Shown: piece by piece, positions 1 through 42,398 of the stretch | How the letters are laid out: each line of letters begins with the position of its first letter | Position numbering within the stretch: the first letter of the stretch is position 1 | IMG/VR virus record: IMGVR_UViG_3300032284_000390 | Coordinates: 1-42,398 of that record | Source of the DNA: a virus | DNA: 42,398 nt | Direction: 5' to 3' (one strand) | Position numbers and translations under genes: made by a program | Notes under the pieces: model-generated | The model's input: the letters and a program-made list of their open reading frames with translations, nothing else | The model's database searches: none | Told to the model about the DNA's origin: nothing

Positions 1-2
1 AT

Positions 3-464
3 AATGAAAATTATCTATGCAATATATTAGATACTGCAACTGCAAAAAATATATCAAAATGCGGTGAAGAATATAGCAATGCTCTAAGTGGTTTTTTAAA
101 ATTTTATTATGATGCGGATTATGCAGAGTGGGTTAGTCACCAATCTTTAAAAAGCATATATGATCAAAAACCAAACTACCAAAAAATAATATGGATAAAC
201 TCTATAAAGAATAATTTTATCAATCCCGTGGATAATTATTCCGTCAGCATAGACGGAAATCTAATTGATGTTTTGTTAAAAGAAATCCATCATCAAAATA
301 TTAAAGATTTTGAAGAATATTTCAAAATAAACCCAAAAGAGATTGGAAAAATAAACCATCTTACCCCAGAAAACAATTATAATTTGGCTGTATTTTTAAA
401 AAATGTTATACTTGACCCAAATGCAAATAAAGACCTATCAAAACATAATTGGACATTTAATTGA
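3..464 (+). CDS. Unknown protein, C-terminal part (5' end outside window)
   Basis: The frame is open from the left edge of the window, so the start lies outside; about 153 residues are visible, ending in TGA. The visible part is rich in Asn, Ile, Lys and aromatic residues and has no signal peptide or membrane segment. A GTG at 228 could be read as a start, but coding continues upstream without a stop, so an internal start is unlikely. The gene overlaps the next one by four bases (TTGA), which suggests translational coupling to the sugar methyltransferase. I do not recognise the family; a role in glycan modification is only a guess from the neighbour. Confidence 0.6.
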   Translation, partial: NENYLCNILDTATAKNISKCGEEYSNALSGFLKFYYDADYAEWVSHQSLKSIYDQKPNYQKIIWINSIKNNFINPVDNYSVSIDGNLIDVLLKEIHHQNIKDFEEYFKINPKEIGKINHLTPENNYNLAVFLKNVILDPNANKDLSKHNWTFN

Positions 465-1675
465 CAAACTGTAAACCAATCCGCAAATGCCTGTGTTGTG
501 GCAATATTAACCTTAAGTTAACCCTTGATTTGGGCGATCAACCACTTGCCAACAGTTTTAAGGCAAGTCCAACTGAGGCAGAAAACACCTATCCACTGGC
601 GGTAAATTATTGTGGTGACTGTTCTCACCTACAGTTAACTCATGCGGTTGATGCTAACATCATCTTTAAGAATTACCTATACGTAAGCGGAACCAGCATT
701 ACAATGCAGAATTATTTTGCATGGTTTGCAGATTTTGTTATGGAGTATTTCCCTGATGTTAAACCACGCAAGGTATTGGAAATTGGGTGCAACGATGGTA
801 CTCAGCTAAACTACTTTAAGAAGCATGGATTGGAAACCATCGGTATTGACCCTGCGGAAAATATCTATCCTATCTCATCTAAGAACCATAAAATCATTTG
901 TGATTTCTTAACACCAGAAGCACTGCTCAAAGTTGGCAGCACTCCTGATATTATCTACGCACAGAACGTATTTGCACACCAAGATGATCCAGAAGCCTTC
1001 CTAAAGATGTGTAAGCTGGCAATGAACGCAAACACACTGCTATTCATTCAAAACAGTCAGAGTGATATGATTCAGAATAATGAGTTTGATACAATCTATC
1101 ATGAACACCGTAATTTCTTTAGCGTAAAGAGTTTGTATACACTTGCCAATAGCGTTGGTCTAAACATGATTGACGTATTCAAGGGAACTATTCACGGTGG
1201 CAGTAACATATTTGTATTCTCTATTGACCAACATAGCCCTGCACGTATACAGGCGTTTCTTGACTGGGAAGAATCAGTAGGACTATACAAATATGATACC
1301 TACAGCAACTGGGCGGCAAATGCACGTCGTACTGTCAATGACTTAAGTATGGTCTTAGATGGTCAGCGCAAGGGCCACAATCGTCTAATCGTAGGTTACG
1401 GTGCACCTGCCAAGGGTAATACACTGCTTAACTTTGGTCATATCAATATGGATTTTATCATTGATGATAATCCACTTAAGCAGGGCAAGTATACTCCAGG
1501 AATGAGTATACCTGTTGTGACGATTGACGAACTTAAACGGTATCCAGACCGTGAGATTTGCTTTGTGCCACTGGCTTGGAACTTTTTTGATGAGATCGTC
1601 GGTCGTATTAAAAAAGTTAGAAACTTCAGTGGCGATGTATTTGTAAGATACTTCCCAGATATTAAAATACAATAA
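461..1675 (+). CDS. SAM-dependent sugar C-methyltransferase (TylCIII/NovU-like)
   Basis: This 404-residue protein has the three-part layout of nucleotide-sugar C-methyltransferases. The N-terminus holds a zinc-binding domain with CLCCG (residues 10-14) and CGDCS (about 51-55). The central Rossmann fold carries the SAM loop VLEIGCNDGTQ. The C-terminal domain has the GYGAPAKGNTLLN signature of the Methyltransf_14 family. Enzymes of this family add a methyl group to C3 or C5 of a dTDP-linked keto-sugar. The start is TTG, overlapping the previous stop. Together with the dehydratase at 13133 it suggests that the phage makes or edits a branched deoxysugar; the exact substrate cannot be told. Confidence 0.88.
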   Translation: MTNCKPIRKCLCCGNINLKLTLDLGDQPLANSFKASPTEAENTYPLAVNYCGDCSHLQLTHAVDANIIFKNYLYVSGTSITMQNYFAWFADFVMEYFPDVKPRKVLEIGCNDGTQLNYFKKHGLETIGIDPAENIYPISSKNHKIICDFLTPEALLKVGSTPDIIYAQNVFAHQDDPEAFLKMCKLAMNANTLLFIQNSQSDMIQNNEFDTIYHEHRNFFSVKSLYTLANSVGLNMIDVFKGTIHGGSNIFVFSIDQHSPARIQAFLDWEESVGLYKYDTYSNWAANARRTVNDLSMVLDGQRKGHNRLIVGYGAPAKGNTLLNFGHINMDFIIDDNPLKQGKYTPGMSIPVVTIDELKRYPDREICFVPLAWNFFDEIVGRIKKVRNFSGDVFVRYFPDIKIQ

Positions 1676-1678
1676 ATA
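1671..1678 (+). promoter_or_regulatory. AATAAATA late-type promoter element
   Basis: AATAAATA lies five bases before the ATG at 1684 and overlaps the stop of the preceding gene. It resembles the T4-type late motif TATAAATA and has no -35 box. There is no ribosome-binding site between it and the ATG, so the transcript may be nearly leaderless. Confidence 0.45.
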
Positions 1679-1683
1679 TACAC

Positions 1684-2421
1684 ATGCGTAGTAAAGAATT
1701 TTTATCAGAATCAAAAAAGATTATACTTGAAGGTGGAAATATGTTTAGCAGTGCTGAACAGTTTGACCAAAAAGATGCACCTAAAATTACGAAAGCTGTC
1801 AATGACATTCTTTCAAGTATTGGTATTCACGTAATACCAGTAGGTAGTGGCGCAACACCAACACCAGGTAAAAAGAGTGGCGACTTTGATGTTATGGCTG
1901 ATGAAGCATTGGTCATGCAGAAGTTTAATGCTAAAGACGGGAAAGCAGCACGTAAGGCACTCGCCGAACATCTTGCAAGTCTTGGATATGAAGTTGCACA
2001 AAGTGGTATCAACGTTCACCTACTAGTTCCAGTTGGTAGCAAACATGTTCAGGCTGACATTATGGTAACACCAAATGCAGCAGCAGTTAGCCAATTCCAT
2101 CGCCATATTCTTCCACCAAATAGTCCATATAAGGGTGTTCATAAGCAGATTCTTCTAAGTGCTGTAGCAAAAACTAAAAACATGATGTGGAGTCCATGGC
2201 AGGGGCTGTTTGCTCGCACACAAGACGGTAAGCGTGGAGAGTTTATTTCCAATGACCTAGATAAGATTGCAACATCATTATTAGGCAACGGTGCCACCTC
2301 TGATGATCTAGGTAGCGTAGAAAGTATTCTTGCAAAGCTACCAGAACAAAATAGAATTGCAATACTAACCCAGCTACAGTCTGATCCAAATTGGACAGCC
2401 AATCAGGTAGAGAGTAAATGA
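1684..2421 (+). CDS. Putative nucleotidyltransferase-like protein with capsid-targeting-like leader
   Basis: The protein has 245 residues. Its N-terminus MRSKEFLSES resembles the T4 internal-head-protein targeting peptide (MKTYQEFIAEA), which directs proteins into the prohead and is cleaved there. Residues about 54-72 hold GSGATPTPGKKSGDFDV, which resembles the Gly-Ser and Asp-x-Asp metal-binding motif of pol-beta-type nucleotidyltransferases; a further Asp lies in VQADIMV. An injected nucleotidyltransferase is therefore possible, but the fold assignment is tentative. It overlaps the next gene by ATGA, and that gene has the same kind of leader, so the two are probably co-expressed late. Confidence 0.55.
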   Translation: MRSKEFLSESKKIILEGGNMFSSAEQFDQKDAPKITKAVNDILSSIGIHVIPVGSGATPTPGKKSGDFDVMADEALVMQKFNAKDGKAARKALAEHLASLGYEVAQSGINVHLLVPVGSKHVQADIMVTPNAAAVSQFHRHILPPNSPYKGVHKQILLSAVAKTKNMMWSPWQGLFARTQDGKRGEFISNDLDKIATSLLGNGATSDDLGSVESILAKLPEQNRIAILTQLQSDPNWTANQVESK

Positions 2422-3914
2422 GAGCCTTTGAGTTTTTAACCGAAGCTAAAGGCATTTTCGGTCGTAAGATCGGCGATCCATTTATCAGTGATAATGGCGT
2501 TACTGCTACTTTTCAGGGCGCAGACATATTTCCTGACACTAAAACAGGTAGTGCATATGCAACAGTAGATGATATGCAACTTGCGGTTAATGATTACCAA
2601 AATACAAATGGAGTTATTGATTGGGTTAATAAGCCAAATCCAAAAACTCGTGCATTTGCTATTGCAAAGTTAGATACAGAAGATGGAACACCAATATATT
2701 GGGGACGTTGGTATACTACTGTCCCCGCATCTCTTGTTGGAACATGGGCAAATAGTGAAACTCCAGCAGGATGGATGTTTAACAGTAAAACTGCAAAGAA
2801 AGCACGTAGTGGATTAACTCCACAAGATTTAATTAAAACACAAGATTATTTCAAAGGTGCTGAGTCAGTCATTGAAACTATTCGTGCCAACGGTGCCTCA
2901 CCAGAAATCATTGAAGGTTTACGTATGGCGGCACTGGGAAATACACCAGTGTTTAAGAATCAGGCTGAAAACTTAGCTGCTATTCGTGATCATCTTGGAG
3001 AAATTATAGTTCCACTGGCTCTATTAGGTGGTGGCAAAATAGTTGGTGGTGATGCAGAATCTGCAAGAACTAAGATTTTAGATGCCGAATGGAATGAGTG
3101 TACAGTAAATTGGCCACAGAATAAAAATCATAACTTAATCGACAGTAACTTTTATTCAGCCACTAGTTCCCTTGGTATTAGTAACAAAGGAAACCGTGGT
3201 GCTTTTGCTAGCGTTTCTAACATCTATGCAGCAGTTCAAAAAGCATCTGAGCAGATGAAAAATACACACAAGTCTGCTATCGATATTATTAATACTATCC
3301 AAACTCAGAATGCAAAGGAAGGACCAATCGTTCTTGCACAACAATTTGGAATCATCGATGAATATCTTGCACGAGAAATACGTGAAAATCTTAAAGTAGT
3401 GAGTACAGATACCAATAGACTAAGTGACAATGCTAAAAAACACTTTGCTCTATACGGTAGTGTTCCAGCAAGTTCAGGATTTAGTGTTGGACTAGTATTG
3501 CTTAATAATTGTGCAAAAGCTGTTGCTGCCAAGCTGAATGAAGATTCACAGTTTCAAAAAAGCTGTATGGCATTTCTTAACCAAGCAAGCATTATTCAGG
3601 TTTATATGAGTGCACGTGCTGTTGGAAATGATGTTGAAATAACTAATATGAACTGTGTATATCCACCTAAGTTTACAGGTGGTGTTCGTATTGATGCTGG
3701 AAAGAACTATACTAGTACTACTACTAAAGGAAAACTTAGTTTTGATATTGGTAAAGGTGAAGATACTAGAGAAGTAACACCAACTGAAGTTGAACCAGAA
3801 TCAAAATATGCTGAGCCTGTTCCAGTTGATCTATCGACAGGTAAACTTTCTGATCAATATTCAACTCCAGATACAGGAATCCCCTCACCAACTGGTAGGT
3901 CGGAGAGGGGCTAA
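2418..3914 (+). CDS. Unknown virion-associated protein with capsid-targeting-like leader
   Basis: This 498-residue protein starts MRAFEFLTEAKG, close to the T4 capsid-targeting peptide, and I infer that it is packaged in the head. The rest is soluble-looking with no membrane segment; the last 60 residues are Pro-, Glu- and Thr-rich and probably unfolded. No enzymatic motif is recognised. It is translationally coupled to the preceding gene by ATGA. A GC-rich inverted repeat (CCCCTC with GAGGGG, about 3882-3911) at the end of the coding region may help end transcription before the convergent speD gene. Confidence 0.6.
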   Translation: MRAFEFLTEAKGIFGRKIGDPFISDNGVTATFQGADIFPDTKTGSAYATVDDMQLAVNDYQNTNGVIDWVNKPNPKTRAFAIAKLDTEDGTPIYWGRWYTTVPASLVGTWANSETPAGWMFNSKTAKKARSGLTPQDLIKTQDYFKGAESVIETIRANGASPEIIEGLRMAALGNTPVFKNQAENLAAIRDHLGEIIVPLALLGGGKIVGGDAESARTKILDAEWNECTVNWPQNKNHNLIDSNFYSATSSLGISNKGNRGAFASVSNIYAAVQKASEQMKNTHKSAIDIINTIQTQNAKEGPIVLAQQFGIIDEYLAREIRENLKVVSTDTNRLSDNAKKHFALYGSVPASSGFSVGLVLLNNCAKAVAAKLNEDSQFQKSCMAFLNQASIIQVYMSARAVGNDVEITNMNCVYPPKFTGGVRIDAGKNYTSTTTKGKLSFDIGKGEDTREVTPTEVEPESKYAEPVPVDLSTGKLSDQYSTPDTGIPSPTGRSERG

Positions 3915-3934
3915 TTTGTCAGTATCTTTGCTAG

Positions 3935-4291
3935 TTACGCCTGACGTGTAATAAACAACTCACGTTCGCTATTAGTCTGGAAAAACTCCTTAACAGTTTG
4001 GACAACTACGTCCTTGTCAAAAGTCTTGCAACTAAAAACATCAAGATAGAATGTATCTGTATCGTCACAGAAGTGTGCACAGATGTTTGATGTTTCAATC
4101 AACTGAACAAGTGTATAACCTTCCTTGTTACCCGTGCCAAACTTAACAATCTGTGGCTCGCCGTATGCCACCATGTCAATACGCTTGACTAGTTCCTTAG
4201 TAAATGCTGCAATGTTTGCTGCGTCAGTGATGGATGCATGATTTGCTCCAGCACAGTCAAGCATAAGATGATAACCCCAGTATGCTGCCAT
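3935..4291 (-). CDS. speD: S-adenosylmethionine decarboxylase proenzyme (SpeD family)
   Basis: At 118 residues this is the usual length of bacterial SpeD, the pyruvoyl enzyme that decarboxylates SAM for spermidine synthesis. The key residues fit the Thermotoga enzyme (Ser63, His68, Cys83) in spacing: Ser68, His73 and Cys88 here. The motif reads IETSNICAH, so self-cleavage would fall between Thr67 and Ser68 rather than the usual Glu-Ser. Because some SpeD homologues have become arginine or ornithine decarboxylases, the substrate is not certain. A good ribosome-binding site (AAGGAG) precedes the ATG, and MetK at 16534 would supply the substrate. Confidence 0.85.
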   Translation of the reverse strand: MAAYWGYHLMLDCAGANHASITDAANIAAFTKELVKRIDMVAYGEPQIVKFGTGNKEGYTLVQLIETSNICAHFCDDTDTFYLDVFSCKTFDKDVVVQTVKEFFQTNSERELFITRQA

Positions 4292-4322
4292 TTGAATCTC
4301 CTTGATGTTAGCAGTAGAAAAA

Positions 4323-4898
4323 TTATTTATTAGGATATACGCCTAAACGGTTGAAACAATCCGTTAGACGTTGTATTTGATTAAGGCAATCCCACAATGC
4401 GTGATGTTTGCTATTGCTTGGGATATTATGATCTGGAACTAACTTGTAGATAGTTCTAGCATCGTGACATTGCCAATATTGCCACGGATTTTGAAACCCA
4501 ATATCACGATTACAACTTTCTAGAATTGGCATGTCAAATGAAATACCGTTTGCCCAATAACGGTCACCGCCACTGGCCCATGCGTTAAACTCTTTCATTG
4601 CATCTGACAAATCTAATCTATTTTCAGGATTAAAAGCCTCGGCACGAACATCGGCATCTTGGCTACTCCACCAGTTCTTAGTAGATTCGCTGATGGTTCT
4701 ATTAGACTGACCAATATCACCTTCTCCAACATGCCATGATTTTACACGGCAATAGAAAAAATCTAATTCCGTTGGGTCAGCAATCCAGCCATAATCTACA
4801 CGTGGATCAAATCTGATACCAGCAATGGTTAAAACCACGCTTGTGGGGGTGGTATCAAGGGTTTCAATGTCGATCATAACGTCTGTAGGTTTTTTCAT
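4323..4898 (-). CDS. DexA-like 3'-5' exonuclease (DEDD superfamily)
   Basis: This 191-residue protein opens with VMIDIETLDTTPTSVVLTIA, the ExoI motif of DEDD exonucleases with metal-binding Asp10 and Glu12, and resembles phage T4 DexA. Downstream ANGISFDMPILESCN matches the second Asp motif, and HHALWDCLNQI supplies the His-Asp pair of the DEDDh type. The enzyme should degrade DNA or RNA from the 3' end. A sigma70-type promoter lies directly upstream with only six bases between the -10 box and ATG, so the message is probably leaderless and early. Confidence 0.85.
   Translation of the reverse strand: MKKPTDVMIDIETLDTTPTSVVLTIAGIRFDPRVDYGWIADPTELDFFYCRVKSWHVGEGDIGQSNRTISESTKNWWSSQDADVRAEAFNPENRLDLSDAMKEFNAWASGGDRYWANGISFDMPILESCNRDIGFQNPWQYWQCHDARTIYKLVPDHNIPSNSKHHALWDCLNQIQRLTDCFNRLGVYPNK
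4324..4331 (-). promoter_or_regulatory. AATAAATA late-type promoter element for speD
   Basis: On the minus strand TAATAAATAATT lies about 30 bases before the speD ATG and overlaps the stop of the upstream nuclease gene. No TTGACA box is seen, so it fits a late-type rather than a host sigma70 promoter. Confidence 0.4.
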
Positions 4899-4904
4899 AG
4901 TCTG

Positions 4905-4932
4905 ACTATACCATAAAAATAAATCATGTCAA
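4905..4932 (-). promoter_or_regulatory. Sigma70-type promoter for the DexA-like gene
   Basis: The minus strand reads TTGACA, a 16-base spacer, then TATAGT. The ATG at 4898 follows after six bases, so transcription should start at or next to the start codon. Confidence 0.7.
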
Positions 4933-4981
4933 GTATTTTTTACCGTCAAGAATAAATAATACTATTATCGGAGTCAACTGA

Positions 4982-5119
4982 ATGACCGCTCAAGAATGGC
5001 AATGTGTTCGTCGTAATATCCCCCATTGTTGGGCATGGCCTGAACTCTGGATGGGTTGCATCGGGGGTGCGATCACGGGTGTAGTTCTCTTAGAAGTTAT
5101 CCTACATTTTACAAAATAA
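4982..5119 (+). CDS. Small membrane protein, 45 residues
   Basis: This short frame (starts MTAQEWQCVRRN, ends HFTK) has a GGAG ribosome-binding site about nine bases upstream and one hydrophobic segment (about residues 25-41, GCIGGAITGVVLLEVIL) after a Trp- and Cys-rich N-terminus. It is followed 13 bases later by another small membrane-protein gene, so the three genes 4982-5659 look like one unit. Its function is unknown; a holin or lysis accessory role is possible but unsupported by any motif. Confidence 0.55.
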   Translation: MTAQEWQCVRRNIPHCWAWPELWMGCIGGAITGVVLLEVILHFTK

Positions 5120-5132
5120 TAGGAAACTTTTC

Positions 5133-5411
5133 ATGGATTGGTTAAAATTTATAGGTGAAGTTGGATTTCCGATAGCTGCAGCATGTGCTGGCGGCTATTT
5201 TGTTTTTTTAACCATGAAATTCATACTTGCTGGTGTTATGAGCAGCATAAAAAGCATAAGCGGTATCATCGTAGCTCTTGATAATCGTGTAAAAACTATG
5301 AATCATGACGTGATACGCATTGATACTCTTATGAGCAATGTACTAGGAGTTAGACCAGATTTAGACCGTATTGCTCGTGCAGATGGTAAGCAAGACGCAA
5401 GGAGAGATTAA
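5133..5411 (+). CDS. Small membrane protein with amphipathic tail (paralogue of next gene)
   Basis: The protein has 92 residues. It has one strong membrane segment near the N-terminus (GFPIAAACAGGYFVFLTMKF) followed by an amphipathic helix and a charged tail. The same arrangement and the shared GFPI-AA-GG core appear in the next gene, so the two are tandem paralogues. A ribosome-binding site AGGAAA precedes the ATG. The stop overlaps the next start (TAATG). One-segment proteins with a cytoplasmic helix occur among phage holins and other small membrane factors, but I cannot assign a job. Confidence 0.6.
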   Translation: MDWLKFIGEVGFPIAAACAGGYFVFLTMKFILAGVMSSIKSISGIIVALDNRVKTMNHDVIRIDTLMSNVLGVRPDLDRIARADGKQDARRD

Positions 5412-5659
5412 TGGATTTGCCTCAAGTAGCTGAACAAATTAACAAATATGGCTTCCCAATTATCGCTGCTGGCGGCATGGGATATATGATTTATTATATC
5501 TGGAAATGGGCAACAGTAGAAGTTAAGCCTGTTCTAAACGAAGCAAATACTGTATTGATTGCATTGATAGATCGTGCTCGTATGTTAGATAATGATTTAA
5601 TTAGATTAAATCAAAAGTTAAACGTAATATTAATGTTACGTAATCCAGACAGAGATTAA
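5411..5659 (+). CDS. Small membrane protein, paralogue of 5133 gene
   Basis: This protein of 82 residues starts MDLPQVAEQINKYGFPI; the membrane segment is about residues 15-33, followed by a helix with heptad-like hydrophobic spacing (VLIALIDRARMLDNDLIRL). The AGGAG ribosome-binding site lies inside the end of the preceding gene and the start overlaps its stop. It ends directly against the stop of the convergent cyclase gene with no terminator between them. It is likely a partner of the preceding protein in a membrane oligomer (inference). Confidence 0.6.
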   Translation: MDLPQVAEQINKYGFPIIAAGGMGYMIYYIWKWATVEVKPVLNEANTVLIALIDRARMLDNDLIRLNQKLNVILMLRNPDRD

Positions 5660-7696
5660 TTACTTACTGGTAGCACGATATACGCCATCCCAACGAGATG
5701 GTAGTTCTTGCTTTTCTAATTCATCTATACGCTTTGACATCATATCGTAATATTCTGTTAATTGTCCGTCAAATGATTTTCTAAGCGTTTTCATGGCAAA
5801 TCTAGCACCATCCCAGTCTTGGCTCTGATACAACATTAGAAAATGTCTATGATGCGAGATAGCTGGACCCCAATCACGCCCATTAATTACAGTAAAAACA
5901 TTAACTGCATCGTGCTTGCCCTTGACTGCGATACTATCTAATTGCACAATTGGTATTCGCTTAAACACTAAGTTTGCAGTAGTTGGTCCAAGAATTATAC
6001 GAACACCATAATTTTTACTTTGTCCTTCTAGGCGTGATGCCAGATTAACTCCGTCACCCAAACAGGTATAATCAAAGCGATATACGCTACCCATATTGCC
6101 AACCACCACAGGAGCAGTATTAATGCCAATCCCCATGCCGAAGGCAGGTATTCCTTCTGCTGCGATTTCTTTGTTAAACTCATCTAGTCTCTCCAACATT
6201 TGCATTGCAGTTGATACAGAACGATACGCATGGTCAGCATCATCAAGTGGTGCGTTCCAAAATGCCATTTGAGCATCGCCAATGTATTTGTCGAGAGTTC
6301 CACCGTTGTCAAGAATAGGTTGTGTCATAGCGGTCATATAACGATTCATTATCTTGGTAAGACCCTGAACATCATCGCCATAGTGTTCACTAATAGTAGT
6401 AAACCCACGAACATCACTGAACATAATACTAAGTTCACGAGTTTCACCCCCAAGTCGTAGTAGTTCTGGGTTCTTCTGCAACTTCTCAACCATTGCTGGC
6501 GATAGGTAACTTCCAAATTGTTTCTTTATACGTTGCTTCTGTAAGAACTCACTTACAAACTTAAGTGTATATGCATGTAATGCTACCAATACGATACCAA
6601 CAGTAAATGCGGTTGCGTCGTATAACCACAGATACTGCTCAAACACATAAAAACTAGCAGCAATACCAAACACAGATATGAATACAGTAGCACCAATGCC
6701 AACTATTACCCAACGTGTAAGTGCAATGAGTGCAATACCTGCTAGTAACAGTGCAATGATTTCAATACCATCTGCATAGTCTGGGCGAGATATGTTTACG
6801 CCATTTGCAAGTGTTGCAATTACTGCAGATTGAAGTTCGTGTGGGTTTACTGCACCGATAGGAGTAGGAACTGGGTTTGCAATACCAGCAGCACTGACAC
6901 CAACAACCACAATTGCTCCATCAAAATTATCTGGCATACCAGATAGGCTAACCGACTGTGAACGTTGGCTATAATCAATCCAAACACGGCCAAGATTGTC
7001 AGTAGTGATAGCACCAAACTTTGGAATACGTAATTTCTCTACGCCAAGTTCACTTAATTTAACTTGAAAGGTCGAGTCTCCACTTAACACACGCAGAACC
7101 TCTAGTGATACGCCATCATATAGTTTACCATTGATAGCAGCTACCACTGGCATACGACGATTTACACCGTCAATTTCTGGCAGTGTATTGATAATACCAA
7201 CGCCAGCGGCTGATGACTCTAACTGTGGGATATTAGCAATAATTCCAGGATATGTTACGATACGATCAAGATAGTTACTGTTTACAACAGCAGAACCAAC
7301 TACGTGTGGTTCATTCTTACTGCTGGTAGCAGGAACGTCACCTAGAATTACTGGATTGGTTTTCAATACCTCACTAAGTGCAGCATCACCGCCGCTGCGG
7401 TCAGCTTCTGGCATAAGCACATTGAATACTACAAGGCCAGCATTGCGCTTATAAATGTCAGAAATGATCTGTGCATACACACGACGGTCAAATGGCCACT
7501 GACCATACTTGTCTAGTGCTGCCTCGTCTATATTAACTGTATAGATTGGATTTTGTGTAGGTTCTTTATGTGTAATGAGTGTGTCAAAATAGCGTAGTCG
7601 AACACTTTCAACAAATGTTGGGTCTATGAGGCGGATAGCAATGATAAGGACAAGCGTGATAATTGCTGTCCACGGACTCAACAATATTTTCTTCAT
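5660..7696 (-). CDS. CHASE2-domain class III adenylate/guanylate cyclase
   Basis: The protein has 678 residues. A membrane segment (about 9-22) is followed by an extracytoplasmic CHASE2 sensor domain (about 28-300), three membrane segments (about 310-378) and a class III cyclase domain (about 418-600). The catalytic set is intact: metal-binding Asp428 (MFSDVRGF) and Asp474, Lys470 and Asp542 for base recognition, and Asn551 and Arg555 for the transition state. The Lys-Asp pair favours ATP, so cAMP is the expected product. A helical C-terminal tail (about 610-675) ends in WDGVY. A membrane sensor cyclase in a phage is unusual; it lies downstream of the curlin-FecR genes on the same strand. Confidence 0.9.
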   Translation of the reverse strand: MKKILLSPWTAIITLVLIIAIRLIDPTFVESVRLRYFDTLITHKEPTQNPIYTVNIDEAALDKYGQWPFDRRVYAQIISDIYKRNAGLVVFNVLMPEADRSGGDAALSEVLKTNPVILGDVPATSSKNEPHVVGSAVVNSNYLDRIVTYPGIIANIPQLESSAAGVGIINTLPEIDGVNRRMPVVAAINGKLYDGVSLEVLRVLSGDSTFQVKLSELGVEKLRIPKFGAITTDNLGRVWIDYSQRSQSVSLSGMPDNFDGAIVVVGVSAAGIANPVPTPIGAVNPHELQSAVIATLANGVNISRPDYADGIEIIALLLAGIALIALTRWVIVGIGATVFISVFGIAASFYVFEQYLWLYDATAFTVGIVLVALHAYTLKFVSEFLQKQRIKKQFGSYLSPAMVEKLQKNPELLRLGGETRELSIMFSDVRGFTTISEHYGDDVQGLTKIMNRYMTAMTQPILDNGGTLDKYIGDAQMAFWNAPLDDADHAYRSVSTAMQMLERLDEFNKEIAAEGIPAFGMGIGINTAPVVVGNMGSVYRFDYTCLGDGVNLASRLEGQSKNYGVRIILGPTTANLVFKRIPIVQLDSIAVKGKHDAVNVFTVINGRDWGPAISHHRHFLMLYQSQDWDGARFAMKTLRKSFDGQLTEYYDMMSKRIDELEKQELPSRWDGVYRATSK

Positions 7697-7727
7697 ATCT
7701 ACTCACTGGTGTATTTAATAATAAAAC

Positions 7728-7865
7728 CTACGGTGCGGATACTGATGGTTGTGTTTACAAGAAGCCGCTCGGTTGGAATCGACGCTATCTAGTTAGTTTA
7801 TTCAACAACTCTCCCCACCCCTTTCAGGCGAGTCTGCAGAAGCGTCTGCAATCGCCGCACCGTAG
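7728..7865 (-). ncRNA. Structured RNA element upstream of the cyclase gene
   Basis: This 138-base stretch between two genes is closed by a perfect 11-bp inverted repeat (CTACGGTGCGG at 7728 with CCGCACCGTAG at 7855). Inside, on the minus strand, lies another hairpin TGCAGA-CGCT-TCTGCA and further pairable segments, giving a branched fold. No coding frame of note is present. It may be a small RNA or a leader controlling the cyclase gene, whose ATG lies about 30 bases further on. I match it to no known family. Confidence 0.5.
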
Positions 7866-7873
7866 ATTACTAC

Positions 7874-8113
7874 TTACTGACCCTGACTAACAAAGTCATT
7901 AAGGATTTTAGCTTTAGCAACAATATCTTCCATGCTGTAAATTGATGGAAGTGTAGGTGCAGGTGGTGGATTTGAACCTTCAATGCTCATAGCCGCTGCG
8001 GTGCGATTATTCCAATCGTTCCGCATCAAATCTACTTTTTGGAAATACTCGTTATCGAGTGCTTGTTGTGCCATCTTGAGAAGTTCAAGACGAATCATGT
8101 ATGCGTTTGACAT
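7874..8113 (-). CDS. Small conserved-looking phage protein, 79 residues
   Basis: The protein has 79 residues: a mostly helical N-terminal half, a Pro-rich linker (SNPPPAPTLPSI), then a short helix. It has a strong ribosome-binding site (AAAGGAG) and ATG start. No membrane segment or catalytic motif is seen. Its layout resembles small proteins at 15177 and 14923, which might be late structural or accessory proteins. Function is unknown. Confidence 0.6.
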   Translation of the reverse strand: MSNAYMIRLELLKMAQQALDNEYFQKVDLMRNDWNNRTAAAMSIEGSNPPPAPTLPSIYSMEDIVAKAKILNDFVSQGQ

Positions 8114-8146
8114 TATATTCTCCTTTGTGTGTTTGTGTGTAATGTC

Positions 8147-8164
8147 TGTTCACTGTTGTGAACA
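8147..8164. promoter_or_regulatory. Operator-like inverted repeat TGTTCAC-TGTT-GTGAACA
   Basis: A perfect 7-bp inverted repeat with a four-base centre lies in the leader of the 8113 gene, about 35 bases before its ATG. It could be a repressor-binding site or a 5' RNA hairpin. No factor can be named. Confidence 0.35.
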
Positions 8165-8201
8165 ATACTATTTAATCATACTTCACAAGGTAATGCAAAT
8201 T

Positions 8202-8906
8202 TTAATTTAGTGCTATTACTTTATCGGTGCCAAGAATCTTAGCAGTAAACTTGCAAGCACGTGGATTAATAATATTCACTTCTTTTTCTTCTGGATTACC
8301 ACGAACATCTACGTGCAGATTACTGATGTTATTGGGCGGTGTCTGGCACTTCAATAGAACGTATACTGACTTACCAGCACTGTGTGTTCGCCCTTCTACG
8401 CCCTCAATATAATCATCTATTACATCACGGTCAACTGTCCAGTGCGAACCTAAATCTTCACGATTTAGGTCTTCAAACTTTTCTAAGAACACAATACGGT
8501 ACAGTGTTCCACCGTGTTCAATGATAGCATCTACTGTGCCACTGTAATCGTGTAGCTCAACAGTTCCACGACGTGTCTCGCCATAATAATCAGTCCAGAA
8601 CTTCTGTGTTTCCTTATAATATTCTGGGTCAATTAGCCTATTGTTCTTTTGTTTTGCTGGCGTAGGCATTGTATCAAAGTAATTTCGTGTATCTTCATCA
8701 CGAACAATACTGTACTCTTCTGCTTTAGCACCGCTATTTTTTACGGCATAATCAATGCGGTATTTTTTATACCAATCCTTTGCTTGTTCATATGAATTAA
8801 AAAACTTTGCACCATCATGCATATCGGCAATCTTGCCATTACGATATAATTCGTAGTGTCCTGGTCCAGTCTTAGATGGTGGGTTTTCAATTTCAGTGAT
8901 ACGCAT
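8202..8906 (-). CDS. Putative ADP-ribosyltransferase (R-S-E type), possibly injected
   Basis: The protein has 234 residues from the ATG at 8906; an upstream ATG at 8990 would lie deep in the preceding gene. The C-terminal half shows, in order, GTLYRIVFLEKF (candidate Arg), DLGSHWTVD (Ser-x-Thr) and NPEEKEVNI (Glu-x-Glu), the order expected for arginine-specific mono-ADP-ribosyltransferases such as T4 Alt. The N-terminus (MRITEIENPP) is only weakly like a capsid-targeting peptide. It overlaps the GGCT-like gene by 14 bases. If real, it would modify host proteins after injection; the family call is inference from spaced motifs. Confidence 0.5.
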   Translation of the reverse strand: MRITEIENPPSKTGPGHYELYRNGKIADMHDGAKFFNSYEQAKDWYKKYRIDYAVKNSGAKAEEYSIVRDEDTRNYFDTMPTPAKQKNNRLIDPEYYKETQKFWTDYYGETRRGTVELHDYSGTVDAIIEHGGTLYRIVFLEKFEDLNREDLGSHWTVDRDVIDDYIEGVEGRTHSAGKSVYVLLKCQTPPNNISNLHVDVRGNPEEKEVNIINPRACKFTAKILGTDKVIALN

Positions 8907-9354
8907 ATAGGTGTTCCGTTGCATAATCAAGTTGTTGTAGCGGAATACCAGCATGTGTATATCCAGCATGAATCGACGCAATATAATCATCGCTTGGTTT
9001 GGTATTCTGTAGTCGCTTACGTGTAGCAGGTGTCATTGTATAAAGTTCAGCAACGTATTTTTCACCACGATGGTAAACTGGCACAGTTTTACGGTCGTAT
9101 AGTGTTGGATACCCCTCTGCACTATCTAGGTGATGCAGCCATTCACGATTGATTTCCCACAGTGCACCTACAACGTAATCACCTGGACTTGGGATGACAT
9201 TTGCGTATTGCAACATTTCCATAGTGAAGTTTTGTAGGGTGGCTGGACCGATTAGGTGTGGACCAGTCATGATTGATGGGTCAGTGAGCATACCGTATGC
9301 AAAGTAATATGTCGGTGCTTCACCTGCTTCGGTGAGGATTTCTTTAATAAGCAT
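8893..9354 (-). CDS. Gamma-glutamylcyclotransferase-like (AIG2/GGCT fold) protein
   Basis: The protein has 153 residues. YYFAYGMLTDPSIM matches the YGSN-type loop of the GGCT fold and LDSAEGYPTLYDR contains the candidate catalytic Glu, with the strand EKYVAELYTM following. Family members cleave gamma-glutamyl amides or act on related amines. The N-terminus MLIKEILTEAGEA resembles capsid-targeting peptides, so the protein may be packaged. The start is four bases from an AATAAATA-like element and lacks a ribosome-binding site. Confidence 0.7.
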   Translation of the reverse strand: MLIKEILTEAGEAPTYYFAYGMLTDPSIMTGPHLIGPATLQNFTMEMLQYANVIPSPGDYVVGALWEINREWLHHLDSAEGYPTLYDRKTVPVYHRGEKYVAELYTMTPATRKRLQNTKPSDDYIASIHAGYTHAGIPLQQLDYATEHLYAYH

Positions 9355-9358
9355 GTGG

Positions 9359-9366
9359 TATTTATT
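9359..9366 (-). promoter_or_regulatory. AATAAATA late-type promoter element
   Basis: The minus strand reads CCAATAAATACCACATG, putting the start codon four bases after the element. The layout copies that at 1671-1684, where the downstream protein also has a capsid-targeting-like leader. Confidence 0.4.
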
Positions 9367-9368
9367 GG

Positions 9369-9845
9369 TTAATTGCGTATATAACTATATCCGCTACAAG
9401 GCGGAGTGTAACACTGTATAACCATACTGCCAGTGTCTCCTGCTGTTGGATTAGTTTGGACCACAGTTGCACTAACTCCAACACCACTCATACTAAGAGT
9501 GAAACTCTTATCTGGTCCACTCTGTGTAATACTAGCAACACTGTTACTGGTAGAATCAGTCATGGCAACAATCGCACTGTTGTTTCCTGTACCACTTTGA
9601 TTGATAGTTATGCTGTTGTTATTATTGGTTGCTCCTGGAGAACCACCGATATATGCACTCTTTGTTCCAGCACCTATCTGCATAATGCTTAACTCATTAT
9701 AGTCGCCGCTGTTTTTTATGGTGGCGCTCGCATCAGTGGCTGATTGTGTGACACTGATATTATTGCCATTTCCAACTTGGTCTATCCTGACTAAGTTATC
9801 TGCGTATGCTGGGGTGATTAATAGTAGAAATAATAGTTTTTTCAT
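9369..9845 (-). CDS. Curlin-like repeat protein B
   Basis: The 158-residue protein has a Sec signal peptide (cleavage likely after AYA, residue 15) followed by Asn-, Ser-, Thr- and Gly-rich repeats of the curlin kind: VRIDQVGNGNNISVTQ, ELSIMQIGAGT, SITINQSGTGNNS. These match the alternating Gln-x-Gly-x-x-Asn pattern of CsgA and CsgB strands. The C-terminus holds a Cys pair (QCYTPPCSGY), unusual for curlins. It overlaps the FecR-domain gene by ATGA. It is a likely export substrate for the CsgG-type pore upstream and could act as nucleator or major fibre subunit. Confidence 0.75.
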   Translation of the reverse strand: MKKLLFLLLITPAYADNLVRIDQVGNGNNISVTQSATDASATIKNSGDYNELSIMQIGAGTKSAYIGGSPGATNNNNSITINQSGTGNNSAIVAMTDSTSNSVASITQSGPDKSFTLSMSGVGVSATVVQTNPTAGDTGSMVIQCYTPPCSGYSYIRN

Positions 9846-10975
9846 TGACTCTGCTTTATGATTATACTCGTCCCGTTTGGCTGATTAACGATTTGTTTAA
9901 CAGTTACTCCGTCTTGTTGTGTTATCGTAAACGTTGTATTCGCACTCTTATCTATCGTTACTTCTGCATAATCGCCATTTGGTGAGTTACGATACAGTGT
10001 TACTGAATTATTATCTATAATATAATATAATCCCGCTGCCTTATTAATTTTAAAGTTAGGTAGCAGTGAGTTTTCATCGCTTAGTCGGCTGTCTAATAGT
10101 CCACTGTTTAATAGGTCTAGTATATTATATAAAAATGCTTGGTCTAAAAAGTTAATACTCAATCTATCAAGTGGCTCTTCAAGATAATCTGTATTCAATT
10201 CATCAAACTTTAAGAAATCTAAGTCAAGTGCATTACGGTCTAATATACTCTTGTTACGACTAGTGCTAATTTCATCATCACGTTTCTTTGGTGGAGTAAG
10301 GATTAAGAAATTATTGATTTGTGCTTCTGTAAGTTTAAGAATACTTGGCTTGGTGGGATTCAACTCTCGTGCAGAGGTGGCAGTTGCCTGAAATGGCTGG
10401 TCAAGATGCACTGTTCCACCCTCTGTAGTAACGTCAATCTTGCCTGTTTTACAATCTTTGCGAATATCTTTCCATCCAGTAGGGCAACTTGGGAGTAAGA
10501 TAATCAAACTACGACCAAGTTCATCAACTGTCATACTAAAATCTGTACCACGAACACCAATAACAGCAGTAGGTGTTTCTATCTTTACATTTTGTGGATT
10601 ATTCTTGGCAATCTGACCGCTGGCATAACGTGCGGTCCCCATAACAACCTTGAGTCCAAGTTTGCCAGCATCACTGTGCTTAGGGTCATATACGAAGTCA
10701 TCAATAAGAAGTTTACTTTGTTCGGTTACCTGCACCTTAGTGGCATCTTCAAAGGTAATACCTACTCTACCCTGTGCAGTCTGCACAGTGTCATTCATTT
10801 CAACGCCAGTATTAACTGAACTTTCAATAGTTTTTGTATCACGGTGGATTTGTGCGGGACCAGTTTCTTCGGTTACTAATCCCACACTACTCCATGCATT
10901 AGTTGCCAGTAGTGACAGTAATATTATTATTGCTGCCAGTGCTAGTAACCTTGACCGTGCTGTCAATCGTACCAC
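9842..10975 (-). CDS. FecR-domain exported protein
   Basis: The protein has 377 residues with an N-terminal signal sequence (LLALAAIIILLSLLATNAWS) and a FecR domain (about 30-150) seen in TVQTAQGRVGITFEDATKVQV and TPTAVIGVRGTDFSM. FecR domains bind periplasmic partners or relay signals; they often occur beside CHASE2 sensors. The rest is low-complexity, Asp-, Leu- and Asn-rich. The start is GTG with GGGAG nine bases upstream; no ATG occurs until well inside the domain. The first 77 bases overlap the curlin gene in another frame, so the signal peptide is encoded over the end of the curlin repeats. Confidence 0.8.
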   Translation of the reverse strand: MVRLTARSRLLALAAIIILLSLLATNAWSSVGLVTEETGPAQIHRDTKTIESSVNTGVEMNDTVQTAQGRVGITFEDATKVQVTEQSKLLIDDFVYDPKHSDAGKLGLKVVMGTARYASGQIAKNNPQNVKIETPTAVIGVRGTDFSMTVDELGRSLIILLPSCPTGWKDIRKDCKTGKIDVTTEGGTVHLDQPFQATATSARELNPTKPSILKLTEAQINNFLILTPPKKRDDEISTSRNKSILDRNALDLDFLKFDELNTDYLEEPLDRLSINFLDQAFLYNILDLLNSGLLDSRLSDENSLLPNFKINKAAGLYYIIDNNSVTLYRNSPNGDYAEVTIDKSANTTFTITQQDGVTVKQIVNQPNGTSIIIKQSQ

Positions 10976-11588
10976 TCTGCGTAACTCCCACGGTATTACT
11001 TGCTCCTACGACAGCAACATCTGCTTCAAATCCACTAGCACCTGCGGTGCCATTTTGTGATACTGATACATTGTTGCCATTGCCACCGCTAACATTAACG
11101 GTTGCACGAGCACCTAGAAGATTTGTGGTCTTGCTATCAATGCCTACAGTATTACTGTCGCCAGTAACTGTTGTGCTGATTGTGCTCTTAGAGTCGGCAT
11201 TTGTAGTAACCGTGTTGCTACTACCAGTTACGTCTGCTGTAATATTAGTATCTGTACATGCGCTGCCACTGTCAGTTCCGCAGGTTACAGTAACATTATT
11301 GAGACTACCAGTTACCGTGCTATTAACCACGGCACCAATACCATTGATAGTGAATACACCGATATTGCTACCACCAATTTGACTGATAGATATATTTTGA
11401 CTGTTACCATCAAAAGTAGCATGTGCTTGATCTGACCCTAACTGGTTACCAGCACCAGTTTGTGTCACAGTAAGATTAGAATTGCTGCCTATTTGATCAA
11501 TATAAACACCATTGGCAGTTCCAGCATATGCAGGACCAACAATAGCAATCAAGGCAGCAATAACTAACAGTTTCAAAGACTGTTTCAT
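10899..11588 (-). CDS. Curlin-like repeat protein A
   Basis: The protein has 229 residues: a signal peptide (about 1-22, ending AYA), then repeats with the curlin signature, for example VYIDQIGSNSNLTVTQTGAGNQ and ISISQIGGSNIG, then degenerate Val-Thr-Asn-Gly repeats. Composition is Ser-, Thr-, Asn- and Gly-rich with almost no charged residues, as for amyloid fibre subunits. It lies 58 bases downstream of the csgG-like gene on the same strand, so it is the best candidate for the main exported subunit. The 3' end doubles as the start of the FecR gene. Confidence 0.8.
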   Translation of the reverse strand: MKQSLKLLVIAALIAIVGPAYAGTANGVYIDQIGSNSNLTVTQTGAGNQLGSDQAHATFDGNSQNISISQIGGSNIGVFTINGIGAVVNSTVTGSLNNVTVTCGTDSGSACTDTNITADVTGSSNTVTTNADSKSTISTTVTGDSNTVGIDSKTTNLLGARATVNVSGGNGNNVSVSQNGTAGASGFEADVAVVGASNTVGVTQSGTIDSTVKVTSTGSNNNITVTTGN

Positions 11589-11646
11589 AATTGCTTTTCC
11601 TATTAAATTGTATTAACGTTTGATCCGCACATCGTGCGTTTACTGT

Positions 11647-12447
11647 TTATTTTTGAAAGTGCCACAGACCCTTTTGGACGCCTTGATTGATAAGGTCTAC
11701 AACTGCAGCTTCTATGGCAATGCGAACTGCATACGTTGTTGGTTCATTGATGTTAACGCCGTTCTCAAACTCGACACTTTGTGTTCCTGCGTCAACAAAC
11801 TTCATAACATTAGCATTGGTTCCAGAACTATAAACTGTCTTTGCAGCACCACTACTAACTAAAACTTCTCCCGTGCTTACGCTTACTAATCTAATAACGA
11901 CTGTAACCACGTCAGTGCGATACTGTTGATCTGCACCAATTCCAAGGAATCGTGCTCCAATACCACCACTATTTACATCAGTGTCATAACCTATAACACC
12001 GCCTTCTAACATAACACCAGCAACTAACATTGGTGCTAATTGTTTTGCATCTTTGCCTTCATATGTTTCACGCTGATTGCGAATTAGCTGACGTTCTTTA
12101 ATAAGATCATCTAAACCAACACGTTCAACAACCTGAAACCACTTGCCACTACCAGCATCTTGTAGTGCCTTCATTAAGAACACTTCACTGCCCTGTGTCA
12201 CTGCACTGCTGAATGTTGAGAACTTATCATTTGCTTTACGCTGACCAGTCTTATCTGTAAAACTATATACAGCAATTGCAATAGGTGGACCATCTGGGCC
12301 ACGTAATCCTGGAAGTGGATTATAACGAGCTTTACTAATAATTTCTGGTTCACTACTTGCTTTAATAACAATAGGATCGTTCTGAATATTTTCAGTGCCA
12401 CATCCTGCCAGTGTTAAAAATAGTAATCCTGCTAAAATCTTTTTCAT
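11647..12447 (-). CDS. csgG: CsgG-family curli secretion lipoprotein
   Basis: The 266-residue protein is close to the length of E. coli CsgG (277). It has a lipoprotein signal with lipobox LAGC and acylated Cys16, and family blocks VVERVGLDDLIKERQLIR, GGVIGYDTDVNSGGIGAR, GIGADQQYRTD and STGEVLVSSGAAKT. CsgG forms a nonameric channel in the outer membrane that exports unfolded curlin. The start overlaps the csgF stop (TAATG). All parts of the family fold appear present, with no sign of decay. The presence of such a pore implies a host with an outer membrane. Confidence 0.93.
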   Translation of the reverse strand: MKKILAGLLFLTLAGCGTENIQNDPIVIKASSEPEIISKARYNPLPGLRGPDGPPIAIAVYSFTDKTGQRKANDKFSTFSSAVTQGSEVFLMKALQDAGSGKWFQVVERVGLDDLIKERQLIRNQRETYEGKDAKQLAPMLVAGVMLEGGVIGYDTDVNSGGIGARFLGIGADQQYRTDVVTVVIRLVSVSTGEVLVSSGAAKTVYSSGTNANVMKFVDAGTQSVEFENGVNINEPTTYAVRIAIEAAVVDLINQGVQKGLWHFQK

Positions 12448-12899
12448 TAGAACTTGAAACTCCCAATTGGAACTTGAATCTCGGTTTTATTACCGCTTGG
12501 ATCAATAATTGTTAAATTGATCATACCTGCTGTGTCATCCTTAATCCAACTTATAGTGGTTCCTTCAAACGTCATTGTTCCGCTTGTTGAACCGTCACTA
12601 AACATTGCATTAGCTAGCTGTAAGCTAAGCTGTGCGTAGATGCGTGACTCTAAATTGTTAAGAAACTTTGCAAGATTTGTATTTTGTTTAGCAGCAGCAG
12701 CAAGTGCAGCGTCTGCTTTCTTTTGGGCTTCTAATGCTTGTTTTCGCTGGAACTCTTCGTTCTCAATAGCAAGAACATGTGCACTCCAACCATCGCCACT
12801 AAAGCTAGGGTTAGAGAACTGATATGTCAGCGGCGTAGCAAATGCTGGTGCCGAAGATAATAATGCCAGAAAGATGACAGTTCTTGATAAAATACGCAT
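12447..12899 (-). CDS. csgF: CsgF-family curli assembly protein
   Basis: The 150-residue protein has a signal peptide (about 1-21, AFA) and then TPLTYQFSNPSFSG, which matches the mature CsgF N-terminus (GTMTFQFRNPNFGG) that inserts into the CsgG pore. An Ala-, Lys- and Gln-rich helix (about 50-80) and a C-terminal beta part (INLTIIDPSGNKTEIQVPIG) follow as in CsgF. It is the first gene of the cluster, preceded by a palindromic AATAAAT element. CsgE, CsgD and a true CsgB are not seen in the window. Confidence 0.88.
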   Translation of the reverse strand: MRILSRTVIFLALLSSAPAFATPLTYQFSNPSFSGDGWSAHVLAIENEEFQRKQALEAQKKADAALAAAAKQNTNLAKFLNNLESRIYAQLSLQLANAMFSDGSTSGTMTFEGTTISWIKDDTAGMINLTIIDPSGNKTEIQVPIGSFKF

Positions 12900-12907
12900 A
12901 TTGATTT

Positions 12908-12931
12908 CCCATATTATTTATGGAATATGGG
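12908..12931 (-). promoter_or_regulatory. Palindrome enclosing a late-type ATAAATA element, upstream of csgF
   Basis: An 8-bp perfect inverted repeat (CCCATATT with AATATGGG) surrounds CCATAAAT on the minus strand, ten or so bases before the csgF start. It may be a promoter overlapped by an operator for the whole curli cluster. Confidence 0.4.
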
Positions 12932-12957
12932 AAGTGTAGTTATATGCTGCTAAAAGT

Positions 12958-13033
12958 TGGCTGGGGGACTAGGGTTCGAACCTAGGGTCTTCGGAGTCAA
13001 AGTCCGACGTGTTACCAGTTACACCATCCCCCA
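12958..13033 (-). tRNA. tRNA-Gln (anticodon TTG)
   Basis: The minus strand folds into a cloverleaf: acceptor TGGGGGA with TCCCCCA, discriminator G, encoded CCA. The anticodon stem TCGGA/TCCGA holds the loop CTTTGAC, giving anticodon TTG (reads CAA). The T arm is CTAGG-TTCGAAC-CCTAG. A sigma70-type promoter lies just upstream. Confidence 0.93.
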
Positions 13034-13043
13034 ATGTCTAAAC

Positions 13044-13072
13044 AATTTATCAGGTGTATTGTATATAGTCAA
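13044..13072 (-). promoter_or_regulatory. Sigma70-type promoter for tRNA-Gln
   Basis: The minus strand reads TTGACT, 17-base spacer, TAAATT, ending about ten bases before the tRNA. It is back to back with the plus-strand promoter at 13082, the two -35 boxes being about ten bases apart. Confidence 0.6.
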
Positions 13073-13081
13073 GTAAAATTA

Positions 13082-13110
13082 TTGACTCAGAAATTAAAAC
13101 CATATATATT
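13082..13110 (+). promoter_or_regulatory. Sigma70-type promoter for the dehydratase gene
   Basis: TTGACT, 17-base spacer, TATATT on the plus strand, about 22 bases before the TTG start of the sugar dehydratase. Confidence 0.65.
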
Positions 13111-13132
13111 ATTAACATTAACGGAGAATCCA

Positions 13133-14167
13133 TTGAGTAAGAACGTCCTAATCACTGGTGGTGCTGGATTTATCGCACACCATGTTATCGACCATATTCT
13201 CAAGACTACTGATTGGAATATCGTAAGTCTTGACCGCCTTGATTTTAGCGGCAATCTAAATCGTCTTAATGACATGATGCAAGATCATAGTCCAGAAGTT
13301 CAGAAGCGTGTGAAGGTAATTTTTCATGACCTCAAAGCGGAAATTAACCCCCTTACGAAGACTCGTCTTGGCCATGTTGATATTATTCTTCACCTTGCCG
13401 CTGGCAGTCACGTGGATCGTTCTATCGACTTTCCAATGGAGTTCGTGTTGGATAATGTGGTTGGAACTTGCAATATCCTTGAGTTTGCTCGCAAATGTGA
13501 TAATTTAGAACGGTTCGTATACTTCTCGACTGATGAAGTATTTGGACCAGCACCTAATGGTGTTCTATACAAAGAATATGACAGGTATAATTCGGGAAAC
13601 CCATACAGCGCAACTAAGGCTGGTGGTGAAGAACTAGCGGTATGCTATGAAAATACATACAAACTACCTGTGTATGTTACCCACACAATGAATGTGTTCG
13701 GTGAACGTCAACATCCAGAAAAGTATATTCCTATGTGTATTCGCAAGACACGTGATGGTGAAACTATTACGGTTCATAGTGATTCTACTAAGACTATCCC
13801 AGGCTCACGTCACTACATTCATGCTAAGGATGTTGCCGAAGCATTGATGTTTATCCTTAATCTTAAGAACTTCACAATGCCACCAGAGTTTGGTGGTGCC
13901 AAGTGTCCTAAGTTTAACATTGTGGGTAAGCAGGAAATCAATAACCTACAGTTGGCACAGATTATTGCTGACAGTCAATATAAGCCACTCAAATATGAAA
14001 TGGTTGATTTCCACAGTTCACGTCCTGGTCATGACCTACGCTATTCACTTAGCGGTGAGTTTATGAAGTCGCTTGGTTGGGAACCTAAGATTGAACTTAC
14101 AGAACGTATTAAGCAAGTTGTTGATTGGACACTACAACGTCCAGATTGGTTGAACCTAGATGTCTAA
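13133..14167 (+). CDS. NAD-dependent nucleotide-sugar dehydratase/epimerase (RfbB-like)
   Basis: This is a short-chain dehydrogenase of the extended type, about 344 residues. The NAD-binding motif GGAGFIAHHVIDHI stands at the N-terminus, and the catalytic elements are FSTDEVFGP and YSATKAGGEE (Tyr-x-x-x-Lys). FSTDEVFG, with Asp-Glu after Thr, is typical of dTDP-glucose 4,6-dehydratases. The start is TTG at 13133 with GGAG seven bases upstream, and the N-terminus (SKNVLITGGAG) then fits the family; an upstream ATG at 13034 adds a non-family leader. It overlaps the next gene by eight bases. Product likely feeds the C-methyltransferase at 461. Confidence 0.88.
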   Translation: MSKNVLITGGAGFIAHHVIDHILKTTDWNIVSLDRLDFSGNLNRLNDMMQDHSPEVQKRVKVIFHDLKAEINPLTKTRLGHVDIILHLAAGSHVDRSIDFPMEFVLDNVVGTCNILEFARKCDNLERFVYFSTDEVFGPAPNGVLYKEYDRYNSGNPYSATKAGGEELAVCYENTYKLPVYVTHTMNVFGERQHPEKYIPMCIRKTRDGETITVHSDSTKTIPGSRHYIHAKDVAEALMFILNLKNFTMPPEFGGAKCPKFNIVGKQEINNLQLAQIIADSQYKPLKYEMVDFHSSRPGHDLRYSLSGEFMKSLGWEPKIELTERIKQVVDWTLQRPDWLNLDV

Positions 14168-14897
14168 GAAAAAAACAGAAAAAAAATATGGTGTGCTAAT
14201 CACCAGTGCTATTAATGCTAAGTTTAGTATCTATAGTCCAGAGGAAAGAATAGAACAAACACTTGAAACAATTGCAAGTGTTCGTGAACGTATTCCAAAT
14301 GCTATTATCTGCTTAACAGACTGTGGTATCCCTGGATTAGATGAGGAAACCGCAAATATTTTAGCCGCAGACGTTGACAATTTTATTGATTTTAGTGAAG
14401 ATGAAAATGTTAATTGGATTAGAGATAATGTTCAAGAACAAGATATTGTAAAAAATCTTACTGAACTTGGAGTTGTTTCTAGATTTTTTGAACTTGCTGC
14501 CGACAAAGGTTGGTTTGCTGATTGTGATCGTGTATTCAAGGTAAGTGGTCGTTATACACTTACGGATCGTTTTAATATTGCAGATTACGAAGACCCACGT
14601 GTTGGCGACAAGTATGTTGTAAGCAAGCGTATGCTAAGTCAGTTTAGACCAGGCATAACAGGAGTTGACCAACAATATATGTTACGTGTATACAGCATGG
14701 GAGCAAATCGTATCCCTGAGTTTCAAATGCTTTTGGCTGATATGACTGAACATATGCAAGAGTTAGTCAATAACAATCGTTACATTGATATTGAACATCT
14801 TTGGTATAAGTTTTTACCAAAAAATGATGTAATCGAGTTTGACAGAACTGGTGTCAAAGGTCATATAGCACCAAATGGAACTGCCATTGAGAATTAA
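14160..14897 (+). CDS. Glycosyltransferase-like protein of unknown specificity
   Basis: The 245-residue protein is coupled to the sugar dehydratase by overlap. Segments such as YGVLITSAINAK, ADCDRVFKVSGRYTLTDRFN and GDKYVVSKRML recall GT-A-like transferases acting in surface-glycan synthesis, where a K-x-S-G-R-Y motif is common. I cannot name the donor or acceptor. No signal peptide or membrane segment is present, so it acts in the cytoplasm. A strong hairpin terminator follows immediately. Confidence 0.5.
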   Translation: MSKKKTEKKYGVLITSAINAKFSIYSPEERIEQTLETIASVRERIPNAIICLTDCGIPGLDEETANILAADVDNFIDFSEDENVNWIRDNVQEQDIVKNLTELGVVSRFFELAADKGWFADCDRVFKVSGRYTLTDRFNIADYEDPRVGDKYVVSKRMLSQFRPGITGVDQQYMLRVYSMGANRIPEFQMLLADMTEHMQELVNNNRYIDIEHLWYKFLPKNDVIEFDRTGVKGHIAPNGTAIEN

Positions 14898-14924
14898 AAA
14901 AAGCCCCGTGAGGGGCTTTTCTTT
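14893..14924. terminator. Bidirectional rho-independent terminator
   Basis: The stem AAGCCCC/GGGGCTT with loop GTGA is flanked by A7 on the left and a T-rich run on the right, between two convergent genes. It can stop transcription from both sides. Confidence 0.85.
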
Positions 14925-15177
14925 ATTGACCGTATGTTGATTTAGAATTAGCTTTTGCAATCAAAGATTGAAGTTCATCAAATAATGATGGATCAACTTG
15001 ATGCGAAGCACCGCTAGCGTTATCAACAAGAACAATGCTAACGCCAGTATTAGATTCTGGGTCTGGCATAAGCGTTACACTGACGTTTGTATGTCCCCAT
15101 TCAGCTAGCATACGCTTAGCATAGTTAATCTGCTGACGAATTGTAAACTCATAAGTGCAGTCAATAAGTTCAGACAT
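14923..15177 (-). CDS. Unknown small protein, 84 residues
   Basis: The 84-residue protein has an alternating helix-strand pattern (TIRQQINYAKRMLAEWG, VSVTLMPDPESNTGVSIVLVD) and no membrane segment. Its start overlaps the stop of the upstream small gene (TAATG), so the two are co-translated. I do not recognise the family. Confidence 0.6.
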   Translation of the reverse strand: MSELIDCTYEFTIRQQINYAKRMLAEWGHTNVSVTLMPDPESNTGVSIVLVDNASGASHQVDPSLFDELQSLIAKANSKSTYGQ

Positions 15178-15428
15178 TATGCAGCCCTCGCTTGTTGCAT
15201 CATTTCGGAGAGAATAAACTTAGCGATATTCATCTGCTTGCGGATATATTCATCGGTATTGAGAGAAGGAATTGTTGGATTTTTTGCTGCAATCATTTCC
15301 TGACAGTCACTCAGGATGCTCATAACCACCATTTCCTTACCAGCCAACTTAGCAGTAAGTGAGTCGAGATATTGCTTGCGGATATCCTGAATGCTGATAC
15401 CGTACATCTGCTGCTCTTGATTTGTCAT
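15177..15428 (-). CDS. Unknown small helical protein, 83 residues
   Basis: The ATG at 15428 (MTNQEQQMYG) is preferred to that at 15440, because GGAG then falls at the right distance. The protein is helical and Met- and Gln-rich, without recognisable motifs. A sigma70-type promoter at 15454-15481 drives it and the following gene. Confidence 0.6.
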   Translation of the reverse strand: MTNQEQQMYGISIQDIRKQYLDSLTAKLAGKEMVVMSILSDCQEMIAAKNPTIPSLNTDEYIRKQMNIAKFILSEMMQQARAA

Positions 15429-15453
15429 GTCCATCTCCATTGCTTATATTCTT

Positions 15454-15481
15454 ACAATATCACAGATTATATGGTTGTCAA
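15454..15481 (-). promoter_or_regulatory. Sigma70-type promoter
   Basis: The minus strand reads TTGACA, 16-base spacer, TATTGT, about 26 bases before the ATG at 15428. The -35 box abuts the terminator of the upstream gene. Confidence 0.65.
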
Positions 15482-15483
15482 GC

Positions 15484-15510
15484 AAAAAAAAACACCGCCG
15501 AAGCGGTGCT
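15484..15510 (-). terminator. Rho-independent terminator with TTCG loop
   Basis: On the minus strand CACCGC-TTCG-GCGGTG is followed by nine T, directly after the stop of the gene at 15516. The TTCG tetraloop is an especially stable one. Confidence 0.88.
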
Positions 15511-15515
15511 TTTTA

Positions 15516-15833
15516 TTAAGACTTTGCAGCCGTTTTAGCCTTGGTAGGCTTCTTTTCCTTGGCTGGTGCAGCCGCCTTTGGTTTGGCAGGTGCCTTTGCC
15601 GCTGGCTTAGCTGCGGGGTTTGCAGCCTTTGGCTTAGCAACCTTTGGTGCTGCCATCTTAGGGGCTGTCGCTTCAACTGCCGCAGCGGTAACTGTGTTAA
15701 TCATTTCATTGATTTTTATGTTACCTGTAGCTGAATCTGCAGTATCGGTACTTTCTTTGCGATTTAGCATAGAATAAATTCCATAACCAATAGCAAGAAT
15801 AGCAACGAGAGCGATGATAGATAAAAATACCAT
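15516..15833 (-). CDS. Membrane-anchored Ala/Lys/Pro-rich protein
   Basis: The 105-residue protein has one N-terminal membrane segment (VFLSIIALVAILAIGYGIY), a short linker and a strongly basic tail of Ala, Lys and Pro repeats (about 58-105) that resembles histone H1-like or AlgP-type tails. Such tails bind nucleic acid or other polyanions. The gene is a single unit with a consensus promoter and a strong terminator, so it may be made early and in quantity. A role in tethering phage DNA or host nucleoid to the membrane is speculation. Confidence 0.65.
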   Translation of the reverse strand: MVFLSIIALVAILAIGYGIYSMLNRKESTDTADSATGNIKINEMINTVTAAAVEATAPKMAAPKVAKPKAANPAAKPAAKAPAKPKAAAPAKEKKPTKAKTAAKS

Positions 15834-15867
15834 AGTATAATACTCCTTTGTAGATATCTACTATATG

Positions 15868-15896
15868 ATTATATATGTAGTTTATCTACGTGTCAA
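15868..15896 (-). promoter_or_regulatory. Consensus sigma70 promoter
   Basis: TTGACA, 17-base spacer, TATAAT on the minus strand: both boxes match the consensus exactly. It drives the gene at 15516-15833. Confidence 0.85.
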
Positions 15897-15899
15897 TAA

Positions 15900-16211
15900 T
15901 TATTTTCCGTATGGCATACCATAACGATTAAATGCTTCTTTCCAAAAAGTAGTATAGATGTCATTTTTTACATCTTCCTGCATTTTCTTGAAATGTGCCC
16001 CGTTAATAAAACTTTCTACAGTCTTAGACATTTCATTAGCAATAGTTCCAAATGCACTTGTAGTTGCTTTGTAGGCTTCTTTAGTGTATTCTGTCTGAGC
16101 ATCAACAAATCCATTGAGACTCTTGGCTACTACTTCATTAGGAACCATAACTTTAACCGCAGTTTTCTTAGCGGTTTGTACGGTATCAATAAATTCATTT
16201 ACATCAAACAT
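15900..16211 (-). CDS. Phasin-like protein
   Basis: From the ATG at 16211 the protein has 103 residues, starts MFDVNEFIDTVQTAKK and is helical with repeated Lys, Ala, Thr and Ser, including FVDAQTEYTKEAYKATTSAFG, which is phasin-like in pattern. Phasins coat polyhydroxyalkanoate granules. The ATG at 16211 has a strong AAGGAG site; an in-frame ATG at 16274, overlapping the stop of the upstream gene, would add 21 residues and cannot be excluded. Function in a phage is unknown. Confidence 0.6.
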   Translation of the reverse strand: MFDVNEFIDTVQTAKKTAVKVMVPNEVVAKSLNGFVDAQTEYTKEAYKATTSAFGTIANEMSKTVESFINGAHFKKMQEDVKNDIYTTFWKEAFNRYGMPYGK

Positions 16212-16273
16212 GGCGTTCTCCTTTTTTGTTCCATGATTTATAATTTCTAGTTCGTCTACAGTATACGGCATCA

Positions 16274-16459
16274 TTAGTAATACACCCTTCCATTTCTTTT
16301 ATCCCATTCACTCTGAAGATACTCTAAGTGAGTGCGGTCGGTCGCCTGATTTAAAAATTTTATCATTTCACGACGTTGCGCTTCTTCTTCTGTTTCTGTT
16401 ATGTAGTGATAAAAAGATTTAAAAGCATTTACTATATGATCAATTATATTTTTTAACAT
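16274..16459 (-). CDS. Small DUF3563-like protein
   Basis: The ATG at 16459 (MLKNIIDHIV) has AAAGGAAG at the right distance. The 61-residue protein has an N-terminal amphipathic helix and a C-terminal segment FLNQATDRTHLEYLQSEWD that resembles the short DUF3563 proteins of proteobacteria. Function is unknown. It is the first gene after a sigma70-type promoter and is coupled to the phasin-like gene by TAATG. Confidence 0.6.
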   Translation of the reverse strand: MLKNIIDHIVNAFKSFYHYITETEEEAQRREMIKFLNQATDRTHLEYLQSEWDKRNGRVYY

Positions 16460-16497
16460 GACATACTTCCTTTGTTGCATTGCAATATTATTTATTA

Positions 16498-16526
16498 TTT
16501 ATACCGCAGTGCAACAATTATGTCAA
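16498..16526 (-). promoter_or_regulatory. Sigma70-type promoter
   Basis: The minus strand reads TTGACA, 17-base spacer, TATAAA, and lies about 38 bases before the ATG at 16459. Confidence 0.75.
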
Positions 16527-16533
16527 TATTAAA

Positions 16534-17625
16534 TTAAAATAAATCTACCGATTCCCAAGGCAATCCATCCTTGCCAAAGTGACCGTAATTAGTAGTAGAA
16601 CTATAGATAGGACGGAACAAGTCAAACTTGTTGATAATACCAAGTGGTGTTAAATCAACGTTTTCACGAATCCATTTCGTCAAACCACGACTATCGCCGT
16701 TGCTTTCAACATAGAAACTCATTGGCTGTTGTAGACCAATAGCATACGATACTTGAACAGTTGCCCAATCTGCACGACCACTTGCTACAATATTCTTGGC
16801 AAGATAGCGCATCATGTATGCAGCACTACGGTCAACCTTAGTAGGGTCTTTACCACTAAATGCACCACCACCGTGTGGAGAATAACCACCGTAAGTATCA
16901 ACAATAATCTTACGACCAGTTAGACCAGTATCACCATCAGGCCCACCGATAACAAAGCGTCCAGTAGGATTGATATGAAACTCTGTGCGAGTATCAACCA
17001 AGCGGTCAGGTAGAACGCCACGAATAATTTGTCCTACACGTGAACGAACAACTTCAATATCCAATTCTTCACTGTGTTGTGTACTGCAAACTACCTTATC
17101 AATGCGGAATGGATTACTATCATCATTATATTCAATAGTAATTTGACTCTTGGCATCTGGACCAAGCCACGACTCTCCGCTTTTTCTGGCGGAACTTAGT
17201 GCCTTTACAACTTCGTGACTATAATGAATAGCACTCGGCATGTAGTTTGGTGTTTCATTACTAGCATATCCAAACATTAGTCCTTGGTCACCTGCTCCGA
17301 ATGTATCTGTGCCAAGTGCAATGTCAGCACTCTGACCATGCATTAGATTAAGAATATTTACAGTGCGCCAATCAAACCCACTTTGTTCATAACCGATATC
17401 ACGAATAGTATTAATAACAGTTGCCTCAACCAATTGTGGGTCAAGTTCACCTTTATATTCACCTGCAATAACTACCTGATTTGTAGTAACAAGTGTCTCA
17501 CATGCACAGCGATACGACTTATCCTGTGGTGTCATCATCAAATCCAGAATAGCATCACTGATAGCATCAGCTACTTTATCTGGATGGCCTTCACTTACGC
17601 TTTCGCTTGTAAAAAGATAACTCAA
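16534..17625 (-). CDS. metK: S-adenosylmethionine synthetase
   Basis: This 363-residue protein is a near-full-length MetK (E. coli 384). It carries the ATP and Met site GHPDK (13-17), the hexapeptide GAGDQG (110-115) and the phosphate loop GGGAFSGKD (252-260). It joins methionine and ATP to SAM. The start is TTG with AAGGAAAA upstream; no ATG fits the family N-terminus. It supplies SpeD and the SAM-dependent methyltransferase, and could offset loss of SAM during infection. Confidence 0.95.
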   Translation of the reverse strand: MSYLFTSESVSEGHPDKVADAISDAILDLMMTPQDKSYRCACETLVTTNQVVIAGEYKGELDPQLVEATVINTIRDIGYEQSGFDWRTVNILNLMHGQSADIALGTDTFGAGDQGLMFGYASNETPNYMPSAIHYSHEVVKALSSARKSGESWLGPDAKSQITIEYNDDSNPFRIDKVVCSTQHSEELDIEVVRSRVGQIIRGVLPDRLVDTRTEFHINPTGRFVIGGPDGDTGLTGRKIIVDTYGGYSPHGGGAFSGKDPTKVDRSAAYMMRYLAKNIVASGRADWATVQVSYAIGLQQPMSFYVESNGDSRGLTKWIRENVDLTPLGIINKFDLFRPIYSSTTNYGHFGKDGLPWESVDLF

Positions 17626-17645
17626 TTTATTTTCCTTATGTTAAG

Positions 17646-18668
17646 TTATTTGGTTAGATATTCATAGAGTTTAGTGCTTGCAAGGTTCTTCGCTTTACTC
17701 TCAACTTGGATATCAAAGTCTTCCCAGAACTCACGCACGTAATCGTTGACACGATTATTCCACATGTAATCGCTGTGTGCTCGCATGAACTGTTTCTTAA
17801 CACCACTTTCCATAAGTGCCTGATGGTCAAGATTTACTTCTGGGTCGAGACCCGCTGCAAGCTGCTCACGAGGAAGAGAATAATGCATAGTAGGACGAAC
17901 CCCCCGCCAGCTATCAATGATGCGTTTAGTGCGATCATCGGATCGTGATAAGAATACGCCTTCACGACACCAGTGATGATGTACGTCCAGAACGATAGCA
18001 AGCCTATCAGCAAGCTCAAGCGCAGAATCAATACCATAACTATTCTCCTCATTTTCAATGGTAATCAGGTTACGTGCTTCGGGTGACAGTCGGTCTAAAA
18101 CAGTTCGGATACCCGCTGCTCCCAATCTGCCAGAGATATGGACATTGATTTTAAAACCTTCACTGTGCCATGAAAGGCCGTATCCCATCCATCTTGCAAG
18201 GTCTGTGTGATACTCAAACTCGGCAATTGAGGATTCGACCACATCTGGTCTATCACTGGCAAGTACGCAAAATTGACCAGGATGAAAAGAAAGACGTACA
18301 TTATGAGTACGGGCAGCTTCGCCCACACGCTTAAGTCGTGTTTCAATTTCACGTCTAAGAGATGTATCATTCCAAAAGTAACCAAAATTAGGTTCAGTAT
18401 ATACAGGCAACACATCGCTGCCAAGGCGTACCATCCGTAATGGCTCATCAAGTTCTCCTACACGGTTAACAAGACGTAGCAGTGCATCAGTGTTGTGAAC
18501 CATAATGTCATAAAGTCGCTGTTCGGCGACAGATGTAGTTTGTCGTTTCAACCACGCTACCGTGGTTGTTTGGTTGTTGAAACGCTTGGCATCATCCTTG
18601 GGTTTAAACCCGTCAATCTGGGAAGGATGGTCAAGCCACTTGCAGCAGAAACCGATACGTTTTGTCAT
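17646..18668 (-). CDS. uvsE: UV DNA damage endonuclease (UvsE/UVDE family)
   Basis: From the ATG at 18668 the protein has 340 residues (MTKRIGFCCKWL). It shows the UVDE TIM-barrel signatures: GFCCKWL at the start, NNQTTTVAWLKRQ, RLSFHPGQFCVLASDRPDVV with metal His, TIENEENSYGID, LDVHHHWC and MRAHSDYMW. It nicks DNA 5' to UV dimers and needs divalent metal. The ATG at 18686 would lie upstream of the -10 box, so 18668 is preferred; the promoter leaves only a few bases before it, so the message may be leaderless. Confidence 0.9.
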   Translation of the reverse strand: MTKRIGFCCKWLDHPSQIDGFKPKDDAKRFNNQTTTVAWLKRQTTSVAEQRLYDIMVHNTDALLRLVNRVGELDEPLRMVRLGSDVLPVYTEPNFGYFWNDTSLRREIETRLKRVGEAARTHNVRLSFHPGQFCVLASDRPDVVESSIAEFEYHTDLARWMGYGLSWHSEGFKINVHISGRLGAAGIRTVLDRLSPEARNLITIENEENSYGIDSALELADRLAIVLDVHHHWCREGVFLSRSDDRTKRIIDSWRGVRPTMHYSLPREQLAAGLDPEVNLDHQALMESGVKKQFMRAHSDYMWNNRVNDYVREFWEDFDIQVESKAKNLASTKLYEYLTK

Positions 18669-18671
18669 ATG

Positions 18672-18702
18672 AGTATAATACCACAACTGAAGTATATGTC
18701 AA
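18672..18702 (-). promoter_or_regulatory. Sigma70-type promoter for uvsE
   Basis: TTGACA with TATACT 19 bases on (or TTATAC at 18) on the minus strand. The -35 box overlaps the stop codon of the upstream hydrolase gene and the ATG follows the -10 box by three bases. Confidence 0.5.
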
Positions 18703-19349
18703 GAGAATAATTCGGGAAATAATAGGGCGACGTGGTATTGAAAATCACCACCCAAATATGATTTTATATGTGGCATCATATGCTCTGCCAGTATATTATG
18801 ACCACGCTCGCTAAAATGGTTTGGTCTCATATCTGGGACACTACTATCCCAATTAGGCAAATCTGCTCGACTTAATGCAGTAAATCCACCACGACAATTG
18901 AACCACAATCCATATGATTGATTTATAAAATCTATATCAAATCCAGGCAAATGGATAACTTTGATGCCACGATTTTGCGCTACTCGCTGCATATCATCTA
19001 TTAATAGCTTGTAGGTAGTTTTTGCATAATCTTCATTATACAAATAATAATAATATTGTTCTGCAGCTAACACGACGTTTTTATCCATGTTATCATCATG
19101 ATTAAACGTTTTTAAATGTGGATTAATTGAGTACCGTGGATGATAGAGTCTGGAATATTCGGTATGACAGCAAATTATTACATCGGTTCTATCAATCAGG
19201 TTCATGTATTCTGTATAAATTTTATATTGGCTATGTCCAGAAAATCCACGACAGTCAACTAGAGTTAAACCACATTCCTTCACAATACGTTCGTATACGG
19301 TATTGTCATAACATTGTGCAAAACTGTCGCCTACAATAGCTACACGCAT
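18699..19349 (-). CDS. SGNH/GDSL-type hydrolase
   Basis: The 216-residue protein starts MRVAIVGDSFAQCYD, the GDS block with the nucleophilic Ser, and ends with RPNHFSERGHNILAEHM, which supplies the His of block V. Such enzymes remove or move acyl groups on glycans. It overlaps the carbamoyltransferase gene by one base (TAATG) with AAGGG as ribosome-binding site, so both may decorate the same sugar. Confidence 0.75.
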   Translation of the reverse strand: MRVAIVGDSFAQCYDNTVYERIVKECGLTLVDCRGFSGHSQYKIYTEYMNLIDRTDVIICCHTEYSRLYHPRYSINPHLKTFNHDDNMDKNVVLAAEQYYYYLYNEDYAKTTYKLLIDDMQRVAQNRGIKVIHLPGFDIDFINQSYGLWFNCRGGFTALSRADLPNWDSSVPDMRPNHFSERGHNILAEHMMPHIKSYLGGDFQYHVALLFPELFS

Positions 19350-20794
19350 TAGAACACCCTTATATTATGTAGGTTGCTAAAGTTCATGGCATCACGATAA
19401 TCGTTTACAAGCGGTTCGCCACGTATATTCAGGCTGGTATTCAACAGCATTGGGCAACCAGTTCTACGATACCATTCTTTCAGAATATTCAGAATAATAC
19501 TTGGATTACTAGCATCAACGGTTTGAACACGTGATGTTCCATCCACATGACATATTGCGGGAAACTCATTTGGCTTCTTACACTTGACTGCATACTGCAT
19601 ATAATCATAATTGTCATGATCTATATTAAAATGTTCACGTGCGTGTTCAGTTAATATAACAGGCGCAAATGGTCTAAACTTTTGACGTTGTTTAATACTA
19701 TTAACTCGATCTTTAATATCTGGACCACGTGGATCGGCAAGTAAACTACGATTTCCTAGTGCACGTGGGCCATACTCAGCACGACCATTGGCAATACCAA
19801 CGATCTCACCACGACATAAACAATCAACGACCTCGCCTACATTAATATCATTCTTAATATCATATCCAAGATAAGCATGATTTAATTTTATGTGCTTACG
19901 AGTTTTATACAACACTGCGCCTAAACTTAGTCCAGCATCTCCAGGGTTAGGAGGAACATAAACATTTTTAAAGAACTTGCCATAATGAACAAGATTGTTA
20001 GCAACACAGTTCAGTGCACAACCACCACTTAATACTAGGTTAGAACTTGTCGCATGTTTGGCTGCATACTTAATAATACCTACTAAATATTCTTCGTATA
20101 TAGATTGTGTACTTGCGGCAATATCTACATATCGCCAATCCCTATGTTGTTCTAGTAACCAACGAATACCACGATGCATATTATGCTTAACTTTAAAGTG
20201 TGGTGGATTCCATTCTTCAAATAGCATATTTTTTAATGTATGTGTATGTATTGGTTCGCCGTATGCTGCCATACCCATAAGGATGTATTCTTCTTCATTT
20301 GGTTTTAATTCTATAGCATCTGTCATAGCAGTATAGAACAATCCAATACTATCTGGATATAATTTTCTCCAAATACACCGCATATCATTCCAAATACTAA
20401 TAGTGTCCCACTCGCCTATAGCATCTATCACAATTATAGTAGCATTAGTAAATCCACTAGTATAATATCCAAGTGCAGCATGTGCACCATGGTGTGGAAC
20501 TGTTGTTATTTTAAGATGATCTAGATTGTATTTTTTAAGATAAGTTTTAGGATGTGTGTATATTGGACGCTCACCACTATATAATTTTCGTGTAGCCTTT
20601 AGTAGTGGTCGCTCACTCCATACTATTTCTGTTGGAGTTCCGTAACAATAGCAATCGCCGATTAAATCTACATTTAAATCTTTATCATTTTTTATTCGTG
20701 AATATCGCTCAGCATGAGCAGCAAAGCGTATGTTAGAATTATCGGCAAGAGTAATACTTGCATCATGATTGTTAGCGTTGATTCCTAATAACAT
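19349..20794 (-). CDS. Carbamoyltransferase (NodU/CmcH family)
   Basis: This 481-residue protein contains the family blocks: GINANNHDASITL at the start, HHGAHAALGYYTSGF (metal-binding His), MGMAAYGEP, LVLSGGCALNCVANN, and the YrdC-like C-terminal GRAEYGPRALGNRSLLADPR with RPFAPVIL. NodU-like enzymes put a carbamoyl group on a sugar hydroxyl using carbamoyl phosphate and ATP. It is co-translated with the SGNH hydrolase. The C-terminal part is slightly short but intact. A surface-glycan or virion-glycan target is inferred. Confidence 0.9.
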   Translation of the reverse strand: MLLGINANNHDASITLADNSNIRFAAHAERYSRIKNDKDLNVDLIGDCYCYGTPTEIVWSERPLLKATRKLYSGERPIYTHPKTYLKKYNLDHLKITTVPHHGAHAALGYYTSGFTNATIIVIDAIGEWDTISIWNDMRCIWRKLYPDSIGLFYTAMTDAIELKPNEEEYILMGMAAYGEPIHTHTLKNMLFEEWNPPHFKVKHNMHRGIRWLLEQHRDWRYVDIAASTQSIYEEYLVGIIKYAAKHATSSNLVLSGGCALNCVANNLVHYGKFFKNVYVPPNPGDAGLSLGAVLYKTRKHIKLNHAYLGYDIKNDINVGEVVDCLCRGEIVGIANGRAEYGPRALGNRSLLADPRGPDIKDRVNSIKQRQKFRPFAPVILTEHAREHFNIDHDNYDYMQYAVKCKKPNEFPAICHVDGTSRVQTVDASNPSIILNILKEWYRRTGCPMLLNTSLNIRGEPLVNDYRDAMNFSNLHNIRVF

Positions 20795-20884
20795 ATCAAT
20801 ATATGAATGGGTCTCGCTTACGCATTTCTCGCAATAACCGCCAACGTTTATATTTGTAAATTAAACTATCAATAAACTTAAACA

Positions 20885-22066
20885 TTACATTTTGCTCCAG
20901 CGATTTTGACCTTCACAACGGTACATACTACCATCTGGTAATATTGCTATTTCACCTGGTTCACCAATCTTTTCTGGGACAGTATCAGAAGGACCAATCA
21001 ATAGACCATTAAATCGAATTGAACCACGGATGTCAATTTCTCCGTTTGCTTTCAATGTAATCTGTTCTTTGTTATTTGTTCCCAAACTTAGATCAGTGAA
21101 TCGTGTACTACCTGCAAACATTCGTTTAGGTGCAACTTTAACAAATGATATTTCACTGTCCTCATCCCACACACTTAGCGCACCCACTGGTGATTCGGTA
21201 TTAATACCTACCTGACTATCAGTAACAACTAACGTCTCTGCTATAATTGCTTGACCCGACACAGAAAGTTCCGTCAGGTTTCCAACTTTTCTAAGATTAC
21301 TGTTAACAATCTGTGGACCTAGTGAATCATTTGCAATAATAACTCTACCGTCAGCTATCAGATTGCGCCCAGTCAAGTCTACATCTTGTGTATTATATTG
21401 TTTTAATAAATCTTTTGACACTACAGTTGATACACGCTCAACATAATTCTGTAGGGGTTGACTGTCAATTATTTCACCTAAAATTGAAAAATTACCCTCG
21501 ACCGTCAAGTTTTTTGTAAAAAGGTTATCGGCTACTAACAGATTCTCAGATGTTATATTGTCTGTTACTACGATACCATCATTTGTTATTACTAATTGTG
21601 TTTTCTCACTAGTATCGGTAATACCAGTGCTATAAAGAGAAGGTATCGTACTATTATCAAGTTGACTCGCTGGAAACTTTGCGCCAGATAAATTGATACT
21701 ACTAAATGGAATACTGGCTGCTGGAAAGTCATAACTACCAGCTACTTTATGAACTTCGCTCTGAACGCTGCTGACAATAAGTTTTGCAAAATCAGTTTGT
21801 TGTATTAAATTATTAACAGATTTGTTTCCTAAATCCATTAGATGCGTTGTTAAGATAGTGTTGACCAATTTAGTTACTTCTGCTTCAAGATCACGGTTTG
21901 CCAAAATCTGTGCTAAAACTTTATTTGTAAGATTTCCAACAACGTTGCCGATTTGTTTTTGTAGTGTATCAGCGATAACAGTGTTAAGATCAACAGACTG
22001 TAGATATGCTTCTACGCTGGCTCGTACACTTGCGGCAATTTGTTCTTCTATGTTTATATCGACCAT
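20885..22066 (-). CDS. Tail fibre/adhesin-like structural protein
   Basis: The 393-residue protein has a helical N-terminus (about 1-110), then beta-rich repeats with short hydrophobic-polar runs (TSENLLVADNLFTKNLTVEGNF, TGRNLIADGRVIIAND) typical of trimeric phage fibres, and a C-terminal part with GINTESPVGALSVWD, IDIRGSIRFNGLLIG and GEIAILPDGSMYRCEG as seen in tail-fibre tips. No chaperone or peptidase site is seen. Its start overlaps the stop of the 22773 gene. It probably takes part in host binding. Confidence 0.7.
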   Translation of the reverse strand: MVDINIEEQIAASVRASVEAYLQSVDLNTVIADTLQKQIGNVVGNLTNKVLAQILANRDLEAEVTKLVNTILTTHLMDLGNKSVNNLIQQTDFAKLIVSSVQSEVHKVAGSYDFPAASIPFSSINLSGAKFPASQLDNSTIPSLYSTGITDTSEKTQLVITNDGIVVTDNITSENLLVADNLFTKNLTVEGNFSILGEIIDSQPLQNYVERVSTVVSKDLLKQYNTQDVDLTGRNLIADGRVIIANDSLGPQIVNSNLRKVGNLTELSVSGQAIIAETLVVTDSQVGINTESPVGALSVWDEDSEISFVKVAPKRMFAGSTRFTDLSLGTNNKEQITLKANGEIDIRGSIRFNGLLIGPSDTVPEKIGEPGEIAILPDGSMYRCEGQNRWSKM

Positions 22067-22773
22067 TAAAACCTGACTGTAATTATGTGTTCGTAATTCT
22101 TCTTAAAGAACCCACGATATAACAGATTTTTCTGTATCACATATTCAGTGCCGCCAAGGTCACTACTGTATTTGGCAAGTTGCTTGAAATACATGGTGCG
22201 ACGAACACTTGGACCTAACACAGTCAAATCTTTGTGGTTCTCTATCATGTATATATAGTTCTGCCAGCTCTGACGATTATTTTTATCCAGAACGTGTTGG
22301 TCAATTACGATAAAATCACTATTGAATTGACTAATGCTAGCATCAACTTGACTTTTTTTATGAGGTGCTGAGTTTTTATAGTCTTGTAGTGTGGTAACAA
22401 GATAACCACTGGTAACTGCTTTCAGCACAACTAATAGATTTCTCTGTTCATTTTCATCTGCAGCATATGTAAAGTATTCGTCTAGTGCCAGTGTCACATC
22501 TACTGGTCTTTCAAGTTCTGATATACTATCAATGAACTCACTATTACTATGCCAAGCATACTTTAAACTTTGGTCACCGACCACATAACAAACGTAATTC
22601 TTTTCCAATAGCAGTACAAGTGGACTGAAAGTAGGGAATAGAATAGTTTTTGGAGTAATAGACAAATTGTGAAACAGTCGGTCGATGATGTCACACTTAG
22701 CTTGTGCTTGATCTATCCACCGACTGATATCAGTTATCTGCTGAATCTTCAACCAATAATCTGTATTATTCAT
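22066..22773 (-). CDS. Unknown protein linked to the fibre gene
   Basis: The 235-residue protein begins MNNTDYWLKIQQITD. It has an alternating alpha-beta pattern (KTILFPTFSPLVLLLEKNYVCYVVGDQS, VDVTLALDEYF, DFIVIDQHVLD), compatible with a Rossmann-like or methyltransferase-like fold but with no clear SAM motif. The gene is coupled to the fibre gene by TAATG, so a role in fibre assembly or modification is possible. I do not recognise the family. Confidence 0.55.
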   Translation of the reverse strand: MNNTDYWLKIQQITDISRWIDQAQAKCDIIDRLFHNLSITPKTILFPTFSPLVLLLEKNYVCYVVGDQSLKYAWHSNSEFIDSISELERPVDVTLALDEYFTYAADENEQRNLLVVLKAVTSGYLVTTLQDYKNSAPHKKSQVDASISQFNSDFIVIDQHVLDKNNRQSWQNYIYMIENHKDLTVLGPSVRRTMYFKQLAKYSSDLGGTEYVIQKNLLYRGFFKKNYEHIITVRF

Positions 22774-22782
22774 TATGCAATC

Positions 22783-22807
22783 CCACTATACCAGTAATAT
22801 TTAGTGG
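22783..22807 (-). promoter_or_regulatory. Inverted repeat enclosing a TAAATA element
   Basis: A 6-bp inverted repeat (CCACTA with TAGTGG) surrounds AATATTACTGG on the minus strand just before the gene at 22773. A promoter-operator arrangement or a leader hairpin is possible. Confidence 0.35.
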
Positions 22808-22819
22808 AAATTGCCCTTT

Positions 22820-23020
22820 TTATTTTATGAGGATACCAAAATCTTTTAGTTCTTCATATAATACGAAGTCATTGGGGATAATTTCAGATTTACCCTCTTT
22901 AATGTTCTTAACAATCTTTTGAATATCGGTATCGTTCATTGTCGTGCAACGTTTGAAACTCGCACGAATTTTCGCCCAATCAGGCGTTCCACGGTATCCC
23001 ATAACTAACATTGTGCTCAT
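22820..23020 (-). CDS. Unknown small protein, 66 residues
   Basis: This small basic protein (MSTMLVMGYRGTPDWAKIRASF) has a good ribosome-binding site (GGAG) and a sigma70-type promoter. The central part ends DIQKIVKNIKEGK. No family is recognised. It follows a terminator, so it is a single-gene unit expressed probably early. Confidence 0.55.
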   Translation of the reverse strand: MSTMLVMGYRGTPDWAKIRASFKRCTTMNDTDIQKIVKNIKEGKSEIIPNDFVLYEELKDFGILIK

Positions 23021-23043
23021 TTCAATTCTCCGTTTAGTAGTTG

Positions 23044-23072
23044 AATATACTATATATGTTTTACTTAGTCAA
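23044..23072 (-). promoter_or_regulatory. Sigma70-type promoter
   Basis: The minus strand reads TTGACT, 17-base spacer, TATATT. It stands between the terminator of the RNA gene and the 66-residue protein at 22820. Confidence 0.65.
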
Positions 23073-23094
23073 CAAAAAACCCCCGTAGGGGTTA
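23073..23094 (-). terminator. Rho-independent terminator of the structured RNA
   Basis: The minus strand reads AACCCC-TACG-GGGGTT followed by T6. It follows the closing stem of the RNA at 23098-23316. Confidence 0.8.
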
Positions 23095-23097
23095 TTT

Positions 23098-23316
23098 AAT
23101 TTTAACGGGTTGGGCGTTACTCCAACTATGCGGGTTCACTGAGCTTTGTCAAGAGGTACTGCAAACTGTGTTTAATAAACCCACCTGCCCCGCCTACTCA
23201 ATAGGTCTCTCACCTATTTGGCATCCTTGTCTCATGCCGTGCACAGCAGTAAGACTACGATTTATAGTTGCGCTCACTCTCACGTGTTTGTGTGTCTACT
23301 TTCCACACCGCCGTTA
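23098..23316 (-). ncRNA. Unknown structured small RNA, about 220 nt
   Basis: A 328-base gap without a plausible gene holds a clear RNA unit: a sigma70-type promoter at 23324-23352, ends that pair perfectly (TTTTAACGG with CCGTTAAAA) and a terminator. Between the ends lie further hairpins on the minus strand, including AATAGGT-GAGAG-ACCTATT and GGCAT with ATGCC. This layout, a closed RNA of about 220 nt, resembles abundant housekeeping RNAs. I checked the known conserved parts of RNase P RNA and SRP RNA and found none. Confidence 0.6.
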
Positions 23317-23323
23317 AAAATCT

Positions 23324-23352
23324 AATATATGATATTTACGATGCGCTGTCAA
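23324..23352 (-). promoter_or_regulatory. Sigma70-type promoter of the structured RNA
   Basis: The minus strand reads TTGACA, 17-base spacer, TATATT. The -35 box overlaps the stop codon of the gene at 23349. Confidence 0.75.
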
Positions 23353-23933
23353 GAATAATCATATTCCTCATCGTCATCGTATAGTGACTCCCCAACTGCG
23401 ACAGATGCGTTATTGTTATCATACCAATTATAATGCATTTCATTTGGCATAAGAACACGATACTCGCCCTTTCCATACATGGATATTGAAAGCATCGTCA
23501 TATCTTCTTGACTCATGATTTCAGTTATATAAAACCTACTACCACAACCACCGCCTATACTTTTAATAGGACCATGTTTAATATCAAGAGAGCTTAACGT
23601 TTCCATAAGAGATGCACCGTATTTGGTAATGATACGTGTAATACCACGCTCAGCATTACGTAACCGTATTTCATCTGCTTTGGTAAGAACCGTGAGTTTT
23701 GCACAGTTATCTTCACCAATTGTAACCAAGCAATCTTTAAACTTGATTGCACCTTTGGTTCGCACATTATCGGGAGTTTCTTTGGTGGTCCAAGGCAAGT
23801 TAGCTTCTACGTGGTCTACGTAATAAGTTTTACCCTTGGCCATAATAATCCACATTGGAATTGTAGGGTCTTCTAGGTGCTTCTTGTTAAAATGAAACAC
23901 TGCTTCTTTACATGCTATTTCTACCTATGACAT
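23349..23933 (-). CDS. Unknown phage protein with in-frame TAG at codon 3
   Basis: The frame is open to a GTG at 23900 (183 residues), but the better start is the ATG at 23933, with AGGAG nine bases upstream. From there the reading is ATG TCA TAG GTA GAA, continuing in frame into the long frame; codon 3 (23927-23925) is TAG. The GTG has only a weak AAGAAG site. A tRNA with anticodon CTA, able to read TAG, lies 93 bases upstream on the same strand. The protein (MWIIMAKGKTYYVDHVEANL, GGGCGSRFYITEIM, acidic tail) is unknown to me. Its coding status is confident, the start is not. Confidence 0.7.
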
Positions 23934-23971
23934 ATTTCAGTTCTCCTGTTTATATAGTAACCCCACTGTTG

Positions 23972-24006
23972 CGCTATTAGTTAGGGTAAGCGTGTGGGGT
24001 ATTGTT
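23972..24006 (-). other. Hairpin between the CTA tRNA and the TAG-containing gene
   Basis: On the minus strand ACCCCAC and GTGGGGT form a 7-bp stem closing a loop of about 28 bases, between the tRNA and the start of the gene with the early TAG. It might partly end transcription or control translation. Confidence 0.35.
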
Positions 24007-24025
24007 AGTAGTATTTAATAATAGT

Positions 24026-24102
24026 TGGTGCAGCCCATGGGATTTGAACCCATATTGACGGTGTTTTAGAGACACCCGCTTTAACCGTTAAGCTAGGGCT
24101 AC
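24026..24102 (-). tRNA. Suppressor-type tRNA (anticodon CTA, reads TAG)
   Basis: The fold is a complete cloverleaf: acceptor GTAGCCC with GGGCTGC, discriminator A, encoded CCA; D stem GCTT/AAGC; anticodon stem GGTGT/ACACC with loop CTCTAAA; T arm ATGGG-TTCAAAT-CCCAT. The loop gives anticodon CTA, which reads the stop codon TAG, and equals the loop of E. coli supF. The body resembles tRNA-Trp (loop CTCCAAA), from which one change would give CTA. The amino acid carried is unknown. It begins one base after the stop of the upstream gene, so both are on one transcript. Confidence 0.85.
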
Positions 24103-24903
24103 TTAAGTCCACAACCCTTTACGAATCTTGATGAGTGACATCAAGTTGGACTCATCTTCTTTATCGTACTGTTCTTCAATTTTGCGTAGTTTCTTACGAG
24201 CAATCTCGCCCATCTTTTTCAACTTTGGGGTTTTATTTTCGCTTGCAAAAATCCAATTTCCGCCGTTTTCTTCACGACATGCTTCACAATATGCAGTCCA
24301 ACCGCTTGCATCATATGGGTCAGGACGAGCAGGACGTTCATATTTCCACCAGTGATAAAGACGATGAACTTCTTGTGCTTGAATAGCTTGTTCAGTAGGC
24401 TTACCATATCGTGGGTCAGACTTATCCATCCATTCTTCATCAAACACCAGTGACATTTCCCACTGAAGATACGCAAGACCACCAATGGCACTACGACCAC
24501 GCTTCATCTTGTATTTCTGTTTGCGGTCTTTATCCCAACGGTTCATCCAAGCCTTTTCAACTTCAACAAAGTCTACGAGACTGGTAAACAATCCGTGAAG
24601 AATGCGTGTATCAAGGTCATGATACAGCCCACGTTCAAGTCCTGTTGGCAGCACGTGCGTTTGACGATAGAAACGATTACGAATATAATAGTTGAAACTA
24701 TTAATATATCCAAAGGTATGATTGTCAATCCAATCAAATACATCAGGAAGTGTTTCTGTTACAAACCAACCAACTGGATGATTAGCCTTGGTTGTACTGT
24801 TCCATTCGTCCCACTCATTCCAGCCAAGAGCGAATGGTTTTTGGATACCAAAGCGTTTACGTAGGTAACTAAATGGTTGGCGATCATTCCAATATCTTGT
24901 CAT
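24103..24903 (-). CDS. Unknown protein, 266 residues, Trp/Tyr-rich
   Basis: The protein starts MTRYWNDRQPFSYLRKRF and is rich in Trp, Tyr and Arg, with a basic C-terminal helix (KKMGEIARKKLRKIEEQYDKE). A CxxC pair occurs in YCEACREE. No membrane segment or signal is present. It lies between tRNA-Thr and the CTA tRNA, with the latter beginning directly after its stop. I do not recognise the family. Confidence 0.6.
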   Translation of the reverse strand: MTRYWNDRQPFSYLRKRFGIQKPFALGWNEWDEWNSTTKANHPVGWFVTETLPDVFDWIDNHTFGYINSFNYYIRNRFYRQTHVLPTGLERGLYHDLDTRILHGLFTSLVDFVEVEKAWMNRWDKDRKQKYKMKRGRSAIGGLAYLQWEMSLVFDEEWMDKSDPRYGKPTEQAIQAQEVHRLYHWWKYERPARPDPYDASGWTAYCEACREENGGNWIFASENKTPKLKKMGEIARKKLRKIEEQYDKEDESNLMSLIKIRKGLWT

Positions 24904-24926
24904 TGATTAAACTTTCTAAAAGTAAA

Positions 24927-25009
24927 TGGTGCTGGGTGAGGGACTCGAACCCCCGTTGTTTGTATTCCGCCTTACAAAAGCGGTGCAGTCGCCACTGTGC
25001 CAACCCAGC
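24927..25009 (-). tRNA. tRNA-Thr (anticodon TGT), long variable region
   Basis: Acceptor GCTGGGT with ACCCAGC, discriminator A, encoded CCA; anticodon stem CCGCT/GGCGG with loop TTTGTAA gives anticodon TGT (reads ACA); T arm GGGGG-TTCGAGT-CCCTC. The variable region is about 12 bases, longer than usual for Thr, and the D stem is three pairs. Confidence 0.85.
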
Positions 25010-25015
25010 TTATTT

Positions 25016-25387
25016 TTATTCCGTTATTTCATCACTCGGAGTAGTATGTAGAATGCCATCCCAAGTTCTATTTAATTTATCAGATTCTTCAGAAAAGTCA
25101 ATAACTCTTTTATAAAACTCATCGAGTTCTCCACCGAATTGTCCAACCAATCCACTGGCAAGTCTAATAGCATCTTCCCAACGATTTGATTTATATGCTT
25201 TTATCAATTCAGAATGCATCTGTTTGAAGAAATCTATAGCAGACAGATCAATTACATTATTAATTTCTACTATTGCCCACAACGTAACTGGCTCTGTTAA
25301 TTTTGGTTGCATGACAGTATCAAGTTCAAGAACTGTATACTTGTCGGATAGTTGATTTGCTAGGTTTGAGTCAAAAATTATATTCAT
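25016..25387 (-). CDS. Stand-alone C-terminal fragment of the class III cyclase
   Basis: From the ATG at 25387 the protein has 123 residues. It aligns almost without gaps to residues 567-676 of the cyclase at 5660: IIFDSNLANQL with IILGPTTANLV, LELDTV with VQLDSI, AYKSNRWEDA with LYQSQDWDGA, FGGELDEFYK with FDGQLTEYYD, and TWDGI with RWDGV. It thus covers the last strands of the cyclase domain and the helical tail, without the metal-binding part. It cannot be an active cyclase. It may be a regulator or binding competitor, or a remnant that is still open and well placed behind a start. Confidence 0.65.
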   Translation of the reverse strand: MNIIFDSNLANQLSDKYTVLELDTVMQPKLTEPVTLWAIVEINNVIDLSAIDFFKQMHSELIKAYKSNRWEDAIRLASGLVGQFGGELDEFYKRVIDFSEESDKLNRTWDGILHTTPSDEITE

Positions 25388-25427
25388 GATACTATTATAT
25401 ATAATTATTTCTAGGAACACAATAAAA
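25388..25427. promoter_or_regulatory. Divergent AT-rich promoter region
   Basis: Forty AT-rich bases separate divergent starts at 25387 (-) and 25428 (+). The minus strand has TATAAT six bases before its ATG; the plus strand has TATAAT-like matches and an AGGAA site. No -35 box is evident. Confidence 0.4.
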
Positions 25428-26204
25428 ATGCATTTTGATTTAATGAGTGATTTACATGATAATTGGTGGCCCAAAGACCAATTATTAAATTATAAAGGTT
25501 TGGGAACAAGTCTTGTAGCAGTAGTTGCTGGTGATATCAGCAATGATTGGGATTATACATATCATCAATTAGTAGAACTTAGTAAACATTATCAACACGT
25601 TATTTTTACAGATGGCAATCATGAACATGGGCATCAACCGTATCTTGCTGAAAATTGTCTAGCTTTTCAAGAAAGATTAGCAAATCATAATAACATAACC
25701 TATCTTTATAAAACGTGTATTGTTCTAGATGATACTGTGTTTGTCGGATGTAATGGTTGGTGGACTTATGATTTTTGCAAACCAGAGGTTTCACAAACTG
25801 ACTGTTGGGAAAGATTAGTAAATCATGGATTTACCAACGAGGCACTGAGTGAAATATTTGTTACTGCAAAACTTGATGCCAAAACTCTTGTCAATCAAGT
25901 AGAAAGTTTTACATCTGACCCACGTATTAATAACATAGTTGTAGTAACTCATACTGCGCCATTGCAACGATTTGCATATATCAACCCAGATATGGAATCT
26001 TTTCATTTAGGTCGTGCTGGTAACATCTTCATGTCTGCAGTATTAGATGCAGACATCAATAATAAAATTCGTGCATGGTGTTTTGGACATGTTCATAAAG
26101 AATGGGATGAAGTTGTAGATGGTGTCAGATATGTTTGTCATCCACGTGGACGTGCAGAAGAAAATATCGGACAGATTTACTACCCAAAACTTATAGAGAT
26201 TTAA
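25428..26204 (+). CDS. Calcineurin-like metallophosphoesterase
   Basis: From the ATG at 25428 the protein has 258 residues. Metal-binding motifs are in order: DLMSDLHDNWW (Asp, His), VVAGDISNDW, FTDGNHEHG (the GNHE block), VVTHTAP and FGHVHKEWDE (GHxH). Such enzymes cleave phosphomonoesters or diesters; cyclic nucleotides, DNA and sugar phosphates are all known substrates. A site AGGAA precedes the ATG. It overlaps the convergent clpS gene by four bases with no terminator between. The closeness to the cyclase fragment raises the possibility of a cAMP phosphodiesterase, which is inference. Confidence 0.88.
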   Translation: MHFDLMSDLHDNWWPKDQLLNYKGLGTSLVAVVAGDISNDWDYTYHQLVELSKHYQHVIFTDGNHEHGHQPYLAENCLAFQERLANHNNITYLYKTCIVLDDTVFVGCNGWWTYDFCKPEVSQTDCWERLVNHGFTNEALSEIFVTAKLDAKTLVNQVESFTSDPRINNIVVVTHTAPLQRFAYINPDMESFHLGRAGNIFMSAVLDADINNKIRAWCFGHVHKEWDEVVDGVRYVCHPRGRAEENIGQIYYPKLIEI

Positions 26205-26515
26205 GCCTCTGGCTCAATCTTAACAGTAAGTGGAAAACTATTATTACGTGCAAGAATAGTTGTTTCTACAGCTTTGCTTTCTGCAATTTCAAATGGCAGA
26301 ACCGCCACAACTGCATATCCTTCTTCGTGGATTTTATAAGTCAACTCTGCTGCACTTATTTCATCATGGTCATACAACTCAATAAGAACAGTCGTAACAA
26401 ATTGAACAGTTGTTACGTTGTCATTCATGAAAATGACTTTGAAACTAGGTGGTGGAGCCAAATCAGTACGTGGCTGTATTTTGACTTTTGTTTTAGTTGC
26501 GGAGTCTGCGCTCAT
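26201..26515 (-). CDS. clpS: ClpS-family adaptor of the Clp protease
   Basis: The protein has 104 residues from the ATG at 26515, with a GGGA site. It shows the ClpS core: PSFKVIFMNDNVTTVQFVTTVL (the NDxxTT motif that binds the N-degron), a helix, then IHEEGYAVVAVLPFEIAESKAVETTILA. ClpS passes N-degron substrates to ClpAP. Presence in a phage suggests redirection of host proteolysis. The flexible N-terminal tail (about 25 residues) is present as in cellular ClpS. A hairpin separates it from hsp20. Confidence 0.85.
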   Translation of the reverse strand: MSADSATKTKVKIQPRTDLAPPPSFKVIFMNDNVTTVQFVTTVLIELYDHDEISAAELTYKIHEEGYAVVAVLPFEIAESKAVETTILARNNSFPLTVKIEPEA

Positions 26516-26537
26516 TTTTCCCATCACTATTATTTAC

Positions 26538-26563
26538 CATGGTGGGGGAAAATCCCCACCATG
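26538..26563. other. 10-bp perfect hairpin between hsp20 and clpS
   Basis: CATGGTGGGG and CCCCACCATG with a 6-base loop. It could end the hsp20 message, although no strong T run follows, and it lies just before a TAAATA element of the clpS leader. Confidence 0.5.
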
Positions 26564-26583
26564 TTTCTCATTATAACACAATA

Positions 26584-27015
26584 TTACTGTGATGCAATAA
26601 GAATTTTACGAGGTTTCTTTTCCTCTGGAATAATCATTTCCAGTGAAACGGTTAGGATTCCGTTCTTAACAGCGGCACCATTTACCTCAATATTATCTGC
26701 AAGACGGAAAGTGCGGATGAACTTACGTGCGGCAATGCCACGATGAATCCATTCACGTTCGCCTTCATCTTGTGTATTTTCACCAGTGATGACAAGTTGT
26801 CCATCAGTGAGTGTTACATCAAGATCAGACTCGCTAAATCCAGACACTGCGACCTGAATTTCGATGTTGGTGTCATCGATCTTAGCGATATTATAAGGTG
26901 GATAATTTTGCTGTACTTGCTGATTTTGAACTCTTAGAAGTTCATCAAAAATACGGTCAAAGCCTACAGCAGTACGATTAAATCCGTCAAAAACGGTTAG
27001 AAGGTTACTCATCAT
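26584..27015 (-). CDS. Small heat-shock protein (Hsp20/IbpA family)
   Basis: The 143-residue protein has an N-terminal arm with FDRIFDELLR, then an alpha-crystallin domain: YPPYNIAKIDDTNIEIQVAVSGF, DLDVTLTDGQLVITGE, RGIAARKFIRTFRLAD and NGILTVSLEMIIPEE. IbpA-like proteins hold unfolding proteins in solution. A ribosome-binding site AAGGAG lies before the double ATG. The leader carries a 12-bp hairpin. Phage Hsp20 proteins are known in T4-like marine phages and may help virion assembly. Confidence 0.92.
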   Translation of the reverse strand: MMSNLLTVFDGFNRTAVGFDRIFDELLRVQNQQVQQNYPPYNIAKIDDTNIEIQVAVSGFSESDLDVTLTDGQLVITGENTQDEGEREWIHRGIAARKFIRTFRLADNIEVNGAAVKNGILTVSLEMIIPEEKKPRKILIASQ

Positions 27016-27039
27016 TTTTTCTCCTTGTTAAAAGCGAGT

Positions 27040-27073
27040 ATATTAGACGGTCCAATGTGGCACCGTCTAATAT
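27040..27073 (-). promoter_or_regulatory. 12-bp hairpin in the hsp20 leader
   Basis: ATATTAGACGGT and its exact complement flank a 10-base loop, starting at the expected transcription start. The ribosome-binding site is downstream and unpaired, so it resembles a 5' stabilising hairpin more than a thermometer. Confidence 0.6.
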
Positions 27074-27102
27074 TATTTAGTATCTGTATATCAATTTGTC
27101 AA
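27074..27102 (-). promoter_or_regulatory. Sigma70-type promoter for hsp20
   Basis: The minus strand reads TTGACA, 17-base spacer, TAAATA. The -35 box overlaps the stop of the HNH endonuclease gene. Confidence 0.7.
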
Positions 27103-27698
27103 GGTTTATTTTCAATTATTTTTTTACAAAGATTTATAAAATAATCTTGCATAAAATTAGCTTTCATATGATTTATATCTTTATGCACAATTTGTATGTT
27201 ACTTGTTTTATATCCAATAGAATTATTAATTCTATCAATAGATGCTGTTCTATTATGGAAATCAATTTCTAATCCTGACAACGCACACTTTTTATTCTGT
27301 TTAATATAAAGATTCCAAACATCTTGCATCGTTATTTCAAAGACATAATTTCTATCTTTTGCTTGTTTTTGTATTCGTGCCCAATATGTACCAGTAATTT
27401 GTTCATAGCCTTTAAAATTATTTGGTCTTGGATTTTTCTTGCATCCACAATTTCTTACACCGTCTCTTCTTGATATTTGATTAGCAGTTCTTTCAATAAG
27501 ATTTCCGCACACACATTCACATATCCACTTTGCAGGTTTAATACCTATTTCGGTCAATCTTTCCTTAACAATTAAATCACCAACTCTATATCCAATATCA
27601 ATTTTTGCATTTACGGGTTTTAATCCTTTAACTTTTTTTCCATTTTGTCTGCTTCTTTCTTTGTGCAGTTCGCTTCTTTCAAATATTCCTTTTGGCAT
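27099..27698 (-). CDS. HNH homing endonuclease
   Basis: The 199-residue protein has a zinc-binding N-terminal half with two CxC-type clusters (WICECVCGN, RNCGCKK). Its C-terminal half carries the HNH-like core: KCALSGLEIDFH, ASIDRINNSIGY and NIQIVHKDINHMK. These free-standing enzymes spread by cutting intron-less alleles in T4-like phages. It sits between guaC and hsp20 with its own promoter element in the loop of a palindrome and a good AAGGAAAT site. Its composition is more AT-rich than its neighbours, in line with a mobile origin. Confidence 0.85.
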   Translation of the reverse strand: MPKGIFERSELHKERSRQNGKKVKGLKPVNAKIDIGYRVGDLIVKERLTEIGIKPAKWICECVCGNLIERTANQISRRDGVRNCGCKKNPRPNNFKGYEQITGTYWARIQKQAKDRNYVFEITMQDVWNLYIKQNKKCALSGLEIDFHNRTASIDRINNSIGYKTSNIQIVHKDINHMKANFMQDYFINLCKKIIENKP

Positions 27699-27708
27699 TT
27701 TTATTTCC

Positions 27709-27754
27709 TTTTAGGTGGTGTGTATTATATTTATTTATTACACACCACCTAAAA
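27709..27754 (-). promoter_or_regulatory. 16-bp palindrome with promoter element in the loop
   Basis: A perfect 16-bp inverted repeat (TTTTAGGTGGTGTGTA and complement) flanks a 14-base loop that reads ATAAATAAATATAA on the minus strand. It can serve as terminator for guaC and as promoter for the HNH gene; the repeat could also mark the insertion of the mobile gene. Confidence 0.6.
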
Positions 27755-27756
27755 TA

Positions 27757-28857
27757 TTATTTTTCATAAATTTTATTAACTTGATTATTAACCAACACAA
27801 ATGTTGTGCGTTTAGATAGTTCTTTCAGCGACTTGCTGCCCGTATAAGTTAGAGTGCTTCTTATTCCACCAAGAATATCCTGAACCGTGTCTGCAACATC
27901 ACCACGATAAGGAATAAGAACTTCCTTACCTTCGGCAGCACGATATGACTTAAGACCACCACTATGTTGTTCGTTAGCCGCCTTACTACTCATACCATAA
28001 AACTTAACGAACTTCTTTGCATCATAAACAGGTTCAAATCCCTTATCATTCAGCGTAAGTTCATTTGTATTATAATATTTTGTAATAACTTCACCGCCGC
28101 CCTGATCATGCCCTGCTAGCATACCGCCAAGCATTACAAAATCCGCCCCACCGCCAAAAGCCTTAGACACATCGCCAGGACAAGTGCAACCACCATCACT
28201 GATGATATGTCCGCCCAACCCATGAGCAGCATCAGCACACTCAATAACAGCAGACAACTGTGGGTAGCCCACGCCCGTTTTAAGCCGAGTAGTACAAACA
28301 GAACCAGGACCAATACCAACTTTAATAATATCTGCTCCTGCAAGTAGCAACTCCTCGGTCATATCACCAGTAACAACATTACCAGCAATAATAATTATCT
28401 CTGGATTTTCGTTGCGGAAACGTTTAACAAACTCTACAAATCGTTCTGTATATCCGTTAGCAACATCAATACAAACAAACTTAATATTATCTTTTGGCAA
28501 CTTGCTTACAACAAGTTTAAACTTATCATAGTCTTCATCTTTAATACCAAGACCATACGCCCAATATTCCTGAATATTGTATCCAGTGCGACCAATCCAT
28601 AGGATAAGGTCTTCTGTGCTATAATTCTTGCGAAGACAAGTAAACATCCTATAGGTGGCAAGTTTCTCTGCCATTTCAAAGGTGCCAACGCCGTCCATAT
28701 TTGCCGCCATCACTGGAATGCCAGCCCAAAATCGTGGACTATTCCTAAAGTTAAATGTTCGTTCTAGTGATACTTCTTCACGGCTCACTAGAGTAGAACG
28801 TTTAGGCAGGATTAGAACGTCGGAAAAATCCAACTTAGTATCATTGATTATACGCAT
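27757..28857 (-). CDS. guaC: GMP reductase (IMPDH/GuaC family)
   Basis: The 366-residue protein fits GMP reductase better than IMP dehydrogenase: it lacks the CBS domains and carries [20 protein letters not shown] with the catalytic Cys, followed by [19 protein letters not shown] and [12 protein letters not shown]. The enzyme turns GMP to IMP with NADPH and so shifts purines towards adenine nucleotides, useful for an AT-rich genome. It follows the bS21 gene by ten bases with AAAGG as ribosome-binding site. Confidence 0.9.
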
Positions 28858-28867
28858 GATATACCTT

Positions 28868-29116
28868 TTAGCGGGTTACGCCAAGTGTCTTAAGTTCTTT
28901 GAGCTTCTTCTGCCAACGCTTTACAGCACGGGCCTTGTTCTTCTTACGTTTTGTTGAGGGGGTTTCAAACCGCTCACGTTCACGTAAAGTCTGGAAGATT
29001 CCATCCTGCTGGATTTGCTTCTTCAACTTGCGAAGAGCCTTGTTTACATCATTGTTGTGCACTTCTACATAAAGTCCACGTTGACGAATATGTTCTATTT
29101 CTGGTCTGTCAGCCAT
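28868..29116 (-). CDS. rpsU: Ribosomal protein bS21
   Basis: This 82-residue protein resembles bS21: [21 protein letters not shown] followed by a basic tail with [22 protein letters not shown]. bS21 binds the 30S subunit near the anti-Shine-Dalgarno region and is one of the ribosomal proteins most often found in phages. It may bias initiation towards phage messages. Its start overlaps the stop of the 29109 gene. Confidence 0.9.
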
Positions 29117-29507
29117 TGCTTTCCTCTTTCTCTCTAAGATAGTTATTATATTGAATTGTTATCCACGAATAAATGTCGTGGGTAGTTCTGTGAGATGCAT
29201 CACCGATGTCATTTGATCCCAAACACCATGTGTTTTTTTGTGACAATAGCCATCCTTTGATGAACTCTTTATTGCCACTAAATCTGCTGTTAATAAGGGT
29301 AGAATATGCATGTTTATGTGCATTTATACACCATACATCATCTGTATCATTACTTCCATATAAAAATAATGTAATATCACTATTAAATGCTTTTACACTG
29401 CTGCTGAGACGTTCAACATCGGCCCATTCTACATCAACGAGTAAAATCTTAAACCTATCATCTAAATCAAGGTCTGGCGCAGTAACAATTCTGCTGTTAT
29501 CGGTCAT
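29109..29507 (-). CDS. Unknown protein, 132 residues
   Basis: An alpha-beta protein with KILLVDVEWADVE near the start, ITLFLYGSND in the middle and WCLGSNDIGDASHRTT near the end. Asp residues after strands (LVDVE, GSND, GSNDIGD) are in the places expected for PIN/NYN-like metal nucleases, but this is weak. It is coupled to the genes on both sides (ATGA upstream, eight-base overlap with rpsU). Confidence 0.55.
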   Translation of the reverse strand: MTDNSRIVTAPDLDLDDRFKILLVDVEWADVERLSSSVKAFNSDITLFLYGSNDTDDVWCINAHKHAYSTLINSRFSGNKEFIKGWLLSQKNTWCLGSNDIGDASHRTTHDIYSWITIQYNNYLREKEESNG

Positions 29508-31078
29508 GTATTAAACTGTTCTTCCAATGCCTGTTGTTCAGCAGGTGTCATATCGTCCCATTCAATTTCTGCACGTTGTAAACGACCCAACTGCCAATTT
29601 TTCCAATTAGTATTCTGAGTATAGCTAGTATTGCTATCTCTGTCAACTAAAATCCAACTGCTACCATTAAACTTATAAAGATTATTTGGCTGCGATGTTA
29701 GTATAAACAAGCGACCAAGGCTTGCAATTGATGGCAGGGTAGGACCAATTATGTCGTTAGATATATCAAACGTAAAGTTTGTTTCGTCAATGCCAACTTT
29801 TTCTTCTTTATCAATTTGAATAATAGCTTGCAATTCGTGTATTTGATTATTTTTACTTTCTAATTCTGCTAATAACCCATCGATAGCACTAGTTAATTCA
29901 ACAATAGTTTTGTTATCGTGAACTTCAACAATTTTTTCAACTTCACGTATAGTTTCTACAGGAACTTCTACAGTGCGTTCAACTATCTTCTCTACTTCAC
30001 GAATAGTTTCAACAGGAACTTCTACTATTTTTTCAACCTCTGTAATGGTTGGAACTTCTACAATTTTTTCCACGACCACATCACGGAATATAGGAACAGG
30101 TTGTGTAATTTCTTGATACACGACTTCTGGTTCACGATTTCGTAGTTCTTCTACTTCTGCTGCCAGTTTTTCAGCACGTTCAATTGCCTCGTTGTTGTAT
30201 ACAGTTACAACACGTTCAACTGGAACCTCTACGATTTTTTCTACTTCTTTAATAACTTCACGGTCAACATATGTCGTGTGTTCTTCAATTTCTTCACGAC
30301 GTTTACCCATACTAACACTTACGCCAAGAACAAGAGACACAGCAAGCGGATCAAATACAAACACGATACAAATAATGACCCAACGAACAGCACGTTCAAG
30401 CAATGATTTATCAATTGCATCTCCATATATTAATTGTGCAATATATTTAATTGGCCCAACTTCGGCTTCAACTTTTAATTGCTGCTGTTCAAGTTTTAAT
30501 TTCTGATTGTTCAATTCTTGTAGACGAGCATTGGTTTCGTCAATGGTTTTATTAGCTGCATCACGCTCTGGTTTCTGCTGAGAACGAAGTTTTGTTGCCT
30601 GACCTGCCATACTTGCTGTGCGGTTATTATCACGAGTAGCATTGGCGGCACTACCACTTAGCAAACTATTAACAGCATCGTCCATCTGCTTAATAATGTT
30701 TTGATTATCAACAATACGTTGTTGCTCAACACTAATATTTTGATCAATCTGTTTAATGAGAAGTGTATTATCACTCTGTGTTGCAGCAGTTTCAATGTGA
30801 GCACGTGATAGGAAGCCAAATATACCCATGCTTGTAACAAACATAAGAACTACAACCGCAACACTCATATAATATTTTAAAAAAGTATTGAGTTTAGACC
30901 AGTTACCATGTAACCAAACTGTAGTGATAATCTTACCAAATTCAAGTGCACTGCCCATAATAACAATTGGCCAAAAAGCACCGCTGAAGATAGCAATAAG
31001 ACCAGCAATACTATAATAGGCGGCTACACTGCTAATTGCAACAGCAGAAATCATTGCAAGAATATTTAAGATCATCAT
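29504..31078 (-). CDS. Coiled-coil inner-membrane protein with VEKIVEVP repeats
   Basis: The 524-residue protein has three membrane segments at the N-terminus (about 1-90), a long coiled coil (about 100-205), a fourth membrane segment (about 233-255, VIICIVFVFDPLAVSLVLG), and then a region of Val-Glu-Lys-Ile-Val-Glu-Val-Pro repeats (about 275-400) followed by a C-terminal domain ending in LEEQFNT. Related repeat-bearing membrane proteins occur in marine T4-like phages. Function is unknown. A sigma70-type promoter lies upstream; it may be the first gene of the unit running to guaC. Confidence 0.7.
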   Translation of the reverse strand: MMILNILAMISAVAISSVAAYYSIAGLIAIFSGAFWPIVIMGSALEFGKIITTVWLHGNWSKLNTFLKYYMSVAVVVLMFVTSMGIFGFLSRAHIETAATQSDNTLLIKQIDQNISVEQQRIVDNQNIIKQMDDAVNSLLSGSAANATRDNNRTASMAGQATKLRSQQKPERDAANKTIDETNARLQELNNQKLKLEQQQLKVEAEVGPIKYIAQLIYGDAIDKSLLERAVRWVIICIVFVFDPLAVSLVLGVSVSMGKRREEIEEHTTYVDREVIKEVEKIVEVPVERVVTVYNNEAIERAEKLAAEVEELRNREPEVVYQEITQPVPIFRDVVVEKIVEVPTITEVEKIVEVPVETIREVEKIVERTVEVPVETIREVEKIVEVHDNKTIVELTSAIDGLLAELESKNNQIHELQAIIQIDKEEKVGIDETNFTFDISNDIIGPTLPSIASLGRLFILTSQPNNLYKFNGSSWILVDRDSNTSYTQNTNWKNWQLGRLQRAEIEWDDMTPAEQQALEEQFNT

Positions 31079-31096
31079 TTATTTAACCTCTTGGAC

Positions 31097-31441
31097 TTAT
31101 ACAATATACCAGTTGATTTTCTGTAAGTCAAATCTTATTTCTTCATCAACCATGCCTTCTGTAATATAATCAAGATTGTCTGCCAATGAAGTAGTATAAT
31201 ATCTCATATAATCACCAGTATATAAGTTTTCATAAAGATTAGCAGCAATGCCACCAGCATGTCTCCAACTGCACGACCAGTGTGTATTTGATACAATATT
31301 TAACATATTACCATAAACAAATTCATTATTGCACAGTGTAGCATATAAATGCTGACAATATATGTCATTTTTGTATGCTTTATCTTTAATATATTCACTA
31401 GAATATATGTCTGCTTCAAGGTTTGGTTTACGATCTTCCAT
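31097..31441 (-). CDS. Unknown conserved-looking protein, 114 residues
   Basis: The 114-residue protein is rich in Tyr, Asn and Asp and contains HWSCSWRHAGGIAANLYE, which looks like a conserved functional motif (Cys, His, Gly-Gly). The ribosome-binding site is weak. The end overlaps the promoter of the 29504 gene. Function is unknown. Confidence 0.55.
   Translation of the reverse strand: MEDRKPNLEADIYSSEYIKDKAYKNDIYCQHLYATLCNNEFVYGNMLNIVSNTHWSCSWRHAGGIAANLYENLYTGDYMRYYTTSLADNLDYITEGMVDEEIRFDLQKINWYIV
31103..31131 (-). promoter_or_regulatory. Sigma70-type promoter for the membrane protein
   Basis: The minus strand reads TTGACT, 17-base spacer, TATATT, 25 bases before the ATG at 31078. Confidence 0.65.
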
Positions 31442-31480
31442 ATATGGATTTATCTCAAAATTATGACGGTTACATTTTAT

Positions 31481-31488
31481 TAAATAAT
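31481..31488 (+). promoter_or_regulatory. TAAATAAT late-type promoter element
   Basis: It lies 18 bases before the lipase ATG, with an AGAGGAAA ribosome-binding site between them. Confidence 0.35.
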
Positions 31489-31506
31489 GTAAAGAGGAAA
31501 TCCATT

Positions 31507-32274
31507 ATGCTTATTGACAAATCAATTACGGAACTTGCAGTAATATTCGCCAGTCTTGCTGGCTCAGCGTATAAAGATGATAACAGTAAAATATTTGCCG
31601 ATTTGGGATTTCCCACATATAAGTTTTTAGACAACGATGGTGCACAAGGTCACTTAGCTGCAAATAATACAGAAATTATCATTACCTGCCGTGGAACGCA
31701 ACCTACGCAAATCAATGATCTAACCGCTGACTTAGATACTATTCCAAAGCGCCACGGAAATGGTTGGGTTCATAGTGGTTTCCGTCGTGAAGCACGTAAA
31801 CTATTAGATGATATATTATCATTTGTAGCTACCAATAACAAGTATAAAGCTAAAAATATCTATATTACAGGTCATAGTTTGGGTGCTGCAATGGCACTTT
31901 ATATTACACAAGAATTAGAGTGGGCAGGATATAATCCAACTATACTATTCACTTATGGACAACCAAGATTAGGCAATCATGATTATGTTGCTGATATTTC
32001 TACACGTCATTATCGTTTTGTTAATTGCAATGACATGGTAACACATGTCCCACCAAGTGCACTACTATTCAAACACCACGGACATTTATGTTATATTAAT
32101 TACTATGGAAATGTTAGACCGCTAAGCAAATGGCAGCGTTTTAAAGATAGCTGGAGAGCTAGAAAACGTGCATGGAGCAAGGGTCAGTGGTTTGATGGAT
32201 TGTATGACCATGCAATCGGATTATATATAGAAAAACTGACCAATATCCGTGATACTGGTCAGTCTATTAATTAA
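31507..32274 (+). CDS. Class 3 lipase (alpha/beta hydrolase)
   Basis: From the ATG at 31507 (AGAGGAAA upstream) the protein has 255 residues. The lipase box is GHSLGAAMALYI with the nucleophilic Ser; the Asp (NCNDMVTHVPP) and His (YDHAIGLY) that complete the triad lie downstream, as in class 3 lipases. No signal peptide is visible, so it probably acts inside the host or is released at lysis. It ends four bases over the convergent SleB gene. An alternative ATG at 31423 has no ribosome-binding site. Confidence 0.85.
   Translation: MLIDKSITELAVIFASLAGSAYKDDNSKIFADLGFPTYKFLDNDGAQGHLAANNTEIIITCRGTQPTQINDLTADLDTIPKRHGNGWVHSGFRREARKLLDDILSFVATNNKYKAKNIYITGHSLGAAMALYITQELEWAGYNPTILFTYGQPRLGNHDYVADISTRHYRFVNCNDMVTHVPPSALLFKHHGHLCYINYYGNVRPLSKWQRFKDSWRARKRAWSKGQWFDGLYDHAIGLYIEKLTNIRDTGQSIN
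32231..32263 (-). terminator. Terminator inside the 3' end of the lipase gene
   Basis: On the minus strand an 8-bp stem ACTGACCA/TGGTCAGT is followed by T5. It can end the SleB message, 8-40 bases past its stop. Confidence 0.7.
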
Positions 32275-32882
32275 GCTCTATCTTTATAGAACCAGTGTCC
32301 GCCTATCTTTTTGATAAACGCCATATACTTGTTATGGAATGGTGTATTATTAAAGTATAGTGCACCACCTGTTTGATCATGTGTTTCACCGTTGATAACA
32401 CGTGCAGCAACTACTTCTAGTTCTTTCTCACGCTTAGCTGGCATACCTCTGCCACCTGTGCATACGAAGGAAAATTGGCATAATCCGCCAGTCTTTTGAT
32501 ATACTACGCCGCAGACTGTCTTTGGATAATCGCCGTTTGCTATTCTGTTAAGAATGACATGTCCTACGGATTCTAATCCAATTTCACCTTCATCGTTAGC
32601 TTCTTGATACATAGCACGGGCCATACATTCAAGTTCTGACGGCTTAGCTGATGCAACACGCTTTGGTTTTGGAGTAGTGTATTCTGCGTGTTTTGGTTTA
32701 ATGTCTGCGTCATTTTTGATATCTGAAGGTAACACACTTGCTACCACCAAACTTTTATCTAAACTATCGGCTCTCGCTTCTGTTATAATTGAATTACTGC
32801 TATCGGCACTATTAACTACACTTGATAGGACAATACATCCAACAAATGTGCTAACAAGTATTCCTAATATAATCTTTCTCAT
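32271..32882 (-). CDS. SleB-like cell-wall hydrolase with N-terminal anchor
   Basis: From the ATG at 32882 (AGAAGG upstream) the protein has 203 residues. A hydrophobic N-terminus (KIILGILVSTFVGCIVLSSVV) acts as signal or signal-anchor. The Hydrolase_2 domain follows: CMARAMYQEANDEGEIGLESV with the catalytic Glu, VILNRI, FSFVCTGGRG and GGALYFNN. It is a lytic transglycosylase-type enzyme and a candidate endolysin. The longer frame from 32951 has no ribosome-binding site and overlaps the promoter. Confidence 0.85.
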   Translation of the reverse strand: MRKIILGILVSTFVGCIVLSSVVNSADSSNSIITEARADSLDKSLVVASVLPSDIKNDADIKPKHAEYTTPKPKRVASAKPSELECMARAMYQEANDEGEIGLESVGHVILNRIANGDYPKTVCGVVYQKTGGLCQFSFVCTGGRGMPAKREKELEVVAARVINGETHDQTGGALYFNNTPFHNKYMAFIKKIGGHWFYKDRA

Positions 32883-32922
32883 AACCTTCTCTCTGTTTGT
32901 ATAAACGGAGGTATCAATAGAT

Positions 32923-32951
32923 ACAATACTCCCGTCTAGAATATTTGTCAA
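32923..32951 (-). promoter_or_regulatory. Sigma70-type promoter for the SleB gene
   Basis: The minus strand reads TTGACA, 17-base spacer, TATTGT; an inverted repeat GTATC-TATT-GATAC lies at the expected start of transcription. Confidence 0.7.
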
Positions 32952-32959
32952 GTCAGCGA

Positions 32960-33078
32960 TTTAATGGAAAATCTAGCAAGTTAGGGGCATAAGCCGAGTG
33001 ATTGCTGACACTAGTTTGCAAGTAATTCTGACACGAGGGCACTTGCTTGCCCCTACCTACTTCTTAGTAGGAATTATT
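32960..33078 (-). ncRNA. Structured small RNA, about 120 nt
   Basis: A sigma70-type promoter (33085-33113) points into a gene-free stretch that folds as a junction: an outer stem TAGGGGCA/TGCCCCTA (33048-33055 with 32982-32989), inner stems GCAAGT/ACTTGC and AGTG/CACT, and a 5' hairpin CCTACT-AAGA-AGTAGG. No terminator was found, so the RNA may also be the 5' leader of the SleB gene. No family is recognised. Confidence 0.5.
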
Positions 33079-33084
33079 ATGTAT

Positions 33085-33113
33085 ATCTTATACACTAGTA
33101 TTTAGTTTGTCAA
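33085..33113 (-). promoter_or_regulatory. Sigma70-type promoter of the small RNA
   Basis: TTGACA, 17-base spacer, TAAGAT on the minus strand, directly downstream of the tmRNA terminator. Confidence 0.65.
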
Positions 33114-33124
33114 GATTAATTATT

Positions 33125-33163
33125 AAGAAAAAAGTGCAACTTTTCTGTTTCTAGGTAAGTTGC
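33125..33163 (-). terminator. Terminator of the tmRNA gene
   Basis: On the minus strand GCAACTT and AAGTTGC form a 7-bp stem with a 14-base loop, followed by ACTTTTTTCTT. Confidence 0.75.
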
Positions 33164-33455
33164 CAACCCAATGAAATTAAGCTGCTAGAGCCATTTCAAA
33201 TGAGACATTATCGTTGTCTGCGTTTACGTTTTTTGGTTTATAAAGCGACCAACCTACTATCTCCAACAATTCCGTCGCTGCCAATCGATTTCCCATTACA
33301 GGCCCATCAAAGATACACAAAGCCGATAGATTCGAACTATCTTTCCATACGTTTGTTAGACAGCTATGGATACCGTGTCATCGTGTATCTATGGTGGACC
33401 TGACCAGATTCGAACTGGTGTCTTGACCAACTATTACAATTGCTATCAACAATAG
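33164..33455 (-). ncRNA. ssrA: Circularly permuted (two-piece) tmRNA
   Basis: The order on the minus strand is acceptor piece, spacer, coding piece. The acceptor piece ends with T arm ACCAG-TTCGAAT-CTGGT, acceptor CAGGTCC, A and CCA (33392-33419). An 86-base spacer (33391-33306) follows. The coding piece begins GGGCCTG (33305-33299), which pairs with CAGGTCC and gives the G3-U70 alanine identity pair. The tag frame at 33221-33177 reads ADNDNVSFEMALAA then TAA, with the usual ALAA end. tmRNA frees stalled ribosomes and marks the product for ClpXP. Permuted ssrA genes are typical of alphaproteobacteria and some cyanobacteria. Confidence 0.92.
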
Positions 33456-33462
33456 TATATTA

Positions 33463-33491
33463 TTTATAACACGGTATTTTTATTATGTCAA
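33463..33491 (-). promoter_or_regulatory. Sigma70-type promoter of the tmRNA gene
   Basis: The minus strand reads TTGACA, 17-base spacer, TATAAA(TA); the expected start of transcription is near 33455. Confidence 0.8.
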
Positions 33492-33495
33492 GAAA

Positions 33496-34602
33496 TTAGT
33501 TTTCTAGTGCTGCTTTTAAGTTGCAAAAACTATACTGCCACTTCTCATTTTGAAAAAAATCGAGCGTTTTTTGACGGTTTTCGGTAAATCTGTGTATATT
33601 GGCTTGTTTATACTGTTGTAAATCTGCCACAGTTTTAGATTTACACAATCTTTCTAATTCATTAACTACGGATATAATCCTTTTATCAGGGTCTAATTCA
33701 TTATCGTATGAATGATCAACAAAGTCATCGAACAAATCAAATCCTAGCTCACGAAGTTTATTAACCTGCCCACCATAACACACAAATAGTGGCAACTGCC
33801 CCCATGCAAGTGGTTTCATACTTTTTTCACTTATCATTGCGATCTGTGTTCCCCATGGATCAGGGTATTCATAACTTGTTTCCATAACAACGTGAATAGC
33901 AGCATGTGTTATTCTAGGATCAACTGTATAAAACCAATCCAATTTAGAACTTTCATCTGTTGGCCCATCTAGATAAGTTGGAAACTTATCACGCAACTCT
34001 TCTGGTATAATATTTGTAAATGTTTTTATTCTATCATTATCAATAGATTGGACCATACTACAAATACTCATATTTCCATATTGATTTAATCCACGTTGTA
34101 GTATCTCAACATTTGCCAATATACGTTGTTTTCTTGGCACACGAGATAGACTTACAAAATGATGAGTCGGAATAATATCGGCACGACTGCTAGGTAAGAT
34201 ATCTTCTCGACATGTCGCACGATATGTTATTGCATGTTTTACTGGATATGTCTTGTACGGTATAGCCAAACTAAAAATTATAATATTTTCATTAGGCACA
34301 TTATATTTTAATTTTAGTTGTGCAATATGAGATTTGAAGTTTTCATAATACACACCCTCACCAAGATTAAGAAATAAAACTTTAAAAGTTAAATTATTTT
34401 TTTGTGCGTGTAATTGATATTTTTGTAAAAAACTATATGGAAACCCCAGTTGAGGAATCCAGTTAGTATCAACCATGAAAATGAATTGGGAAGATATGTC
34501 AATTCGATTTAATAAATCACGAGTATATTCAAACTCATCATGTCGATCATTAGGTTGAATCAAAACAAAGTTAGGAAACTCCCTTAAATCTTCCCAAAAC
34601 AT
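33496..34602 (-). CDS. Glycosyltransferase-like protein
   Basis: The 368-residue protein has a two-domain look: an N-terminal half with strands FIFMVDTNWIPQLG and FKVLFLNLGEG, and a C-terminal half with VVMETSYEY, ISEKSMKPLAWGQLPLFVCYGG and LRELGFDLFDD, resembling the fucosyltransferase or exostosin-like transferases (the E-K-x-x-K-P-L-A-W-G pattern binds the nucleotide sugar). The start is two bases after the stop of the tail lysozyme gene. The adjacency to tail genes suggests glycosylation of virion proteins. Confidence 0.65.
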   Translation of the reverse strand: MFWEDLREFPNFVLIQPNDRHDEFEYTRDLLNRIDISSQFIFMVDTNWIPQLGFPYSFLQKYQLHAQKNNLTFKVLFLNLGEGVYYENFKSHIAQLKLKYNVPNENIIIFSLAIPYKTYPVKHAITYRATCREDILPSSRADIIPTHHFVSLSRVPRKQRILANVEILQRGLNQYGNMSICSMVQSIDNDRIKTFTNIIPEELRDKFPTYLDGPTDESSKLDWFYTVDPRITHAAIHVVMETSYEYPDPWGTQIAMISEKSMKPLAWGQLPLFVCYGGQVNKLRELGFDLFDDFVDHSYDNELDPDKRIISVVNELERLCKSKTVADLQQYKQANIHRFTENRQKTLDFFQNEKWQYSFCNLKAALEN

Positions 34603-34603
34603 A

Positions 34604-37600
34604 TTATTTTATTTTTTGTGGGGGTATAATAGTTTCTCCATCTGGACCCGCACCGCCCCATGCACTTACGTTATTTCTATCTAACCCAGTATCTCCACTA
34701 CTCATTAGTAACATGAATACCTGCTTAATATTATTAAGTAGTTTATCACCAACTGCACTACCTAAACGTGTAGCAGCAAGTGCATCTATATTCGATGGAG
34801 TTACTTGATTTAATAATTCATGGAAACCATGAATCATTTGATCTGTATCAAATGGATTATCGTATTTTGTAGCACCGATATTGCCATAAATCATCTTATT
34901 CAGAATATCCAGTAATGACTTTAAAAATATATCATTATTAATCAATGATAATCCATCATCGTTAATAACACCAACCAGTGTACGACTGCCATTTAGATTA
35001 ATAATATTCATCTTGTTACCAACAATAGTAACGTTTCGATTAATAGCTTCTCCTACCAAGGATAGTCCTAGACTTTCCTTAACATCTGCATTACATTCAC
35101 GCCACTGCAAATCATAGTATGTTTCATCGGCCTGTGCTGGTAACATTTGTGTAAAGTCATAACCATTATTATCAAGTGTTTGATTACGAAGTTCAACATA
35201 TGTATCCGCTGGAGTTGTGGGTAGAACTTGATCCATTAAATTAGATGGGACAAGTGGCATATTTCCTGTATACGAATCCATATAGAAACTTTGTGGATCA
35301 CGATAGTAGTCACTGTGTGGAACTTTAAATCTATCAGTATTGATTCCTAAATCACGAACTGCTGCCTCATTTCTACCCATACGCATTGCTGCCTTGATAG
35401 AGTCGCCATAAATGTCATCACTAGCAACACGTTCAATATAGTGACCAGCCTGACCATAGTTTGTATTTTGTCCATGATATTTCAAGCTATCTGCAAATAC
35501 ATATGCATTAAGTGGTGCATTACTAGTATGTTGACTAAACAAATCCATGCCATATGTGGTAATCATATGATTTTCTTTAATTATTTGTGCACAACTTGCA
35601 GCATGTGCCTTTTCACTGGCAGCTAGTGCCTTTTGTACTTCTGGATCAGGATGATTTTTAACGACCTGTAATTGATCCTCAACATGTGATACTAAATCCA
35701 GCATAGCACTATCCATGCTATAATAAACTTGACCATGCAATGCAGATGGAGTACCAGAACCTAACGAATTGCCTGTGGTGATACGAGACAGTGTACTGCC
35801 AGGAATTACATTTCCAAATCCATCCTTTGTGGGATTTCCTAAACCATCATATGATGGCACATTATCTCGAATGACAATACAATCTTGAGTAGCTGGTTCA
35901 CCATTTTGTCCAGCAGGTTGACCTGGAACGTGATATTGACCATTGATAAGATTATGAATCATACCAATACGACGCTGTAATTCTTGTCCTTCTGGAGTTG
36001 CACCAACAACATTATTAGCATGTATAATATGTGGTATAGTATCTGTATGAACATACCCAGCAGCAGTTCCAATAAAGTCTGCCATTGTAACTTCACCCAA
36101 CGATCCGCCACCGTATCCAAATGTTTGAATTAGTGTATTAGCTGCGGCTGGATGAAAAGGTGTACTCATTTGGCTGTAATGATTTAGATCAATACCAGCA
36201 TCTACCTTACTAAACGTTTCTCCGATATCTTGAAAACTTTTTGCATTAGTAATACCAAGACTATTAAAATGATGGCCCAATTCACTAAAGTTTTTATTGG
36301 GACTAGTTGCAGCTAGTGTAGGACACATGTGTTTAAAATCTGTTAAATGACCAAGATGATCTATTGGTTTACGTATGTTGAAATGCGAACTAACTGCGCC
36401 AAGTGCAGAAGGATCGTTAATAGTACTCAAGATACCCTGAACTTGATCATCATATAGCGGACTGTCTACCCCGCCAACTGGAATACCAGCAGAAATAATT
36501 TTTCTTGTTAATCCTGTTGTATCACCTAGACCAGCACATATTATTTGTTTTGCAACGCTACCTGGCTGCTGAAGGCGTAGTAAATCCTGTGTTCCAAAAG
36601 AACCCAAGTTTAACATATCATTTGCTGCGCCAGGAAGATTTCTACTAAGTGATGTTAGGCCATAACTTAAAACGTCATTATTATTGCGATAATTTCCGCC
36701 TAATCCACCTACACCTGTTCCAAAACGTAGTGCCGATGCTTCACTCACCCCACCAACGATATTATTAGCAAGTCCTGCCATACCAGCAGCCATGCCTATA
36801 TTATTCATAAAGTTGCCTAACCCGCCAGTGGTAGTTTTTCCAACCATATTATTTCCAACAGTATTAATCATACCTGTTAGTCCGCCATGTGCTGCAAACT
36901 GTTGTATCGCATTAGGAAATCCAACACTGTTTTGCAGCACACCACTTAATGGTTTCAATATAGAACCAACTGTTCCGCCAATTGCACCGCCGACTGCTCC
37001 GTTAATCATACCAGACAGTCCGCCCTTTAATCCTCCTATGAGGCCACCAGCAAGTGCGCCATTTGCAATGCCAGTAAGTTCGGCAGGTAACACACCAGTT
37101 AAACTTGGTAGAATACCACTACCCATCTGACTTAATGCTTGGAATGCACCGCCACTAAGACTGTTTAATGCATTACCGATTCCGCCTGTAATGCCACCAA
37201 GTGCACTACCTAATCCACCAGTTAACCCACTAAGTGCGCCACCTATTCCGCCAGTTAACCCACTAAGTGCGCCACCTATTCCGCCACTAAGTGCACCAGT
37301 AACTCCACTAAGTGCGCCATTTAATAAGCCACTAGCCTGTCCCATTACTCCACTAAGTGCACCAGTGATTCCAGATAGCCCTAATGCACCAGTAAGGCCA
37401 CTCAATGCGCCATTCAATGCCATGCCGAGTCCAGACATTAATCCGCCGCCAGCGATTGCAGCTACCATACCTAGTGCACCACCAGCACAACCAGCACCTG
37501 TTCCGCCAGCACCAGGATTTTTATTAGCACCTAATGCAGTTGGAGCGCCACCCGCCTGTGCACCCTGCGGTAGCTGACCGTTCATCATTGCCGCTTCTTG

Positions 37601-38032
37601 TGCACGACGACTTGGATTTGCAGAAAGATTTGCAGTTGCAGCAGCCATTGCATTTGAATCGCCACTTTGAGCAGCAACAATTGCAGGGTCCAGACAGCTA
37701 CTATTTGGACCATAATTGTATGCAAGACTGGTATATGCAGCTTGCTGTTCAGGTGTCAGACTATTCCATGTGTCGATGCCCATACGATTAGCAATACCTG
37801 GGGCGTATACGTTCTGGATTTGATAATCCATTTGCACTTGGGCTGTCGCTGAATCAATCGTCATTCCTTGCGTTACAGGAGTCATTGCTCCTGTTGCAGG
37901 ATCATATAATTGGTGAACACCGTTTCCTATGGCCCATCCATTAACATCCCAATAAGCATTGAGATTAGTGCCTTCAAATCCTCTGATAACTGTACCTGTG
38001 AGGGTAGGGTCTTTTAATACTGCTGTTGCCAT
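34604..38032 (-). CDS. Tail-associated lysozyme / baseplate spike protein (gp5-like)
   Basis: The protein has 1142 residues. Residues 1-130 are a GH24 lysozyme domain: VIRGFEGTNLNAYWD has the general-acid Glu20 and Asp29 with T4-lysozyme spacing, but the Thr of the T4 triad is Ala34. A long low-complexity part (about 165-400) of Gly, Ala, Leu and Ser repeats such as SGLTGGIGGAL follows, then a large C-terminal virion domain. Neighbouring genes encode a PAAR tip and a beta-rich structural protein, so it probably pierces the cell envelope and digests peptidoglycan during infection. Confidence 0.8.
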   Translation of the reverse strand: MATAVLKDPTLTGTVIRGFEGTNLNAYWDVNGWAIGNGVHQLYDPATGAMTPVTQGMTIDSATAQVQMDYQIQNVYAPGIANRMGIDTWNSLTPEQQAAYTSLAYNYGPNSSCLDPAIVAAQSGDSNAMAAATANLSANPSRRAQEAAMMNGQLPQGAQAGGAPTALGANKNPGAGGTGAGCAGGALGMVAAIAGGGLMSGLGMALNGALSGLTGALGLSGITGALSGVMGQASGLLNGALSGVTGALSGGIGGALSGLTGGIGGALSGLTGGLGSALGGITGGIGNALNSLSGGAFQALSQMGSGILPSLTGVLPAELTGIANGALAGGLIGGLKGGLSGMINGAVGGAIGGTVGSILKPLSGVLQNSVGFPNAIQQFAAHGGLTGMINTVGNNMVGKTTTGGLGNFMNNIGMAAGMAGLANNIVGGVSEASALRFGTGVGGLGGNYRNNNDVLSYGLTSLSRNLPGAANDMLNLGSFGTQDLLRLQQPGSVAKQIICAGLGDTTGLTRKIISAGIPVGGVDSPLYDDQVQGILSTINDPSALGAVSSHFNIRKPIDHLGHLTDFKHMCPTLAATSPNKNFSELGHHFNSLGITNAKSFQDIGETFSKVDAGIDLNHYSQMSTPFHPAAANTLIQTFGYGGGSLGEVTMADFIGTAAGYVHTDTIPHIIHANNVVGATPEGQELQRRIGMIHNLINGQYHVPGQPAGQNGEPATQDCIVIRDNVPSYDGLGNPTKDGFGNVIPGSTLSRITTGNSLGSGTPSALHGQVYYSMDSAMLDLVSHVEDQLQVVKNHPDPEVQKALAASEKAHAASCAQIIKENHMITTYGMDLFSQHTSNAPLNAYVFADSLKYHGQNTNYGQAGHYIERVASDDIYGDSIKAAMRMGRNEAAVRDLGINTDRFKVPHSDYYRDPQSFYMDSYTGNMPLVPSNLMDQVLPTTPADTYVELRNQTLDNNGYDFTQMLPAQADETYYDLQWRECNADVKESLGLSLVGEAINRNVTIVGNKMNIINLNGSRTLVGVINDDGLSLINNDIFLKSLLDILNKMIYGNIGATKYDNPFDTDQMIHGFHELLNQVTPSNIDALAATRLGSAVGDKLLNNIKQVFMLLMSSGDTGLDRNNVSAWGGAGPDGETIIPPQKIK
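37218..37283. repeat. Two tandem 33-bp direct repeats
   Basis: Two adjacent identical 33-bp copies (each 11 codons) encode part of the Gly-, Leu- and Ser-rich stretch of the tail lysozyme. Shorter diverged copies follow. The number of copies probably varies by slippage. Confidence 0.85.
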
Positions 38033-38036
38033 GTTT

Positions 38037-39338
38037 TTACTTCACATTCGTTTTTCTAAATTGTGGTGGAACCCATGTTGTGTCTTTAGGTTCATCAGTG
38101 TCTACTTTAATATTTAATATGCCTGGAATTGCCATCGGCACACCAGTTGGAACAAGTTTCTTCAACCCAATCGGCATTGGTCGTAGTGACATATCTTGGT
38201 TCTCACCAAAATTAATTCCACCCTCTGCCTTAAGTTGTTCTGTTCCACCTACTCTACCAAAATACTGACGTGCATTTTCTAGGCTATCAGTAACTCTGCT
38301 GACATTTGCATTTATAAGTGCACCAAAATTATCAACGGCAGTATTCGGAACAATTTGTCTTATTGCTTCTCTAAAATGATTATCATCATCAAGATCGGTA
38401 AGTTTCTTTATCTGTGAACCATTATGTAAATGACGATGCACATGCGCTACATCTGTACCAAAAACTTTGTGATCATCATCAAAATCTTTAATATGATAAT
38501 TTTTACCGCTACGTATTAAGTTTCCATATCCATTTGAATATGAATCATCTAATGTGCTCATACTATTTGCAGTATTGAAGTTAACATTTCCAATAATATA
38601 ATTTGAAATAGTTGCTGGTTTATCTGTATTAGTATGAATGGTTGCTGGTAAGTTTACCAATATTCCAGTTACTGGATCACGCATAGGAGGATGATACTGA
38701 TGCACTGCACTTATTCCTGGGATTAAACCACTGTATGACCAATCATACATTGAACTATTAAGTGTGCTTACATGCTTCATAATATCTGGTTCATCAAATG
38801 CTCTACCTGAACCTATTGGAGAACTAGAATTGTATACACGAGTTGTTTTATAGAATTGATTACTCGTAACATTTGATGCACAATTACTTGTTAGATATAA
38901 TATAGTGTTATCAACAACTAAGTTAACTACGCCAATCAATATATCGCCGCTTGAGTTTGGATTAGTATTTGGCAAGTATAAACTGTCGCCATGCTCCACG
39001 TCATTGATAAACGATGTATTATTACCAAATATTACATTTGTTGTAGTATTTGTAGTAATATTACCATTACAATTATAAATTGGGGTCACTGCATTTGCAA
39101 TAAAAGTTGCATAGTGATACGAATTACTGTTGATTGCAACATTTGCGTTTGCACGTAATACTAAACTTGTATTACTGTTTACATATGCAACATAACCAAC
39201 AAAAACATTACCGACATTAGCAATAGATGCGCCTGGTCGTAATTGTGTTAAAAACGTTGTTCCTACACCGTAAACATTTGCATTTGAAATGCTGGCAGTA
39301 ATATTTCCTGCACCATTGACGTAACTTCCTAATGGCAT
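38037..39338 (-). CDS. Baseplate/tail structural protein, beta-rich
   Basis: The 433-residue protein has many short Asn-, Thr- and Val-rich strands (VYGVGTTFLTQLRPGASIANVGN, TNTTTNVIFGNNTSF), typical of phage tail or baseplate proteins, and a region rich in His and Asp (FDDDHKVFGTDVAHVHRHLHNG). The C-terminus is Pro-rich. It is coupled to the PAAR gene by TTAAT overlap. I cannot assign it to a named baseplate protein. Confidence 0.65.
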   Translation of the reverse strand: MPLGSYVNGAGNITASISNANVYGVGTTFLTQLRPGASIANVGNVFVGYVAYVNSNTSLVLRANANVAINSNSYHYATFIANAVTPIYNCNGNITTNTTTNVIFGNNTSFINDVEHGDSLYLPNTNPNSSGDILIGVVNLVVDNTILYLTSNCASNVTSNQFYKTTRVYNSSSPIGSGRAFDEPDIMKHVSTLNSSMYDWSYSGLIPGISAVHQYHPPMRDPVTGILVNLPATIHTNTDKPATISNYIIGNVNFNTANSMSTLDDSYSNGYGNLIRSGKNYHIKDFDDDHKVFGTDVAHVHRHLHNGSQIKKLTDLDDDNHFREAIRQIVPNTAVDNFGALINANVSRVTDSLENARQYFGRVGGTEQLKAEGGINFGENQDMSLRPMPIGLKKLVPTGVPMAIPGILNIKVDTDEPKDTTWVPPQFRKTNVK

Positions 39339-39604
39339 TAATCGATACCTACTTGCACGTCCGATTCAAACGGAATCATAATGTGACCGCAGACATCAAA
39401 GCTGCCAAGAAAACCCTGTGGTTTACCGCCAATAATTACGCTTCTGCTTGCTAAAATAATAGGATTTGCTGGGTGCAATCCGTGTGGTGTTACAAAATCA
39501 CCAAGTCTACTTGCTGGTCTGCCATTTATAAGAACGGTGGGTTCGCCCATAAATGAGACAGCCCCACCGTTATTCATTGTTCCTATTTTTGCTGGAATGG
39601 GCAT
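39338..39604 (-). CDS. PAAR-domain tail-tip protein
   Basis: The 88-residue protein begins MPIPAKIGTMNNGG and contains INGRPASRLGDFVTPHG, typical of PAAR proteins, and GGKPQGFLGSFDVCGH. It forms the pointed cap of the tail spike (T4 gp5.4) and binds metal through His and Cys. Its start follows the small palindrome CCTGTA-ATA-TACAGG, which contains part of the ribosome-binding site and may reduce translation in the absence of coupling. Confidence 0.88.
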   Translation of the reverse strand: MPIPAKIGTMNNGGAVSFMGEPTVLINGRPASRLGDFVTPHGLHPANPIILASRSVIIGGKPQGFLGSFDVCGHIMIPFESDVQVGID

Positions 39605-39621
39605 ACTAATTCTCCTGTATA

Positions 39622-39924
39622 TTACAGGGAAGTGGCTACCGTCAGTCCAGTGGTTTTTTCCAAATACTGACTAGCCAATTCCTGTTTGGTAGGGCCATAC
39701 AACGCTACCGCACTCTTATTTAACATTACTGAATTTGACTTAGAAATACTAAACACTGCTGGAACTAATCCAAATCCACCTTGTGGAGTTGAAATAAGGA
39801 CCAATGGTTTAGTAAGTGCATATGTAGTTTCTGTTTCTTCTGCAACACGGGTGATAATTTCTTCACCTGCAGTTGTCTTAATTGTCATAACTAAATTTTT
39901 GTCAAGCGTTTTCGATAATAGCAC
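39622..39924 (-). CDS. Unknown beta-rich protein, 100 residues
   Basis: The start is GTG at 39924 with AGGA eight bases upstream, inside the end of the glutaredoxin gene; an ATG at 39888 is an alternative. The short beta strands (MTIKTTAGEEIITRVAEETETTY, LVLISTPQGGFGLV) recall Sm-like or SH3-like barrels, but this is only a pattern match. It lies next to the PAAR gene. Confidence 0.55.
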   Translation of the reverse strand: MLLSKTLDKNLVMTIKTTAGEEIITRVAEETETTYALTKPLVLISTPQGGFGLVPAVFSISKSNSVMLNKSAVALYGPTKQELASQYLEKTTGLTVATSL

Positions 39925-40162
39925 GTTTTTTTTCCTGTAATTGTGAAGTAGTTGTATCTTTTAGGCCCGTATAGCCTCCCTCTACTAATAGTTTATCACC
40001 CCAATAGATTTGTGGAACTGTTTTATGGCCTTGTTCCTTTAACCAATCACGAACTCCTAGTTCGTTAATATCAATTTCTGTATATTCTTCTTTCATACTT
40101 TTTAGTAGTGATTTTGCACCATCGCAGTATGGGCAGTTATCTTTTGTGTAGAGTGTAATCAT
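39902..40162 (-). CDS. Glutaredoxin
   Basis: The 86-residue protein has the redox site CPYC near the N-terminus (MITLYTKDNCPYCDGAK), the cis-Pro segment TVPQIYW and the GGYTGL block that binds glutathione. It donates electrons to ribonucleotide reductase, encoded just upstream by nrdB. Strong AAGGA site. It follows the GIY-YIG gene by three bases. Confidence 0.92.
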   Translation of the reverse strand: MITLYTKDNCPYCDGAKSLLKSMKEEYTEIDINELGVRDWLKEQGHKTVPQIYWGDKLLVEGGYTGLKDTTTSQLQEKKRAIIENA

Positions 40163-40165
40163 TGA

Positions 40166-41290
40166 TTATTCCTTTTCTATTACTTCTATTTTCCAGTCTT
40201 TATTTTTACCTCTTTTACTTGGAGGCCAATTATCATGTATATTTTTTTGAAAAGTTGCAAAACTTAAATTATTGCTATTACAAAACTCTTTTAGTTCTCC
40301 GCCATATAACACATATACTTTATCATTATTTGTCAGTTTATAGCAATTACTTAGATAGTGATTTTTACCCGTTGGCATTGTTCTATTTTCTTTAATTTTT
40401 TGTATTGTTTCTGGACTATGATGTTTGCCATACATTGGATTATTGCTGCCAGCAGTAAGTTCTCTAAACTTTGCACGAGTTTCTTCACTGTGTTTTTTAG
40501 GCCCATAACCACCCCGTTCTTTTTGTAATTGCGAACGCTTTAATCTTTGTAATTCTGCTCCTTCCTTACCATATATTTCTTCGTAAGTTTTTCCTCGGTG
40601 GCTTGGTGGTCTTGCTTCTAAACATATGTTGGTTAAGATACCATAAGGTTCATATCCTTTGCGACCATACCGCAATATTAAATCTTCTTCCATTTTATAA
40701 GCAAAATTTTCATCAATAATATCTTCTGCAAGATATTCAATTTGTGGTTCTAATCCTGCTTTTCTAATAGCATCAATCTTATTTTCTTTATGAATATTGT
40801 CACTTCTTGACATATCCCAAAGATGCGTTTGTGCTCGCTTACCAGTTCCCTTGCCAATATAAAATGGCATATTATTTCTTGGGTCTATAAGTGCATATAC
40901 ATAATACATAATATCTAATTCCTGCTCTTTGTATTTAGCAAGAGATAGAGAATATATATTATTTGTAGTATATTTTTGTGTATTATTTTTTAATTTGGCA
41001 AATACATTTAATTTTCTTTTATCGGCAAATGGAGTAATATCTATCAAGTTTCCATCATTGTCCTGCCATACACTATGCAATATTGCTTGATATCCCCACG
41101 CACTTTCTAAGAAATAATATCCAAGTATTTTTACTCCCCCATGACTAAGAATATAATTTTTTACATTTGTGTGGCATATATTTTCTTCGCAACTTGCATC
41201 AGGATTGACTGGGATATTTCCAAGCCAATCACACCCAATACTGCGAGCAAAATCAGCAACTTCAGTTGTTGATGGTATAAACCAAATCAA
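40166..41290 (-). CDS. GIY-YIG endonuclease fused to an N-terminal unknown domain
   Basis: The 374-residue protein has two parts. Residues about 1-125 form a domain with CHTNVKNYILSHGG, GYYFLESAWGYQAILHSVW and GNLIDITPF, found elsewhere as a stand-alone Cys-His domain as far as I recall. Residues about 128-225 form a GIY-YIG nuclease (YYVYALIDPRNN, FYIGKGTGKR). NUMOD3-like DNA-binding motifs follow (KHSEETRAKFRELTAGSNNP, GKHHSPETIQKIKENR). It begins within the stop of nrdB (ATGA). A mobile gene inserted between nrdB and grx. Confidence 0.85.
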   Translation of the reverse strand: MIWFIPSTTEVADFARSIGCDWLGNIPVNPDASCEENICHTNVKNYILSHGGVKILGYYFLESAWGYQAILHSVWQDNDGNLIDITPFADKRKLNVFAKLKNNTQKYTTNNIYSLSLAKYKEQELDIMYYVYALIDPRNNMPFYIGKGTGKRAQTHLWDMSRSDNIHKENKIDAIRKAGLEPQIEYLAEDIIDENFAYKMEEDLILRYGRKGYEPYGILTNICLEARPPSHRGKTYEEIYGKEGAELQRLKRSQLQKERGGYGPKKHSEETRAKFRELTAGSNNPMYGKHHSPETIQKIKENRTMPTGKNHYLSNCYKLTNNDKVYVLYGGELKEFCNSNNLSFATFQKNIHDNWPPSKRGKNKDWKIEVIEKE

Positions 41291-42398
41291 AGACTAAATC
41301 CCTTGAATGTGTCATTAGAAACATCTTGTTTGGTTCCGCCAATAATATACGAACTTATCTGCGTTTGCTGGGGGGCCACTTGAACATCTGACCCTGCAAT
41401 CCATTTCTGTGTCCAAGGCAGCGGATTGGTTTTGGTAGGATATGGCTGACCAAGCCCAACAGCTTGCATACGCTTATTAGCAATAAACTCAACGTACTCT
41501 GCTAGTAGCTGATAGTTAAGACCAATCATACTACCATCTTTGAACAGATATTCTGCCCACTTCTTTTCCTGTTCTACTGCGTCATTAAACAGCTTTATTG
41601 CAGCATCACGACATTCAACTTCAATCTTCTCAAAATCTGGATCATCTTTAGGAAGAAGTTTAAGCAGTGTTTGTGTGCCAGCAAGATGAAGGTTTTCATC
41701 ACGTGCAATCAATTTAATAATCTTGGCATTGCCTTCCATCTTCTTCAATTCAGCAAATGCCCAACTGCAAGCAAATGAAACATAAAAGCGAACACCTTCA
41801 AGAATATTGACACTCATAAGTGCAAGCCACAGTGCCTTCTTATGTTCATAATTAAACCCACCCCAATCAGGTGGATCGAAGTCATCTAGGGTTCTTTGGT
41901 TATTCATCGCAATCAACTTATCATAGAGTGCAGTAATATCGCCAGCACAATCAATAATTTCCTGAATGTCCATCATCTCATCAAAAATCTTTGATGGATT
42001 AGCATACACGTTACGAATGATATGTGTATATGAACGAGAATGAATTGTTTCACTAAACGTCCATGTCGTAATCCAAGTTTCCAACTCAGGCAGCGAACAG
42101 ATTGGACCAAATGCTACGGCTGGTGCACGTCCCTGAACACTGTCAAGAAGTATTTGACGTTTTAGATTGCTAGTAAAAATGTGCTGCTCGTGAATTGTCA
42201 AATCTTTAAAATCTTTGGCATCACGAAGAATATCAATTTCTTGCGGTTGCCAGAAGAAAGATAATTGCTTTTCGGTAAGTTTTTCAAACTGGCGGTATTT
42301 GATAGTATCGTAACGCTGAATACTTACACCGCCATGTGGGTCTAAAAACGCAAGAGATTTAGTATGGTCGCTTTTGTCATTTGCATCAAATACTGTTG
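41287..42398 (-). CDS. nrdB: Ribonucleotide reductase class Ia, beta subunit (right end cut)
   Basis: The frame is open to the right edge, and the first visible residues TVFDANDKSD match the second to third residues onward of T4 NrdB (MSTVFNTN), so only one or two codons are missing. Key parts are present: QLSFFWQPQEIDI, SVQGRAPAVAF, TWTFSETIHSRSYTH with metal-binding Glu and His, and RDENLHLAGTQ with the second Glu and His set. It makes the tyrosyl radical that starts the reduction of ribonucleotides. No intron is seen in the visible part. The downstream gene is a homing-type endonuclease. Confidence 0.93.
   Translation of the reverse strand, partial: TVFDANDKSDHTKSLAFLDPHGGVSIQRYDTIKYRQFEKLTEKQLSFFWQPQEIDILRDAKDFKDLTIHEQHIFTSNLKRQILLDSVQGRAPAVAFGPICSLPELETWITTWTFSETIHSRSYTHIIRNVYANPSKIFDEMMDIQEIIDCAGDITALYDKLIAMNNQRTLDDFDPPDWGGFNYEHKKALWLALMSVNILEGVRFYVSFACSWAFAELKKMEGNAKIIKLIARDENLHLAGTQTLLKLLPKDDPDFEKIEVECRDAAIKLFNDAVEQEKKWAEYLFKDGSMIGLNYQLLAEYVEFIANKRMQAVGLGQPYPTKTNPLPWTQKWIAGSDVQVAPQQTQISSYIIGGTKQDVSNDTFKGFSL

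Follow-up and report, generated by a model that had tools for sequence, protein, structure and literature searches.

Gene B of the virus analysed here carries an in-frame TAG as its third codon and lies just downstream of a phage tRNA gene with the amber-reading anticodon CUA. We propose that the two very probably form a gate, in which a start-proximal stop codon in a single gene is opened by a dedicated suppressor tRNA of the phage. The parts of this arrangement, their conservation, the reading frame, the linkage of gene and tRNA, and the covariation of stop and anticodon can all be read directly from the genomes compared.

The virus record, referred to here as the window, is 42,398 bases long, and all parts of the gate are on its minus strand. 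The tRNA gene (24026–24102) directly adjoins the upstream gene at its stop (24103) and is 92 bases from the ATG of gene B. The original prediction, made from the sequence alone, had described a normal cloverleaf with anticodon CTA, and both ARAGORN and a full-length match to Rfam RF00005 (58.1 bits) agree; the ARAGORN label 'tRNA-Pyl' is based on the anticodon only. The start site likewise reads as predicted, with a ribosome-binding site AGGAG (23943–23947) nine bases 5′ of the ATG (23931–23933), followed by TCA, the TAG (23925–23927) and an open frame (ATG TCA TAG GTA GAA ATA GCA TGT AAA...) that continues until position 23349. If the TAG is read, presumably by the CUA tRNA, gene B (23349–23933) encodes 194 amino acids rather than the 183 obtained from the GTG at 23900, the expected gain of 11 residues. 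Inspection of the sequence reveals no evident ribosome site at this GTG or at the next ATGs. The function of the product is unknown; its N-terminal domain (FHFNKKHLED..PMW..KGxTYYVxHV..PWSTKETPDN..TKG) is followed by a second alpha/beta domain and an acidic tail. Between the tRNA and the ATG is an inverted repeat, ACCCCAC/GTGGGGT (24000–23994 / 23966–23960), which lacks a T run and is possibly a processing or regulatory hairpin. Elsewhere in the window there is a gene for a 678-residue CHASE2 and adenylate/guanylate cyclase protein (5660–7696, minus strand), a signalling enzyme that is unusual in phages, noted together with a FecR-type gene (9842–10975), and a cluster of AdoMet synthetase, UvdE endonuclease and Nol-like carbamoyltransferase genes (16534–20794, minus strand).

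A search of IMG/VR with a profile put the number of relatives at 379, and up to 80 places per scan were analysed in two scans. Among the matches listed, 96 of 107 non-redundant loci with a gene B core have a TAG shortly before the core. Omission of L129, which has a separate ATG after its TAG, leaves 95 loci that form 81 clusters at less than 90% nucleotide identity, drawn from IMG/VR and one isolated Rhizobium phage. Three of the loci examined in the whole analysis (L144, L412 and L418) remain unclassed. The stop at the start-proximal place is TAG in 81 of the 81 clusters and never TAA or TGA, again among the matches listed, which answers in favour of the original prediction the question of what homologues have at codon 3. 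Loci within each family are kin, and the counts for gene B, as for the pth2 gene discussed below, are not fully independent because the sequences in each family are related. Its retention across 81 independent homologous loci shows that the TAG of the window did not arise by chance. No convincing cellular homologue of gene B was found among GTDB species genomes.

The surroundings of the TAG vary. It is codon 3 in all of the closer relatives (L002–L006, 80% over the protein, and L007–L010, about 50%), with N-termini such as MS*VE, MA*IE, MN*IE and MS*IIE (asterisks mark the stop), and lies anywhere from codon 2 to codon 9 in gene B relatives as a whole; the codons between ATG and TAG differ in number and kind, and the TAG is constant. 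In 74 of the 81 clusters the stop is followed by an A. In the isolated Rhizobium phage RHph_I1_18 (171 kb) the site reads MSEFM*NESCREVIFHFNKAHL; it is unannotated, and an annotated tRNA(cta) is directly downstream. In homologues with 42–94% identity the match extends as far as the residue that follows the TAG, and the TAG itself precedes it; a start at the equivalent of GTG 23900, which would have refuted the prediction, is thereby rejected.

Several features indicate that the TAG lies inside a coding sequence. First, the best upstream Shine-Dalgarno sequence and start codon are in frame with the gene B core in 77 of 81 clusters. Second, diversity by codon position over the seven codons after the TAG and before the core (0.22/0.21/0.54) resembles that within the core (0.26/0.17/0.56); the third position is diverse and the first two are not, which places the beginning of protein coding at the TAG. 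With a conserved in-frame stop, coding constraint 3′ of it and an initiator in frame, the locus satisfies one of two criteria for programmed stop-codon readthrough, and we infer, in the absence of protein or ribosome data, that both sides of the TAG are translated as one protein. An ATG, GTG or TTG is present between TAG and core in 41 of 81 loci (mostly GTG or TTG, with ATG in only three), and low-level internal initiation is therefore not excluded. A related alternative, to which we give little credence, is that AUG-NNN-UAG is a leader mini-ORF like the bar-type minigenes of phage lambda, with the protein starting after it by re-initiation at GTG, TTG or ATT, and with the stop acting on ribosomes or through peptidyl-tRNA drop-off, without readthrough. 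Very short start-stop units are indeed a cause of peptidyl-tRNA drop-off, one of the gated genes encodes a peptidyl-tRNA hydrolase, and ATT or GTA is frequent directly after the TAG. However, re-initiation sits poorly with a frame that is kept in 77 of 81 clusters, with protein constraint starting right after the TAG, with units that are two to nine codons long, and with the lack of any consistent start or ribosome site 3′ of the TAG; nor does it fit the agreement of stop type with the encoded suppressor anticodon, or the locus in which the stop is in mid-gene (both described below).

Readthrough by a phage tRNA is further supported by the tRNA genes themselves. A CUA tRNA was identified in the fetched locus of 74 of 81 clusters, using ARAGORN or our own cloverleaf scan, at a median of 413 bases upstream of the gene B core; with one encoded elsewhere in the genome (G007) and two recognised by eye (L043 and L101), the total rises to 77 of 81. 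The four clusters without one are short contigs or unresolved. The tRNA bodies are diverse, mostly 72–78 nt, and the CUA anticodon is kept; the acceptor is often G1C2G3...C70G71C72 with A73 or G73, and the amino acid inserted at the TAG cannot be fixed from such sequences. That the phage tRNA is charged and decodes the gate stop in the cell is an inference that we make with high confidence, although protein and ribosome data are lacking. Two of the CUA tRNAs (L101 5726–5802 and L333 995–1068) have U33 replaced by C (loop CCCTAA), and at L425 (11135–11213) ARAGORN reports a tRNA with the ochre anticodon TTA in addition to the CUA tRNA.

The stop is not restricted to the start of gene B. In L063, B has a plain ATG start and the TAG is at codon 87, followed by a homologous in-frame continuation of 101 amino acids. 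In G006 and G009, B also has a plain ATG, and the TAG is instead in the upstream gene (pth2) for a Pth2-like peptidyl-tRNA hydrolase (MK*IDGKHYCYTFIRSDLP and MA*ITEQTEDKNYCYCFIRTDLP, respectively); L129 similarly has a TAG in the adjacent pth2 (ML*). Jumbo phages in which B is fused behind domain A (Phosso, Atu_ph07 and others) have no stop in B and have one in the nearby pth2, and nearly all such phages with a start-proximal TAG in pth2 have a CUA tRNA; for L093, a 25-kb fragment yielded none. A third group comprises isolated phages without B but with a gated pth2, jumbo phages among them: GAP32 (MAQ*NEKTWIYVFVRTDLP), ME3 (MT*IHENKKHTYVFVRRD), Serratia phage BF (MTH*ND), XbC2 and Kaldavass (both MAH*NE) and Salmonella phage Arash (ML*NKHWIYTF). 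Each encodes a CUA tRNA; that of Arash (L338/L350, 49176–49247) is tRNA-Phe in GenBank and has anticodon CUA by ARAGORN. In a further IMG/VR scan, in which some loci repeat named phages, 22 of 26 pth2 loci have a start-proximal TAG, and for 21 of these 22 the fetched locus also contains a CUA tRNA (in the other, G009, the tRNA is further away); the remainder are one TGA with a UCA tRNA and three that are unclassed or without a stop. The gate is borne by either B or Pth2, one substituting for the other, though the two are not detectably homologous.

Stop and anticodon also change together. TGA takes the place of TAG in four pth2 cases from three lineages (Atu_ph07, L108, L110 and L423), and a UCA tRNA is present in each. 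In Agrobacterium phage Atu_ph07 the gene begins ATG ATT GGC GAA CAC TTT TGA ATT..., with TGA as codon 7, and we found a UCA tRNA, also in the published account (PMC6102473), and no CUA tRNA. L108 (MKHLDHR followed by TGA) and L110 (MNHLDHR followed by TGA) have UCA tRNAs in the same locus, and their TAG-bearing relatives (L095, L096, L098–L100, L105 and L111) have CUA tRNAs; L423 represents a separate branch. No mismatched pair of stop and anticodon was seen among the gated loci examined. Taken with the conservation and the frame, this covariation lends strong support to the recoding of the TAG that had been predicted, albeit without expression data.

The converse relationship is less strict. 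No CUA tRNA was found in the phages RaK2, Munch, SCTP-2, Hallingskeid, phiN3, fENko and Pound, whose pth2 has no stop, but this 'no gate, no tRNA' control is imperfect: Myrna (L403), XacN1 (L356) and RAS14 (L372) have a CUA tRNA and a pth2 without a stop, and their tRNA is therefore used elsewhere or unused. G004 (L247) is an exception of the same kind, with a CUA tRNA and a B lacking the TAG, and no gated pth2 or B was found in any of these four. An open reading frame in G004 with a double TAG and 'fused' homologues was rejected as an antisense shadow. A loose scan for Shine-Dalgarno sequence, ATG and stop was too noisy for naming further targets, and did not find one for XacN1.

A different explanation would be that TAG is a sense codon in many genes of these phages, with B and pth2 merely the visible cases. 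Globally recoded phages do carry suppressor tRNAs (PMC11210395, PMC13037316), and of the criteria for code 15 an encoded CUA suppressor tRNA is met; the other, that TAG should occur in many genes and be lost as a terminator, is not. Although none of the 39 called genes in the window ends in TAG, ordinary genes have uninterrupted frames when read with the standard code, and relatives use TAG as a normal terminator, with 4–15% of called genes in the CUA phages ending in it, just as TGA terminates 31–39% of genes in the UCA phages. Depletion of TAG stops as a sign of suppression was not seen across the genomes. Moreover, a strict scan of 10 genomes for Shine-Dalgarno sequence, ATG and stop returned B or pth2 as the conserved cases. 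Global recoding is rejected on these grounds, and the wider reading, mostly refuted, retains only the faintest plausibility. The gate would thus operate within the standard code, and since TAG and TGA still terminate genes, suppression must be tolerated, partial or context-limited.

Only one of the two gated products is recognisable. The gated Pth2-type hydrolases match PF01981 with E values down to 3e-25; against the cut-off of 23 bits, L012 scores 72.9, L095 76.4, L110 89.3 and LR756511 28.4, and the types found in GAP32, ME3, G009 and L129 fall below it at 15–18 bits. Gene B matches no Pfam or PHROG family. Its AlphaFold model, a confident one (pLDDT 88.5, pTM 0.67), has no fold match in the PDB at E ≤ 1e-3, and the structure search returned only an unnamed viral relative (A0A6J7WMG8). 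A relationship of gene B to Pth2 was considered and discarded (hhalign probability 0.1, no Pfam match). Gated genes are easily overlooked. They are unannotated in RHph_I1_18 and Serratia phage BF, and their start is called late in GAP32 and in the Sinorhizobium phage Phosso, where the annotated Pth (L012 1872–2366) begins about 160 bases downstream of ATG-AAG-TAT-TAG; PHROG 34073 is truncated in a similar way, and matches the GAP32 frame only from residue 30.

In the mechanism that we envisage, ribosomes would start at the ATG, reach UAG at codon 3 (codons 2–9 in relatives) and terminate by default, until the CUA tRNA transcribed nearby outcompetes release factor 1 and gene B is made. The B gene or Pth2-A-B operon would be translated only after functional phage tRNA has built up, and gated output would be proportional to the level of this tRNA and to weak termination. 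That the arrangement ties expression to the phage tRNA pool, whether as timing, licence or termination feedback, is inferred with moderate confidence; the time switch suggested in the original prediction remains an inference without expression data. It is also possible, though we hold this only tentatively, that the gate is a feedback sensor and not a timer, with readthrough rising when release factor 1 is weak or suppression strong, and Pth2, perhaps also B, then trimming acylated suppressor tRNA or peptidyl-tRNA; the analogy is with the stop/frameshift loop of prfB (RF2). This is compatible with the main mechanism and rivals it only as to purpose. That one gated product is a Pth2-type hydrolase speaks for such a sensor, as does tmRNA, which is encoded by several gate phages and could rescue ribosomes after readthrough; however, B, for which neither fold nor activity is known, is not detectably homologous to Pth2, and there are no data on levels. 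The window contains a tmRNA gene (33086–33487, minus strand, ARAGORN), and tmRNA genes are also present in the gate-bearing L048, L052, L060, L062, W01, G002, G010 and G011; we infer that tmRNA may offset or clear unwanted readthrough products.

Returning to the gate in general, a product that is either B or the translation-acting Pth2 hydrolase points to a function in maintaining or taking over translation. We think it likely that these examples represent a widespread class of switch, in which large phages of standard code keep a single gene or operon with an early stop (Pth2, A, B) closed unless their private suppressor tRNA reads it, with the stop codon and the anticodon co-evolving and the tRNA pool licensing a translation-control protein. 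Such gates explain genes that annotators have missed or truncated, offer a simple genetic test of a phage tRNA as a translation licence, and provide a small natural module for placing expression under tRNA control.

We found no account of a gate that sits near the start of, and is confined to, one gene in the literature searched, which did not cover subscription papers, but there are informative parallels. The RF2 gene prfB has an early in-frame stop passed by programmed frameshifting, such that expression depends on the balance of termination and decoding; the gate shares the early in-frame stop in a gene of translation, but a dedicated tRNA opens it and there is no frameshift. An in-frame TAG that is present in few genes and linked to a CUA tRNA is also a feature of pyrrolysine genes (mtmB and others). 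In contrast, the gate TAG is start-proximal and not catalytic, the tRNA bodies are ordinary and varied, and there are opal/UCA versions; the window tRNA has ordinary arms and conforms to the general tRNA model, a comparison of the tRNA body only, without a search for PylRS. A further parallel is offered by the jumbo phages XacN1 (PMC5852040), Atu_ph07 (PMC6102473) and RsoM2USA (PMC8504454), reported with orphan suppressor tRNAs (CUA, and UCA in Atu_ph07). Reading through TAG-ended genes did not lead the XacN1 authors to a target (PMC5852040), and the authors of the other two reports pointed to the general abundance of the stop (PMC6102473, PMC8504454). No target is identified for XacN1 and RsoM2USA, whereas conserved targets are supplied here for Atu_ph07, GAP32, ME3, Phosso and others, and because these are start-proximal, gene callers drop or truncate the gene. 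Finally, globally recoded phages (crAss-like, Lak and others using code 15 or 4) also read a stop with a phage suppressor tRNA in a standard-code host. The papers describing them deal with genome-wide reassignment (PMC11210395, PMC13037316), and their suppressor tRNAs have been proposed to regulate lytic genes (Borges 2022, as cited in PMC11210395). The gate phages differ in using the standard code with TAG still a terminator, and the gate itself consists of a single stop, close to the initiation codon of a single gene or operon and conserved across divergent phages. Recoding need not, then, span a whole genome.
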